Source: an uncultured bacterium
Lineage (GTDB): Bacteria; Verrucomicrobiota; Kiritimatiellia; RFP12; UBA1067
Direction of reading: 5' to 3'
Assembly (NCBI GenBank): GCA_903935195.1
Contig: CAIZQW010000466.1
Span: 1-41,711 of the forward strand
DNA: 41,711 nucleotides
Both the position numbers and the translations under genes were made by a program. Below the pieces are notes generated by a model that was not told where the DNA came from, did not search any database, and was given only the letters and a program-made list of their open reading frames with translations. This document shows, one piece after another, positions 1 through 41,711 of the stretch. How positions within the stretch are numbered: the stretch's first letter is position 1; every line of letters starts with the position of its first letter.

Positions 1-1
1 A

Positions 2-613
2 CCTCCCTATACGGCTTTTTCACCTCTCAGCACCTTGATCTCGAATGCGTGCAGCGGCGCGCATCATCAGATGAAGGTGACGGGCGTGGAACGGGAACGG
101 CTGATCGCTTGGGTGGATTGCAATGGCCCCTTCCTCGGGGACGAGGAGATCCGGCAGATGTATGATCCGCAGCATCCCGAAATTGACGCTAATCCGAAGA
201 TTCGTCCGCGTGTCGGGACTGCACCACGTATCAATCGCTTCAACCTCCGTCAGGATGGCGATACCAAGGCACTGTGTGGTCCGCTCAAAATTGTGGATAT
301 AAGCAAAGTGCCAGATCGCGCGCAAATGATACGCGAGTATCGGTTAGGGCCTATTTTGAAAGAGAATTTAAAGGTGGAGATTTTGTCCGCGATCTATGCG
401 ACGAAGGAAACGAAGCCACAGTCTGTGGATGTGACTGAAAAAATTCGTCCGACCTTTAAGGGGACGCGTTACTCGCCCATCCGCAACTACAACGAAGCCT
501 TTGAGCCTATCGCGCCGATTATTAAGCAACTGACAATCGAATACACCATCAACGGAGGGCCAAAGAAGACGGCCACGTTTGAGGAAAACCACGAAATCCT
601 TTTGCCGCACTGA
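2..613 (+). CDS. C-terminal part of a large secreted protein (HzsA-like/cytochrome-associated family), 5' end outside the window
   Basis: The reading frame is open to the left edge, so this is only the tail of a gene. The first visible residues (PPYTAFSPLSTLISN, then a GAHHQMKVT segment and ERLIAWVDCNGPFLG) resemble the end of the HzsA-related domain of large secreted proteins common in Planctomycetes and Verrucomicrobia, where a GxHH motif precedes a W-[IV]-D-x-N segment. The last ~80 residues (ILSAIYAT...DVTEKIRPTF...KQLTIEYTINGG...ATFEENHEILL) look like the small DUF3395-type beta domain that often ends such proteins. Family assignment is from memory of motif patterns, not from a search. 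The function is unknown; a role in extracellular polymer metabolism is only inferred. The TTG at 35 is not a credible start because the frame continues upstream. Confidence 0.6.
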   Translation, partial: PPYTAFSPLSTLISNACSGAHHQMKVTGVERERLIAWVDCNGPFLGDEEIRQMYDPQHPEIDANPKIRPRVGTAPRINRFNLRQDGDTKALCGPLKIVDISKVPDRAQMIREYRLGPILKENLKVEILSAIYATKETKPQSVDVTEKIRPTFKGTRYSPIRNYNEAFEPIAPIIKQLTIEYTINGGPKKTATFEENHEILLPH

Positions 614-698
614 TGTGTTGATCGTTGAGTGAAGTTCAAGAGTATTTAGGGGACGTTAACGCTGTCAGGGGGCCAATTAGGCCAGCCTGCTGTTTTTG

Positions 699-1799
699 TC
701 AACTGACGGAGGGAGTCTGCTTCGTGATAATGACATGGTGCTGTTCGATCCAGAGGTTGATGGGTTCGCCGAGCTTGAAGCGGCCGGGTCTTGGGCCGAG
801 CTCAAAGGTTTTGAACTGGGTAGGGGCTTCGTTAGGATTGGGAATGGCGATCAGATGTTGAGCGACTTCACCAAGGTAGGTCGTTTCACAAAAGTGTCCG
901 CGGAGGCGATTGGGCAGGGCGCTCGTGGGTTTTTCGAGACGGATGTTCTCGGGGCGCAGGCAGAGCTCAACTTGATCATCGAGCGCAAAGGTGGGGTTGT
1001 TCAGGGCTGCGACAAAGATGCCGCAAGAGGTCTCGACCGTGACGGTTGTTGAGGTGACTTCGCGCACACGTCCGGAGATAAAATTAGCCTCGCCAATAAA
1101 GCCTGCCACGAAGCGGTTCAGGGGCCTCTCGTAGATCGCCTCCGGTGTGCCGACCTGCTGGATGACGCCGTCCTTGAGGATGGCAATCCGATCGGCGATC
1201 GAAAGAGCCTCCTTCTGATCATGCGTCACATAGATCGCTGTCAGCCCGGCCTCTTTGCAGATCGTCCGAATTTCCGAGCGCATCTCCAATCGCAGTTTGG
1301 CATCGAGGTTGGAGAGGGGCTCGTCAAGGAGGATACAGCGCGGACGAATGACTAGGGCCCTTGCGAGGGCGACGCGCTGCTGTTGTCCGCCTGAGAGTTG
1401 GTTGGGTTTGTCGTGCGCCCGCTCGGCCATGTGGATCCGTGAAAGAGCCTCCATGACCCGGGTTTTGATCTCTGTTTTTGACAATTTCCGCATCTCGAGT
1501 CCGAAGGCGACATTCTCCGCGAGCGTGAGGTGCGGCCAGAGTGCATAATGCTGAAAGACCATCCCCATCTCCCGCTTGTGCGGAGGCAGGTTCGTGATCT
1601 CCCTTCCATCCACCTTGAGGGTTCCTGAGTCCGGGGTATGGAAGCCCGCGAGGCACCTGAGCAAGGTTGTCTTTCCGCAGCCGCTAGGTCCGAGCAGAAA
1701 AAAGAGCTCACCAGGACGGATCTCGACGCAAACATCCTTCAGGACGGTGAGTTTTCCAAACTGCTTGGTGACATGATCAACGGTTACGGTAACAGACAT
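699..1799 (-). CDS. ABC transporter ATP-binding protein, PotA/UgpC/FbpC type with TOBE domain
   Basis: A 366-residue ATPase of the importer class that energises uptake of polyamines, sugars or ferric iron across the inner membrane. Walker A is GPSGCGKTT near residue 38, followed by the Q-loop ([10 protein letters not shown]), the signature LSGGQQQR, Walker B (CILLDEP) and the switch histidine (THDQ). Residues ~240-366 form the C-terminal TOBE-like beta region expected for this subfamily (LRPENIRL). No permease or binding-protein gene lies beside it, so the substrate cannot be assigned. It starts 6 bases after the stop of the Memo-AMMECR1 gene, with AGGAG just upstream, and is probably cotranscribed with it. 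The downstream 85 bases hold no clear terminator, only a short GGCC-AATTA-GGCC stem. Confidence 0.9.
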
Positions 1800-1805
1800 A
1801 CGCTC

Positions 1806-3329
1806 CTATTCATGGATGACTTGCGCTTCAAAGACAAAGAAGGTGGCACCCTTGTCACGCCACGCATCTTTGGGAAGTCCTGCCTTGAGCGCGAGATGGG
1901 TAAGGGTCTCTTCGACTCCCCAGCCTTGCTCAGGTGCGACTTGCGGAAGAAAGACAGCGCTTCGGTTCGCGCAGGTGAGAAGGACACCGTGTTTTCCAAT
2001 TTCGATCCCTTGCCACGAGGCAATGGGACGTAGTGGTGTCAGGATAGAGATTTCGAGTTTTAGACGGGCAAGTTCGCCTTTGCTCAGGGGTTCGAAACGC
2101 GTGTCATGAAAGGCGGCATTCAGGGACTGTTCGCGCACGACCTTCCAGATTTCGCGGCGGGGCATGATCTCGCCGATGCATCCGCGTAGCTCACCGTCCA
2201 GATTCAACGTGACGAAGCCTCCGCGCACGGCTTGCATGCCAGGTGTGACCACGGCAGGGGGCTTGCCCAGCGCAACGGATTCACCCTCTTTAAAGGCGCA
2301 TTGGAGCGTGGAACGGACTAGTTCAAGGAGCTTCTCACAGTCCGCCTTCTCCAAGTGCTCTGAGGGTGGCGGGTCTTTTACGGGATGGTTTGGGGTCTGG
2401 GACCAGGTTCCATTGACGAGAGCGCCGATGTAACTGACCGAGTTTGAACGATCATGTAGCATCTTCCCTGATGTCTCATACCCGGTTTTCTGAACCACAG
2501 CATCCTTCGGCATCAGCGCGATCAGAAACGCGAGAGGATCACGTCCGCAGACCGTTGCACCAGTTTCATTTAAGTATTTGATAAAGCCGTCGAGGTCCTT
2601 ATTTGTAAAGAGTTCGAAGACGCCCATGTCGAGGGTTTCGATGTTCTTCTCGACATCCTGTGTGAAGGGAACATATCCATAATTGGCACCATAGTGTGTG
2701 AAGTCCGAGCTGGCGATGACCAGTGTTCCTTCATCGAGCAGTTCTCGCAGGGCTGAGGCTGCTTCAATAAGATGTTTCGAATCGAATTGTCCGCAGACCA
2801 TGCAGACCACAGGAATTTTTGTGGAGAGACAGTGCTGAATGAGCGGGAGTTGAATCTGGTCGCTGTGCTCCCGCAAATGGGCTTGCGGTTCGCTGGTGAC
2901 AAAGGGGAGTTTGCGCAATTTTGCAACAAAGGCGGTGTCGACCGTCAGTTCGCCAAGGGGTGTTTTAAAGTGTGTTGCCTCTGGGACGCTGACAAGATTG
3001 GTCATTCCCACGTAGTGGCTGGGGCCCATGACAATGATTCGTTTCAGGGGTTTGGGGTCGATCCGCAAATAGACACTTGCGGCGACGGCTCCTGAGTAAC
3101 GGTAGCCAGCATGGGGAACGACAGCCGCACATATATGCTGCTTCCGAACAGGAGATAAGCCGCGCAAGCGCTCATTCAAATCATCCCGCAGGCCCGTTTC
3201 ACTTTCAGAAAACCAGTGTCCTGCCAAAGGAGAAACCATGACTTTCTTCATTTCAACATCCTTCCTACACACGGTTAAAAAGGCAACACATGCACTGATT
3301 AAGACAGTCAGTAAGCCAACCCATTTCAT
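1806..3329 (-). CDS. AmmeMemoRadiSam system protein B/A fusion (Memo domain + AMMECR1 domain)
   Basis: A 507-residue fusion. Residues ~30-310 are a Memo-like (AmmeMemoRadiSam protein B) domain related to class III extradiol dioxygenases, with VVPHAGYRYSG, GPSHYVG, SSDFTHYG and CGRDPLAF as the conserved putative metal-site segments. Residues ~330-507 are an AMMECR1 domain (RGGFVTLNLDGELRGCIG, then AAFHDTRFEPL and LEISILTP). These families usually occur with a radical SAM partner, which is not in the window; the biochemical role is unresolved. The first 26 residues are hydrophobic (a possible signal anchor), whereas Memo proteins are normally cytosolic. Two starts have good ribosome sites: ATG at 3329 (AGGAG, 6 bases) and the internal ATG at 3251 (AAGGA, 7 bases), the latter giving a leaderless protein beginning MKKVMVSP. 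Confidence 0.85.
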   Translation of the reverse strand: MKWVGLLTVLISACVAFLTVCRKDVEMKKVMVSPLAGHWFSESETGLRDDLNERLRGLSPVRKQHICAAVVPHAGYRYSGAVAASVYLRIDPKPLKRIIVMGPSHYVGMTNLVSVPEATHFKTPLGELTVDTAFVAKLRKLPFVTSEPQAHLREHSDQIQLPLIQHCLSTKIPVVCMVCGQFDSKHLIEAASALRELLDEGTLVIASSDFTHYGANYGYVPFTQDVEKNIETLDMGVFELFTNKDLDGFIKYLNETGATVCGRDPLAFLIALMPKDAVVQKTGYETSGKMLHDRSNSVSYIGALVNGTWSQTPNHPVKDPPPSEHLEKADCEKLLELVRSTLQCAFKEGESVALGKPPAVVTPGMQAVRGGFVTLNLDGELRGCIGEIMPRREIWKVVREQSLNAAFHDTRFEPLSKGELARLKLEISILTPLRPIASWQGIEIGKHGVLLTCANRSAVFLPQVAPEQGWGVEETLTHLALKAGLPKDAWRDKGATFFVFEAQVIHE

Positions 3330-3351
3330 ATGTGTCTCCTAGATAGCCTTT

Positions 3352-3380
3352 AGTTTAATACTGATGCGCTAAAATCGCAA
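3352..3380 (-). promoter_or_regulatory. Possible promoter of the Memo-AMMECR1/ABC ATPase pair
   Basis: On the minus strand TTGCGA and TAAACT are separated by 17 bases, each matching four of six consensus bases, about 25 bases upstream of the ATG at 3329. Spacing and position fit a sigma-70 promoter; the match is weak. Confidence 0.35.
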
Positions 3381-3400
3381 GCGAGTAATTCCGGAGATCG

Positions 3401-3509
3401 GAGATCAGAGGTCGGAGGGCAGAAAACGGCGGTCAGCATCGGAAGTATGGAATTGACACGCGTGAGCGATTTAATTAAAGTTGAGCTTTTATTTTCGGTC
3501 TCTGATCTC
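3401..3509. repeat. Inverted GAGATCAGAG repeat flanking the fmdB promoter
   Basis: GAGATCAGAG at 3401-3410 has an exact inverted partner CTCTGATCTC at 3500-3509. Both sit in longer runs of GGAGATC/GGTCGGAGG and GGTCTCTGATCTCTGAAC words that look like eroded copies of an interspersed repeat. The arms are separated by ~90 bases that contain the predicted fmdB promoter. Confidence 0.6.
3453..3481 (+). promoter_or_regulatory. Predicted sigma-70 promoter of fmdB
   Basis: A perfect TTGACA (3453-3458) is followed after 17 bases by TAAAGT (3476-3481, four of six matches). The implied transcript starts about 45 bases before the fmdB ATG at 3536, leaving room for its GGAG ribosome site. Confidence 0.55.
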
Positions 3510-3535
3510 TGAACTCTCTTACGGAGCCCCACCAC

Positions 3536-3769
3536 ATGCCGATTTACGAATATACCTGTCCAGCCTGTCAGAAGACCTTCGAACATCTGGCCCGGACGCT
3601 TTCGGACAAGCCTAAAGCCTGTTTGGCTTGTGGAAACAAGAAGGGGCTGGTGAAGCAATTCTCGACCTTTGCTCCCGCAAAATCAGCACCGTCAATGCCT
3701 TCAGGCTGCCATGGCTGCGCAGGCGCCTCGAGCTGTCCATCCCTCTCGCATGGCGGATGCCACGGCTGA
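3536..3769 (+). CDS. FmdB-family zinc ribbon protein
   Basis: A 77-residue protein beginning MPIYEYTCPACQKTFEH, the hallmark start of the FmdB family of putative regulatory zinc ribbons. Two CxxC pairs are visible, C9/C12 and C29/C32, which would bind one zinc. The tail is rich in Cys, His and Gly (SGCHGCAGASSCPS...GGCHG), as is common in this family and possibly an additional metal site. It stands alone between divergent and convergent neighbours. No molecular function is established for most members. Start chosen at the family-typical MPIYEY with GGAG upstream. Confidence 0.85.
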   Translation: MPIYEYTCPACQKTFEHLARTLSDKPKACLACGNKKGLVKQFSTFAPAKSAPSMPSGCHGCAGASSCPSLSHGGCHG

Positions 3770-3802
3770 ACTGTTTATGGGTCGGCCCTGTTTTTAGGGG
3801 TT

Positions 3803-3835
3803 CAACTGCCAACTGCTACTGCCAACTGCCACTGC
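3803..3835. repeat. Short AACTGCC tandem repeat
   Basis: Five tandem near-copies of a CAACTGC/TACTGC/CACTGC word lie between the stop codons of fmdB and ftsZ. They are 6-7 bases long with small changes. Nothing shows a function. Confidence 0.6.
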
Positions 3836-3837
3836 AC

Positions 3838-3853
3838 AGCCCCGAGAGGGGCT
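3838..3853. terminator. Short hairpin at the convergent fmdB/ftsZ ends
   Basis: AGCCCC-GAGA-GGGGCT makes a perfect 6-bp stem with a tetraloop and overlaps the ftsZ stop codon. A second stem, CCCT-GTTTTT-AGGG, lies at about 3786-3800. Neither is followed by a clear T-run, so intrinsic termination is uncertain. Confidence 0.35.
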
Positions 3854-5036
3854 ACCGGTCGAGTTGGATGTTCTTTCGGATATAGGTCGGGATATCGAGG
3901 TCCTGACCATTGAAGATGGTCGGCTCGACATTTTGAAACTTCCCTTTCCCCGTGGCTCCGACAGCGAGTTTGGACTTCCCTTTGTTACGTCTCGCACCGC
4001 CTGGCTGAATATGGAAGACCTCAGCGGGGGGTACGGAGGGAACTGTTGCTGGAGATGCAGACGAGACTTTTTTGGTATCGGGTAGGGGAGCTCCAGTACT
4101 TTCAAAACAGAAGAGAACGACTTCGATGCGCCACTCGAAGGAGGCATCCATCACCGTTCCCATTTCAATCTGACAGTCTGGTTTACACCAACCGCGCAAG
4201 GTTTTCATAATCTCGCCGATCTCAGAGAGACGAAGATCTGAGCCTGCAAGAATACCAACCAAGAGGGCATTTGCCTTTTTGATGGATTCGCCTGCATGGA
4301 GCAGTTGACTTTCACAAAGGGCCTTTGTCAAGGTTGTAGCCCGATCCGCTCCAGTGGCTTGTACGGTACCAAAAGTTGCAGTACCTCCCTGCACGATAAA
4401 CGAATGGAGTCGTTCGGCATTAATACTTAAGAAGCCGGGACGCGTCAAGAGACGCCAGAGCAATGTCACACCCGACGCGAGTATCTCATTGGCTGACGCG
4501 ATGGCGGCAGGGAGTTGGACCTCATTCGTCGCGTTGAAAAGTTCATCAAGCTTGATGCTGCACAGCGAGTCCACATGATCTTCAATCATGGCTTGGGCTC
4601 GATTGGCGATTGCACGTCGTGCGGGTCCTTCAAAGTCAAAGGGTTCTGTGGCGATGCAGAGGGTTGCAATCCCTTGTTCGTGTAAGGTGCTAACGACTTC
4701 AGGGGTGACACCACTTCCTGTCCCTGCACCCATACAGGTGAGAATAACCGCGGTGCGCACACCTTGCAGATGCGGGTGTAGCAGGTGAATATCATCTTGA
4801 ATAGCGAGTCTGCCTTTGACTGCATCGCCGCCCGTTCCGTTACCCGAAAGACGCGCTGCACCAATGAGGAGGCAGGGGATGGCGTCTGCACTCCATTCAC
4901 GATTTGCCATGGCATCGGTGTCAATACAAACGATCCGCATCGGCTCCGCATAGCGCTGATGGATGGCAGCAGCTAATCGTGAGCCACCCCCGCCAATACC
5001 GATCAAGATAAGAGGTAATTGATGTTCGTTGTTCAT
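3852..5036 (-). CDS. ftsZ: Divergent FtsZ, cell-division tubulin homologue with a degenerate T7 loop
   Basis: A 394-residue FtsZ, the GTP-binding scaffold of the division ring. The N-terminal glycine loop (IGIGGGGSR, residues 12-20), the tubulin-type T4 loop (GAGTGSG, 103-109, against the usual GGGTGTG) and the PFDFEG...R segment (132-141) are kept. The final residues DLDIPTYIRKN match the conserved C-terminal peptide that binds FtsA and ZipA. The T7 loop, which completes the GTPase site of the next subunit, is altered: aligned without gaps from TRPG to ADRA, the catalytic N-x-D-x-x-D reads S204-I-N206-A-E-R209. The gene overlaps ftsA by ATGA, so the two are probably translationally coupled. 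It may be a slow or non-hydrolysing FtsZ, or one of two paralogues. Identity as FtsZ is secure; activity is not. Confidence 0.9.
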   Translation of the reverse strand: MNNEHQLPLILIGIGGGGSRLAAAIHQRYAEPMRIVCIDTDAMANREWSADAIPCLLIGAARLSGNGTGGDAVKGRLAIQDDIHLLHPHLQGVRTAVILTCMGAGTGSGVTPEVVSTLHEQGIATLCIATEPFDFEGPARRAIANRAQAMIEDHVDSLCSIKLDELFNATNEVQLPAAIASANEILASGVTLLWRLLTRPGFLSINAERLHSFIVQGGTATFGTVQATGADRATTLTKALCESQLLHAGESIKKANALLVGILAGSDLRLSEIGEIMKTLRGWCKPDCQIEMGTVMDASFEWRIEVVLFCFESTGAPLPDTKKVSSASPATVPSVPPAEVFHIQPGGARRNKGKSKLAVGATGKGKFQNVEPTIFNGQDLDIPTYIRKNIQLDR

Positions 5037-6238
5037 GAATGAAACACTTTCCCGATGAGTTTGCGAAGGGGTGAGAGCAGTCCAGTGTCTTCGTAGGTTT
5101 TCTGGCCATAGATGATGAGGCCCGCAACCGTTGCGTATGAAGCGGGTTGCTCAACCTTATCAACGAGCCCTTCAACATTGATGGGGAGTCCGATCTTGCA
5201 AGGGATACCCAGTGTACGTTGAGCCAGTTCTGAGAGTTTTCGCAGATAGGCACCTCCTCCTGTGAGTACGCAACCTGCTCCCAAGTGGATGAGAACGCCT
5301 GCCTCTTCTAATCGTGAGCGGAGGATCTTCAAGGTCTCCTCCATACGCGCATTGATGACAGCGTGTAGGGCCTTGTAGCTGATGGACCGTTCCGCAGCTC
5401 CGACCTCTGCAGGCAACGCAATACGGCGGGAAGCACCCGTGGGTTCGATGATGGCTGACCCATCGCTTCTTTTGAGTTCTTCCGCACGGAAAAGGGGGAT
5501 CGTGAATGCCAACGCAATATCATTTGTGATATGATCGCCGCCTACAGCAATACTACCAATGGCCGAGACGATACCGTTTGTATACGCCACATAATTAGTG
5601 GTGCCGCCACCAAAGTCAATCAAGACCACACCATTCTTCTTTTGTTCGGGGGTGAGAACGGCTAACGCTGCGCAGACCCCTGAGAAAGCCACATCGGTTA
5701 CATCGAGCCTGGCGCTTTTGGCCACATTCACGACATTCTCAATGCGATTTTTTTGTCCATGAACAATAAGGGTGCTGAAGCTCAGTGTATTGCAACGCAT
5801 GCCTTGCGGTGCAAGGATACCAGGCTGATCATCAAGCGTATAGGTCTGGCGAATCGTGTGTAGTACTTGGCGGTCGATCTCCAGCTGTGTTTCGTTCGCG
5901 ATCGAGGTCACCTCTTCCACATCTTCGCGCGTGACGACACGGTCACTTGAACGAATCGGGATTTGTCCGTTGCCATGATTCGACTGAATATGCCCTCCGG
6001 AGGTGGCCATCAAGACTTGCCAGACATCCACGCCGGCCGCCTTCTCAGCCTCCATTGCCGCGGTATCCACTCCGAGCTGTGCCTGCTGGAGGTCAATGAC
6101 TTGACCTTTCCGAACGCCTGTGGTCGGATATTTTCCGATCCCTGTAATTCGCATCTTTCCGTCTTCCCCGGCCTCGCCGACACACACGACGGTCCGAGAC
6201 GTTCCGATTTCCAATGCTGCAATTGGAGGCATTCCCAT
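5033..6238 (-). CDS. ftsA: Cell division protein FtsA
   Basis: An actin-fold ATPase that anchors FtsZ to the membrane. Visible actin-family motifs are ALEIGTSRT near the N-terminus (phosphate 1), VVLIDFGGGTTNY (phosphate 2) and VLTGGGAYL (adenosine site). The C-terminus SPLRKLIGKVFHS is a basic amphipathic helix of the kind that inserts in the inner membrane. The start at 6238 (MGMPPIAAL) is preferred because GAGG lies 6 bases upstream; an in-frame ATG at 6250 is the alternative, and the longer upstream frame lies inside ftsQ. It follows the ftsQ stop by about 20 bases and overlaps ftsZ by 4 bases. Confidence 0.93.
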   Translation of the reverse strand: MGMPPIAALEIGTSRTVVCVGEAGEDGKMRITGIGKYPTTGVRKGQVIDLQQAQLGVDTAAMEAEKAAGVDVWQVLMATSGGHIQSNHGNGQIPIRSSDRVVTREDVEEVTSIANETQLEIDRQVLHTIRQTYTLDDQPGILAPQGMRCNTLSFSTLIVHGQKNRIENVVNVAKSARLDVTDVAFSGVCAALAVLTPEQKKNGVVLIDFGGGTTNYVAYTNGIVSAIGSIAVGGDHITNDIALAFTIPLFRAEELKRSDGSAIIEPTGASRRIALPAEVGAAERSISYKALHAVINARMEETLKILRSRLEEAGVLIHLGAGCVLTGGGAYLRKLSELAQRTLGIPCKIGLPINVEGLVDKVEQPASYATVAGLIIYGQKTYEDTGLLSPLRKLIGKVFHS

Positions 6239-6260
6239 ACTCAACCTCATCTCTCTTACG

Positions 6261-7148
6261 TTATTCGATACCCGGGAGGGTTGCTGCAATCCGTCCCTGC
6301 ACCCGTGCATCCCACATCAAACAGATCGAGCCTGCTTCAGTTTCCATGAGCCGCGCGAGGTCATCAAAGTGAGCCTGCATCTTTGCAAAAGTATCCTTCT
6401 CATCATCGTCCATACCCTCCCATGCAAACTTGGCTTGACGGTGATCCGAGAAGGTTAAGAGCAGGTAGTCGTCTTTTACGGTATCCAATTCAAGGAGACG
6501 CAGTCGGACTTCAGGACGCTGCGCAGAATTGACGAGACGTACCGCAGACATATCAATTCCCCGCAACCGATCGCCGGGTTTCAAGCTCCCAATGTTTTCT
6601 GATCCTTTGATTAAGGGCAGTGTGCCGATGCCAGCGTTACGGTTGAAGACAACGCCCTCCTCGTCAATGACACGGCCCTCTGTTCCCTTCATGCCGATAC
6701 GGGCAATCGGTTCGCGTTCAGTGATCGTGATGATGAGTTTATTCGGCATTCTCCGGACAATCGTAAGGTCCCGGATGTTTGCCGTCCACTCGAGCAAGTC
6801 TTTCCGTTTCTGTTCGATTGGAAGATCAAAGACATTTACCCCTTCAGTTAACCCTAGTACGCCACAGATGACTTCAGCTGTCAGCGTCTTTCCGGTTGTG
6901 ACGGTGACGTTTTTACGGATGTCCTTTAATGTAAAAATAGGGGAGGTTCTGAAGTAGTAGTGATTAAAGAGGAACCATCCGCCTTGGCAAACAAGCCAGG
7001 TTGTCAGGAGTATGAGCACGAGTAGCAAGCTGAACTTGACTTTGGGAGGAAGTTCAATGCCCGTCTGGATACCGGTCACGCGGCGTCCATTACCCGTTGC
7101 ACGCCCAGGGGGAGGTGCGGGTTTACTTTTAAAAAGAGTCCATTTCAT
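6261..7148 (-). CDS. ftsQ: Cell division protein FtsQ (POTRA domain)
   Basis: A 295-residue single-pass inner-membrane protein that links early and late divisome proteins. A basic cytoplasmic stretch is followed by one membrane segment (FSLLLVLILLTTWLVC, ~residues 36-51), then a POTRA-like region (FTLKDIRKNVTVTTG ... GVNVFDLPIEQKRKDLLEW ... IRDLTIVRRMPNKLIITITER) and the FtsQ beta domain. The start at 7148 (MKWTLFKSK) is chosen since longer versions run far into ddl. No good ribosome site is visible. Gene order ddl-ftsQ-ftsA-ftsZ supports the name even though sequence conservation in this family is low. Confidence 0.88.
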   Translation of the reverse strand: MKWTLFKSKPAPPPGRATGNGRRVTGIQTGIELPPKVKFSLLLVLILLTTWLVCQGGWFLFNHYYFRTSPIFTLKDIRKNVTVTTGKTLTAEVICGVLGLTEGVNVFDLPIEQKRKDLLEWTANIRDLTIVRRMPNKLIITITEREPIARIGMKGTEGRVIDEEGVVFNRNAGIGTLPLIKGSENIGSLKPGDRLRGIDMSAVRLVNSAQRPEVRLRLLELDTVKDDYLLLTFSDHRQAKFAWEGMDDDEKDTFAKMQAHFDDLARLMETEAGSICLMWDARVQGRIAATLPGIE

Positions 7149-7194
7149 GAGGTCGTGATCTTTGTAACTTTCTTCGCGGATATCATGAGAATAC

Positions 7195-8097
7195 TTAATG
7201 ATGTGCGGCAAGTGATAATAGATGTACGCAGAGTGTACCGAAGGATTCACCTGCGCGTGCTGCGGCTTTCGGTAGAAGGCTGGTTGCGGTAAGTCCAGGC
7301 AGGGTGTTGACTTCGAGAATAAACAATTGGCCCTCTGGTGTGACACGGAAATCAACACGACTGACCCCGCGACAGCCCAGCGCGTGAAAAGCTTGAACCG
7401 CCACGTTCTGGCAGGTGAGAAGCAGTGCACGATCCACGTCCGCCTCATCCTCAGGGAAAAGATACTGCGTCATGCCCGCCGTGTATTTTTCTTTGAAGCC
7501 ATACCAGCCGTTTGGCGCCCGGATCTCGACGACAGGCAAGGCCTTACCACCGAGCACGCCCACGGTCCATTCACGGCCAGGGATGTAGCGTTCAACAAGA
7601 ACCTCTCCAAGAGGGTCAACGCTGCGGGCTTCGGCAAGGGCAGTAGCCCATTGGGAAGGCTCTGACACCTTGGAAATACCGACACTGGAACCGTCTCTGG
7701 GTGGTTTAACGACCACGGGGAGGGGAAGGGACGAGGAGGTCATGTCGTTGGTCAGGACTTCATAGGGGGGTGTGGGAAGATTCGCGGCATCCAGACAACG
7801 CTTCGTCGCAATCTTATCCATGGCAAGTTTGCTTGCAGCAACACCAGGCCCCGTGTAGGGGATACTTAATTGGTCGAGGTCATGTTGCACTCCGCCATTC
7901 TCACCATATCCGCCGTGAAGGGCCAAGAATACAGCCTCGATATCACGAGGAAGCTCCTCGACGCTGTCTTTATTGAGGATAACAGGGAGGACCTCAAGCC
8001 CTTCGGCTTGCAAGGCAGAAACAACGGCTCCGCCCGAGCGCAAAGAGACTTCTCTCTCGTTTGATGTTCCACCCATGAGGACTGCTACGCGTTTCAT
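7195..8097 (-). CDS. ddl: D-alanine--D-alanine ligase
   Basis: A 300-residue ATP-grasp ligase that joins two D-alanines for peptidoglycan precursor synthesis in the cytoplasm. The N-terminus VAVLMGGTSNEREVSLRSG, the ALHGGYGENGG segment, the ATP-grasp stretch VVVKPPRDGSSVGI and the metal-binding end (RVDFRV ... FILEVNTLPGLT) are all typical. An EKY motif stands where D-Ala-D-Ala enzymes have tyrosine rather than the phenylalanine of D-Ala-D-lactate ligases, which suggests normal D-Ala-D-Ala product. It heads the division cluster; murB/murC, often upstream, are absent here. The 157-base gap upstream should hold its promoter, and a terminator in it closes the rplQ operon. Confidence 0.95.
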   Translation of the reverse strand: MKRVAVLMGGTSNEREVSLRSGGAVVSALQAEGLEVLPVILNKDSVEELPRDIEAVFLALHGGYGENGGVQHDLDQLSIPYTGPGVAASKLAMDKIATKRCLDAANLPTPPYEVLTNDMTSSSLPLPVVVKPPRDGSSVGISKVSEPSQWATALAEARSVDPLGEVLVERYIPGREWTVGVLGGKALPVVEIRAPNGWYGFKEKYTAGMTQYLFPEDEADVDRALLLTCQNVAVQAFHALGCRGVSRVDFRVTPEGQLFILEVNTLPGLTATSLLPKAAARAGESFGTLCVHLLSLAAHH

Positions 8098-8182
8098 AGA
8101 AAAAACCGCTCTTTCCCTGATTTAAAAAGTTATCATAGAATAGCGTAAACAGTGCAACGAATAAATACAAAAATGCACAAAC

Positions 8183-8225
8183 CTAAAAAATAAGAAGGTG
8201 GATACGGATGACGTACCCACCTTCT
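8183..8225 (-). terminator. Intrinsic terminator of the rpmJ-rplQ operon
   Basis: On the minus strand AGAAGGTGG (8225-8217) pairs perfectly with CCACCTTCT (8201-8193) around a 15-base loop, followed by TATTTTTTAGG. It lies 30 bases past the rplQ stop and before ddl. Confidence 0.85.
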
Positions 8226-8254
8226 CTTCCAAACGGCTCGGAAGCCATGAGGTT

Positions 8255-8650
8255 TTACTTGCTTTCAGCTGTTGCAGCAGCAACAACAGGGGCAGCAAGT
8301 TCGACCCACTGCAGAAGGCACATTTCCGAACCATCGCTACGGCGTTGGCCGAGCTTCACGATACGGGTGTAACCACCTTTGCGGCCATCCATGGACGGTA
8401 CGACGGAGTCGAACAGCTTCTGGAGGGCGTCTGGGCTTTGCAGACGGGAGGCTGCGATACGACGGGCAGCCAACGTTCCCTTGCGGGCGAGGGTGACAAT
8501 CTTCTCGGCATCCTTGCGCGTTTCTTTCGCCTTGGCCGTTGTAATCTTGATACTTCCCTGAAGAATCAGGTTGGTGACAAGACTGACCAGGAGTGCCTTG
8601 CGATGTGCGGTCTTACGTCCGAACTTCTTGGTAATTCTTTGATGACGCAT
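8255..8650 (-). CDS. rplQ: 50S ribosomal protein L17
   Basis: A 131-residue L17, beginning MRHQRITKKFGRKTAHRKALL, the conserved start of this large-subunit protein. RIVKLGQRRSDGSEM is the typical late segment. The last ~14 residues (APVVAAATAESK) are an Ala-rich tail beyond the core. It is the last gene of the operon, 13 bases after rpoA, in the usual rpoA-rplQ order. Confidence 0.97.
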   Translation of the reverse strand: MRHQRITKKFGRKTAHRKALLVSLVTNLILQGSIKITTAKAKETRKDAEKIVTLARKGTLAARRIAASRLQSPDALQKLFDSVVPSMDGRKGGYTRIVKLGQRRSDGSEMCLLQWVELAAPVVAAATAESK

Positions 8651-8663
8651 CTTACAAAATCCT

Positions 8664-9659
8664 TTACTTAGTTTCTTCCATCAAGTCAGGGTCAAACTTG
8701 TAACCCAGGTAGAGACCCAGTTCAACCAGTTTGTCCTTGATCTCGTTGAGCGACTTCTTACCAAAGTTACGATACTTCAGCATGTCGGCTTCGGTCTTCA
8801 TTGCGAGCTCGCCTACGGTTGTAATGTTGGCGTTGTTCAAGCAGTTCGCAGCACGGACACTCAGCTCGATCTCATTGACGCTCATATTGAGGATACGGCG
8901 CAGATTGTCGCGTTCTTCATCCACCTTCTTTTCAGACTCTTCGAACTCCAGAACCTCTTCGCTGTAGTCAACAAAGACATCGAGATGGTGGCGCAAAACA
9001 GCAGCGGCGGTTTTGAGTGCATCGTCAGGAGTAACACGGCCATCTGTCCAGATGTCAAGAACGAGCTTCTCGTAGTCTGTGCGCTGTCCAACACGCGTGT
9101 TTTCAACTTGGAAGTTGACACGGTTGACAGGAGAGAAGATGCTGTCGATCGGAATACGACCAATGACCTGTTCTTCCGGCTTATTACCTTCTGCTGGGCA
9201 GAAACCACGCCCAGAGCGAATCTCAACTTCAAGATCAAGCACGCCATTGGAGTCAAGCGTAGCAATGTGCTGAGTTGGATTCAAGATTTCAACCGAGTTA
9301 TCCTCTGCGAAATCCGCAGCGGTTACTACACAGGCACCCTTCTTATGGAGCTTCAGCATCACGGAGGAGCGGCTGTAACTCTTGAGAAGGACACGCTTTA
9401 AGTTCAGAATAATGTCTGTCACATCTTCGCTGACACCCGGAAGTGCGCAGAATTCATGATTGGCGCCGTGCACCTTCACTGAGGTGATCGCGACTCCTTC
9501 AATCGAGGACAGCAAAATACGGCGTAGCGAGTTACCGATGGTGCGGGCATAGCCCACTTCAAACGGCTCTGCAACAAAACGCGTATAGGTCGCTGTCGCG
9601 GTTGTTTCATCCTTCTGTACACGACGAGGCATTTCGAAACGGCTCAAACGAATTGGCAT
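8664..9659 (-). CDS. rpoA: DNA-directed RNA polymerase subunit alpha
   Basis: A 331-residue alpha subunit that dimerises to start RNA polymerase assembly. The N-terminal domain shows FVAEPFEVGYARTIGNSLRRILLSS (residues ~28-52) and the dimer core. After a charged linker (FEESEKKVDEERD), the C-terminal domain has the helix-hairpin-helix segment (VNEIELSVRAANCLNNANI ... RNFGKKSLNEIKDKL) that contacts UP elements and activators. The length is normal. It sits between rpsD and rplQ. Confidence 0.98.
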   Translation of the reverse strand: MPIRLSRFEMPRRVQKDETTATATYTRFVAEPFEVGYARTIGNSLRRILLSSIEGVAITSVKVHGANHEFCALPGVSEDVTDIILNLKRVLLKSYSRSSVMLKLHKKGACVVTAADFAEDNSVEILNPTQHIATLDSNGVLDLEVEIRSGRGFCPAEGNKPEEQVIGRIPIDSIFSPVNRVNFQVENTRVGQRTDYEKLVLDIWTDGRVTPDDALKTAAAVLRHHLDVFVDYSEEVLEFEESEKKVDEERDNLRRILNMSVNEIELSVRAANCLNNANITTVGELAMKTEADMLKYRNFGKKSLNEIKDKLVELGLYLGYKFDPDLMEETK

Positions 9660-9731
9660 GTTTCCGTCCTTTCAGGCTATGCCACGCAACATGTCGTTTA
9701 CGTGGCAGCCATTATTGGAATTCAATTATAA

Positions 9732-10361
9732 CTAGCGGGAATACAATTCGACAATGGCCTGCTCATCGACGACTGGCGCGATCTGCTCGCGGGTCGGGAT
9801 CGATTGCAATTCAGCCTTGAAGCTCTTGCGATCCAAGGAGACCCATGTAGGCGTCTGCTGGGGAGTCGCTGCTTCGAGGCAACGAGTGGCCGCGTCACGA
9901 CTGCGAGGACGATCACGTACTTCAAGGGTGTCGCCCGCCTTCAAGATCATTGAAGGAATCGTGGAGACTTTGCCATTGACCAGGATGTGTCCGTGCAGAA
10001 CAAATTGACGTGCCGAGCGACGCGAAGCGCAGAAGCCAAGACGATAAACCAAGTTGTCCAACCGTGTTTCGAGCAATTGGAGCAGGATTTCGCCCGTGAC
10101 GCCTTTACGACGCAACGCTTCCTTGAAGAAGCGACGGAACTGAAGTTCTTGCATACCGAATTGACGGCGCAAACACTGCTTCTGACGAAGCTGCTGTCCA
10201 TATTCCGACATCTTACGTCCACGGCGTGCACCATGCTGGCCGGGAGCGGATTGCCCCTGTTCAATTGCGCATTTCGCCATGTAACAACGTGCGCCCTTCA
10301 GAAACAATTTCTGTCCCTCGCGACGGCACAACCGGCACGCGGGTCCTGTATATCTGCCCAT
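9732..10361 (-). CDS. rpsD: 30S ribosomal protein S4 (zinc-binding form)
   Basis: A 209-residue S4 that binds 16S rRNA early in assembly. The N-terminus keeps four cysteines (C9, C12, C26, C31) in the spacing of the zinc-binding C+ form. The S4 RNA-binding domain lies at about residues 97-160 (RLDNLVYRLGFCASRRSARQ). It starts one base after the rpsK stop codon, implying coupling. In many bacteria S4 represses this operon; no such site could be identified here. Confidence 0.97.
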   Translation of the reverse strand: MGRYTGPACRLCRREGQKLFLKGARCYMAKCAIEQGQSAPGQHGARRGRKMSEYGQQLRQKQCLRRQFGMQELQFRRFFKEALRRKGVTGEILLQLLETRLDNLVYRLGFCASRRSARQFVLHGHILVNGKVSTIPSMILKAGDTLEVRDRPRSRDAATRCLEAATPQQTPTWVSLDRKSFKAELQSIPTREQIAPVVDEQAIVELYSR

Positions 10362-10362
10362 G

Positions 10363-10851
10363 TTAGACTCTCCTCCGTTTACGCGGACGGCAACCGTTAT
10401 GTGGGATCGGCGTACAATCTTTCAGCAACGACACTTGAATGCCGGCTGATTGAATGGCACGCACGGCGGACTCGCGTCCAGCGCCTGCGCCTTGAACCCT
10501 GACTTCAACTTCATGCATGCCCTTGGAAATCGCTTGACGTGCTGCATCCTGAGCAACCATGGTTGCTGCGAATGCGGTACATTTACGCGATCCCTTGAAG
10601 CCAGCCTTACCAGCTGAACTCCAGGCAATCACTCCACCCCGGGAATCAGTGATCGAAACCTGAGTGTTGTTAAAGGTTGAACGGATAAAGCAGATACCAG
10701 CAGGAATCGACTTTGCCTTACCTTTTTTCTTAATATCCGTTGCAGCAGTCTTGGATTCTTCACCCAGAGACAATATCGCAGCGGCTTCTTCATGCACCTT
10801 CTGCTCTTCAGTGGCAGGTGCCTCTTCTTTTTTATTCGCTTCTTCGCTCAT
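10363..10851 (-). CDS. rpsK: 30S ribosomal protein S11 with an acidic N-terminal extension
   Basis: A 162-residue S11; family members are about 130 residues. The core begins near residue 43 (GKAKSIPAGICFIRSTFNNT) and ends in GCRPRKRRRV as expected. The first ~40 residues are an extra segment rich in Glu and Ala (MSEEANKKEEAPATEEQ...), likely disordered. No ATG occurs between 10851 and the core, so the extension appears genuine unless a non-ATG start is used; the ribosome site for 10851 is weak. It lies between rpsM and rpsD. Confidence 0.95.
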   Translation of the reverse strand: MSEEANKKEEAPATEEQKVHEEAAAILSLGEESKTAATDIKKKGKAKSIPAGICFIRSTFNNTQVSITDSRGGVIAWSSAGKAGFKGSRKCTAFAATMVAQDAARQAISKGMHEVEVRVQGAGAGRESAVRAIQSAGIQVSLLKDCTPIPHNGCRPRKRRRV

Positions 10852-10911
10852 GCGTTTTTTTAGCCTTAAAGTAGTTGGCAGATGTGTTCACACACATCCT
10901 GACCGGGTTAA

Positions 10912-11313
10912 TTACACCTTGGCTTTAATGGCTGCACGTTCGCCTCTGTCGCGAACCGCACCTACCGTTTTCTTGCCACCTTTGCGCGTCCGAGCATTCG
11001 TACGCGTCCGTTGGCCACGAACCGGCAGACCGCGTTTGTGGCGCATTCCCCGATACGAACCAATGCTAATCAGGCGGCGGATGTTCTGCGAAACCTCGCG
11101 GCGCAGATCACCTTCCACTCGGTAGGTGTCCTGAATGAAAGCCACAATATGACGGATTTCATCCGGTGTCAGATCGTCAGCTTTTTTCGCTGGGTCAACT
11201 TTGCATTGTTCGACCACAGCACTTGCCCTTTTAGGGCCGATTCCGTGAATATACCGTAACGCGTACTCGACGCGTTTCCGACCGGGAATATCCACACCCA
11301 TCAATCTCGGCAT
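10912..11313 (-). CDS. rpsM: 30S ribosomal protein S13
   Basis: A 133-residue S13 of the small-subunit head. [26 protein letters not shown] is the canonical start and the basic tail ([18 protein letters not shown]) is conserved. It is encoded between rpmJ and rpsK in the standard alpha-operon order. Confidence 0.97.
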
Positions 11314-11328
11314 GGTTGTCCTCTCTCA

Positions 11329-11442
11329 TTAACCCTGACGCTGTTTATGGCGCGGATTTGTACAAATAATACGAACGACACCCTTGCGACGTACCACTCG
11401 GCAACGTTCACAAATGCGACGTACTGAACTGCGAACTTTCAT
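11329..11442 (-). CDS. rpmJ: 50S ribosomal protein L36 (zinc-binding)
   Basis: A 37-residue gene translated directly from the sequence: it starts [20 protein letters not shown] and ends PRHKQRQG. The cysteines in CERC and IICTNPRH, plus His, form the zinc ribbon of the C+ form of L36. AAGGAAAG lies about 8 bases before the ATG. It is the first gene of the ribosomal/rpoA operon and ends 15 bases before rpsM. Confidence 0.95.
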
Positions 11443-11462
11443 GGTCTATTCTTTCCTTACTC

Positions 11463-11493
11463 AAAAAAGGGCTTTTGATTTAACCAAAAGTCC
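11463..11493 (-). terminator. Intrinsic terminator after map
   Basis: On the minus strand GGACTTTTG-GTTAAAT-CAAAAGCCC forms a 9-bp stem with one A-C mismatch, followed directly by TTTTTT. It ends only 20 bases before the rpmJ start codon. Confidence 0.75.
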
Positions 11494-11506
11494 GTCACCT
11501 TGTCTA
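11478..11506 (-). promoter_or_regulatory. Predicted promoter of the rpmJ operon, overlapping the map terminator
   Basis: TAGACA (11506-11501, five of six) is followed after 17 bases by TTAAAT (11483-11478, four of six). Transcription would begin near 11471, inside the right arm of the terminator hairpin, so transcripts from here would lack the left arm and not be terminated. Confidence 0.45.
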
Positions 11507-11526
11507 GCGTAAAATTCAGAAATCTT

Positions 11527-12276
11527 CTATGCCAGCGTCAAGATCTCTGAACCGTCTTCAAGCACCGCCACGGTATGCTCGAAGTGTGCGGACGTTTTCC
11601 CGTCCCGTGTAACCACTGTCCATTTGTCATCCAGAACGTACACATCCTTTGTTCCAAGATTGACCATCGGCTCAATCGCCAAGGTCATCCCAGGCTTCAG
11701 GACGATACCGCTCCCCGGTTTACCGTAATTGGGAATTTGCGGGTCTTCGTGAAGGTGACGCCCCACGCCGTGGCCTACAAACTCTCTGACTACTGCACAA
11801 CCAGATGCCTCTGCGATACTCTGCACCGCATACGACACGTCTCCGAGGCGCCCGCCCGGTCGCACTGCCGCAACTGCTGCTGCAAGTGCTCGCTTCGTCG
11901 CCTCGACCAACCGGATCTTATCGGGGTCTGTCACGCTCACCATCACAGTGGTCGCGCAATCCCCGTGAAATCCATTCTTCAACACGCCAACGTCCAGACT
12001 CACCACGTCTCCTGGTAGGACAACCCTCCGCCCAGGAATTCCGTGGATCACCTCTTCGTTGACCGAAATACACATCGCTGCTGGATATTGACGATACCCT
12101 AAAAATGACGCCTTTGCTCCTCGCGCCCCAATCAACTTCTGTCCCAGCGCATCCAACTCACCTGTTGTCACTCCCGGCTTCACCGCCGCTGCCACTTCAG
12201 CAAGAACCTCTGCTGCCAATCGGCAACTCACGCGCATCGCTTCAAGCTCTTTCGCGTTTTTGAGCGGTACCTTCAT
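11527..12276 (-). CDS. map: Methionine aminopeptidase, type I
   Basis: A 249-residue metalloenzyme that removes the initiator methionine. The five metal ligands are recognisable in their usual settings: DVG and GDCATT (two Asp), GHGVGRHLHE (His), AIEPM (Glu) and EHTVAV (Glu). CISVNEEVIHGIP is the conserved substrate-side segment with its catalytic histidine. The length fits type I without the zinc-finger extension. The start overlaps the adk stop by ATGA. Confidence 0.97.
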   Translation of the reverse strand: MKVPLKNAKELEAMRVSCRLAAEVLAEVAAAVKPGVTTGELDALGQKLIGARGAKASFLGYRQYPAAMCISVNEEVIHGIPGRRVVLPGDVVSLDVGVLKNGFHGDCATTVMVSVTDPDKIRLVEATKRALAAAVAAVRPGGRLGDVSYAVQSIAEASGCAVVREFVGHGVGRHLHEDPQIPNYGKPGSGIVLKPGMTLAIEPMVNLGTKDVYVLDDKWTVVTRDGKTSAHFEHTVAVLEDGSEILTLA

Positions 12277-12923
12277 GAAATAACATGCCGCAGCTTTTCA
12301 ACAATGTCATTAATAGGAAAATCATAAGCCGTGATCCGCGTGAGCAGTCCACGTGCGTCATAATAGGCCACTAATGGCATGGTTTGGGCTTTGTAGACTT
12401 CCAGTCGGTATTGCACCGTCTTAGGGTTGTCATCCTTACGTACCACGAGTGTTGTTCCGCACACGTCACAGAGACCTGCGACCTTGGACGGGATTGACAC
12501 CACGTGGTATCCAGCTCCGCACGCAGGACACACGCGGCGGCCTGCAATACGGTCAATTAAAATAGGATCGGGAACATCGAGGAGCACGACATGCGTCAAT
12601 GTGGCACGGGAGCCTGCAAGGGCCTTGTCGAGCATTTCTGCTTGAATAAGTGTTCTCGGGAAACCATCCAGAAGAAGGGTACATTCGTTTGGCAGAGTCA
12701 CCATGTACTCGGCAATCATCTGCGCGATAAGGGAGTCTGGAACCAGTTCGCCTCGCTTCATGAACCCATCCGCTTCAAGGCCATGGGGGCTCTGGGTTTT
12801 GACAGCCGTTCGTAAGAGGTCACCACTGGAGACATGGTGGAATGTAGGATTTGACGCAGACAAACGTCCCGCCATCGTTCCTTTTCCACAGCCAGGTGCA
12901 CCTAAAAGAATGACTATTTTCAT
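12273..12923 (-). CDS. adk: Adenylate kinase (zinc-LID form)
   Basis: A 216-residue nucleotide kinase (ATP + AMP to 2 ADP). The P-loop is GAPGCGKGT (residues 8-16), the AMP-site segment is SSGDLLR and the DGFPRT motif is intact. The LID domain has two CxxC pairs (CPAC ... CDVC), the structural zinc site of long adenylate kinases. map follows with a 4-base overlap, a classical order. secY, which often precedes adk, is absent. A TATATT box at 12941-12936 could be its -10 element. Confidence 0.97.
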   Translation of the reverse strand: MKIVILLGAPGCGKGTMAGRLSASNPTFHHVSSGDLLRTAVKTQSPHGLEADGFMKRGELVPDSLIAQMIAEYMVTLPNECTLLLDGFPRTLIQAEMLDKALAGSRATLTHVVLLDVPDPILIDRIAGRRVCPACGAGYHVVSIPSKVAGLCDVCGTTLVVRKDDNPKTVQYRLEVYKAQTMPLVAYYDARGLLTRITAYDFPINDIVEKLRHVIS

Positions 12924-13006
12924 GTGAAGTTGTTTAATATAGCAAATTTAGGTGCCAAAAAGCAATGTGAAAAATAAAAATAAAAAAATATTTTTTAATG
13001 GGACTC

Positions 13007-13138
13007 AGGAATAATGGAATTTTGGAATACTGGATATAGGAATATTGGAATACTGGAAGATAGTGTTTTGGGAGCTTCGCAGGCACGTCCGGCTCCCATT
13101 ATTCCATCATTCCTCTATTCCAATATTCCAATATTCCT
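13007..13138. repeat. ATTCC-type inverted repeat with an internal hairpin
   Basis: The left arm (13007-13058) is built of GGAATA/TGGAAT words. The right arm (13098-13138) is its approximate inverse, made of ATTCCA words. Between them, TGGGAGC (13069-13075) pairs exactly with GCTCCCA (13092-13098). The same arm type recurs at 22308-22347 and 31139-31275. The whole intergenic gap upstream of adk (12924-13151) is otherwise AT-rich and gene-free. Confidence 0.8.
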
Positions 13139-13151
13139 TCCCTGCATCGCA

Positions 13152-14924
13152 CTAATCCGTTTTACGTTCGGTGTAGTGCGTATGCAGGAGCTCGTGAGAG
13201 GTATGACCGAGTGGCGTGCCAAGAAATTGCGCGTATAGATCCAAAACTTGCTGGTTTTGATGGGATTTGCGCAGTTTTTTGCCTTCATCCTCGGCATAAA
13301 TGCCTGCAATGCGCTTCAAACGTACACTGTCGTCGGTGAAGCGGGGTTGCCCGCCGCCGCCAATACAACCGCCTGGACAGGTCATCACCTCAACAAAGTG
13401 ATAGGTGGCTTCGCCGTTTTTGATTCGCTCCAGTAGTCGGCGTGTATTGCCCAGTCCATGGCTGACGGCCACACGGAGCTCTACGCCCTCCAGGAAGGAC
13501 CACTCGGGTACGGTTCCCTTAATGGTCAGGGCAGCCTCTTTCACCCCCTCAAGGCCTTCGATGGCTTTGACATGGAGATTATCGACAGGGAGTTCGCGTC
13601 CCGTCACGATCTCGTAAGCGGTTCTCAAGGCGGCTTCCATCACACCACCCGTGTTGGCGAAGATGTCTGCAGCCCCTGAAGAGAGCCCCAGTGGCGAATC
13701 CATCTCACCGTCTGGGAGGGCGTTAAAGTCAATGCCCGCCTCACGAATCATCCGTGCGAGTTCGCGCGTGGTCAGCACATAGTCCACGTCACGCACACCG
13801 CTCGCATTCATCTCCGGACGCTGGGATTCAAACTTCTTTGCAGTACAGGGCATGACAGAGACGACGACCATCTCTTCAGGTTTACGGTCAATCTTCTTGG
13901 CGTAATAGGTCTTCGCCAGAGCCCCAAACATCTGCTGTGGCGACTTGCAGGTCGAGAGGTTGGGTAGGAATTGCGGGTAGTAGTACTCCGCGAATTTGAT
14001 CCACCCCGGCGAACAACTGGTGAACATCGGGAGGGCGACCTTCTTCTCCTCGACCAAGGCTGTTTTTAGTCGGGTGAGGAGTTCGGTGCCCTCTTCCAAA
14101 ATAGTCAGGTCAGCTGTAAAGTTCGTGTCAAAGACAGCATGGAAGCCGAGTTGACGAAGCGCGGAGACCATTTTGCCGGTGACGCGGGTTCCAGGAGGCA
14201 ACCCAAAGGCTTCGCCCAACGCCGCACGAATGGCGGGAGCGGTCTGGACAACAACGGTTTTTGTTTTGTCGTCCAACATGCGCCAGACATCTTCAATCGC
14301 GCTGTGTTCGCTGATGGCCCCAACAGGGCAAACCGCGGCACACTGACCACATTGCACGCAGGCAACTCCATCGAGCTTGCGCGTAAAGGCAGGTCCAATG
14401 ACTGTCGAAAAACCACGTCCTTGCGGAAAGAGAGCTCCAATACCTTGAACCGAGGAACACACCGTGACACAACGACGACACTTGATGCATTTGCTGTTGT
14501 CACGTGTGAGTGCGGGCGTTGAGGTGTCCATGAGTGGTGCAGCCTTGGCTCCTTGATACGTGATATCACGCACGCCAAGGTCAGCAGCCAAGTTGCGCAA
14601 TTCGCAATCCTCGCTCCGGTCGCAGAGTTGACAGTTACCGTCGTGCTCTGAAAGCAGGAGTTCGACCACTTGCTTGCGGGCTTGGCGTACGCGACGCGTA
14701 TTGGTGTGAATCACCATCTTGTCTGCACAAGGCGTTGCGCAAGCGGCCATGAGGGTTTTTGCCCCCTCGACCTCGACCATGCAGACGCGACAGGCGCCGA
14801 GCGGATCATTTTTCTCTAAGAAACAGAGAGTTGGGATCGTGATTCCTGCTTGACGTGCTGCCTGCAGGATGGTGGTTTCCGGCTTGACCGAAACCGGCGC
14901 TCCATTTATTGTGACCTGAATCAT
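13152..14924 (-). CDS. hydA: [FeFe]-hydrogenase catalytic subunit of a multimeric NAD(P)-linked enzyme
   Basis: A 590-residue H2-producing/consuming subunit. In order: a [2Fe-2S] domain (cysteines at about 34, 45, 48, 62), the His-Cys [4Fe-4S] motif HDGNCQLCDRSEDC (94-107), a two-cluster ferredoxin (CIKCRRCVTVC at 146-156 and CVQCGQCAAVCP at 189-200) and the H-cluster domain with L1 TSCSPGW (302-308), L2 MPCTAKKFE (358-366) and L3 VEVMTCPGGC (511-520). A helical small-subunit-like tail ends in SHELLHTHY. The start at 14924 (MIQVTING) overlaps the hydB stop by ATGA. With the NuoF-like and NuoE-like partners this matches the architecture of electron-bifurcating or NAD(P)H-linked hydrogenases. 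Maturases HydEFG are not in the window. The cytoplasmic role, fermentative H2 release, is inferred. Confidence 0.92.
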   Translation of the reverse strand: MIQVTINGAPVSVKPETTILQAARQAGITIPTLCFLEKNDPLGACRVCMVEVEGAKTLMAACATPCADKMVIHTNTRRVRQARKQVVELLLSEHDGNCQLCDRSEDCELRNLAADLGVRDITYQGAKAAPLMDTSTPALTRDNSKCIKCRRCVTVCSSVQGIGALFPQGRGFSTVIGPAFTRKLDGVACVQCGQCAAVCPVGAISEHSAIEDVWRMLDDKTKTVVVQTAPAIRAALGEAFGLPPGTRVTGKMVSALRQLGFHAVFDTNFTADLTILEEGTELLTRLKTALVEEKKVALPMFTSCSPGWIKFAEYYYPQFLPNLSTCKSPQQMFGALAKTYYAKKIDRKPEEMVVVSVMPCTAKKFESQRPEMNASGVRDVDYVLTTRELARMIREAGIDFNALPDGEMDSPLGLSSGAADIFANTGGVMEAALRTAYEIVTGRELPVDNLHVKAIEGLEGVKEAALTIKGTVPEWSFLEGVELRVAVSHGLGNTRRLLERIKNGEATYHFVEVMTCPGGCIGGGGQPRFTDDSVRLKRIAGIYAEDEGKKLRKSHQNQQVLDLYAQFLGTPLGHTSHELLHTHYTERKTD

Positions 14925-17900
14925 ACGTGCACCTCTCTGACTTTTCCGGATTTTCCATAATCGCACCGCAGACAACGACAGGCTTGGCGGCGGGCAGCGG
15001 CTTCATTCCAGGGTTGTTCGACCTCGTCGAAGTTGTTTTTTCGACGATTGATAGGAATCATGTTGATCTCTTCCCGTGGATAGGGGGTCGGGTCGGCATC
15101 TGGGTCGTAATTGATATTGAGTTCAGGATAAGTCCGCCAGAAGGCGTGGGACTCGCCTGAGAGCTGTGCATCAATCGCCACTGCAGCACGTTCCCCTGCA
15201 GCAATAGCTTCAACGACAGAGGAGGGGCCTGTGACATCATCACCGCCTGCAAAGAGCCAGGGTAATGAGGTCTTGCCTGTGACGGGATCAGCTTGAATCC
15301 AGCCACTCTCTGTCAATGCGACATCGATTGTGCCGAGCATCTTTTTGGCATCGAGACCTTGTCCGATCGCCAAGATGACTTGGTCGCAGGGTATGGTTTC
15401 GAGATCCTTGTCGGAGCCTGCTAACGCCTTGCGACGTCCGCTACGGTCGTAGTCACCCAAGGTCATCGAACGACAGATGACGCCGGTGACCTTGCCCTCT
15501 GCCACAGTAAAGGCTTCAGGCGAACAGAGCGTGAGAAGACTGACACCCTCTTGCTGAGCCTCTTCGATCTCCTCCGCATACGCGGGCATCTGCTCGCGTG
15601 TACGACGATAAACAACCGTCACGTTCTCTGCACCCAGTCGTAAGGCTGTGCGAGCAGCATCAATGGCGGCGTTTCCGCCACCAATCACGACGACTTTCTT
15701 TCCGACAGGAGCCGAACCTCGAATGTTGTAGGTTCGCAGGAAATCCATCGACTCGATGACACCCTGCGCCTCTGCGCCGACCACATCAAGCTTCATACCT
15801 TCTGGAGCTCCGACAGCCAAGAAGATGGCCTCGTGACCCGCATCGCGCAGACTCTGCAAGGTGTAGTCTTTGCCGAGAGCCTGTCCAGTCTGAATGTCCA
15901 CACCGAGCGATTCGATCAAACGGATTTCGCGTGCCAACGTCTCACGGGGCAGTCGGTAGGCTGGAATGGCCTGCACCAGCATGCCGCCAGGACGGGGTTC
16001 GCGTTCGAGTACAATAGGTTTATACCCCAGACGTGCGAGGAAGTAGGCGCAGGTCAGTCCAGCAGGACCGGCCCCAATAATCGCAATCTTCTTCTTTGCA
16101 TTCGTTGCGTTTTCCTTAACCTCGGGACGCTGGATTACGACCTCTTGGTCCACCATAAAGCGTTTGACACCACGAATGGCAACAGGACTGTCCAACGAAC
16201 TACGACGGCAGTGATTCTCGCAGGTATGGAAACAGACACGTGCACAGATGGCGGCAAACGGGTTACGCTCACGATGGAGGCGCAGCGCCTCTGCATAACG
16301 ACCTTCACCGACCAGAGCGACAAATCCCGGCACATAGACACCTGCGGGACAGGCACTCAAGCAGGGGGCCAGCACAAGAGAGGGGCAGACACCTGCAACG
16401 CAATGGTGGTCACGGATGTGCTGCACATACTCCTCGCGGAAGTGGCGTATGGTAGAGAGGACAGGATTGGGTGCGGTCTGGCCGAGGCCACAGAGAGAAG
16501 ACTCCTTGATGAAGTTTCCAAGGTCAATTAACCGTTGGATATCGTCCATCTCACCTTCACCTCCGCAGATGCGTTCGAGAATTTCGAGCATGCGCTTGGT
16601 GCCAACACGGCAGGGTGCGCACTTTCCGCATGACTCTTCTTGAACGAACTCGATAAAGAAACGAGCCACATCGACCATGCAGGAGTCTTCGTCCATGACG
16701 ATGAGGCCTCCTGATCCCATGATAGAGCCGAGTTCCTGGAGTTTTTCATAATCCAGAGGAACGTTCAGATTTTGACGTGGAATACAACCACCAGAGGGTC
16801 CGCCGAGCTGAGCGGCCTTGAAGGCTTTGTTGCCTCGGATGCCACCGCCAATATCATAAACAACCTCGCCCAGCGGGGTTCCCATGGGCACTTCAACAAG
16901 TCCTGTGTTTTTAACTGCGCCAGCCAACGCAAAAACCTTGGTTCCTTTGCTCTTGGGTGTTCCCATGCTGGCAAACCATTCACCACCGTTCAAGATGATC
17001 GGGGCAATACACGCATACGTCTCTACATTGTTGAGAAGCGTTGGTTTTCCCCATAAACCTTTTTGGGCGGGAAACGGTGGACGCGGACGTGGCTCGCCAC
17101 GCTTACCTTCGATCGAGGTGATCAAGGCCGTCTCTTCGCCACAGACAAAAGCGCCTGACCCCATGCGGATATCCAAGTCAAAGGAGAACGTGCTCCCTAA
17201 GATATTCTTGCCAAGCAACCCATGTGCGCGGGCTTGGTCAATCGCCAGTTGCAGGCGCTTGACCGCTAAAGGATATTCGGCTCGGACATAGACAAAACCC
17301 TCATCGGCTCCGATGGTAAAGGCTGCGATGGCCATGCCTTCGATTACGGTATGGGGGTCGCCTTCTAAAACGCTGCGATCCATATAAGCACCCGGATCAC
17401 CCTCGTCTGCATTGCAGAGAACATACTTTTTATCACTCGGCGATTGACGTGTCAGCATCCATTTGAGATGCGTCGGGAAGCCAGCGCCCCCGCGTCCTCG
17501 CAGGCCAGAGACTTGGATTTGGTCCAAGACATCGGTGGCTTTCAGTGTGTCAAGTACCTTGGCTAACGCGGAATAGGCTCCCGCCCGAACAGCATCGTCG
17601 ATTTGTTCTGGATCAATGTTTCCGCAGGTGCGCAAGACAACTTTGGACTGCTTTGAGAAGAAGGGGATATCTTTACACGTCCGCTGAATGGCCTGGGTCT
17701 GTTCGTCACGCACGAGGAGTCGCTCAACGGGTTTACCGCCAATCAGATGTTCGGTAACAATCGCTTCAGCATCCGCAGGTTTTACCCCCTGATAAAAGGT
17801 TTGGTCTGAGCCAATTAAGATGACGGGGCCACGGACACACGGGCCCATACATCCCGTCTCACGGATTCCGATTTTCTTCTCGAGATTGTGAGCCTTTAAC

Positions 17901-18064
17901 GCCGTGAGTAAGGCTGCTTCAACATCGCGCGAACCCGAGGCCAGGCAGCTGCCTCCGACGCAAACAAGAATCTCCTTCTTGGTGTCTGCTTCCTTGGTGA
18001 GTTTTTCTTGCCATGTCTTCAGGGCTGCAGTGTTTTTGATTTTTGTGATTTTTGCTGCACTCAT
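14921..18064 (-). CDS. hydB: Hydrogenase flavoprotein subunit: NuoF-like domain fused to a GltD/NfnB-like NAD(P)H oxidoreductase
   Basis: A 1047-residue fusion. Residues ~30-105 are a thioredoxin-like [2Fe-2S] domain (C35, C40, C72, C76). Residues ~140-545 are the NuoF module: GRGGAGFPTHLKW (190-202, FMN/NADH site), NADEGDPGAYMDR (218-230), and the [4Fe-4S] motif SCGKCAPCRVGT (478-489) with C525. From about 560 the usual ferredoxin tail is replaced by a GltD-type region: an N-terminal cysteine domain (CLSACPAGVYVPG; CARVCFHTCENHC at 607-619), an FAD fold (IIGAGPAG, 662-669) and a second dinucleotide fold (VVIGGGNAA, 792-800). Typical HydB is about 600 residues. The extra flavoprotein could give a second pyridine nucleotide site, perhaps NADPH. 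It overlaps hydC and hydA by 4 bases each. Confidence 0.9.
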   Translation of the reverse strand: MSAAKITKIKNTAALKTWQEKLTKEADTKKEILVCVGGSCLASGSRDVEAALLTALKAHNLEKKIGIRETGCMGPCVRGPVILIGSDQTFYQGVKPADAEAIVTEHLIGGKPVERLLVRDEQTQAIQRTCKDIPFFSKQSKVVLRTCGNIDPEQIDDAVRAGAYSALAKVLDTLKATDVLDQIQVSGLRGRGGAGFPTHLKWMLTRQSPSDKKYVLCNADEGDPGAYMDRSVLEGDPHTVIEGMAIAAFTIGADEGFVYVRAEYPLAVKRLQLAIDQARAHGLLGKNILGSTFSFDLDIRMGSGAFVCGEETALITSIEGKRGEPRPRPPFPAQKGLWGKPTLLNNVETYACIAPIILNGGEWFASMGTPKSKGTKVFALAGAVKNTGLVEVPMGTPLGEVVYDIGGGIRGNKAFKAAQLGGPSGGCIPRQNLNVPLDYEKLQELGSIMGSGGLIVMDEDSCMVDVARFFIEFVQEESCGKCAPCRVGTKRMLEILERICGGEGEMDDIQRLIDLGNFIKESSLCGLGQTAPNPVLSTIRHFREEYVQHIRDHHCVAGVCPSLVLAPCLSACPAGVYVPGFVALVGEGRYAEALRLHRERNPFAAICARVCFHTCENHCRRSSLDSPVAIRGVKRFMVDQEVVIQRPEVKENATNAKKKIAIIGAGPAGLTCAYFLARLGYKPIVLEREPRPGGMLVQAIPAYRLPRETLAREIRLIESLGVDIQTGQALGKDYTLQSLRDAGHEAIFLAVGAPEGMKLDVVGAEAQGVIESMDFLRTYNIRGSAPVGKKVVVIGGGNAAIDAARTALRLGAENVTVVYRRTREQMPAYAEEIEEAQQEGVSLLTLCSPEAFTVAEGKVTGVICRSMTLGDYDRSGRRKALAGSDKDLETIPCDQVILAIGQGLDAKKMLGTIDVALTESGWIQADPVTGKTSLPWLFAGGDDVTGPSSVVEAIAAGERAAVAIDAQLSGESHAFWRTYPELNINYDPDADPTPYPREEINMIPINRRKNNFDEVEQPWNEAAARRQACRCLRCDYGKSGKVREVHV

Positions 18065-18609
18065 GCTTTCACCGCCTCTTTCTCCGCTTGGGTGGCGGCT
18101 TGAGCACGATAGGACTCAAGGATTTCACCAACCTTTGTTGCCTTAACGCGCTGATGAAGATCGTCGTTGACCATTAAGACGGGGGCCATGCCACACGCGC
18201 CGAAACACCGTCCGACTCCGAGTGAGAATAAACGATCAGCCGTTGTCTCGCCTACGTCAATCCCTAGCTTATGTTTGAGGGCCTGAAGCAGTTCGTTGCC
18301 GCCACGAACATAACAGGCGGTTCCGAGACAGACACGTATCAGATAGGTTCCACGCGGAACTGTCGAGAAGAAGGAGTAGAAGGTCACCACGCCCGCGACT
18401 TCACTGTACGGCTTACCAAAGAGGTGGGCAATTCGTTTAATCACCTCTTCAGGGAGATAGCCGAGTCGTGTTTGAGCGATTTGGAGCGCGGGAATGACGC
18501 CGCCAGGTTTTGATGCGTATTCCTGGAGCATCGGTTCGAGCTCTTCGATGATCTGGGCTTCTGTTAAGGAACAGTTGCCACAGCAACAGTTACCTGTTGT
18601 ATCTGACAT
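18061..18609 (-). CDS. hydC: NuoE-like [2Fe-2S] subunit of the hydrogenase
   Basis: A 182-residue thioredoxin-like ferredoxin subunit that passes electrons within the hydrogenase complex. The cluster ligands are CLGTAC and CFGAC (C-x4-C and C-x3-C). GVVTFYSFFSTVPRG is the conserved NuoE segment. The N-terminus carries four extra cysteines (NCCCGNC, residues 7-13) not needed for the core cluster. The ribosome site GAAGGAGG is strong. First of three overlapping genes hydC-hydB-hydA. Confidence 0.93.
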   Translation of the reverse strand: MSDTTGNCCCGNCSLTEAQIIEELEPMLQEYASKPGGVIPALQIAQTRLGYLPEEVIKRIAHLFGKPYSEVAGVVTFYSFFSTVPRGTYLIRVCLGTACYVRGGNELLQALKHKLGIDVGETTADRLFSLGVGRCFGACGMAPVLMVNDDLHQRVKATKVGEILESYRAQAATQAEKEAVKA

Positions 18610-18664
18610 AAAAAACCTCCTTCGGACCTAATGTTTCTAGAGCAGGGTTGACGTTTTGATTGGC

Positions 18665-19105
18665 TTACAGAGAGCCGGTGATATAATTTTCGAGGTTTTT
18701 GATGTCCTGCTCTTGCTCGGAACAGAGGAATTTGACCACATCACCAATTGAAATAATGCCGACGAGCTTCGAGTGTTCCATCACAGGGAGATGGCGAAGA
18801 CGTTTTTCAGTCATCAACTTCATGCAGGACTCCATGATTTCGGTAGCTTGGACGGTGATCACTGGCGAGGACATGACTTCCGCAACCGTCACGCTCCGGA
18901 GCGGGAGCTCTTTCAGAAGGACTCTTCTCAAGCAATCACGTTCCGTCAACATACCGACAAGCTTGCCAGTACTATCTACCACAGGTAGACTTCCAATACG
19001 GCTCTCTTCCATTAGTTTGACAGCATCAAAGATCGTTGTTGTGGGCAACGTTGAAATAACATCGGATCCTTTAATCTTTAATAGCTTAACGACAGGTGTC
19101 TCCAT
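18665..19105 (-). CDS. Tandem CBS-domain protein
   Basis: A 146-residue protein made of two CBS motifs (about residues 10-65 and 72-130), ending in a short charged tail. Such pairs bind adenosyl ligands such as AMP, ATP or NAD(H) and act as sensors; no catalytic domain is attached. The start at 19105 (METPVVKLLK) is decided by AAGGAG 6-7 bases upstream; the longer frame to 19171 lacks this. It ends 55 bases before hydC on the same strand, so it may be cotranscribed with and sense energy state for the hydrogenase, which is inference from position only. Confidence 0.88.
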   Translation of the reverse strand: METPVVKLLKIKGSDVISTLPTTTIFDAVKLMEESRIGSLPVVDSTGKLVGMLTERDCLRRVLLKELPLRSVTVAEVMSSPVITVQATEIMESCMKLMTEKRLRHLPVMEHSKLVGIISIGDVVKFLCSEQEQDIKNLENYITGSL

Positions 19106-19199
19106 AATTATCTCCTTGTTAGTGATCAAGACTTTCAATATTTTGGGTGAAGACAGTCCAGCTGACATCATCCCTCAAAAGTTACCACTCTATCATTCG

Positions 19200-19208
19200 T
19201 GATATAAT
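19200..19208 (+). promoter_or_regulatory. Extended -10 promoter element for the lipoprotein gene
   Basis: TGATATAAT combines a perfect TATAAT (19203-19208) with the extended TGn motif. No good -35 box lies 17 bases upstream, which extended -10 promoters can tolerate. The transcript would have a 5' leader of roughly 90-140 bases, depending on the start codon used. The region is divergent with the CBS gene. Confidence 0.5.
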
Positions 19209-19355
19209 AGGTTATCCAAGTCGGAAAGGTCAACAGAAAAAGGATTTTTTTTGTTTCTCCCTGTAGAAATGTAGAAATCTTCGGCTTGAAGGAGGGGGTT
19301 GAAAATGATAAGGTACAAAAGTTCGTTTTTGACCTCAAACCGAAAGGACGTGACC

Positions 19356-20759
19356 ATGAAGCAAATCGTCGTGTTGACGTGTGCACTGGCAGGTTTAGCT
19401 GCCTGTACCTCTGAAACCCAAACACCCTCAGCTATGAATGTGAAAACTACTCCTGTGAATAACACTCCATCAGCGTCCGTCAAACTGCTGACCGTGGCTC
19501 CTGGCCATTTTCATGCCTACCTGGTGCAGAATCGTATGTACCCCCAGCTCTCACCGGAGGTCAATGTCTATGCCCCCGAAGGACCCGAGGTCGAGGCGCA
19601 TCTCAAAAAGATAGAGAGCTTTAATACGCGCGAGAAGGACCCGACTGCCTGGAAGACCACGGTCTATCGCGGCGAGGATTTCCTTCAGAAGATGATTCAA
19701 GAGAAGAAGGGTAATCTGGTGGTGCTGGCTGGAAACAATGCCAATAAGACCCGTTACCTCCTCGAAAGCGTCAAGGCTGGCCTTAATGTCCTCTCTGATA
19801 AGCCGATGGCCATCAACCCGGAGAACTTTGAGATGCTCAAGGAGGCCTTTGTCATTGCGAAAAAGAACAATGTTTTGCTCTATGATATCATGACGGAACG
19901 CTATGAGATCACGGCGATGCTCCAGCGTTATTTCGTCCAGTGTCCGGCGGTCTTCGGCACCATGGATCCCGGGACCCCCGAAGATCCCTCGGTGACCAAG
20001 GAGAGTATTCACCACTTCTCGAAGATCGTGTCCGGGTCGCCGCTCCGTCGTCCGCCATGGTTTTTTGACGTCAAGCAACAGGGCGAGGGGATCGTGGATG
20101 TGAGCACGCATCTGGTTGATCTGGTGCAGTGGGAGATGTTCCCGGAGCAGGTCATTCAGGATTCCGACGTCAAGATGCTCAAAGCCAAGAGCTTTACAAC
20201 CGCGATCACGCCGGAGCAGTTTAAGCGTACCACAGCCTGTGATACCTTCCCGGCCTATCTTCAGCAGTACAAGAAGACCAATGGAAACATCGAGATCCCG
20301 TGCAATGGCGAGTTTACTTATGCGCTGCGAGGCGTCCATTGTAAAATTTCTGTGATCTGGAACTATGAGGCACCTGCGGGAACCGCGGATACCCACTTCT
20401 CGCTCATGCGTGGCACAAAGGTTGCAGCCGTGATTCGTCAAGGTAAGGAGCAGGGGTTTAAACCAATGCTCTACCTCGACCTGCGTCCGGGGGTCGATGC
20501 GGCAGCGGTCGAGCCTGCTCTTAACAAGGCTATGGTTCTGGCGGCAAAGCAGTGGCCTGGTGTTGAAGCGAAGCGAATTGCAACCGGCTGGCAGATCGTC
20601 ATTCCGGCGCACTACGCGGTCGGACACGAGGCTCATTTCGGACAGGTCACGGAGAAGTATCTGGGCTTCCTGGATGCCGGCAAGATGCCCTCATGGGAAG
20701 TCCCCAACATGATCCAGAAGTATCGCACCATCATGGAAGCCTACAAGATGTCACGGTAG
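19356..20759 (+). CDS. Secreted lipoprotein, Gfo/Idh/MocA oxidoreductase-like
   Basis: A 467-residue protein with a lipoprotein signal peptide: MKQIVVLTCALAGLAAC, lipobox LAAC with C17 as the lipidated residue. The body resembles Gfo/Idh/MocA oxidoreductases: the segment VVLAGNNANKTRYLLESVKAGLNVLSDKPMAIN has the family's E/DKP lysine motif, and the long C-terminal part resembles the oxidoreductase C-terminal domain found in such exported proteins. Export is odd for a nucleotide-dependent enzyme unless the cofactor is held tightly. The start at 19356 has AAAGGA upstream; an in-frame ATG at 19305 behind GGAGG would add 17 basic/polar residues before the signal. The substrate is unknown, plausibly a sugar or sugar derivative. 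A long antisense frame is a shadow. Confidence 0.75.
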   Translation: MKQIVVLTCALAGLAACTSETQTPSAMNVKTTPVNNTPSASVKLLTVAPGHFHAYLVQNRMYPQLSPEVNVYAPEGPEVEAHLKKIESFNTREKDPTAWKTTVYRGEDFLQKMIQEKKGNLVVLAGNNANKTRYLLESVKAGLNVLSDKPMAINPENFEMLKEAFVIAKKNNVLLYDIMTERYEITAMLQRYFVQCPAVFGTMDPGTPEDPSVTKESIHHFSKIVSGSPLRRPPWFFDVKQQGEGIVDVSTHLVDLVQWEMFPEQVIQDSDVKMLKAKSFTTAITPEQFKRTTACDTFPAYLQQYKKTNGNIEIPCNGEFTYALRGVHCKISVIWNYEAPAGTADTHFSLMRGTKVAAVIRQGKEQGFKPMLYLDLRPGVDAAAVEPALNKAMVLAAKQWPGVEAKRIATGWQIVIPAHYAVGHEAHFGQVTEKYLGFLDAGKMPSWEVPNMIQKYRTIMEAYKMSR

Positions 20760-20855
20760 GCCCGTGATGCGAAAACTCTGGATGAAAGCAGGTACTCTCA
20801 GGCAATGTCTGCCGTCGGGAGTTACGGCGATGTTCCCCAACTGTGTCAATGCACT

Positions 20856-21641
20856 TTATTTCAGTGTGGAGGCGAAGGAGACGAGGTTGCGTTCGCGGAG
20901 GCTGATATAGTTGACATCGACAGCTTGTGTTGAATGGGCGCCAAGGATAACATGGTCAAAAACCGGGATGCCAATGATGCGGGCTGACTCGACCAGGCGG
21001 CGAGTAGCCTCGATGTCCTCGCGTGAGGGGGTGGGATCACCAGAGGGATGGTTGTGGACGAGGACGATTGCGGCTGCATTGCAGCGGATCGCCTTTTTGA
21101 AAACCTCTCGGGGATGGGTAGGGGTGGAGTCGAGAAGCCCGCGCGTGGTCTCAACAGGGCGTCCGATCATGCGACTCTTGGTGTCGAGCAGGATCACCCA
21201 GAAGATCTCCTGACGCTGATTGTGGAGCAGGGGGGCAATAATCCGACAGACCGCCGCAGGCTCTTTAATGATGTGAGGTTCGGGAGTTGCTGAGGCGAGG
21301 GAGGCGCGGCGTCCCAATTCAAGCGCAGCAGCAAGCTCCATGCATTTGACCTTGCCGAGTCCCTTGATCTTGGCGGACCGCAGTTCGTCATAGTCCGCTT
21401 CAGCCAACTTTTCAAGTCCTCCAAAGTGTTGAAGTACTGCACGTGCAAGCGCGGAGACGTTCTGGCCAGGGAGTCCTGTGCGAAAGAGGATGGCCAGAAG
21501 AATCTCTTCTGAGGCGTTTTTTGCTCCCACGCGTTCAAAGGCTTCACGTGGCTTCAGTTCATTAGGCAGATCCTGAATGCGGGGCGTCAAATTCGGATAG
21601 CGTGTCTTATTCTCCAGGGATGCGGATGCGAGTGGAACCAT
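20856..21641 (-). CDS. radC: RadC family JAB/MPN-domain protein
   Basis: A 261-residue protein with an N-terminal helix-hairpin-helix region (ELRSAKIKGLGKVKCMEL) and a C-terminal JAMM metalloprotease-like domain whose zinc motif HNHPSGDPTPSRED is intact. Despite the name, a role in DNA repair is not established. The start at 21641 (MVPLASAS) is chosen since GGAG lies 5 bases upstream and the longer frame runs well into miaA; it still overlaps miaA by 35 bases. Last gene of the dksA-lspA-miaA-radC run. Confidence 0.93.
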   Translation of the reverse strand: MVPLASASLENKTRYPNLTPRIQDLPNELKPREAFERVGAKNASEEILLAILFRTGLPGQNVSALARAVLQHFGGLEKLAEADYDELRSAKIKGLGKVKCMELAAALELGRRASLASATPEPHIIKEPAAVCRIIAPLLHNQRQEIFWVILLDTKSRMIGRPVETTRGLLDSTPTHPREVFKKAIRCNAAAIVLVHNHPSGDPTPSREDIEATRRLVESARIIGIPVFDHVILGAHSTQAVDVNYISLRERNLVSFASTLK

Positions 21642-22620
21642 ATTTTCTCCAAAGGTCAAGAACGCGCTGAGCAATCGTTTCAGGCGTTTCATTTTCTGTA
21701 ATGCTAAGCCAGTGAGCCTTCGCTTGGTGGCGGAACCAGGTCTCTTGGCGTTTGGCGAGCTGGCGTGTACGAATAATGATCTGTTCGCGTGCCACGTCGT
21801 GAGAGAGTTTGCCGTCGAGGATCGCGCAGGCTTCTTCATACCCGATCGCTTTTGTGGCTGTCATTGACCAGACCGGGTAAATTTTTCGGAGTGCTTGGAC
21901 CTCTTCAAGGAGTCCCCTGCTAAACATCTGGTCAACGCGTTTGGCGATGCGTTTGTGAAGTTGTTCACGCGGAAGGGTGAGGACGATGACAGGGGCGTTC
22001 TCACCAGCATCGGTCTTCCAGTGTTGCGGCGTTTCCCCGTCTGTGTCGAGCTGTTCAAGCGCACGCAGAAGACGACGTGGATTGGTCGTGTCCGAGAGGT
22101 CCTTCAGTGTATCAGGTGCACGCGCGCGTAACGCCGCCTGAAGTCCAAGGAGCCCCTCTTGCTCAAAAACAGCCTGCCATTTGGCGCGAAGTTCGGGGGA
22201 GCACTCGTTGCTTTGTAACCCATCCGTGAGTGCTTTAATATAGAGGCCCGTGCCTCCGACGACGATGGGCGTGTGTGACTCTGTATTTTTAGCGTGCGAG
22301 GATTTCTCCCCCATCATTCCACCATTCCTGCATTCCATTATTCCAGTGAAGGTGTCCAGCGCCTCGCGGGCGGCTTCGAGCCACCGTCCTGTACTGAAAG
22401 GTTCTGCTGGGGTGACGAGATCAAGTCCGCTATAGGGTACATTGCCACGTTCACGTGGCGTAGGTTTTGCAGTGCCGATATCCATTCCTCGATAGACGAG
22501 CATGGCATCGGCGGAAAGAATAGGAGAGCCAAGCTGCTCGGCTAAAAGTTGTGCCGTAGCGGTTTTGCCGGTTGCTGTGGCCCCAGCGAGGATATAGGCT
22601 GTTTGTTCAGAGACTGGCAT
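21607..22620 (-). CDS. miaA: tRNA dimethylallyltransferase MiaA with a repeat-derived insertion
   Basis: A 337-residue enzyme that prenylates A37 of tRNAs reading UNN codons, using DMAPP. It has the P-loop GATATGKT, LSADAMLVYRGMDIGTAKPT, VVGGTGLYIKALTDG and the later TNPRRLLRALE and TKAIGYEEA segments. Between ALDTF and TPIVVGGTG, where the family has only a few residues, lies an extra ~25-residue stretch (about 92-116) whose first part is encoded by an ATTCC-type repeat at 22308-22347, read in frame. The start at 22620 (MPVSEQTAYILAG) overlaps lspA by 14 bases; a TTG at 22665 is an alternative. The insertion sits before the beta strand leading to the GGTG loop and is probably surface-exposed. 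Confidence 0.93.
   Translation of the reverse strand: MPVSEQTAYILAGATATGKTATAQLLAEQLGSPILSADAMLVYRGMDIGTAKPTPRERGNVPYSGLDLVTPAEPFSTGRWLEAAREALDTFTGIMECRNGGMMGEKSSHAKNTESHTPIVVGGTGLYIKALTDGLQSNECSPELRAKWQAVFEQEGLLGLQAALRARAPDTLKDLSDTTNPRRLLRALEQLDTDGETPQHWKTDAGENAPVIVLTLPREQLHKRIAKRVDQMFSRGLLEEVQALRKIYPVWSMTATKAIGYEEACAILDGKLSHDVAREQIIIRTRQLAKRQETWFRHQAKAHWLSITENETPETIAQRVLDLWRKYGSTRIRIPGE
22308..22347. repeat. ATTCC-type repeat arm inside miaA
   Basis: On the + strand the segment begins CCCCCATCATTCCACCATTCC and continues with CATTCC and TTATTCCA words, closely matching the right arms at 13098-13138 and 31255-31275, including the CCC(C)AT boundary. Only one arm is present, with no inverted partner nearby. 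Confidence 0.8.
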
Positions 22621-23119
22621 GGGCAGGCTCGCGTGCGTCTCTGCGATCGAGGCCCCATTGCGCAAAGATCATCAGGAACGTCGCAATGCAGATCGCAGAG
22701 TCAGCAACATTAAAAGCAGGAAAATGTTTTTGCTGATAATGAAAATCCAAGAAATCGACAACATGTCCGACCCAGATACGGTCAATCAGATTTCCCAGAA
22801 TGCCGGCAATTAACAAGGCAAAAATGAAAGTGCCTCCTCGTAGCTGTCCGAAGAGGCTGAAGCGTTTCCAGAAGAGGAAGCCGAGTGTGACTAAAGAGAA
22901 CGTGACGAGGAAAATCTGGCGTCCGTGTAAGATCCCCCATGCCGCCCCCTGATTCTCAACATAGCAGAGGTTGAAAAAACCAGGAAGGATTGCCACCGGG
23001 TGGTTCTGCTTTAGATAATGAATGGCCAAAGCCTTGGTGAGTTGATCAAGAAGAACAAGGACACCGATCCAAATCCAAAACACACGGAACGTCTTTGCGC
23101 TATTAGCGGCGACGTCCAT
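22607..23119 (-). CDS. lspA: Lipoprotein signal peptidase II
   Basis: A 170-residue inner-membrane aspartic protease that cleaves prolipoprotein signals. Four membrane segments can be read. The conserved blocks are LLDQLTKALA, VENQGAAWGI, GNLIDRIWVGHVVDFLDF and FNVADSAI, the last two carrying the two catalytic aspartates. The start at 23119 (MDVAANSAKT) overlaps the upstream dksA-like gene by 17 bases. Its neighbour to the left is miaA. Lipoproteins such as the one at 19356 would be substrates. Confidence 0.95.
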   Translation of the reverse strand: MDVAANSAKTFRVFWIWIGVLVLLDQLTKALAIHYLKQNHPVAILPGFFNLCYVENQGAAWGILHGRQIFLVTFSLVTLGFLFWKRFSLFGQLRGGTFIFALLIAGILGNLIDRIWVGHVVDFLDFHYQQKHFPAFNVADSAICIATFLMIFAQWGLDRRDAREPAHASL

Positions 23120-23747
23120 GGCGGTCGGCTTGCTCCAATTCAGCCTGACACTTAATGCAGGTACGTGCGAAAGGCAACACAGCAAGACGAGCTTTGGTGA
23201 TCAGCTCATTACAGTTATCGCAGACACCATACATTCCCTTGGCAATCGCATCCAACGCTTCATTGATCTTGATGACCACGCCTTGTTGTGTGCCGACCTG
23301 CTCGAGGGTTTGAAGACGCATGAACGCGTCAGTACCCTCTTCTTCCAGGTTCACTTCATCGTTACGCTGGAGTGCTGCTGATTTCATTGCGCCTGATTGG
23401 GTGTTGATGCGGTCACGCATCGAGAGGAGTTCACGCAGAAAAACTTTTAAGTCGTCTTTGCTGAAACGGGTTTTGGTCAGCAGACGTGACGCAGCCGCTT
23501 TAGCCGCATCGCTCTTTTTTGGAACAGTCTTTGCCGGCAGTTGCACAGGCTTTTTAGGCGCAGGAGCTTTGACGGTTTTAGCTTTGGGGGCCACAGGCTT
23601 CTTGGCGACTGGTTTCGTAGCCACCGGCTTTTTTACAGGCGCTTTTTTTACAGCTTTAGCTTTTGGGGCCACTGTTTTCGAAGCGCTTTTAACAGCCTTC
23701 TTGGGTTCGGGCTTCTTGGCGACCGTCTTCTTTGTTTGTTTAGCCAT
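23103..23747 (-). CDS. DksA/TraR-type zinc finger protein with a Lys/Ala/Pro-rich N-terminal tail
   Basis: A 214-residue protein. The C-terminal ~120 residues are a DksA-like module: a coiled-coil part (LKVFLRELLSMRDRIN...) and a zinc finger with CDNC (176-179) and CIKC (197-200). The first ~88 residues are a low-complexity, highly basic tail of KKPVA/KAPVKK/KPVAPK repeats resembling histone H1-like tails. DksA-family proteins bind the RNA polymerase secondary channel and modulate initiation; the classical acidic tip is not clear here. The tail suggests nucleic-acid binding. It lies upstream of lspA with overlapping ends. Confidence 0.88.
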   Translation of the reverse strand: MAKQTKKTVAKKPEPKKAVKSASKTVAPKAKAVKKAPVKKPVATKPVAKKPVAPKAKTVKAPAPKKPVQLPAKTVPKKSDAAKAAASRLLTKTRFSKDDLKVFLRELLSMRDRINTQSGAMKSAALQRNDEVNLEEEGTDAFMRLQTLEQVGTQQGVVIKINEALDAIAKGMYGVCDNCNELITKARLAVLPFARTCIKCQAELEQADRHGRRR

Positions 23748-23845
23748 ATGTGTTCACCTCTGTTTGTTACGACTGATATTATGATACACCTTTGCGGATA
23801 AAAAGCAACTCTGTTTTTGCCTTTGGTTTTGCTTTCGTCAGGGCG

Positions 23846-25981
23846 TTATTCCTCCGGCGGGGTTGTAATCCAGTGACGGATCACCTCGCTCAGCGGATGA
23901 ACAGCGGTGACGGTGGCAGGGGCTTCGCCTCCCGGCACAGGAATGGAGACTTTCTCGCCGGCTCTCTTACCTTCGAGCGCCTGTGCCATACGTGTGCGGC
24001 TGGAGATGATGTTGAGTTGCTCGTCACGATCCCATTCACCTAAGATGGTATAGGTCCGTTGCTCGCCCTCGTCGGTGCGCAACTCCACAGTAGTTCCAGG
24101 ACCGACCTTGTCATGGGGGACACCTGAGAAGTCGGTTCCTTTGACCTGCTTCAATTCAAGTTGAAGTTCTGATTGACGCTGGAGCAGTTGGCGCTGATAG
24201 TCCTTGGCGGCTTGATATTCGAAGTTTTCACGGAGGTCGCCATAACTGCGGGCAACAGCAATATCTTTACTGTTTTTGGGGAGCTCGACTTCGATGAGGC
24301 GCTTGTAGAGTGCTTGCTTTTCGCTGATTGAACGCCACGAGGTTTGACGGATAGCAATCTGTTGTTGTTGCTGGATGACCTTTTTGCGCTCGGCAAGCGA
24401 GGGTTCGATCTTGATCATGCGGCCGAGTAGGGTCCGGTGTGTTGTGGAATCCCAAGCTGCAGAGGCCTGTATCCGTTCAAAGAGGATTTGGCGATGCGTC
24501 AAGCCGAGTTCCTTCTCAAGGATTTCCTCGAGTTTTGTCTCAATGTATTGCTTGATGCTGTTTTGCATCCGAAGTGATTCACCCGAAAGCTTATTTTCAC
24601 AGAGGCTGATGGCATGTCCCAGCAGATCAATCGTCGGCGGAACGGGCCATGTCGGGACAGTCGCGCGGAAACGTAAAATCCAGTTGATCAGGGTAGGGGG
24701 CACCTTTGATTGATTCAGGAGCTCTGTGGACGCCGTCGCAGCTTCAGGGATCTCCTTGAGGGTTGTGAGAACCTCGTTCAATAGATTGAAGGGCATTGCT
24801 GCCAGCGAGTCAAGCATTTGGCGGTTTGCGGTATCCCCTTGAGCTAAGAGGAATTCAGTCATCGTGCTGATGTCGCGCACAGGGAGTGTCTCTGCGGCAA
24901 TCAGATAACGATCGTTCTCCCAGAGATGGTGGCGAAGCTGGTCAATCGGCGGATTCAAGAGGCCCAAGCGATTAATGCAAACAGCTAGACGCGCATAGAG
25001 CGCTGGATCGGTGTTGTGGGCTCCCTTGATGGCAAAGGCGAGCCGATCTTCAAAGATGCCGCGATAGACATCATCCAGCCCGACAAGCTTCCCTGTCTCC
25101 TCAAACTCCAGAATTGCTTCGAGTATTTTGACGGGATCTTTGAGAGTCGAGAGCTTTTGGAACCAGCTGTCATTATAGGATTCGACCTCGGAGCGCAACT
25201 CGATGAGATCGGTCCGTTTTTGAGGGATGGAGACAAGCGGGTTAGCCTTCAAAGCCTTACGTGCAGCATCCCAGAAGGTTTTCCAGTTAGCGGAAGGAAT
25301 AAAGTTGTTTTTGACGAGGATATCTTCCAGTTTGACAATCGTCATGTTGCCAAAGCTGCGTAAGGCGAGGTACACCAGCTCGCCAGGCTTTTCCTTGGCC
25401 ATTTTCTTGATGCCTTCAGGATCATTGTGGCGTAAGGTCAGCAGATGGTCATGTGGGGCTCGAACCAAGCTGTCACAGGCCGTTGTGAAACTGAGAGTAT
25501 GGCTGGGCTTCCCAGGAAAATCAACGGTCATGCGCTTGTAAAAGTCGTCAAGCCGTTTGACGATTCCAGCACCCCAGTTTGCATCAATCACGAGCGTCCC
25601 GGGGACAAGGGCCAGAAGAAGATCGAGTCTGCGGAAGGATTCTTCGATGGGAATTTCGCCAAAGGCTGCCGCATCGATGAGGGCGGTCGCCAGACGATCC
25701 TTAACCGCAGCCTTCTTGAGGATGTCGCGAATGCCGGTGATCTTTAATTGCTGGGTCAACGATTGTGCGCGATCTTTGAGGACCAGATAGAGACCTTGGA
25801 AGTCAGCGGCCTCTGCAAGTTCCTGCAGGAGCATGGTCGTCCACTCATCTGCCTTGTTTCCATTTTCCAAAACAGCCGAGGAGTGGATCATCGGTAGAAC
25901 CGTGGCCAGGGGCAACGGACGCTTGGAGAGCAAATCCAGAAATTGTTTTTCAACTTCCGCGTAGGTGGGGGCATTTTCCAT
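23846..25981 (-). CDS. greA: Transcription elongation factor GreA with a long N-terminal helical domain
   Basis: A 711-residue protein. The last ~170 residues are a Gre factor: the coiled-coil with the catalytic tip motif GDLRENFEYQAAK (acidic residues intact, near 584) and the C-terminal FKBP-like domain (GPGTTVELRTDEGE ... VSIPVPGGEAPATVTAV). The preceding ~540 residues are a mostly helical region of unknown function. Ordinary GreA is about 158 residues; Chlamydiae have a comparably enlarged GreA of about 715, so this form fits a PVC relative. Gre factors rescue backtracked RNA polymerase by stimulating transcript cleavage. The start at 25981 (MENAPTYAEV) follows AAAGGA; the longer frame to 26098 crosses a likely promoter (TATAGT at 26020-26015). 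Confidence 0.92.
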   Translation of the reverse strand: MENAPTYAEVEKQFLDLLSKRPLPLATVLPMIHSSAVLENGNKADEWTTMLLQELAEAADFQGLYLVLKDRAQSLTQQLKITGIRDILKKAAVKDRLATALIDAAAFGEIPIEESFRRLDLLLALVPGTLVIDANWGAGIVKRLDDFYKRMTVDFPGKPSHTLSFTTACDSLVRAPHDHLLTLRHNDPEGIKKMAKEKPGELVYLALRSFGNMTIVKLEDILVKNNFIPSANWKTFWDAARKALKANPLVSIPQKRTDLIELRSEVESYNDSWFQKLSTLKDPVKILEAILEFEETGKLVGLDDVYRGIFEDRLAFAIKGAHNTDPALYARLAVCINRLGLLNPPIDQLRHHLWENDRYLIAAETLPVRDISTMTEFLLAQGDTANRQMLDSLAAMPFNLLNEVLTTLKEIPEAATASTELLNQSKVPPTLINWILRFRATVPTWPVPPTIDLLGHAISLCENKLSGESLRMQNSIKQYIETKLEEILEKELGLTHRQILFERIQASAAWDSTTHRTLLGRMIKIEPSLAERKKVIQQQQQIAIRQTSWRSISEKQALYKRLIEVELPKNSKDIAVARSYGDLRENFEYQAAKDYQRQLLQRQSELQLELKQVKGTDFSGVPHDKVGPGTTVELRTDEGEQRTYTILGEWDRDEQLNIISSRTRMAQALEGKRAGEKVSIPVPGGEAPATVTAVHPLSEVIRHWITTPPEE

Positions 25982-26143
25982 TGTTAAAGATCCTTTGGTT
26001 CTGTAAAAGGGTGTTACTATACCAAAAGGCAGGTAAGCGAGTACATAGAAAAATGGTTTGGTTTGTAACTTGCGTTGAAACCCGTGATTCTGTAACATTT
26101 AGGGCAATGCGAAGCAGTTAAAGCTGGAAAGAGTTTAAACCGT

Positions 26144-28114
26144 ATGACAGATTTTTTTGAACAGCAGGAGAAATCGCGTAAAGCGACCGTTGGCTTGCTT
26201 TTGCTCTATATCTTTTCCGTGGTGGCGACATGCCTGCTCTTGCATCTCAGCCTCTGTGCTGTTTTCAGTTATGGAAGTTCGGAGGGGCAGGGGTTTCAGA
26301 TGGAAAAATTTCTGGAATATGTGCTCATGCCGGAGATAGCTCTTGCGACGATGGGAATCACCTCGCTTATTATTTTTCTCTCCTCTCTTTATAAAATAAC
26401 TCAACTACGGGCCGGAGGTTCGGCGGTGGCTGAGGAGCTGGGTGGACGCGAGGTGACGAATGGTACGCAAGATGCCATGGAGCGTCGCCTTCTGAATGTC
26501 GTCGAGGAGATGGCCATTGCTTCGGGGATTACCATGCCACGTGTCTTTGTTCTGGATGGGGAGCATGGCATGAATGCCTTTGCCGCGGGCTTTTCGTCAA
26601 AAGATGCCGCGATCGCGGTGACGCGCGGTCTTTTGGAGGTCGTTAAGCGAGATGAGTTACAAGCTGTGATCGGCCATGAGTTTAGCCATGTCCTGAATGG
26701 GGATATGCGACTTAATATCTGGCTTGTTGGCGTTCTGCATGGCATTTTTGCGCTGACTATTTTGGGACGCGTCCTGATTGAGATCGGGTTACGCTCTTCT
26801 TCTCGCTCGTCGTCATCTTCGCGAAAAAACAATAATCCGTTAGCCATTCTCGCACTCGTAGGGCTTGTCAGTTGGATTGTCGGACTGGTCGGCTTCTTCT
26901 TTGGACGGCTCATTCAGAGTGGCATCTCGCGTCAGCGTGAATTTTTAGCCGATGCCTCAGCAGTCCAGTTTACGCGGAATCCACAAGGTCTTGCCCAGGC
27001 TTTGAAATTGATCGGTGCCGCAGGAAGTGATCTTGCAAGCCCCAATACGTCAGAGGTCTCTCACATGCTCTTCGCCTCTGGCTTGAACTCCTTATTTGCG
27101 ACACACCCGCCGATTAACAGTCGCATCCAACGCCTTGATCCCTTTTTCAACGGGGATTTTTCTGAATCACGTATTGCACTGGACACGCGTCGTTCTGAGC
27201 TGGCGAGAGCGATAAGTGGGGCGGCGGGGTCCGATGCGTCGACCAGCCAGGAGGACTTGAATCCGCTAAAACAACTTCACCCAACTGTTTCAATTCCCGG
27301 ACTTGAGGATGAAGATGCTTCCGCGGTGGGGGCTTTATTTTCTATGGCGTGGCTTAGCCAGGCGGATCGTGAGACGTTGCGGACCGTTCCTGCGGCGATC
27401 GGTTGTATCTGCGGTTGCTTACTCTCAACTGATGAATCTGTGCGCGAACGTCAGATGGGCATGTTGCCCAGGCTTTCATTCAATGATGCACTTGTACGTC
27501 AATGGGTTGAATCTTGGGCTGAACGGATCCGTGAGCGGACGGTCTCCGAAAAGCGGCAATTGTGTGAACTCGCCGTGATGGGCTTGCGAAACGAACCGCT
27601 TGATTTGAGGGAGAGGCTTGCGAAATCCGTCGAGGCGCTGAGTAGTGCGGATGACCAGATTGAACCCTTTGAATTTGCTGTGGGATGTATGATCCGTCGT
27701 CGCCTGCTTCCGGATGAATCCCTTGAAGCGTCACGCAGGCCGCCTATGCCCCCGAAACAGATGATTAATGAAATCGTCGATGTACTCTCGGTGATTGCCC
27801 TGTATGGCGCAAAAGAGGGACGCTCGATTCGTCCGGCCCTAGAGGCTGGTGTTCAACGGTTGCTTCCTTTTATTGGCGCTGTGCCGATTAGAACAATCCC
27901 GGAAATGGTCGATGCTCAAAAACTTGACCGTTCTCTGCGGCAGCTGGAAGCGCTCGCGCCTCTGCTCAAGCGGGAGTTCATGCAGGCGTGCGAGATCATC
28001 ATTATGCACGATGGCGAGATGACCGAGATAGAGGAGACCTTCCTCTTTGCAATCGCGGATGCCATTGATGCGCTCAGCTGGAATGCGAAGCTGGCAAAAA
28101 AACAGAGTGCCTAA
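26144..28114 (+). CDS. Membrane-bound M48-family metallopeptidase with a C-terminal extension
   Basis: A 656-residue HtpX-like zinc peptidase. Two membrane segments near residues 16-40 and 62-82 are followed by the catalytic domain with HEFSH (178-182) and the third ligand Glu in SRQREFLADASAV (E266); another hydrophobic pair lies near 190-213 and 232-255. THPPINSRIQRL closes the family domain at about 335. The remaining ~320 residues are soluble, acidic and helix-rich, of no recognised family, with the last ~100 hinting at a TerB-like helical fold, uncertain. The family degrades damaged membrane proteins. It is transcribed divergently from greA, with GGAAAGAG before the ATG. Confidence 0.88.
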   Translation: MTDFFEQQEKSRKATVGLLLLYIFSVVATCLLLHLSLCAVFSYGSSEGQGFQMEKFLEYVLMPEIALATMGITSLIIFLSSLYKITQLRAGGSAVAEELGGREVTNGTQDAMERRLLNVVEEMAIASGITMPRVFVLDGEHGMNAFAAGFSSKDAAIAVTRGLLEVVKRDELQAVIGHEFSHVLNGDMRLNIWLVGVLHGIFALTILGRVLIEIGLRSSSRSSSSSRKNNNPLAILALVGLVSWIVGLVGFFFGRLIQSGISRQREFLADASAVQFTRNPQGLAQALKLIGAAGSDLASPNTSEVSHMLFASGLNSLFATHPPINSRIQRLDPFFNGDFSESRIALDTRRSELARAISGAAGSDASTSQEDLNPLKQLHPTVSIPGLEDEDASAVGALFSMAWLSQADRETLRTVPAAIGCICGCLLSTDESVRERQMGMLPRLSFNDALVRQWVESWAERIRERTVSEKRQLCELAVMGLRNEPLDLRERLAKSVEALSSADDQIEPFEFAVGCMIRRRLLPDESLEASRRPPMPPKQMINEIVDVLSVIALYGAKEGRSIRPALEAGVQRLLPFIGAVPIRTIPEMVDAQKLDRSLRQLEALAPLLKREFMQACEIIIMHDGEMTEIEETFLFAIADAIDALSWNAKLAKKQSA

Positions 28115-28129
28115 AAAGGCACTCTGTTT
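28094..28129 (-). terminator. Bidirectional hairpin terminator between convergent genes
   Basis: AAACAGAGTGCC (28100-28111) pairs perfectly with GGCACTCTGTTT (28118-28129) around TAAAAA. On the minus strand a run of seven Ts follows, so it should end transcription of the gene at 28158-29912. On the + strand the T-run is only three. The stem includes the stop codon region of the M48 gene. Confidence 0.85.
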
Positions 28130-28157
28130 GACAGTCCGATAGCTTTCGCTCTCGGAG

Positions 28158-29912
28158 TTATTCCGCGGCTTGGGTCGGCTGTTCAGCAGTCGGCTGAGTT
28201 TCCGTGGATGCTTCAGCAGTCGGCACTTCCTCTTGGGCTGTAGGAGCTTCCTCAACGACCTCTGATTTAGGTGCCTCGGTAGCAACGGGTGTTTCAGCAA
28301 CAATAGGTGCGACAGCCGTAGCCGGTGCAGGGGTTGGAGCCTGCTGACGGGGTGCCTGTGGACGTTGATTGCCACTGTTATAGTTCTTTTCGCCTGGCAG
28401 ATATCGGAACGTTGGATATTCTGTCGGAGAACTCAAGACATCATTGTAGAACTCAATGACATGGCCCTTTTCGAGCAACCAAGCCAGTTGGATCAGGATT
28501 TCTTTCTTCTTCTCGTCATCATTCTCTGAGAGGGTGTTGACGAGTTCCATCTTGGTGCAGGCTGGATGTTCGGTTACAAACATCAGAACATCGTGCAGGG
28601 CCTTCACCGTGTGTACCGGATCCAAGGGAACTGGTGTTTTCAGCATGACGAAGTCCGGGCCCTTCGCGTCATTGACGCGGAAGAGATGGAGCTTGCGATG
28701 GCGGAAGGCTCCGCGCAAGGCGAAGAAGAGCGAAGCCGGGAAACGGCGCTCGCGATTCAAGATATCCCGCAGCATGCCCGCTAACGGACGGCTGGAGGTG
28801 TTGAGCGCCACAGCCACAGTACAAACCAGATGTTTGACGCTGGCCAGTTGTTCAGGAACAATCTCGCGCAAAAAGACGAGCTCTGCAACTTCACGTGAGA
28901 GAGGCGGTGCCTTCAGTGGCGGCTCTACTGCGGTTTCAGGGGAGGCTTCTGCGCCCTCGGCTGGTGGAACCTCTGGAGCTGTCTCGGTCACGACGCCTTT
29001 GCGGCGATAGATCTTTTTCTTGGTGCACTGCTGACGCCATTGTTCAATGACCTCTGCGTCACGTACGACTTCAATGCGGGAGCGATAAGCTTCCTCGGTC
29101 ATGCTCGGAAACTTGGTACGCAAGACTTCCTGGACCTTGGCATTGTAGCTGTGATGGTTGGTCGGGCCGAGCAATTCGCCACTCATGGTGCAACGAGCAA
29201 CACAGGTGAATACGCCAGTTGGCGGATCACAATCCACCTCTTCGGTGTCAAAGAAATCATTGATGTGATGACTGATCAAGTGTGAGCGGACCTCTTCTTC
29301 GGTCAGAGCCGGGAAGCCGCAAACCTTGCATTGGAACAACGGGAGTTGCTGATCCTTAAGAGGCTCGATGCGGACCAAGCAAGAGTTTGGGTTGTCCAGA
29401 AAGAGCGAGGCGATATCCCGAAGCGGGAAGGCCCTGTGCGTGGTTTGCACACGCCGGATCACAGCACCTAAGGCCTTCTGCTCGGGGAGAACGCGAATCT
29501 CCAGCGGAAGCATGGGCTGCTGATACTCTTGGCGATAGGGCCTCTCGCCACGTGAATGAAAATCATCCCGACGCGGGGGACGGTTGTCTCCGGAAGGTCT
29601 GGCTGCGCCAAAGTCAACAACAGCGCCACGTGATTCGGGACGTGGCATACTGGAGGGTGGACCCTTACGTTCGAGTTCACGACGCAGGGGACGCCGATCA
29701 GTACCGCCCTTGGGGCGATCACCCTGATCACGCATCGGACGGCGATTGCCGCTGTCGCGTCGGTCTTGATTGTGGCGCGACGAACCGCGGTCGCCTTCAT
29801 CGTAGTGACGCCCTTTGAAGCTTTCCGCGCTAGCATCAGGAGTTGCGCGTGCCCAACTGGGGGTCAAATCGAAGTTTAAGTCTAAAACAGCATCTTTATC
29901 ATCATTATTCAT
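28158..29912 (-). CDS. Uncharacterised Arg-rich protein with a C2H2 zinc finger
   Basis: A 584-residue protein not recognised by name. Residues ~30-130 are low-complexity and rich in Arg, Asp, Gly (GDRGSSRHNQDRRDSGNRR), like RNA-binding RGG/RD tails. A conserved-looking block begins LPLEIRVLPEQKALGAVIRR (136-154). Residues 195-215 form a canonical C-x2-C-x12-H-x3-H zinc finger (C195, C198, H211, H215). More Cys (DCDPPTG, FTCVARC) follow, then helical domains to ~540 and a Pro/Ala/Glu/Thr-rich tail. The composition suggests binding RNA or DNA; this is inference. The start at 29912 (MNNDDKDAVL) follows a divergent intergenic gap with ispG; the longer frame to 30137 overlaps ispG. Confidence 0.7.
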   Translation of the reverse strand: MNNDDKDAVLDLNFDLTPSWARATPDASAESFKGRHYDEGDRGSSRHNQDRRDSGNRRPMRDQGDRPKGGTDRRPLRRELERKGPPSSMPRPESRGAVVDFGAARPSGDNRPPRRDDFHSRGERPYRQEYQQPMLPLEIRVLPEQKALGAVIRRVQTTHRAFPLRDIASLFLDNPNSCLVRIEPLKDQQLPLFQCKVCGFPALTEEEVRSHLISHHINDFFDTEEVDCDPPTGVFTCVARCTMSGELLGPTNHHSYNAKVQEVLRTKFPSMTEEAYRSRIEVVRDAEVIEQWRQQCTKKKIYRRKGVVTETAPEVPPAEGAEASPETAVEPPLKAPPLSREVAELVFLREIVPEQLASVKHLVCTVAVALNTSSRPLAGMLRDILNRERRFPASLFFALRGAFRHRKLHLFRVNDAKGPDFVMLKTPVPLDPVHTVKALHDVLMFVTEHPACTKMELVNTLSENDDEKKKEILIQLAWLLEKGHVIEFYNDVLSSPTEYPTFRYLPGEKNYNSGNQRPQAPRQQAPTPAPATAVAPIVAETPVATEAPKSEVVEEAPTAQEEVPTAEASTETQPTAEQPTQAAE

Positions 29913-30020
29913 CGTGGCCACTTTCAGTCTTTGTGCAGATAGGCGAATACTATATCGTTTGTCGGGCGCATGGGTCAATGAGAAAGATGCCACAAAACCC
30001 TTTTTTTGCCTCGCTAAGGA

Positions 30021-30050
30021 TTGACGGGAATGAAGCGTATCTTGTATCAT
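30021..30050 (+). promoter_or_regulatory. Promoter of ispG, overlapping an inverted repeat
   Basis: TTGACG (30021-30026, five of six) and TATCAT (30045-30050, five of six) are 18 bases apart. The -10 lies within CTTGTA-TCAT-TACAAG (30041-30056), a perfect inverted repeat. Transcription would start about 4 bases before the ATG at 30061. Confidence 0.5.
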
Positions 30051-30060
30051 TACAAGTCTG

Positions 30061-31128
30061 ATGAGAAAGTTGACTCGCCAAATTAAGATTGGGAACGTGT
30101 TGATCGGGGGCGGTGCGCCTGTGAGCGTGCAGACCATGACGAATGCAGATCCGCATGATGCTGCTGCCCTGCTTGCGCAAATCCAAGAGGCCGCTGAACT
30201 CGGTTGCGATCTTGTGCGCTTGACTGTACCGGATCAACAGGCCGCTGAGGTTTTTTGCCAGGTGAAGAAGATTTCCCCGCTCCCACTCATTGCGGATATC
30301 CATTTTGATCATCGTTTGGCTTTGGCTGCTTTGGAGGCTGGAGCGGATGGTTTGCGAATTAATCCGGGGAACATTGGCGGTTCGGATCGCGTCCGAGCGG
30401 TGGTCGCTGCAGCTCGTGTGCGGCAGATTCCAATCCGAATCGGTGTCAATGGTGGTTCTCTGGAGAAGGATATTCTTGCAAAACATGGTGCTGCGACGCC
30501 AGAAGCGCTTGTTGAAAGTGCGCTGAGGCATGTCGCTGTTTTGGAAGCTGAAGACTATCATGAGATCAAGATTTCGGTGAAGGCTTCAGATGTTCCGCGT
30601 ACGATTGCGGCCTATCGTCTGTTGTCACAAAAAACAGACTATCCATTGCACCTGGGGGTGACGGAGGCTGGGACCTTTATTCCTGGAACAGTCCGCTCTT
30701 CGGTTGCCTTGGGCGCACTCTTGCTCGAAGGCATCGGTGATACGATTCGGGTTTCGCTGACGGATTCACCTGCCAAAGAGGTGCGTGTGGGAGTTGAACT
30801 TTTGAGATGTCTCGGTTTGCGTGCGCCTGGTGCAGCCGTGACCTCGTGCCCGACGTGTGGTCGCACACGGGTGGATGTCGCAGGCATGGCGATGCAGGTG
30901 GAGGAGCGCCTCGAACAGTTTTATCGTGAACATCCAAAGGCGCCACGACCGCATGTCGCCGTGATGGGCTGTGTCGTCAATGGCCCCGGCGAAGCGAAGG
31001 GATCTGATATTGCTGTGGCAGGTGGCGAGGGCGAGTGTATGTTGTTTGTTCGGGGAGAGCCGATGGGGAAGATTCCCGAATCGGAGACAGTCGAACGAAT
31101 TGTTGAACTGGTGAAGAAGTGGAGATGA
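30061..31128 (+). CDS. ispG: 4-hydroxy-3-methylbut-2-en-1-yl diphosphate synthase (flavodoxin/ferredoxin)
   Basis: A 355-residue [4Fe-4S] enzyme that converts MEcPP to HMBPP in the MEP isoprenoid pathway. The start RQIKIGNVLIGGGAPVSVQTMTNAD, the LIADIHFD segment and GLRINPGNIGG are typical of the TIM-barrel part. The cluster-binding end has SCPTCGRTRVD and MGCVVNGPGEA with the third cysteine. The length matches the short bacterial form. The start is fixed by the conserved N-terminus, but no ribosome site precedes it. Divergent from the Arg-rich gene. Its product pathway supplies the DMAPP used by MiaA. Confidence 0.96.
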   Translation: MRKLTRQIKIGNVLIGGGAPVSVQTMTNADPHDAAALLAQIQEAAELGCDLVRLTVPDQQAAEVFCQVKKISPLPLIADIHFDHRLALAALEAGADGLRINPGNIGGSDRVRAVVAAARVRQIPIRIGVNGGSLEKDILAKHGAATPEALVESALRHVAVLEAEDYHEIKISVKASDVPRTIAAYRLLSQKTDYPLHLGVTEAGTFIPGTVRSSVALGALLLEGIGDTIRVSLTDSPAKEVRVGVELLRCLGLRAPGAAVTSCPTCGRTRVDVAGMAMQVEERLEQFYREHPKAPRPHVAVMGCVVNGPGEAKGSDIAVAGGEGECMLFVRGEPMGKIPESETVERIVELVKKWR

Positions 31129-31138
31129 AGAGTGGAGT

Positions 31139-31304
31139 GATGGAATGGTGGAATCTTGGAATAATGGGGTGTTTAAATTCGCTTTTGGAGGGACGCGCTC
31201 TGTCGCGTCCGGCCACGACGGAGCGTGGCCCTCCAGAGTCAGTATCCTGTCTTTCCCCATCCTTCCAACATTCCAGCCTGCCACGCCGTAGCCTTGGCGA
31301 AGGC
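31139..31304. repeat. Composite intergenic repeat: ATTCC arms around a double hairpin
   Basis: Left arm 31139-31169 (GATGGAATGGTGGAATC ... AATGGGG) and right arm 31255-31275 (CCCCATCCTTCCAACATTCC) are roughly inverse. Inside, 31186-31235 folds with no unpaired junction base: TGGAG/CTCCA outer stem, then GGACGCG-CTCTGT-CGCGTCC and GGCCACG-ACGGAG-CGTGGCC. A further GCCTT-GGCG-AAGGC stem lies at 31291-31304. Confidence 0.85.
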
Positions 31305-31332
31305 GGGTGAAGTTATAGATTTGGAGTTACTC

Positions 31333-32178
31333 ATGATTAAGATGATCACTTTGTTTGGGTTTTTAATAACTGCGCATATCACTCTCTTTGCGGAGACCAA
31401 GCTGACGCCTCTGAAGACGGGGGGCAACACAAAGCCGATTGAATCATTGAAGGCAAAGAAGGAGCCGAAGGATGCTGTGAAGACGCCTGCTCTGGCAAAG
31501 ACGGAAAAGCCCGTGGCAGAACCTGTTTTTTCAGGACCGAAGAGTGGCTGGGGTGTGGTCAGCAAGGCCTCGTCCTTCTTCACGGAGGAGGGGGAGAACA
31601 TTGGCAAGGTGCCGGCAGGGACATTGTTTACCTATTCAGGGGTGAAGCATGCGACAGGCTGTTTTGTCCTTATTGCCAAGAGCAAAGGTAAATCAGGCAA
31701 ATGGGAAGGCCCCTTTCTTATTCAGTCTCCGGATGTGGTCTTTTTTAGTGGGGAGCTGACGGACATGTCAGAGCAGCTCATTGCGAACATCCAGAACTAT
31801 TACACCTTGCTCGGAAAGATTGAGACCCGCAAGGAAGAGCTCGAATTGGAAAACCAAAGTAAAAATCCACACTTTGAATCTGCGAAGCTATGGCAGAAGC
31901 GCTATGCGGATTCCATCACTGCGGCAGCGGAGTTGGAGGAGAAGTCCAACACACTCAAAGGCGGGGCCAAGAGCAAGGCTGTGGATGAGTTACGTGCGTT
32001 AAAATATGAGCAGTCACGAGTAAAAATCATGGCAGACAAAGAAGCTGCGAGCTACAAGGTGTGGAAGGAGCAGAATCCGACCCCTCCCGCCGTCATCAAC
32101 GCGGATCCAACCTTACAGGACCTTCAGACGCAATTAAAAGCGGCGAAGGAAAAGGTCAAGGATGTGGTTGTGGAATAA
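31333..32178 (+). CDS. Secreted protein with SH3-like region and C-terminal coiled coil, function unknown
   Basis: A 281-residue protein beginning with a signal peptide (MIKMITLFGFLITAHITLFAET, cleavage likely after FA). A Lys/Pro-rich linker follows, then a compact region (SGWGVVSKASSFFTEEGENIGKVPAGTLFTY ... GPFLI) resembling bacterial SH3-type beta domains, then ~150 residues of charged helix likely to form a coiled coil (ELEEKSNTLKGGAKSKAVDEL ...). It ends VKDVVVE. The ATG at 31333 has GGAG 6 bases upstream; the ATG at 31342 is also possible. The frame upstream (from 31225) lies in the repeat and is not likely translated. No function recognised; cell-wall association is only a guess. Confidence 0.7.
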   Translation: MIKMITLFGFLITAHITLFAETKLTPLKTGGNTKPIESLKAKKEPKDAVKTPALAKTEKPVAEPVFSGPKSGWGVVSKASSFFTEEGENIGKVPAGTLFTYSGVKHATGCFVLIAKSKGKSGKWEGPFLIQSPDVVFFSGELTDMSEQLIANIQNYYTLLGKIETRKEELELENQSKNPHFESAKLWQKRYADSITAAAELEEKSNTLKGGAKSKAVDELRALKYEQSRVKIMADKEAASYKVWKEQNPTPPAVINADPTLQDLQTQLKAAKEKVKDVVVE

Positions 32179-32215
32179 ACGTACAAAAAAGATCACGTGA
32201 AGTCAGAAAAATTTG

Positions 32216-32244
32216 TTAACAAGCGGACTCCATTTCGGTATACT
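32216..32244 (+). promoter_or_regulatory. Promoter of the rhamnose operon
   Basis: TTAACA (32216-32221, five of six) and TATACT (32239-32244, five of six) are 17 bases apart. The -35 box is part of a GTTAAC palindrome. The leader to the ATG at 32289 is about 38 bases. Confidence 0.65.
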
Positions 32245-32288
32245 GCTAAAACTTTGATTGGTGAGGTTTAATCGTTGGAAAGGAATGT

Positions 32289-33044
32289 ATGAGTATTGTT
32301 GATGATTTTGTCTCTATGTCTCATGCTGCAGGTGCGCCTGAGCTTGATGCTGTTATTTTAGGTGAAGGTAACACCTCCGTGCTTGGCGAGGGCGATACAT
32401 TTTATGTCAAGGCCTCAGGCTGTAACCTCTTGACGTTGGGTGCGGAACATGCAGTACACCTACGGCGAGCCCCTTTGATGGCGCTCCTCGAGAAGGAGTC
32501 GGTCAGCGAGCAGGAACTCCAAGAGACCTACAAATTATCCAAGGTAGATGAGACCGTCAAGGCTCGGCCCTCTGTTGAGGCGATCTTCCATGCGCTGTTG
32601 CTCGGATACCCGAATGTGAAGGCAGTTGTTCATACCCATGCGACTGCAGTTAACGCATTAACGTGTAGCAAGGGGTGGCCTACCGTTTTGGCTGGCCGGA
32701 TGTGTCCTGACGAAGCGGTCGTGATCGGGCCTGACTCTGTTTTTATTCCTTATGTTGATCCAGGCGTAGTCCTCGCCAAGTGTATCAAGTCAGGGGTCGA
32801 TGCCTATATGAGTAAGTGGGGCCAGTTCCCCAAGGTAATTTATATGCAGAACCATGGCGTGATCGCGCTGGGTGCGAATCCGGCGGAGGCGCTGAACGTG
32901 ACGCAGATGGCGATCAAGGCAGCACGGATGCGGTTGGGGGCACTTCAGGCAGGGGGCATCAATCCGCTCTCGCCCGATATCGTTTCGCACCTGCTGGGCC
33001 GTCCAGATGAAAAGTATCGCCAGCAAATGTTGGCTGGCAAGTAA
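32289..33044 (+). CDS. Class II aldolase, probable rhamnulose-1-phosphate aldolase
   Basis: A 251-residue zinc aldolase. The family pattern is clear: GEGNTSVLGEGDTFYVKASG (25-44) at the substrate-phosphate site, E97 in RPSVEAIFHA, the metal pair H115/H117 (VVHTHATA) and H189 (MQNHGVIALG). Given rhaT and rhaA downstream, the likely reaction is cleavage of L-rhamnulose 1-phosphate to DHAP and L-lactaldehyde in the cytoplasm. It is not a close match to E. coli RhaD as remembered, so a related sugar phosphate, or an unphosphorylated sugar, is possible. First gene of the operon; 59 bases separate it from rhaT. Confidence 0.8.
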   Translation: MSIVDDFVSMSHAAGAPELDAVILGEGNTSVLGEGDTFYVKASGCNLLTLGAEHAVHLRRAPLMALLEKESVSEQELQETYKLSKVDETVKARPSVEAIFHALLLGYPNVKAVVHTHATAVNALTCSKGWPTVLAGRMCPDEAVVIGPDSVFIPYVDPGVVLAKCIKSGVDAYMSKWGQFPKVIYMQNHGVIALGANPAEALNVTQMAIKAARMRLGALQAGGINPLSPDIVSHLLGRPDEKYRQQMLAGK

Positions 33045-33103
33045 AGGGTTGTAGTGGCGGATGGTTATGTCCGCGTGTTATCAATAAGAAAGGAAGATGA
33101 AAG

Positions 33104-34141
33104 ATGAATCCTGTATTAGGAACAATGATATTCGTGCTGGGCGGTCTTGCCGGCGCAATCTTCACGTTGCCGTTCAAGAAGGAAAAGGGGTGGGCTTGGG
33201 AAAGCTATTGGATGATCTATGCGATCATTGCGCTGGTGGTTGCCCCTGTTACACTTGCCTTTTTGACGGTCCCCAAGCTCTGTAGCTTGTTTATCGCCGC
33301 TCCGTCAAAAGAGCTCATCTATTGCTATCTTTGTGGTGCTGCCTGGGGGTTCGGTGGTATTACCTGGGGATTGATGATCCGCTACTTGGGTGTTGGTTTG
33401 GGGTTGGCCATTGGCTGCGGTATCTGTTCCGCGGCGGGTACGCTCGTACCCAAGCTCATCACAGGCAAGTTTGGCGAGCTACTCAAAACTGATGCAGGCA
33501 TGGTCTCTCTGGCAGGCGTTGCGATTTCGATTGTGGGTATCGTGTTTGTCGGAATGGCTGGCATGTCGAAGGAGGGCGAGTTGCCGGAAGAGGTGAAGAA
33601 GAAAGCGGTTGCCGAGTATAACTTTAATAAGGGAATCTTGGTAGCTATCTTCTCTGGCTTGGCCAGCGCTGGATTAGGCTTTGGTTTGCAAGGGGGCGAA
33701 AGTCTTGCAAAATTGGCATTGGATCATGGGGCATCTTCTGCGTGGCAAGGAATGCCTGTCTTGGTTGTCTGCTTATTAGGTGGCTTCACAGTGAATGGCA
33801 TCCTCTGTATTGTCCTTAACATTAAGAACAAGACAGGTGGCGATTATTTCAAGAAAGATGTTCCTGGGTTGTCGAACTTTTCCTGGGCCGCCTTGGCGGG
33901 TGTCCTTTGGGTCTGCCAGTTTGTGGCCTTTAAGACCGGCGAGCCATTGATGGGCAAGCAAGGTTATGTCGGCTGGGCTGTTCTGTTGGGCAGTTCCATC
34001 ATGTTTAGTGGCATCTTAGGCGTAATATTGGGTGAATGGAAGGGGACTAGTACAAAGACGCGTGTACTGCTTTGGTTAGGTCTTGGAATCTTGCTGGTGT
34101 CGGCGGTGATCGCCGGATACAGCGGAAGTCTTGCAGGTTAA
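33104..34141 (+). CDS. rhaT: L-rhamnose:proton symporter RhaT
   Basis: A 345-residue integral membrane protein with about ten hydrophobic segments, as in the RhaT family of drug/metabolite-type sugar porters. Characteristic features are the N-terminal GLAGAIFTLPFKKEKGWAWE segment, the WGFGGITWGLMIRYLGVGLG stretch (helices 3-4) and PLMGKQGYVGWAVLLGSSI late in the protein. It would import L-rhamnose. The start at 33104 has GGAAG 7 bases upstream. Between the aldolase and rhaA genes on the same strand. Confidence 0.9.
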   Translation: MNPVLGTMIFVLGGLAGAIFTLPFKKEKGWAWESYWMIYAIIALVVAPVTLAFLTVPKLCSLFIAAPSKELIYCYLCGAAWGFGGITWGLMIRYLGVGLGLAIGCGICSAAGTLVPKLITGKFGELLKTDAGMVSLAGVAISIVGIVFVGMAGMSKEGELPEEVKKKAVAEYNFNKGILVAIFSGLASAGLGFGLQGGESLAKLALDHGASSAWQGMPVLVVCLLGGFTVNGILCIVLNIKNKTGGDYFKKDVPGLSNFSWAALAGVLWVCQFVAFKTGEPLMGKQGYVGWAVLLGSSIMFSGILGVILGEWKGTSTKTRVLLWLGLGILLVSAVIAGYSGSLAG

Positions 34142-34184
34142 TTTCATAGTGAAGGATGTTTAATTCAATAAAAGGAGAATGAGC

Positions 34185-35435
34185 ATGAGTACGGCAAAAC
34201 GTTATGAAGAGGCAAAGGCAATCTACAAAAAGATCGGCGTAAACACCGATTCGGCACTGAACGAACTGAAGAAAATCGCTATTTCCATGCACTGCTGGCA
34301 GGGCGATGACGTGTCGGGTTTTGAGAACGCTGGCTCCCTCACGGGCGGCATCCAAGCCACGGGTAACTACATGGGTAAGGCACGCACACCCGATGAGTTG
34401 ATGGCGGACATTGACAAGGCGATGAGCCTTATCCCTGGGATCCATCGCGTCAATCTGCACGCGAACTATGCGATCTTCGAAAAGGGTAAGAAGGTGGACC
34501 GTGATAAACTGGAGCCGAAGCATTTTAAGCGCTGGGTAGAATTCGCCAAGTCACGTAAACTCGGACTGGACTTTAATCCGACGATGTTCTCGCATCCAAA
34601 GGCTGACGGCCTGACACTCTCGCACGAAGATCCCGCGATTCGCGCCTTCTGGGTTCGTCATACTCAGGCATGTATCAAGATCTCCGAATACTTCGCACGG
34701 GAGCTGAAGACACATAGCGCCCTGAACATCTGGATTCCGGATGGCTTCAAGGATGTCCCCTCTGACCGCATGGCACCCCGCGCCCGTCTGAAAGCCTCTT
34801 TGGACGAGGTCTTCAAGATGAAGTACAACAAGAAGAGCGTCATCGTCACGGTGGAATCAAAGCTCTTCGGTATCGGCGCTGAAAGCTGCACAGTGGGTTC
34901 GCACGAGTTCTACATGAACTATGCAGCCAAGAACAACGTGCTCTGTCTGTTGGACAATGGTCACTTCCATCCGACAGAATCCGTCGCGGACAAAATTTCC
35001 TCGATGCTGCTCTTTGCAGACAAAGTCGCATTGCATGTTTCTCGTCCCGTCCGGTGGGACAGCGACCATGTGGTGCGTTTTGATGACGAGACCCGCGCCA
35101 TCGCGGAAGAGATCATCAAGAATGGCTCTGACCGCGTGATTCTGGCGCTCGACTACTTTGATGCGAGCATCAATCGCGTGGCTGCTTGGGTTCTCGGTAT
35201 GCGCAATATGCAGAAGGCTCTTCTGGCTGCACTCCTGTTGCCTCGGGCAACCTTGGCGAAACTGCAAAACAAGCGGCAGTTCACCGAGATGCTGATGCTT
35301 CAGGAAGAGATGAAGACCTATCCGTTGAGCGATGTCTGGGCCATGTTCTGTGCGAAGGCTAAAGTTCCTGGGAACGAAGGCTGGTTCGATCAGATCAAGG
35401 CTTACGAAACAGAAGTTCTCGCCAAGCGCGTCTAA
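34185..35435 (+). CDS. rhaA: L-rhamnose isomerase
   Basis: A 416-residue enzyme converting L-rhamnose to L-rhamnulose. ISMHCWQGDDVSGFE, GGIQATGNY, LDFNPTMFSHPKA and IPDGFKDVPSDRMAPRARL are RhaA signatures; the metal site residues occur in VTVESKLFGIGAE, LLDNGHFHPTE and LALDYFDAS. The length fits the E. coli-type enzyme. The start at 34185 is chosen because AAGGAG is 7-9 bases upstream; the ATG at 34179 is too close. Last gene of the rhamnose operon; no kinase (rhaB) or regulator is adjacent. Confidence 0.95.
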   Translation: MSTAKRYEEAKAIYKKIGVNTDSALNELKKIAISMHCWQGDDVSGFENAGSLTGGIQATGNYMGKARTPDELMADIDKAMSLIPGIHRVNLHANYAIFEKGKKVDRDKLEPKHFKRWVEFAKSRKLGLDFNPTMFSHPKADGLTLSHEDPAIRAFWVRHTQACIKISEYFARELKTHSALNIWIPDGFKDVPSDRMAPRARLKASLDEVFKMKYNKKSVIVTVESKLFGIGAESCTVGSHEFYMNYAAKNNVLCLLDNGHFHPTESVADKISSMLLFADKVALHVSRPVRWDSDHVVRFDDETRAIAEEIIKNGSDRVILALDYFDASINRVAAWVLGMRNMQKALLAALLLPRATLAKLQNKRQFTEMLMLQEEMKTYPLSDVWAMFCAKAKVPGNEGWFDQIKAYETEVLAKRV

Positions 35436-35448
35436 ACGCTAGCGTTTA
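35433..35448. promoter_or_regulatory. Perfect 16-bp palindrome at the rhaA stop codon
   Basis: TAAACGCTAGCGTTTA is fully palindromic and centred on CTAG; its first three bases are the rhaA stop codon. The AAACG...CGTTT form resembles LacI-family operators, but the place, at the end of an operon, is unusual for one. Confidence 0.4.
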
Positions 35449-35454
35449 AAAATT

Positions 35455-35497
35455 AAAAAAGAGCAATCCCAGCACTGAGGCGGGGTTGCTCTTTTTT
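35455..35497 (+). terminator. Strong terminator after rhaA
   Basis: GAGCAATCCC (35461-35470) pairs with GGGGTTGCTC (35482-35491, one G-U) around an 11-base loop. Six As precede and six Ts follow the stem, so it can work in both directions. Confidence 0.9.
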
Positions 35498-35518
35498 CGT
35501 GCTATAACTCGATTTGTT

Positions 35519-35651
35519 TTAACCACAAAGAACACAAAGATCGCAAAGATCAAATTCTAAAATTTTTTCATCTGGGCTTATCTCTTTTCTTTGTGTGCTA
35601 TGCGTTCTTTGCGGTTAATAAAATCTCCTCTGCGTCTCTGCGCCTCTGCGG
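35519..35651. repeat. ACCACAAAGAACACAAAG-type inverted repeat
   Basis: TTAACCACAAAGAACACA (35519-35536) matches the inverse of the segment ending GGTTAA at 35618 in 16 of 18 positions. A CTCTGCGTCTCTGCGCCTCTGCGG word run follows at 35629-35651. This fills most of the gap between rhaA and the zinc-ribbon gene; the rest holds nothing recognised. Confidence 0.75.
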
Positions 35652-35695
35652 GAAAAAGTTATATCTTCATATACTTAGCGTCGCCGAAGGCAACG

Positions 35696-36034
35696 TTAGA
35701 ACGAGCCGATCACATCATTCAATTCCTTGAAGATTTGGATGAATTTGATGATGCTAAATATGGTCAGAGCCGTCAGGGCAAGCGTGACAAGCGTCCAGAG
35801 GACCTTTGTCACTGGTTTCATGGTGGGGTGCAACCAGATTAAGGGCAACGCAAAAGGCGGAACGCAGAGTAACGTGACGACGATGGAGCCAGTCTTGCAA
35901 TACCAGGGAACTGCATTCTCGACAGTCTGCTGAACAGTCTGCGAACGGATCTGCCCATTCAAGAACTCATGGCAGTGCTTGCATTTGATGGCAGCATCTT
36001 GTATCTCTTCAGCACAATAAGGACATTTTTTCAT
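35696..36034 (-). CDS. Small zinc-ribbon membrane protein
   Basis: A 112-residue protein. The N-terminus MKKCPYCAEEIQDAAIKCKHC is a standard zinc ribbon (C4, C7, C18, C21) of the kind found in many small bacterial proteins. Two hydrophobic segments follow (about 49-70 and 80-98), so the ribbon is probably cytoplasmic and the protein anchored in the inner membrane. No function is known. It ends beside an interspersed repeat and lies just downstream of pgk on the same strand, beyond a terminator. Confidence 0.8.
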   Translation of the reverse strand: MKKCPYCAEEIQDAAIKCKHCHEFLNGQIRSQTVQQTVENAVPWYCKTGSIVVTLLCVPPFALPLIWLHPTMKPVTKVLWTLVTLALTALTIFSIIKFIQIFKELNDVIGSF

Positions 36035-36074
36035 AGTCGTCTCCGTCAGCCCAGCGTTTGCGTATTAAAATAGC

Positions 36075-36111
36075 AAAAGACGTCCCCTCAAGCAAGGAGT
36101 GGACGTCTTTT
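36075..36111 (-). terminator. Terminator after pgk
   Basis: AAAAGACGTCC (36075-36085) and GGACGTCTTTT (36101-36111) form a perfect 11-bp stem with a 15-base loop. It lies 22 bases past the pgk stop; the stem's own U-rich end and the following GCTATTTT provide the T-tract on the minus strand. Confidence 0.85.
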
Positions 36112-36133
36112 GTTTGAGGTAATCGTTTGAGGA

Positions 36134-37378
36134 TTACTTGTTGCTGAGCGCGGCCACGCCGGGGAGCTCCTTGCCTTCGAGATACTCGAGGGAGGCGCCG
36201 CCACCAGTAGAGATGTGCGTCATCTTGGGAGCGAGACCGCTCTTGTTGACCGCGTTGACGCTGTCACCACCGCCAATGATGGAGACGGAACCGCTGTCGG
36301 CCACAGCCTGGCAGACACCCGTGGTGCCAGCCGCGAACTTCTTCATCTCGAAGCAGCCCATTGGACCGTTCCAGACGACTGTCTTAGCGCTCTTGATAGC
36401 TGCTGCATAGTTTGCCGTGGTCTTCGGTCCGATGTCCAGGGCCATCCAACCATCGGGGATGTCGTTGCCGACGATCTGCGTGTTGGCTTCCGGATCAAAC
36501 TTATCAGCCGCAACATTGTCAACAGGCAGGAGAAGCTGCTTGCCGTTGGCCTTGGCCTTGGCAAGCATCTGGTTAGCATACTCGAGCTGATCGAGTTCGC
36601 AGATGGACTTGCCGATGTTATGTCCCATCGCCTTTAGGAAGGTGTAGGCCATGCCACCGCCGATGATCAAGGTGTCCACCTTGTCGAGCAGGTTGTTGAC
36701 GACTGCGAGCTTGTCAGAGACCTTGGCGCCGCCGAGGATGGCGACGAAGGGACGGACCGGCTTTTCAACCGCGTTACCCAGGTATTCGATCTCCTTCTCC
36801 ATCAGGAAGCCGGAGACGTTATCCTTCATGTATTTGCAAATCACAGCAGTGGAGGCATGGGCGCGATGAGCGGAGCCGAAAGCGTCATTGCAATAGATAT
36901 CGCCGTAGGAGGCGAGCTTCTGAGCAAGGACCTTCTGCTTTTCCTTCAGCGCGGCCTTCTTCGTCTTGTACTCTTCATCAGTCATCTCGTCGGTCTTCTT
37001 GACCGAGGCCTCTTCTTCTTTGTAGAAGCGGGTGTTTTCGAGCATGACGATGCCACCGGGCTTGAGCGCTGCAACTTCGGCGTCTGCGTTTGCACAGTCA
37101 GGTGCGAAGACGACGGGCTTGTTGAGCATCTTTGCGAGATAGTCAGAGACGAGCTTCAGAGAGAATTCGGCTTCATAGCCCTTGCCTTTGGGACGGCCCA
37201 AGTGGCTCATCAGAACGAGCGAACCGCCCTGTTCCAGGACGTAATTGATTGAAGGGATTGCACCCTTGACACGGGTATCATCGGCGATGACACCATCTTT
37301 AATCGGCACGTTGAAGTCAACGCGCATGATAACACGCTTACCTTTGAGGCAGACGTCGCGAAGTGTTTTCTTACTCAT
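36134..37378 (-). CDS. pgk: Phosphoglycerate kinase
   Basis: A 414-residue glycolytic kinase (1,3-bisphosphoglycerate + ADP to 3-phosphoglycerate + ATP). [11 protein letters not shown] (residues 15-25), [10 protein letters not shown], the [13 protein letters not shown] motif, [10 protein letters not shown] and the C-terminal [18 protein letters not shown] are all present. After [11 protein letters not shown] there is an extra charged helical stretch of about 20 residues ([20 protein letters not shown]) compared with typical bacterial enzymes. A well-formed promoter precedes it and a terminator follows, so it is monocistronic. Confidence 0.97.
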
Positions 37379-37410
37379 AGTGGATCGTTTCCTTTCAAAA
37401 AAGAGCTGTT

Positions 37411-37439
37411 ACTATACCCTTTTATCTGAATTTTGTCCA
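37411..37439 (-). promoter_or_regulatory. Promoter of pgk
   Basis: TGGACA (37439-37434, five of six) and TATAGT (37416-37411, five of six) are 17 bases apart, 32 bases before the pgk ATG. The promoter overlaps the stop codon of the neighbouring membrane-protein gene. Confidence 0.7.
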
Positions 37440-39232
37440 GATTGGGGTGGTTGTTTCCGCGTGGAATTTTTAGACGGTTTTTTTGGAAAAACTAGATTAG
37501 ATGATGTAGTGAAACAGAACAGCATTAAAATGGCCGGGAGCCAGAGCAACCGTTCAAGGCTGTCCAGATGCCAATCGAATTCCGCTGCACGGCTGAGCGA
37601 GAAAATATAAATGAAGGTCAGAACAGTGAGGAGCATGACCACGAGTCCAATGATGACCCGTCCGGTCCTGAAAGACTTAAAGACGAGGATGAGGAGTGCG
37701 AACGGGTATGCAAATCCGTAGCGCCAAGGCTCAAGAAATGCAAGCTTTGCAACGGCTTTAGCCGCCTGCCAGGCCTGGTGTCCGTCAGGCTGCCAAAGTG
37801 GAGCAAAGTCATACAATTTCGCCCCTGAGAACCGGGAGTAAAGCAACCAGAAGACTGGCAGTATCAGTCCATAGATAAGAGTGGTGAGGTGAATGCGTTT
37901 TCCGCCATACATGAGACGCATCGCAAACCAAACTGCCGGAAGATATAAAATCCCCTCGTTCTTGATCCAGCCACAAGACCCCAACAAAATCCACGGCAGG
38001 AGGAAAGGCTTCTCCTCACCTTCAACATCTGCAATAATCGCATCCACCGCAACAAGAAGAATAAGGAGCATGCAAGGCTCCGCATAGAACAAGATACCTG
38101 TCCAGATCGCCTGCTCAGCAAGCAGGCATGCGGCAAACCAGAGAAGTAGCGGTAGAAACAAAGGATTTCGTTGTGGCAGTTTGAACCCGATAAACAAAAG
38201 GGAACAGGCTACAAAAAGGCACGACAGCAATTGAGTCAAGTGTTCGCCGCAACCGCCTGCGAGTCCATAGCACCCCAGCGTCACCAAGGCATAGCCAGGT
38301 GGATAGGCTGGCTGAAGGGTTGACCAGGCGTGATCCGTAAAAAACCCGGCAGGGATGCCCGCTGAAACAAAGAGAAGCTTGGCCTTCCCGCCAAAGACAC
38401 CTAACCCGTTCGGTGTCATGAAGGTATGCGAGAGCGTTAAGAAGGCATAGACGAGAAAAAGAGCCAAGGCGATCACCCCGAGAATGAGGGGCCTGTTCAA
38501 AGACAGGAGGGGTTGATGCGGCATATCCGCTTGCCTCAGGCGCTGCGTGGCTAGCCATGCGCCCATGACACTGCACGTCACAGCCCCGGCGACAAAAAGT
38601 GCTGAGGGTGAAAAGCCAAATAGGGGAGGGATCGCCATCAAAAGCGTAAAGAAGAGTACCCCGGCTACAAGACCAACCCAACCGCCTGCCACTGCGCCAC
38701 CGAGCATCACCAAGCAGGGCGCGACAAGTCCCAGAATTTCGCGCCAGCGCGGGACGGTGGCAGAGATCCGGGGCTGATGGGACTTTATAGTGGATGTGCG
38801 TGCCCATATTGAGGCATGGGCATTTGTTCTTAATGCAATAAAGGTGTCATCCTTGACTGGCAATGTGTCTTTATAGCCGCTGGTGATGATGTAAGATGCC
38901 TGAGAGATACCATTCGTTCCCCCGTAGCAGACCCTGTCAGGCATCGCCTCCCACGCCATCGCAAGATGCATCGAACGCTGTGGCGAGGAGAGGGCTTTAT
39001 CGTCAGGCACAAGGAAATAGAGCGTTTCACCCTGTGGCAAGTATTCACGTACGGACTCGCGCCGGGTCTGCAGATAGTCCCCAGTGCCATTGAAACCCCT
39101 GTTATCCCATCTCGCATAGTTCTTGACTGAGAGCTGAATGCTCTTACAAAGTGATGGAAGCTGGCCAATGGCTGTCGCAAGAGCGAAGGCCCAACACGCA
39201 ATCACGAGGAACGTGTGTCGGGTTTTAATCAA
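37412..39232 (-). CDS. Polytopic membrane protein, GT-C glycosyltransferase-like
   Basis: A 606-residue protein with an N-terminal membrane segment, a ~130-residue extracytoplasmic loop (residues ~35-165) and then about ten to twelve hydrophobic segments. The pattern, and the loop with PAYPPGYALVTLGCYG (about residue 305), resemble GT-C fold lipid-linked sugar transferases, but no DxD motif was located with confidence. It ends in a basic, Pro/Ser-rich tail. The start is TTG at 39232, supported by AAGGAG 7 bases upstream; it overlaps the hydrolase gene by 8 bases, so the two are likely coupled. Substrate unknown. Confidence 0.7.
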   Translation of the reverse strand: MIKTRHTFLVIACWAFALATAIGQLPSLCKSIQLSVKNYARWDNRGFNGTGDYLQTRRESVREYLPQGETLYFLVPDDKALSSPQRSMHLAMAWEAMPDRVCYGGTNGISQASYIITSGYKDTLPVKDDTFIALRTNAHASIWARTSTIKSHQPRISATVPRWREILGLVAPCLVMLGGAVAGGWVGLVAGVLFFTLLMAIPPLFGFSPSALFVAGAVTCSVMGAWLATQRLRQADMPHQPLLSLNRPLILGVIALALFLVYAFLTLSHTFMTPNGLGVFGGKAKLLFVSAGIPAGFFTDHAWSTLQPAYPPGYALVTLGCYGLAGGCGEHLTQLLSCLFVACSLLFIGFKLPQRNPLFLPLLLWFAACLLAEQAIWTGILFYAEPCMLLILLVAVDAIIADVEGEEKPFLLPWILLGSCGWIKNEGILYLPAVWFAMRLMYGGKRIHLTTLIYGLILPVFWLLYSRFSGAKLYDFAPLWQPDGHQAWQAAKAVAKLAFLEPWRYGFAYPFALLILVFKSFRTGRVIIGLVVMLLTVLTFIYIFSLSRAAEFDWHLDSLERLLWLPAILMLFCFTTSSNLVFPKKPSKNSTRKQPPQSGQNSDKRV

Positions 39233-40685
39233 TAATCAACTCCTTGACAGCAAGCAGTTCCGGTACCGTGGTAGTCGAAACCACACGGACGAAACGGACC
39301 TTTCCAGATATACGGAAGGTGACGGATTCACTTTTTGAAAAGGAGACCACAGATGACCATACCGTTCCATTGTAGGATGTTTCTATCCTACCCTTTGAAT
39401 GTATATCTTTGCTCTTCAGCTGGCCAAGTGTCAATGTCCCGTTCCCTGTCACGGGTGCCGCATATTCAGCTTGCCACCAGTCGCCTTTGGACACGGGCCT
39501 CTCTGAAAGGTAAAAAGTCGCCTTCAATCCATCTGCGCCTCTCTCAGGACCCGTCCCGTCATCGCGTCCAGGGACAGAGGCACTGCACGTCGGCACAGGC
39601 ACACTACTGAGTACCGATGGCTTCGTTTTGCCAGAGAGGTCAGAGAGCTTTCTAGCCTCTGGGACCTGCCCTCCGACCTCCTGTTTCAGAAGGCTCTTTG
39701 AGAACATCCACTCCCAGACGGCATCCTCCTTCCACGCTTTCTCCCAGGCATTGTGGCCCTGATCCGGGTAGGTGCCGATCCGGAACTCCCCGCCGCGTTC
39801 GATGACTCGAGACTGGAAGGAGCGGAGTCTCTCCACGCTCACACCGTGTTTCGCATAATCGCCTTCGTTATAGAAGTGCCACCAGTTTCCCGGTTTCAGC
39901 GGATGAATCAGGTTCTCATTCACGGTGCCTACCGCGACTGGCGCGAGCGCAGCAAACTGTCCAGGGAATCGCATCCCCAGGTAATAGACTCCGCCTCCCC
40001 CGTACGAAAGCCCTGTGGCATAGAGGCGGTTTGTATCCACAAGCGGATCTTTCATCTCGCGCATAAAGGCGAGGATGGTGTCATTCAGCAAGTTCTGGAC
40101 AAGCGAGGGGCGATGGTGCATCCCTCCCATCAACGTCCCTTCGCATTTGGGAGGCGAAGGGACCAGAAAATAGCAGGGATACTTCTTCTGGAACGCCTTC
40201 GAGGTCACAATACTGAAGAGTGTCTGATGGCGGAACTGGGTTATCAGATCCTCGCCGACCTCTCCGCACCCCGAGATATAGACAAGCAACGGCATCGGGG
40301 CCTTCTGAATACGGCTGCCTTGCGCTTCAGGCGCGTAATGTAAAAAGGCGATGCGGTCAGGATAGGGCTCATTCTCCGATTCCGTATAGTAACGCAGCGC
40401 GGTACTCTCTGTGAGGTTGGTGCCGATCGGTTCGCGCACAAACCAGCTCGCAGTCAGATTATATTTTGCAAGGTGTACCGCCAATTCAGACGAGTCCGTA
40501 TAGGGCTGAATCTTCCCTGGATACCCATGCCCCGGCGCACCGGGATACGATTCCGCAAGCTTCGGCGTCGCATTCGACTGGCTCTTAACCATGTAGGCCT
40601 CATACTGCTCGACAAAACTCTGACCGTGGAGTGAGAACGTTTCCCAAAAAAAGAATAACAGGAAGCTATACGTTTTCACTTTCAT
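39225..40685 (-). CDS. Secreted alpha/beta hydrolase (esterase-like) with C-terminal carbohydrate-binding-like domain
   Basis: A 486-residue exported protein: signal peptide MKVKTYSFLLFFFWETFSLHG, then an alpha/beta hydrolase with the nucleophile elbow GLSYGGG (family G-x-S-x-G, near 220), and a later histidine in QGHNAWEKAW (near 317), the pattern of feruloyl/acetyl-xylan esterase and PHB-depolymerase-like enzymes. The last ~100 residues (WWQAEYAAPVTGNGTLTLG ... IETSYNGTVWSSV ... GKVRFVRVVS) resemble a discoidin/F5-8-type domain, which often binds glycans. A role in trimming polysaccharide esters is inferred. Start at 40685, 4 bases after the previous stop; the ribosome site is poor. Confidence 0.75.
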   Translation of the reverse strand: MKVKTYSFLLFFFWETFSLHGQSFVEQYEAYMVKSQSNATPKLAESYPGAPGHGYPGKIQPYTDSSELAVHLAKYNLTASWFVREPIGTNLTESTALRYYTESENEPYPDRIAFLHYAPEAQGSRIQKAPMPLLVYISGCGEVGEDLITQFRHQTLFSIVTSKAFQKKYPCYFLVPSPPKCEGTLMGGMHHRPSLVQNLLNDTILAFMREMKDPLVDTNRLYATGLSYGGGGVYYLGMRFPGQFAALAPVAVGTVNENLIHPLKPGNWWHFYNEGDYAKHGVSVERLRSFQSRVIERGGEFRIGTYPDQGHNAWEKAWKEDAVWEWMFSKSLLKQEVGGQVPEARKLSDLSGKTKPSVLSSVPVPTCSASVPGRDDGTGPERGADGLKATFYLSERPVSKGDWWQAEYAAPVTGNGTLTLGQLKSKDIHSKGRIETSYNGTVWSSVVSFSKSESVTFRISGKVRFVRVVSTTTVPELLAVKELIID

Positions 40686-40688
40686 TAG

Positions 40689-41711
40689 TTATTTGGTTAA
40701 AAAACCAATTCGTGTGTTTTTTAAATAATAGAGAGGCGGCTTGTTTTCAAGGACAAACGTATTCTTGTTCTCCTCTACCCACTTTAAAAACATTGTCTTG
40801 TCTTGGGTTGTATATGCTCGGGAGGTTGAGGGTCTAGGAAAACTCCTCACGCAGAGTGATAAAACTTTAGCTGCCTCGTGGGAAAGCTGGGTCTCTTCCG
40901 GGTCAACGTCTTCACCGTTCCATTTTTTTAAATCACTCTTCAACATCTCAAAGAGGTGTAACACCATATCCCTGTCGCCGAGATAGGCCATCCCTAAAGG
41001 AATATACATCGACTTGTGCAAATCGCTGAGATTGTCAGCCTCATCCTCGATCCGCTTGCGTGCGACCTTGTCCCCTGCCTTGGCTAGCATACACGTCGCC
41101 AGCCACGTCTGATAGTAGCCGCTTTCCTTATACCGACCTTCCTGGTTTGCAATCGGTAGAAGATAGGCTTGTATCTCTTTGTCCTTTATTATTCCTAAGA
41201 CATCCGCATAAAAGAAGTGGATCCGATTCTCAAGAATAAGTTTTTTGATAATCTCCCGCGTCTCAGGAGAATATACTTCGGGATAATCATTTAAATAAAG
41301 GATAGATTTTATCGCATTGCATACATTTTGTGTATTGGTCAACCTGTTTTCGTAGAGAGTCTGTATCATAAAGTTACAGAGGCGAGCTCGTTCTCCACTA
41401 CTAATAGTTGTCTTGATGAACTTCTTTACACACACATCTGGCACAACAAATTGAACAATATCTGACCTCTTAAGAACGGACATAAAAAATGAATCCGTCC
41501 GATCATAAGTCTGATCGGTAAAAGAAACATCTATAATCTGAGTGAGAAGCGCGTTCACAACTTTCCCATTGCTCTGAATTTCATTGAATGGCACCCCGCT
41601 TGACACATCCTGCATTTTAACCAGCTTCGCTTTGGCTGTGGCAAGCCTGTCGAGCAAATTAGTTTCGGCAAGGGTTGAAATGCTCAAACCAAGCCAAAAG
41701 CAGATGGAAAA
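40689..41711 (-). CDS. Secreted HEAT-like repeat protein, 5' end cut by the window edge
   Basis: The frame stays open to the right edge. The residues before TTG 41687 read FSICFWLGLSISTLAE, which is the end of a signal peptide (cleavage probably after TLA), so the true start lies just outside. The remaining ~332 residues are helical pairs of the HEAT/armadillo type (for example ARLCNFMIQTLYENRLTN, IKDKEIQAYLLPIANQEG, RDMVLHLFEMLKS), with no catalytic motif seen. It ends 3 bases before the hydrolase gene and probably heads that operon. Function unknown. Confidence 0.6.
   Translation of the reverse strand, partial: FSICFWLGLSISTLAETNLLDRLATAKAKLVKMQDVSSGVPFNEIQSNGKVVNALLTQIIDVSFTDQTYDRTDSFFMSVLKRSDIVQFVVPDVCVKKFIKTTISSGERARLCNFMIQTLYENRLTNTQNVCNAIKSILYLNDYPEVYSPETREIIKKLILENRIHFFYADVLGIIKDKEIQAYLLPIANQEGRYKESGYYQTWLATCMLAKAGDKVARKRIEDEADNLSDLHKSMYIPLGMAYLGDRDMVLHLFEMLKSDLKKWNGEDVDPEETQLSHEAAKVLSLCVRSFPRPSTSRAYTTQDKTMFLKWVEENKNTFVLENKPPLYYLKNTRIGFLTK

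Follow-up and report, generated by a model that had tools for sequence, protein, structure and literature searches.

Division gene cluster in the window

The window, by which we mean the whole 41,711-nucleotide stretch of DNA analysed, carries an intact ftsZ gene in the gene order ddl, ftsQ, ftsA, ftsZ, which is that of a normal division cluster. The genes of this cluster are as follows:

3852..5036, minus strand: ftsZ, 394 aa, intact; Pfam Tubulin and FtsZ_C domains, both over cut-off
5033..6310, minus strand: ftsA; TIGR01174 at 321.4 bits, over the cut-off of 175.85; overlaps ftsZ by 4 bp (ATGA)
6261..7448, minus strand: ftsQ (POTRA_1), assigned from profile matches
7195..8097, minus strand: ddl, D-alanine--D-alanine ligase of the division and cell wall (dcw) cluster, assigned from a profile match

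The first ATG of the ftsQ open reading frame falls within ddl, so the true ftsQ start is probably further downstream. The ftsZ product scored 69.6 bits against PF00091 (Tubulin; cut-off 33) and 49.4 bits against PF12327 (FtsZ_C; cut-off 27), and reached 153.7 bits against the NCBIfam ftsZ equivalog model TIGR00065, whose cut-off is 295.2. Because FtsZ misses its equivalog cut-off whereas FtsA passes its own, the window FtsZ is unusually divergent next to an ordinary FtsA. An AlphaFold2 model of the protein, made with 11 sequences (mean pLDDT 72.7, pTM 0.72), has a core mostly above pLDDT 70 and a disordered tail, and compares with solved FtsZ crystal structures at a target-normalised TM of up to 0.94, in the range of an FtsZ fold.

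Elsewhere in the window, a single open reading frame at 1806-3329 (minus strand) appears by eye to join an AMMECR1-type domain to a MEMO-type protein. The cluster at 13152-18609 (minus strand), also judged by eye, encodes an iron hydrogenase together with subunits that resemble those of NADH dehydrogenase, and suggests an anaerobic fermenter. No RNA family was found in the window.

The T7 loop and the nucleotide pocket

The preliminary description had placed S204, N206 and R209 where nearly all FtsZ proteins have N, D and D, and this reading was borne out. HMMER alignments to four solved FtsZs run through the T7 loop without gaps (canonical TRPGLMNVDFADVRT, window TRPGFLSINAERLHS) and pair S204 with N207, N206 with D209 and R209 with D212 of E. 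coli. The loop reads SINAER, and the NxDxxD catalytic motif is absent. The T4 loop, the PFxFEG segment (PFDFEG at residues 132-137) and the C-terminal FtsA-binding peptide are all still present, as had also been claimed. Features within ftsZ are listed below:

3855..3902, minus strand: C-terminal FtsA-binding peptide DLDIPTYIRKNIQLDR, which includes DLDIPTYIRKN (sequence and alignment)
4410..4427, minus strand: T7 motif S204-I205-N206-A207-E208-R209, against N207-V-D209-F-A-D212 (alignment to the solved FtsZs and 55 members of the order)
4434..4445, minus strand: T198-R199-P200-G201, the entry to T7; P and G (positions 203 and 204 in E. coli numbering) each unchanged in 53 of the 55 FtsZs of the order
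4548..4550, minus strand: L163, which replaces the guanine-contacting N165 of T6; L in 38 of 55 order members, N in 106 of 122 other members of the phylum
4617..4619, minus strand: R140, equivalent to E. coli R142 and S. aureus FtsZ (SaFtsZ) R143, retained (alignment; role from PMC8936486)
4710..4730, minus strand: T4 phosphate-binding loop GAGTGSG, residues 103-109, intact (sequence and alignment)
4908..4922, minus strand: T2 loop D39-T-D41-A-M43, with D39 for N43 and M43 for Q47, which binds K+ in SaFtsZ (alignment; role from PMC8936486)

The T4 loop differs from the strict tubulin signature [SAG]GGTG[SAT]G by one change, of the second G to A, and is otherwise glycine-rich. Besides the T7 residues, four positions of the pocket are substituted (N24 to R20, N43 to D39, Q47 to M43 and N165 to L163), while D41 and the T4, T5 and T2 phosphate contacts are retained. 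The retained R140 corresponds to a residue, SaFtsZ R143, that the available text of PMC8936486 describes as arginine-finger-like. Compared with canonical FtsZ (TIGR00065; E. coli, S. aureus, M. tuberculosis), the window protein shares the predicted fold, the T4 GxGTGxG, PFxFEG, R142, the FtsZ_C domain, the C-terminal FtsA-binding peptide and adjacency to ftsA, whereas N207, D209, D212, Q47, N165 and N24 are all replaced.

The changes at N24 (to R) and N165 (to L), together with altered positions 186/187, raise the question of whether the pocket still reads guanine, or whether this FtsZ polymerises with another nucleotide or with none. Across the order N165 is lost in 50 of 55 members and N24 is R in 24 of 55. 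A change of nucleotide nevertheless seems improbable, as the phosphate contacts of T4, T5 and T2 are kept, family f4 of the same order keeps N165 despite its loss of D212, and other members of the phylum frequently have R or K at N24 as well.

Two technical sources of the unusual T7 residues were considered and rejected. Misalignment of T7 was rejected for the order because its FtsZs align there without gaps. A sequencing or assembly error was rejected on the grounds that an independent metagenome-assembled genome (MAG) of the same genus (G001/L186) carries the same T7 residues; assembly error is also disfavoured by L062, L084 and L129, phylum members with eroded T7 whose genomes are single contigs.

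Copy number and selection

The preliminary description had allowed for a second FtsZ on which division may depend and had proposed a search for one with an intact NxDxxD motif, but none was found in the genome to which the window belongs: a PF00091 profile search returned one locus, the window FtsZ as query matched only itself at E<=1, and Tubulin_2 (PF13809) gave no match. Among 60 order-level relatives searched, 57 had an FtsZ match, exactly one each, and three had no match. The assembly is approximately 92% complete, and a second ftsZ in its missing part is unlikely because the same single-copy pattern runs across the order.

Against the second genome of the genus (G001), ftsZ gave a dN of 0.017, a dS of 0.43 and a dN/dS of 0.039 (Nei-Gojobori), the lowest ratio among seven neighbourhood genes compared (FtsA 0.050, FtsQ 0.095, Ddl 0.094), and the two genomes share the same T7 residues. 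In the window's genus, ftsZ is under strong purifying selection. It is thus very improbable that the gene is an inactive paralogue beside a canonical FtsZ. Nothing in favour of a paralogue was found, and the incompleteness of the genome leaves room for a missing second copy; against it stand the single tubulin-family match, the absence of a Tubulin_2 match, the one FtsZ per genome in 57 order members, the position in the division cluster overlapping ftsA, and the dN/dS. On single copy, dN/dS and dcw position a dead paralogue was rejected.

In seven genomes of the order, SepF and ZapA, sought as alternative partners, were not found, and the FtsW/RodA family was present in all seven. A contig search returned one locus, identical to that of G001. 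This locus lies in a public MAG (CAMBQV010000063.1, L186) labelled Akkermansia muciniphila, and the label looks wrong.

Distribution of the T7 change

FtsZ sequences were extracted at 185 loci spread over the order, class and phylum, in genomes that are mostly MAGs, and 177 of them were aligned with two canonical references; the very divergent phylum members L155, L156, L158 and L182 aligned poorly and were given little weight. The comparison with related FtsZs that had been proposed at the outset gave a uniform answer for the order, where none of 55 members has an acid at position 212. In the rest of the class 45 of 61 members keep it, and in the rest of the phylum 19 of 61, counts over related sequences that do not represent independent events. 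An intact N-D-D set occurs in 0/55, 15/61 and 1/61 of these groups, and neither 209 nor 212 is acidic in 9/55 (the window included), 0/61 and 5/61, respectively. Within the order, N207 is lost in 51 of 55 FtsZs, D209 is kept in 46 and N43 is replaced by D in all 55. The substitution thus characterises the order as a whole and is not peculiar to this protein. Outside the phylum, in a control set from IMG/VR contigs, all 68 readable FtsZs have N-D-D, although the full-length ones form 9 clusters at 80% identity and their effective number is small. A search of viral contigs specific to the order found nothing.

R, K or H occupies position 212 in 43 of 55 order members against 6 of 122 elsewhere in the phylum (Fisher p ~1e-23, phylogeny ignored). 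In the gene tree the order forms a clade (support 0.67) whose base state at 212 is a non-acid. Many of the sampled Verrucomicrobiota FtsZs (the phylum that includes Verrucomicrobium spinosum and its VerFtsZ, PMC1845146) likewise lack D212 (having T, S, A or G) or N207; what sets the window's order apart from them is a recurrent base at 212, E at 211 and F or Y at 205. T7 catalytic residues are not mentioned in the available portions of three papers on Verrucomicrobiota FtsZ (PMC1845146, PMC12283558 and PMC9871819), and loss of these residues in the phylum is not reported in the open-licence literature, as far as its available text goes.

Another account is that T7 degeneracy is drift under a GTPase requirement relaxed across the phylum, with nothing special about the order. 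The acid at 212 is missing in 42 of 61 other phylum members (one of them by a gap), by Fitch parsimony over the phylum positions 212, 207 and 209 changed 16, 22 and 26 times, respectively, and Verrucomicrobiota FtsZs are reported among the most divergent of bacteria in the accessible part of PMC9871819. We regard this account as unlikely for the order, in which P, G, [FY], E211 and R212 are less variable than drift suggests and to which R, K or H at 212 is almost limited.

Two other groups in the phylum show T7 changes of their own. L061-L073, mostly of family f47 and comprising many genera with near-complete genomes, have T, A or G for D212 and keep N207 and D209, a separate loss of the second aspartate. 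L084 and L176 (family f45, genus g99, 2.2-3.3 Mb, several closed genomes) have Q-G-D or N-G-E at 207/209/212; this genus, which looks well sequenced and has lost D209, could serve as a practical test system.

The replacement motif and position 209

The order-wide T7 replacement is the conserved motif PG[FY]Ix[LF]D[AP]ER, with D changed to N in the window's genus. Besides the conserved P203 and G204, all members have F or Y at position 205, 42 of 55 have E at 211 and 43 of 55 have R, K or H at 212; in the window's family (f1) the counts are 32/34 for E211, 29/34 for D209 and 28/34 for R212. Some members of the order have no acid in the motif at all: LGPAFL (L009), LSPAML (L029) and LSPATL (L089). 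Judged from the alignment, the T7 of the order reads as a new motif and not as decay. The initial reading of a lost T7 loop therefore stands for the canonical catalytic triad, which is gone, but not for the loop itself, which has been remodelled into a conserved motif.

Helices are usually N-capped by N, S, T, G or D. Over the whole set, 38 of the 42 non-D residues at position 209 are N, T, G or S, with three A and one E; only 4 of the 327 columns, one of them 209 itself, reach this fraction of 0.90, against a median of 0.22. In the AlphaFold2 model helix H8 begins at residue 207 and N206 is its N-cap, so the D to N change in the window would keep the helix cap. This pattern suggests that the role of position 209 is structural rather than catalytic. 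The N-cap pattern would also account for the retention of D209 by most order members, which weakens that retention as a proof of catalysis.

Comparison with T7 mutants and tubulins

In SaFtsZ, a swing of D210 positions the catalytic water, the site is shaped by D213 together with N208, and K+ is bound by N208 and Q48; N208L, D210N and D213N each suppress assembly (PMC8936486). N206 of the window is the exact change of S. aureus D210N. E. coli FtsZ D212A keeps approximately 7% of GTPase activity (PMC8142252), B. subtilis D213A gives slower treadmilling and thicker rings (PMC8079713), and rings and septa still form when FtsZ(D212A) is over-expressed alongside the wild-type protein (PMC4383033). 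FtsZ is essential in V. spinosum (PMC12283558). The engineered D212A/D213A and SaFtsZ N208L/D210N/D213N proteins are altered at the same positions as the window FtsZ (D to N at 209), but they are otherwise adapted to hydrolysis, whereas in the window FtsZ the whole interface has diverged together. Since the same single changes in SaFtsZ abolish assembly and do not stabilise filaments, the interface of the window FtsZ must have been rebuilt.

By the established equivalence, position 212 of FtsZ corresponds to residue 254 of tubulin. The T7 residue K254 of beta-tubulin leaves the GTP of alpha-tubulin unhydrolysed, and the same block is predicted for K248 of archaeal AtubA, in the available text of PMC13394414. 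Like these, the window R209 puts a base at the position of the catalytic acid, a likeness of working and not of membership, and taken as an analogy beta-tubulin K254 is the nearest mechanistic counterpart of the window T7. In tubulin, however, inactive and active interfaces alternate, whereas with one FtsZ all interfaces in the window organism would be identical.

Hydrolysis in the window FtsZ

What we infer about catalytic rate and turnover starts from residues, conservation, single copy and selection that were observed directly, and from a predicted fold. The reading we prefer, with a probability of roughly one half (0.5), is that this is a genuine, single and functional division FtsZ, an order-wide variant with a remodelled T7 whose interfacial GTP hydrolysis would be strongly reduced. 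Position 209, the H8 N-cap, would serve mainly to cap the helix (as D, N, S or G), and the second catalytic aspartate (212) has been exchanged for a basic residue, in most cases arginine, a situation also seen in the T7 loop of beta-tubulin. GTP binding would probably still drive head-to-tail polymerisation, and filaments would still be tethered to FtsA by the C-terminal peptide. Filament turnover would then be slow, or remodelling could proceed via FtsA, GTP-FtsZ exchange or proteolysis. Strongly reduced hydrolysis is favoured because the members with an acid-free motif (L009, L029 and L089) keep a single FtsZ, and because of the N-cap pattern at 209 and the tubulin precedent. Several features count the other way: D209, E211 and the invariant N43 to D change may form a relocated catalytic set, R140 and D41 are retained, and the corresponding single changes in SaFtsZ abolish assembly.

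The strongest rival to reduced hydrolysis is that catalysis has been rebuilt, with E208 (position 211), R209 and the new T2 acid D39 hydrolysing GTP at a useful rate. It is favoured by the near-invariance of E211 in the window's family (entropy rank fraction 0.13, near that of the structural P and G), where every member without D209 still has E211 (L001, L007, L014, L030 and L106), and by the N43 to D change in all 55 order members within a motif that is conserved and not decaying. Yet E near a helix start is also a common helix-stabilising choice, the sampled members of f2, f4 and f5 and one of f6 lack E211 and still have one FtsZ, and the side chains of 211 and 212 point approximately 100 degrees apart on the helix. 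Nor does N43 to D, present in 59 of 122 members elsewhere in the phylum, track loss of the 212 acid; with no association across these 122 class and phylum members, it was rejected as a compensation for that loss. We consider rebuilt catalysis possible, on balance doubtful.

In model bacteria, FtsZ-based division is regarded as requiring treadmilling powered by GTP hydrolysis. If hydrolysis is strongly reduced as we prefer, a further and more tentative proposal is that the whole order divides with one FtsZ that binds GTP and essentially does not hydrolyse it, its Z-ring being independent of GTPase-driven treadmilling. As a natural experiment, the order bears on whether bacteria must hydrolyse GTP with FtsZ in order to divide. 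Should hydrolysis really be low, FtsZ can serve as a scaffold without it; should it not be low, FtsZ has a second catalytic arrangement, and either answer would be new. This phylum, much of which lacks D212, may also be poorly served by family models and FtsZ inhibitors fitted to the canonical interface.

Other tubulin-family proteins

Second, very divergent tubulin-family proteins were seen in a few genomes of the phylum outside the order (L130:295-1392, L167, L169:253-1353 and L172:469-1566). They are approximately 366 aa long, begin with M[SN][IV]G[IV]GGAGSKLA, and match PF00091 weakly and Tubulin_2 not at all. Dozens of IMG/VR contigs (L188-L252; for example L213:1477-2409 and L210:1477-2412) carry a short FtsZ of approximately 312 aa with N-D-D intact, which stops directly after the FtsZ_C domain and has neither linker nor FtsA-binding peptide. 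This short form is possibly a phage protein that interferes with or hijacks host division.
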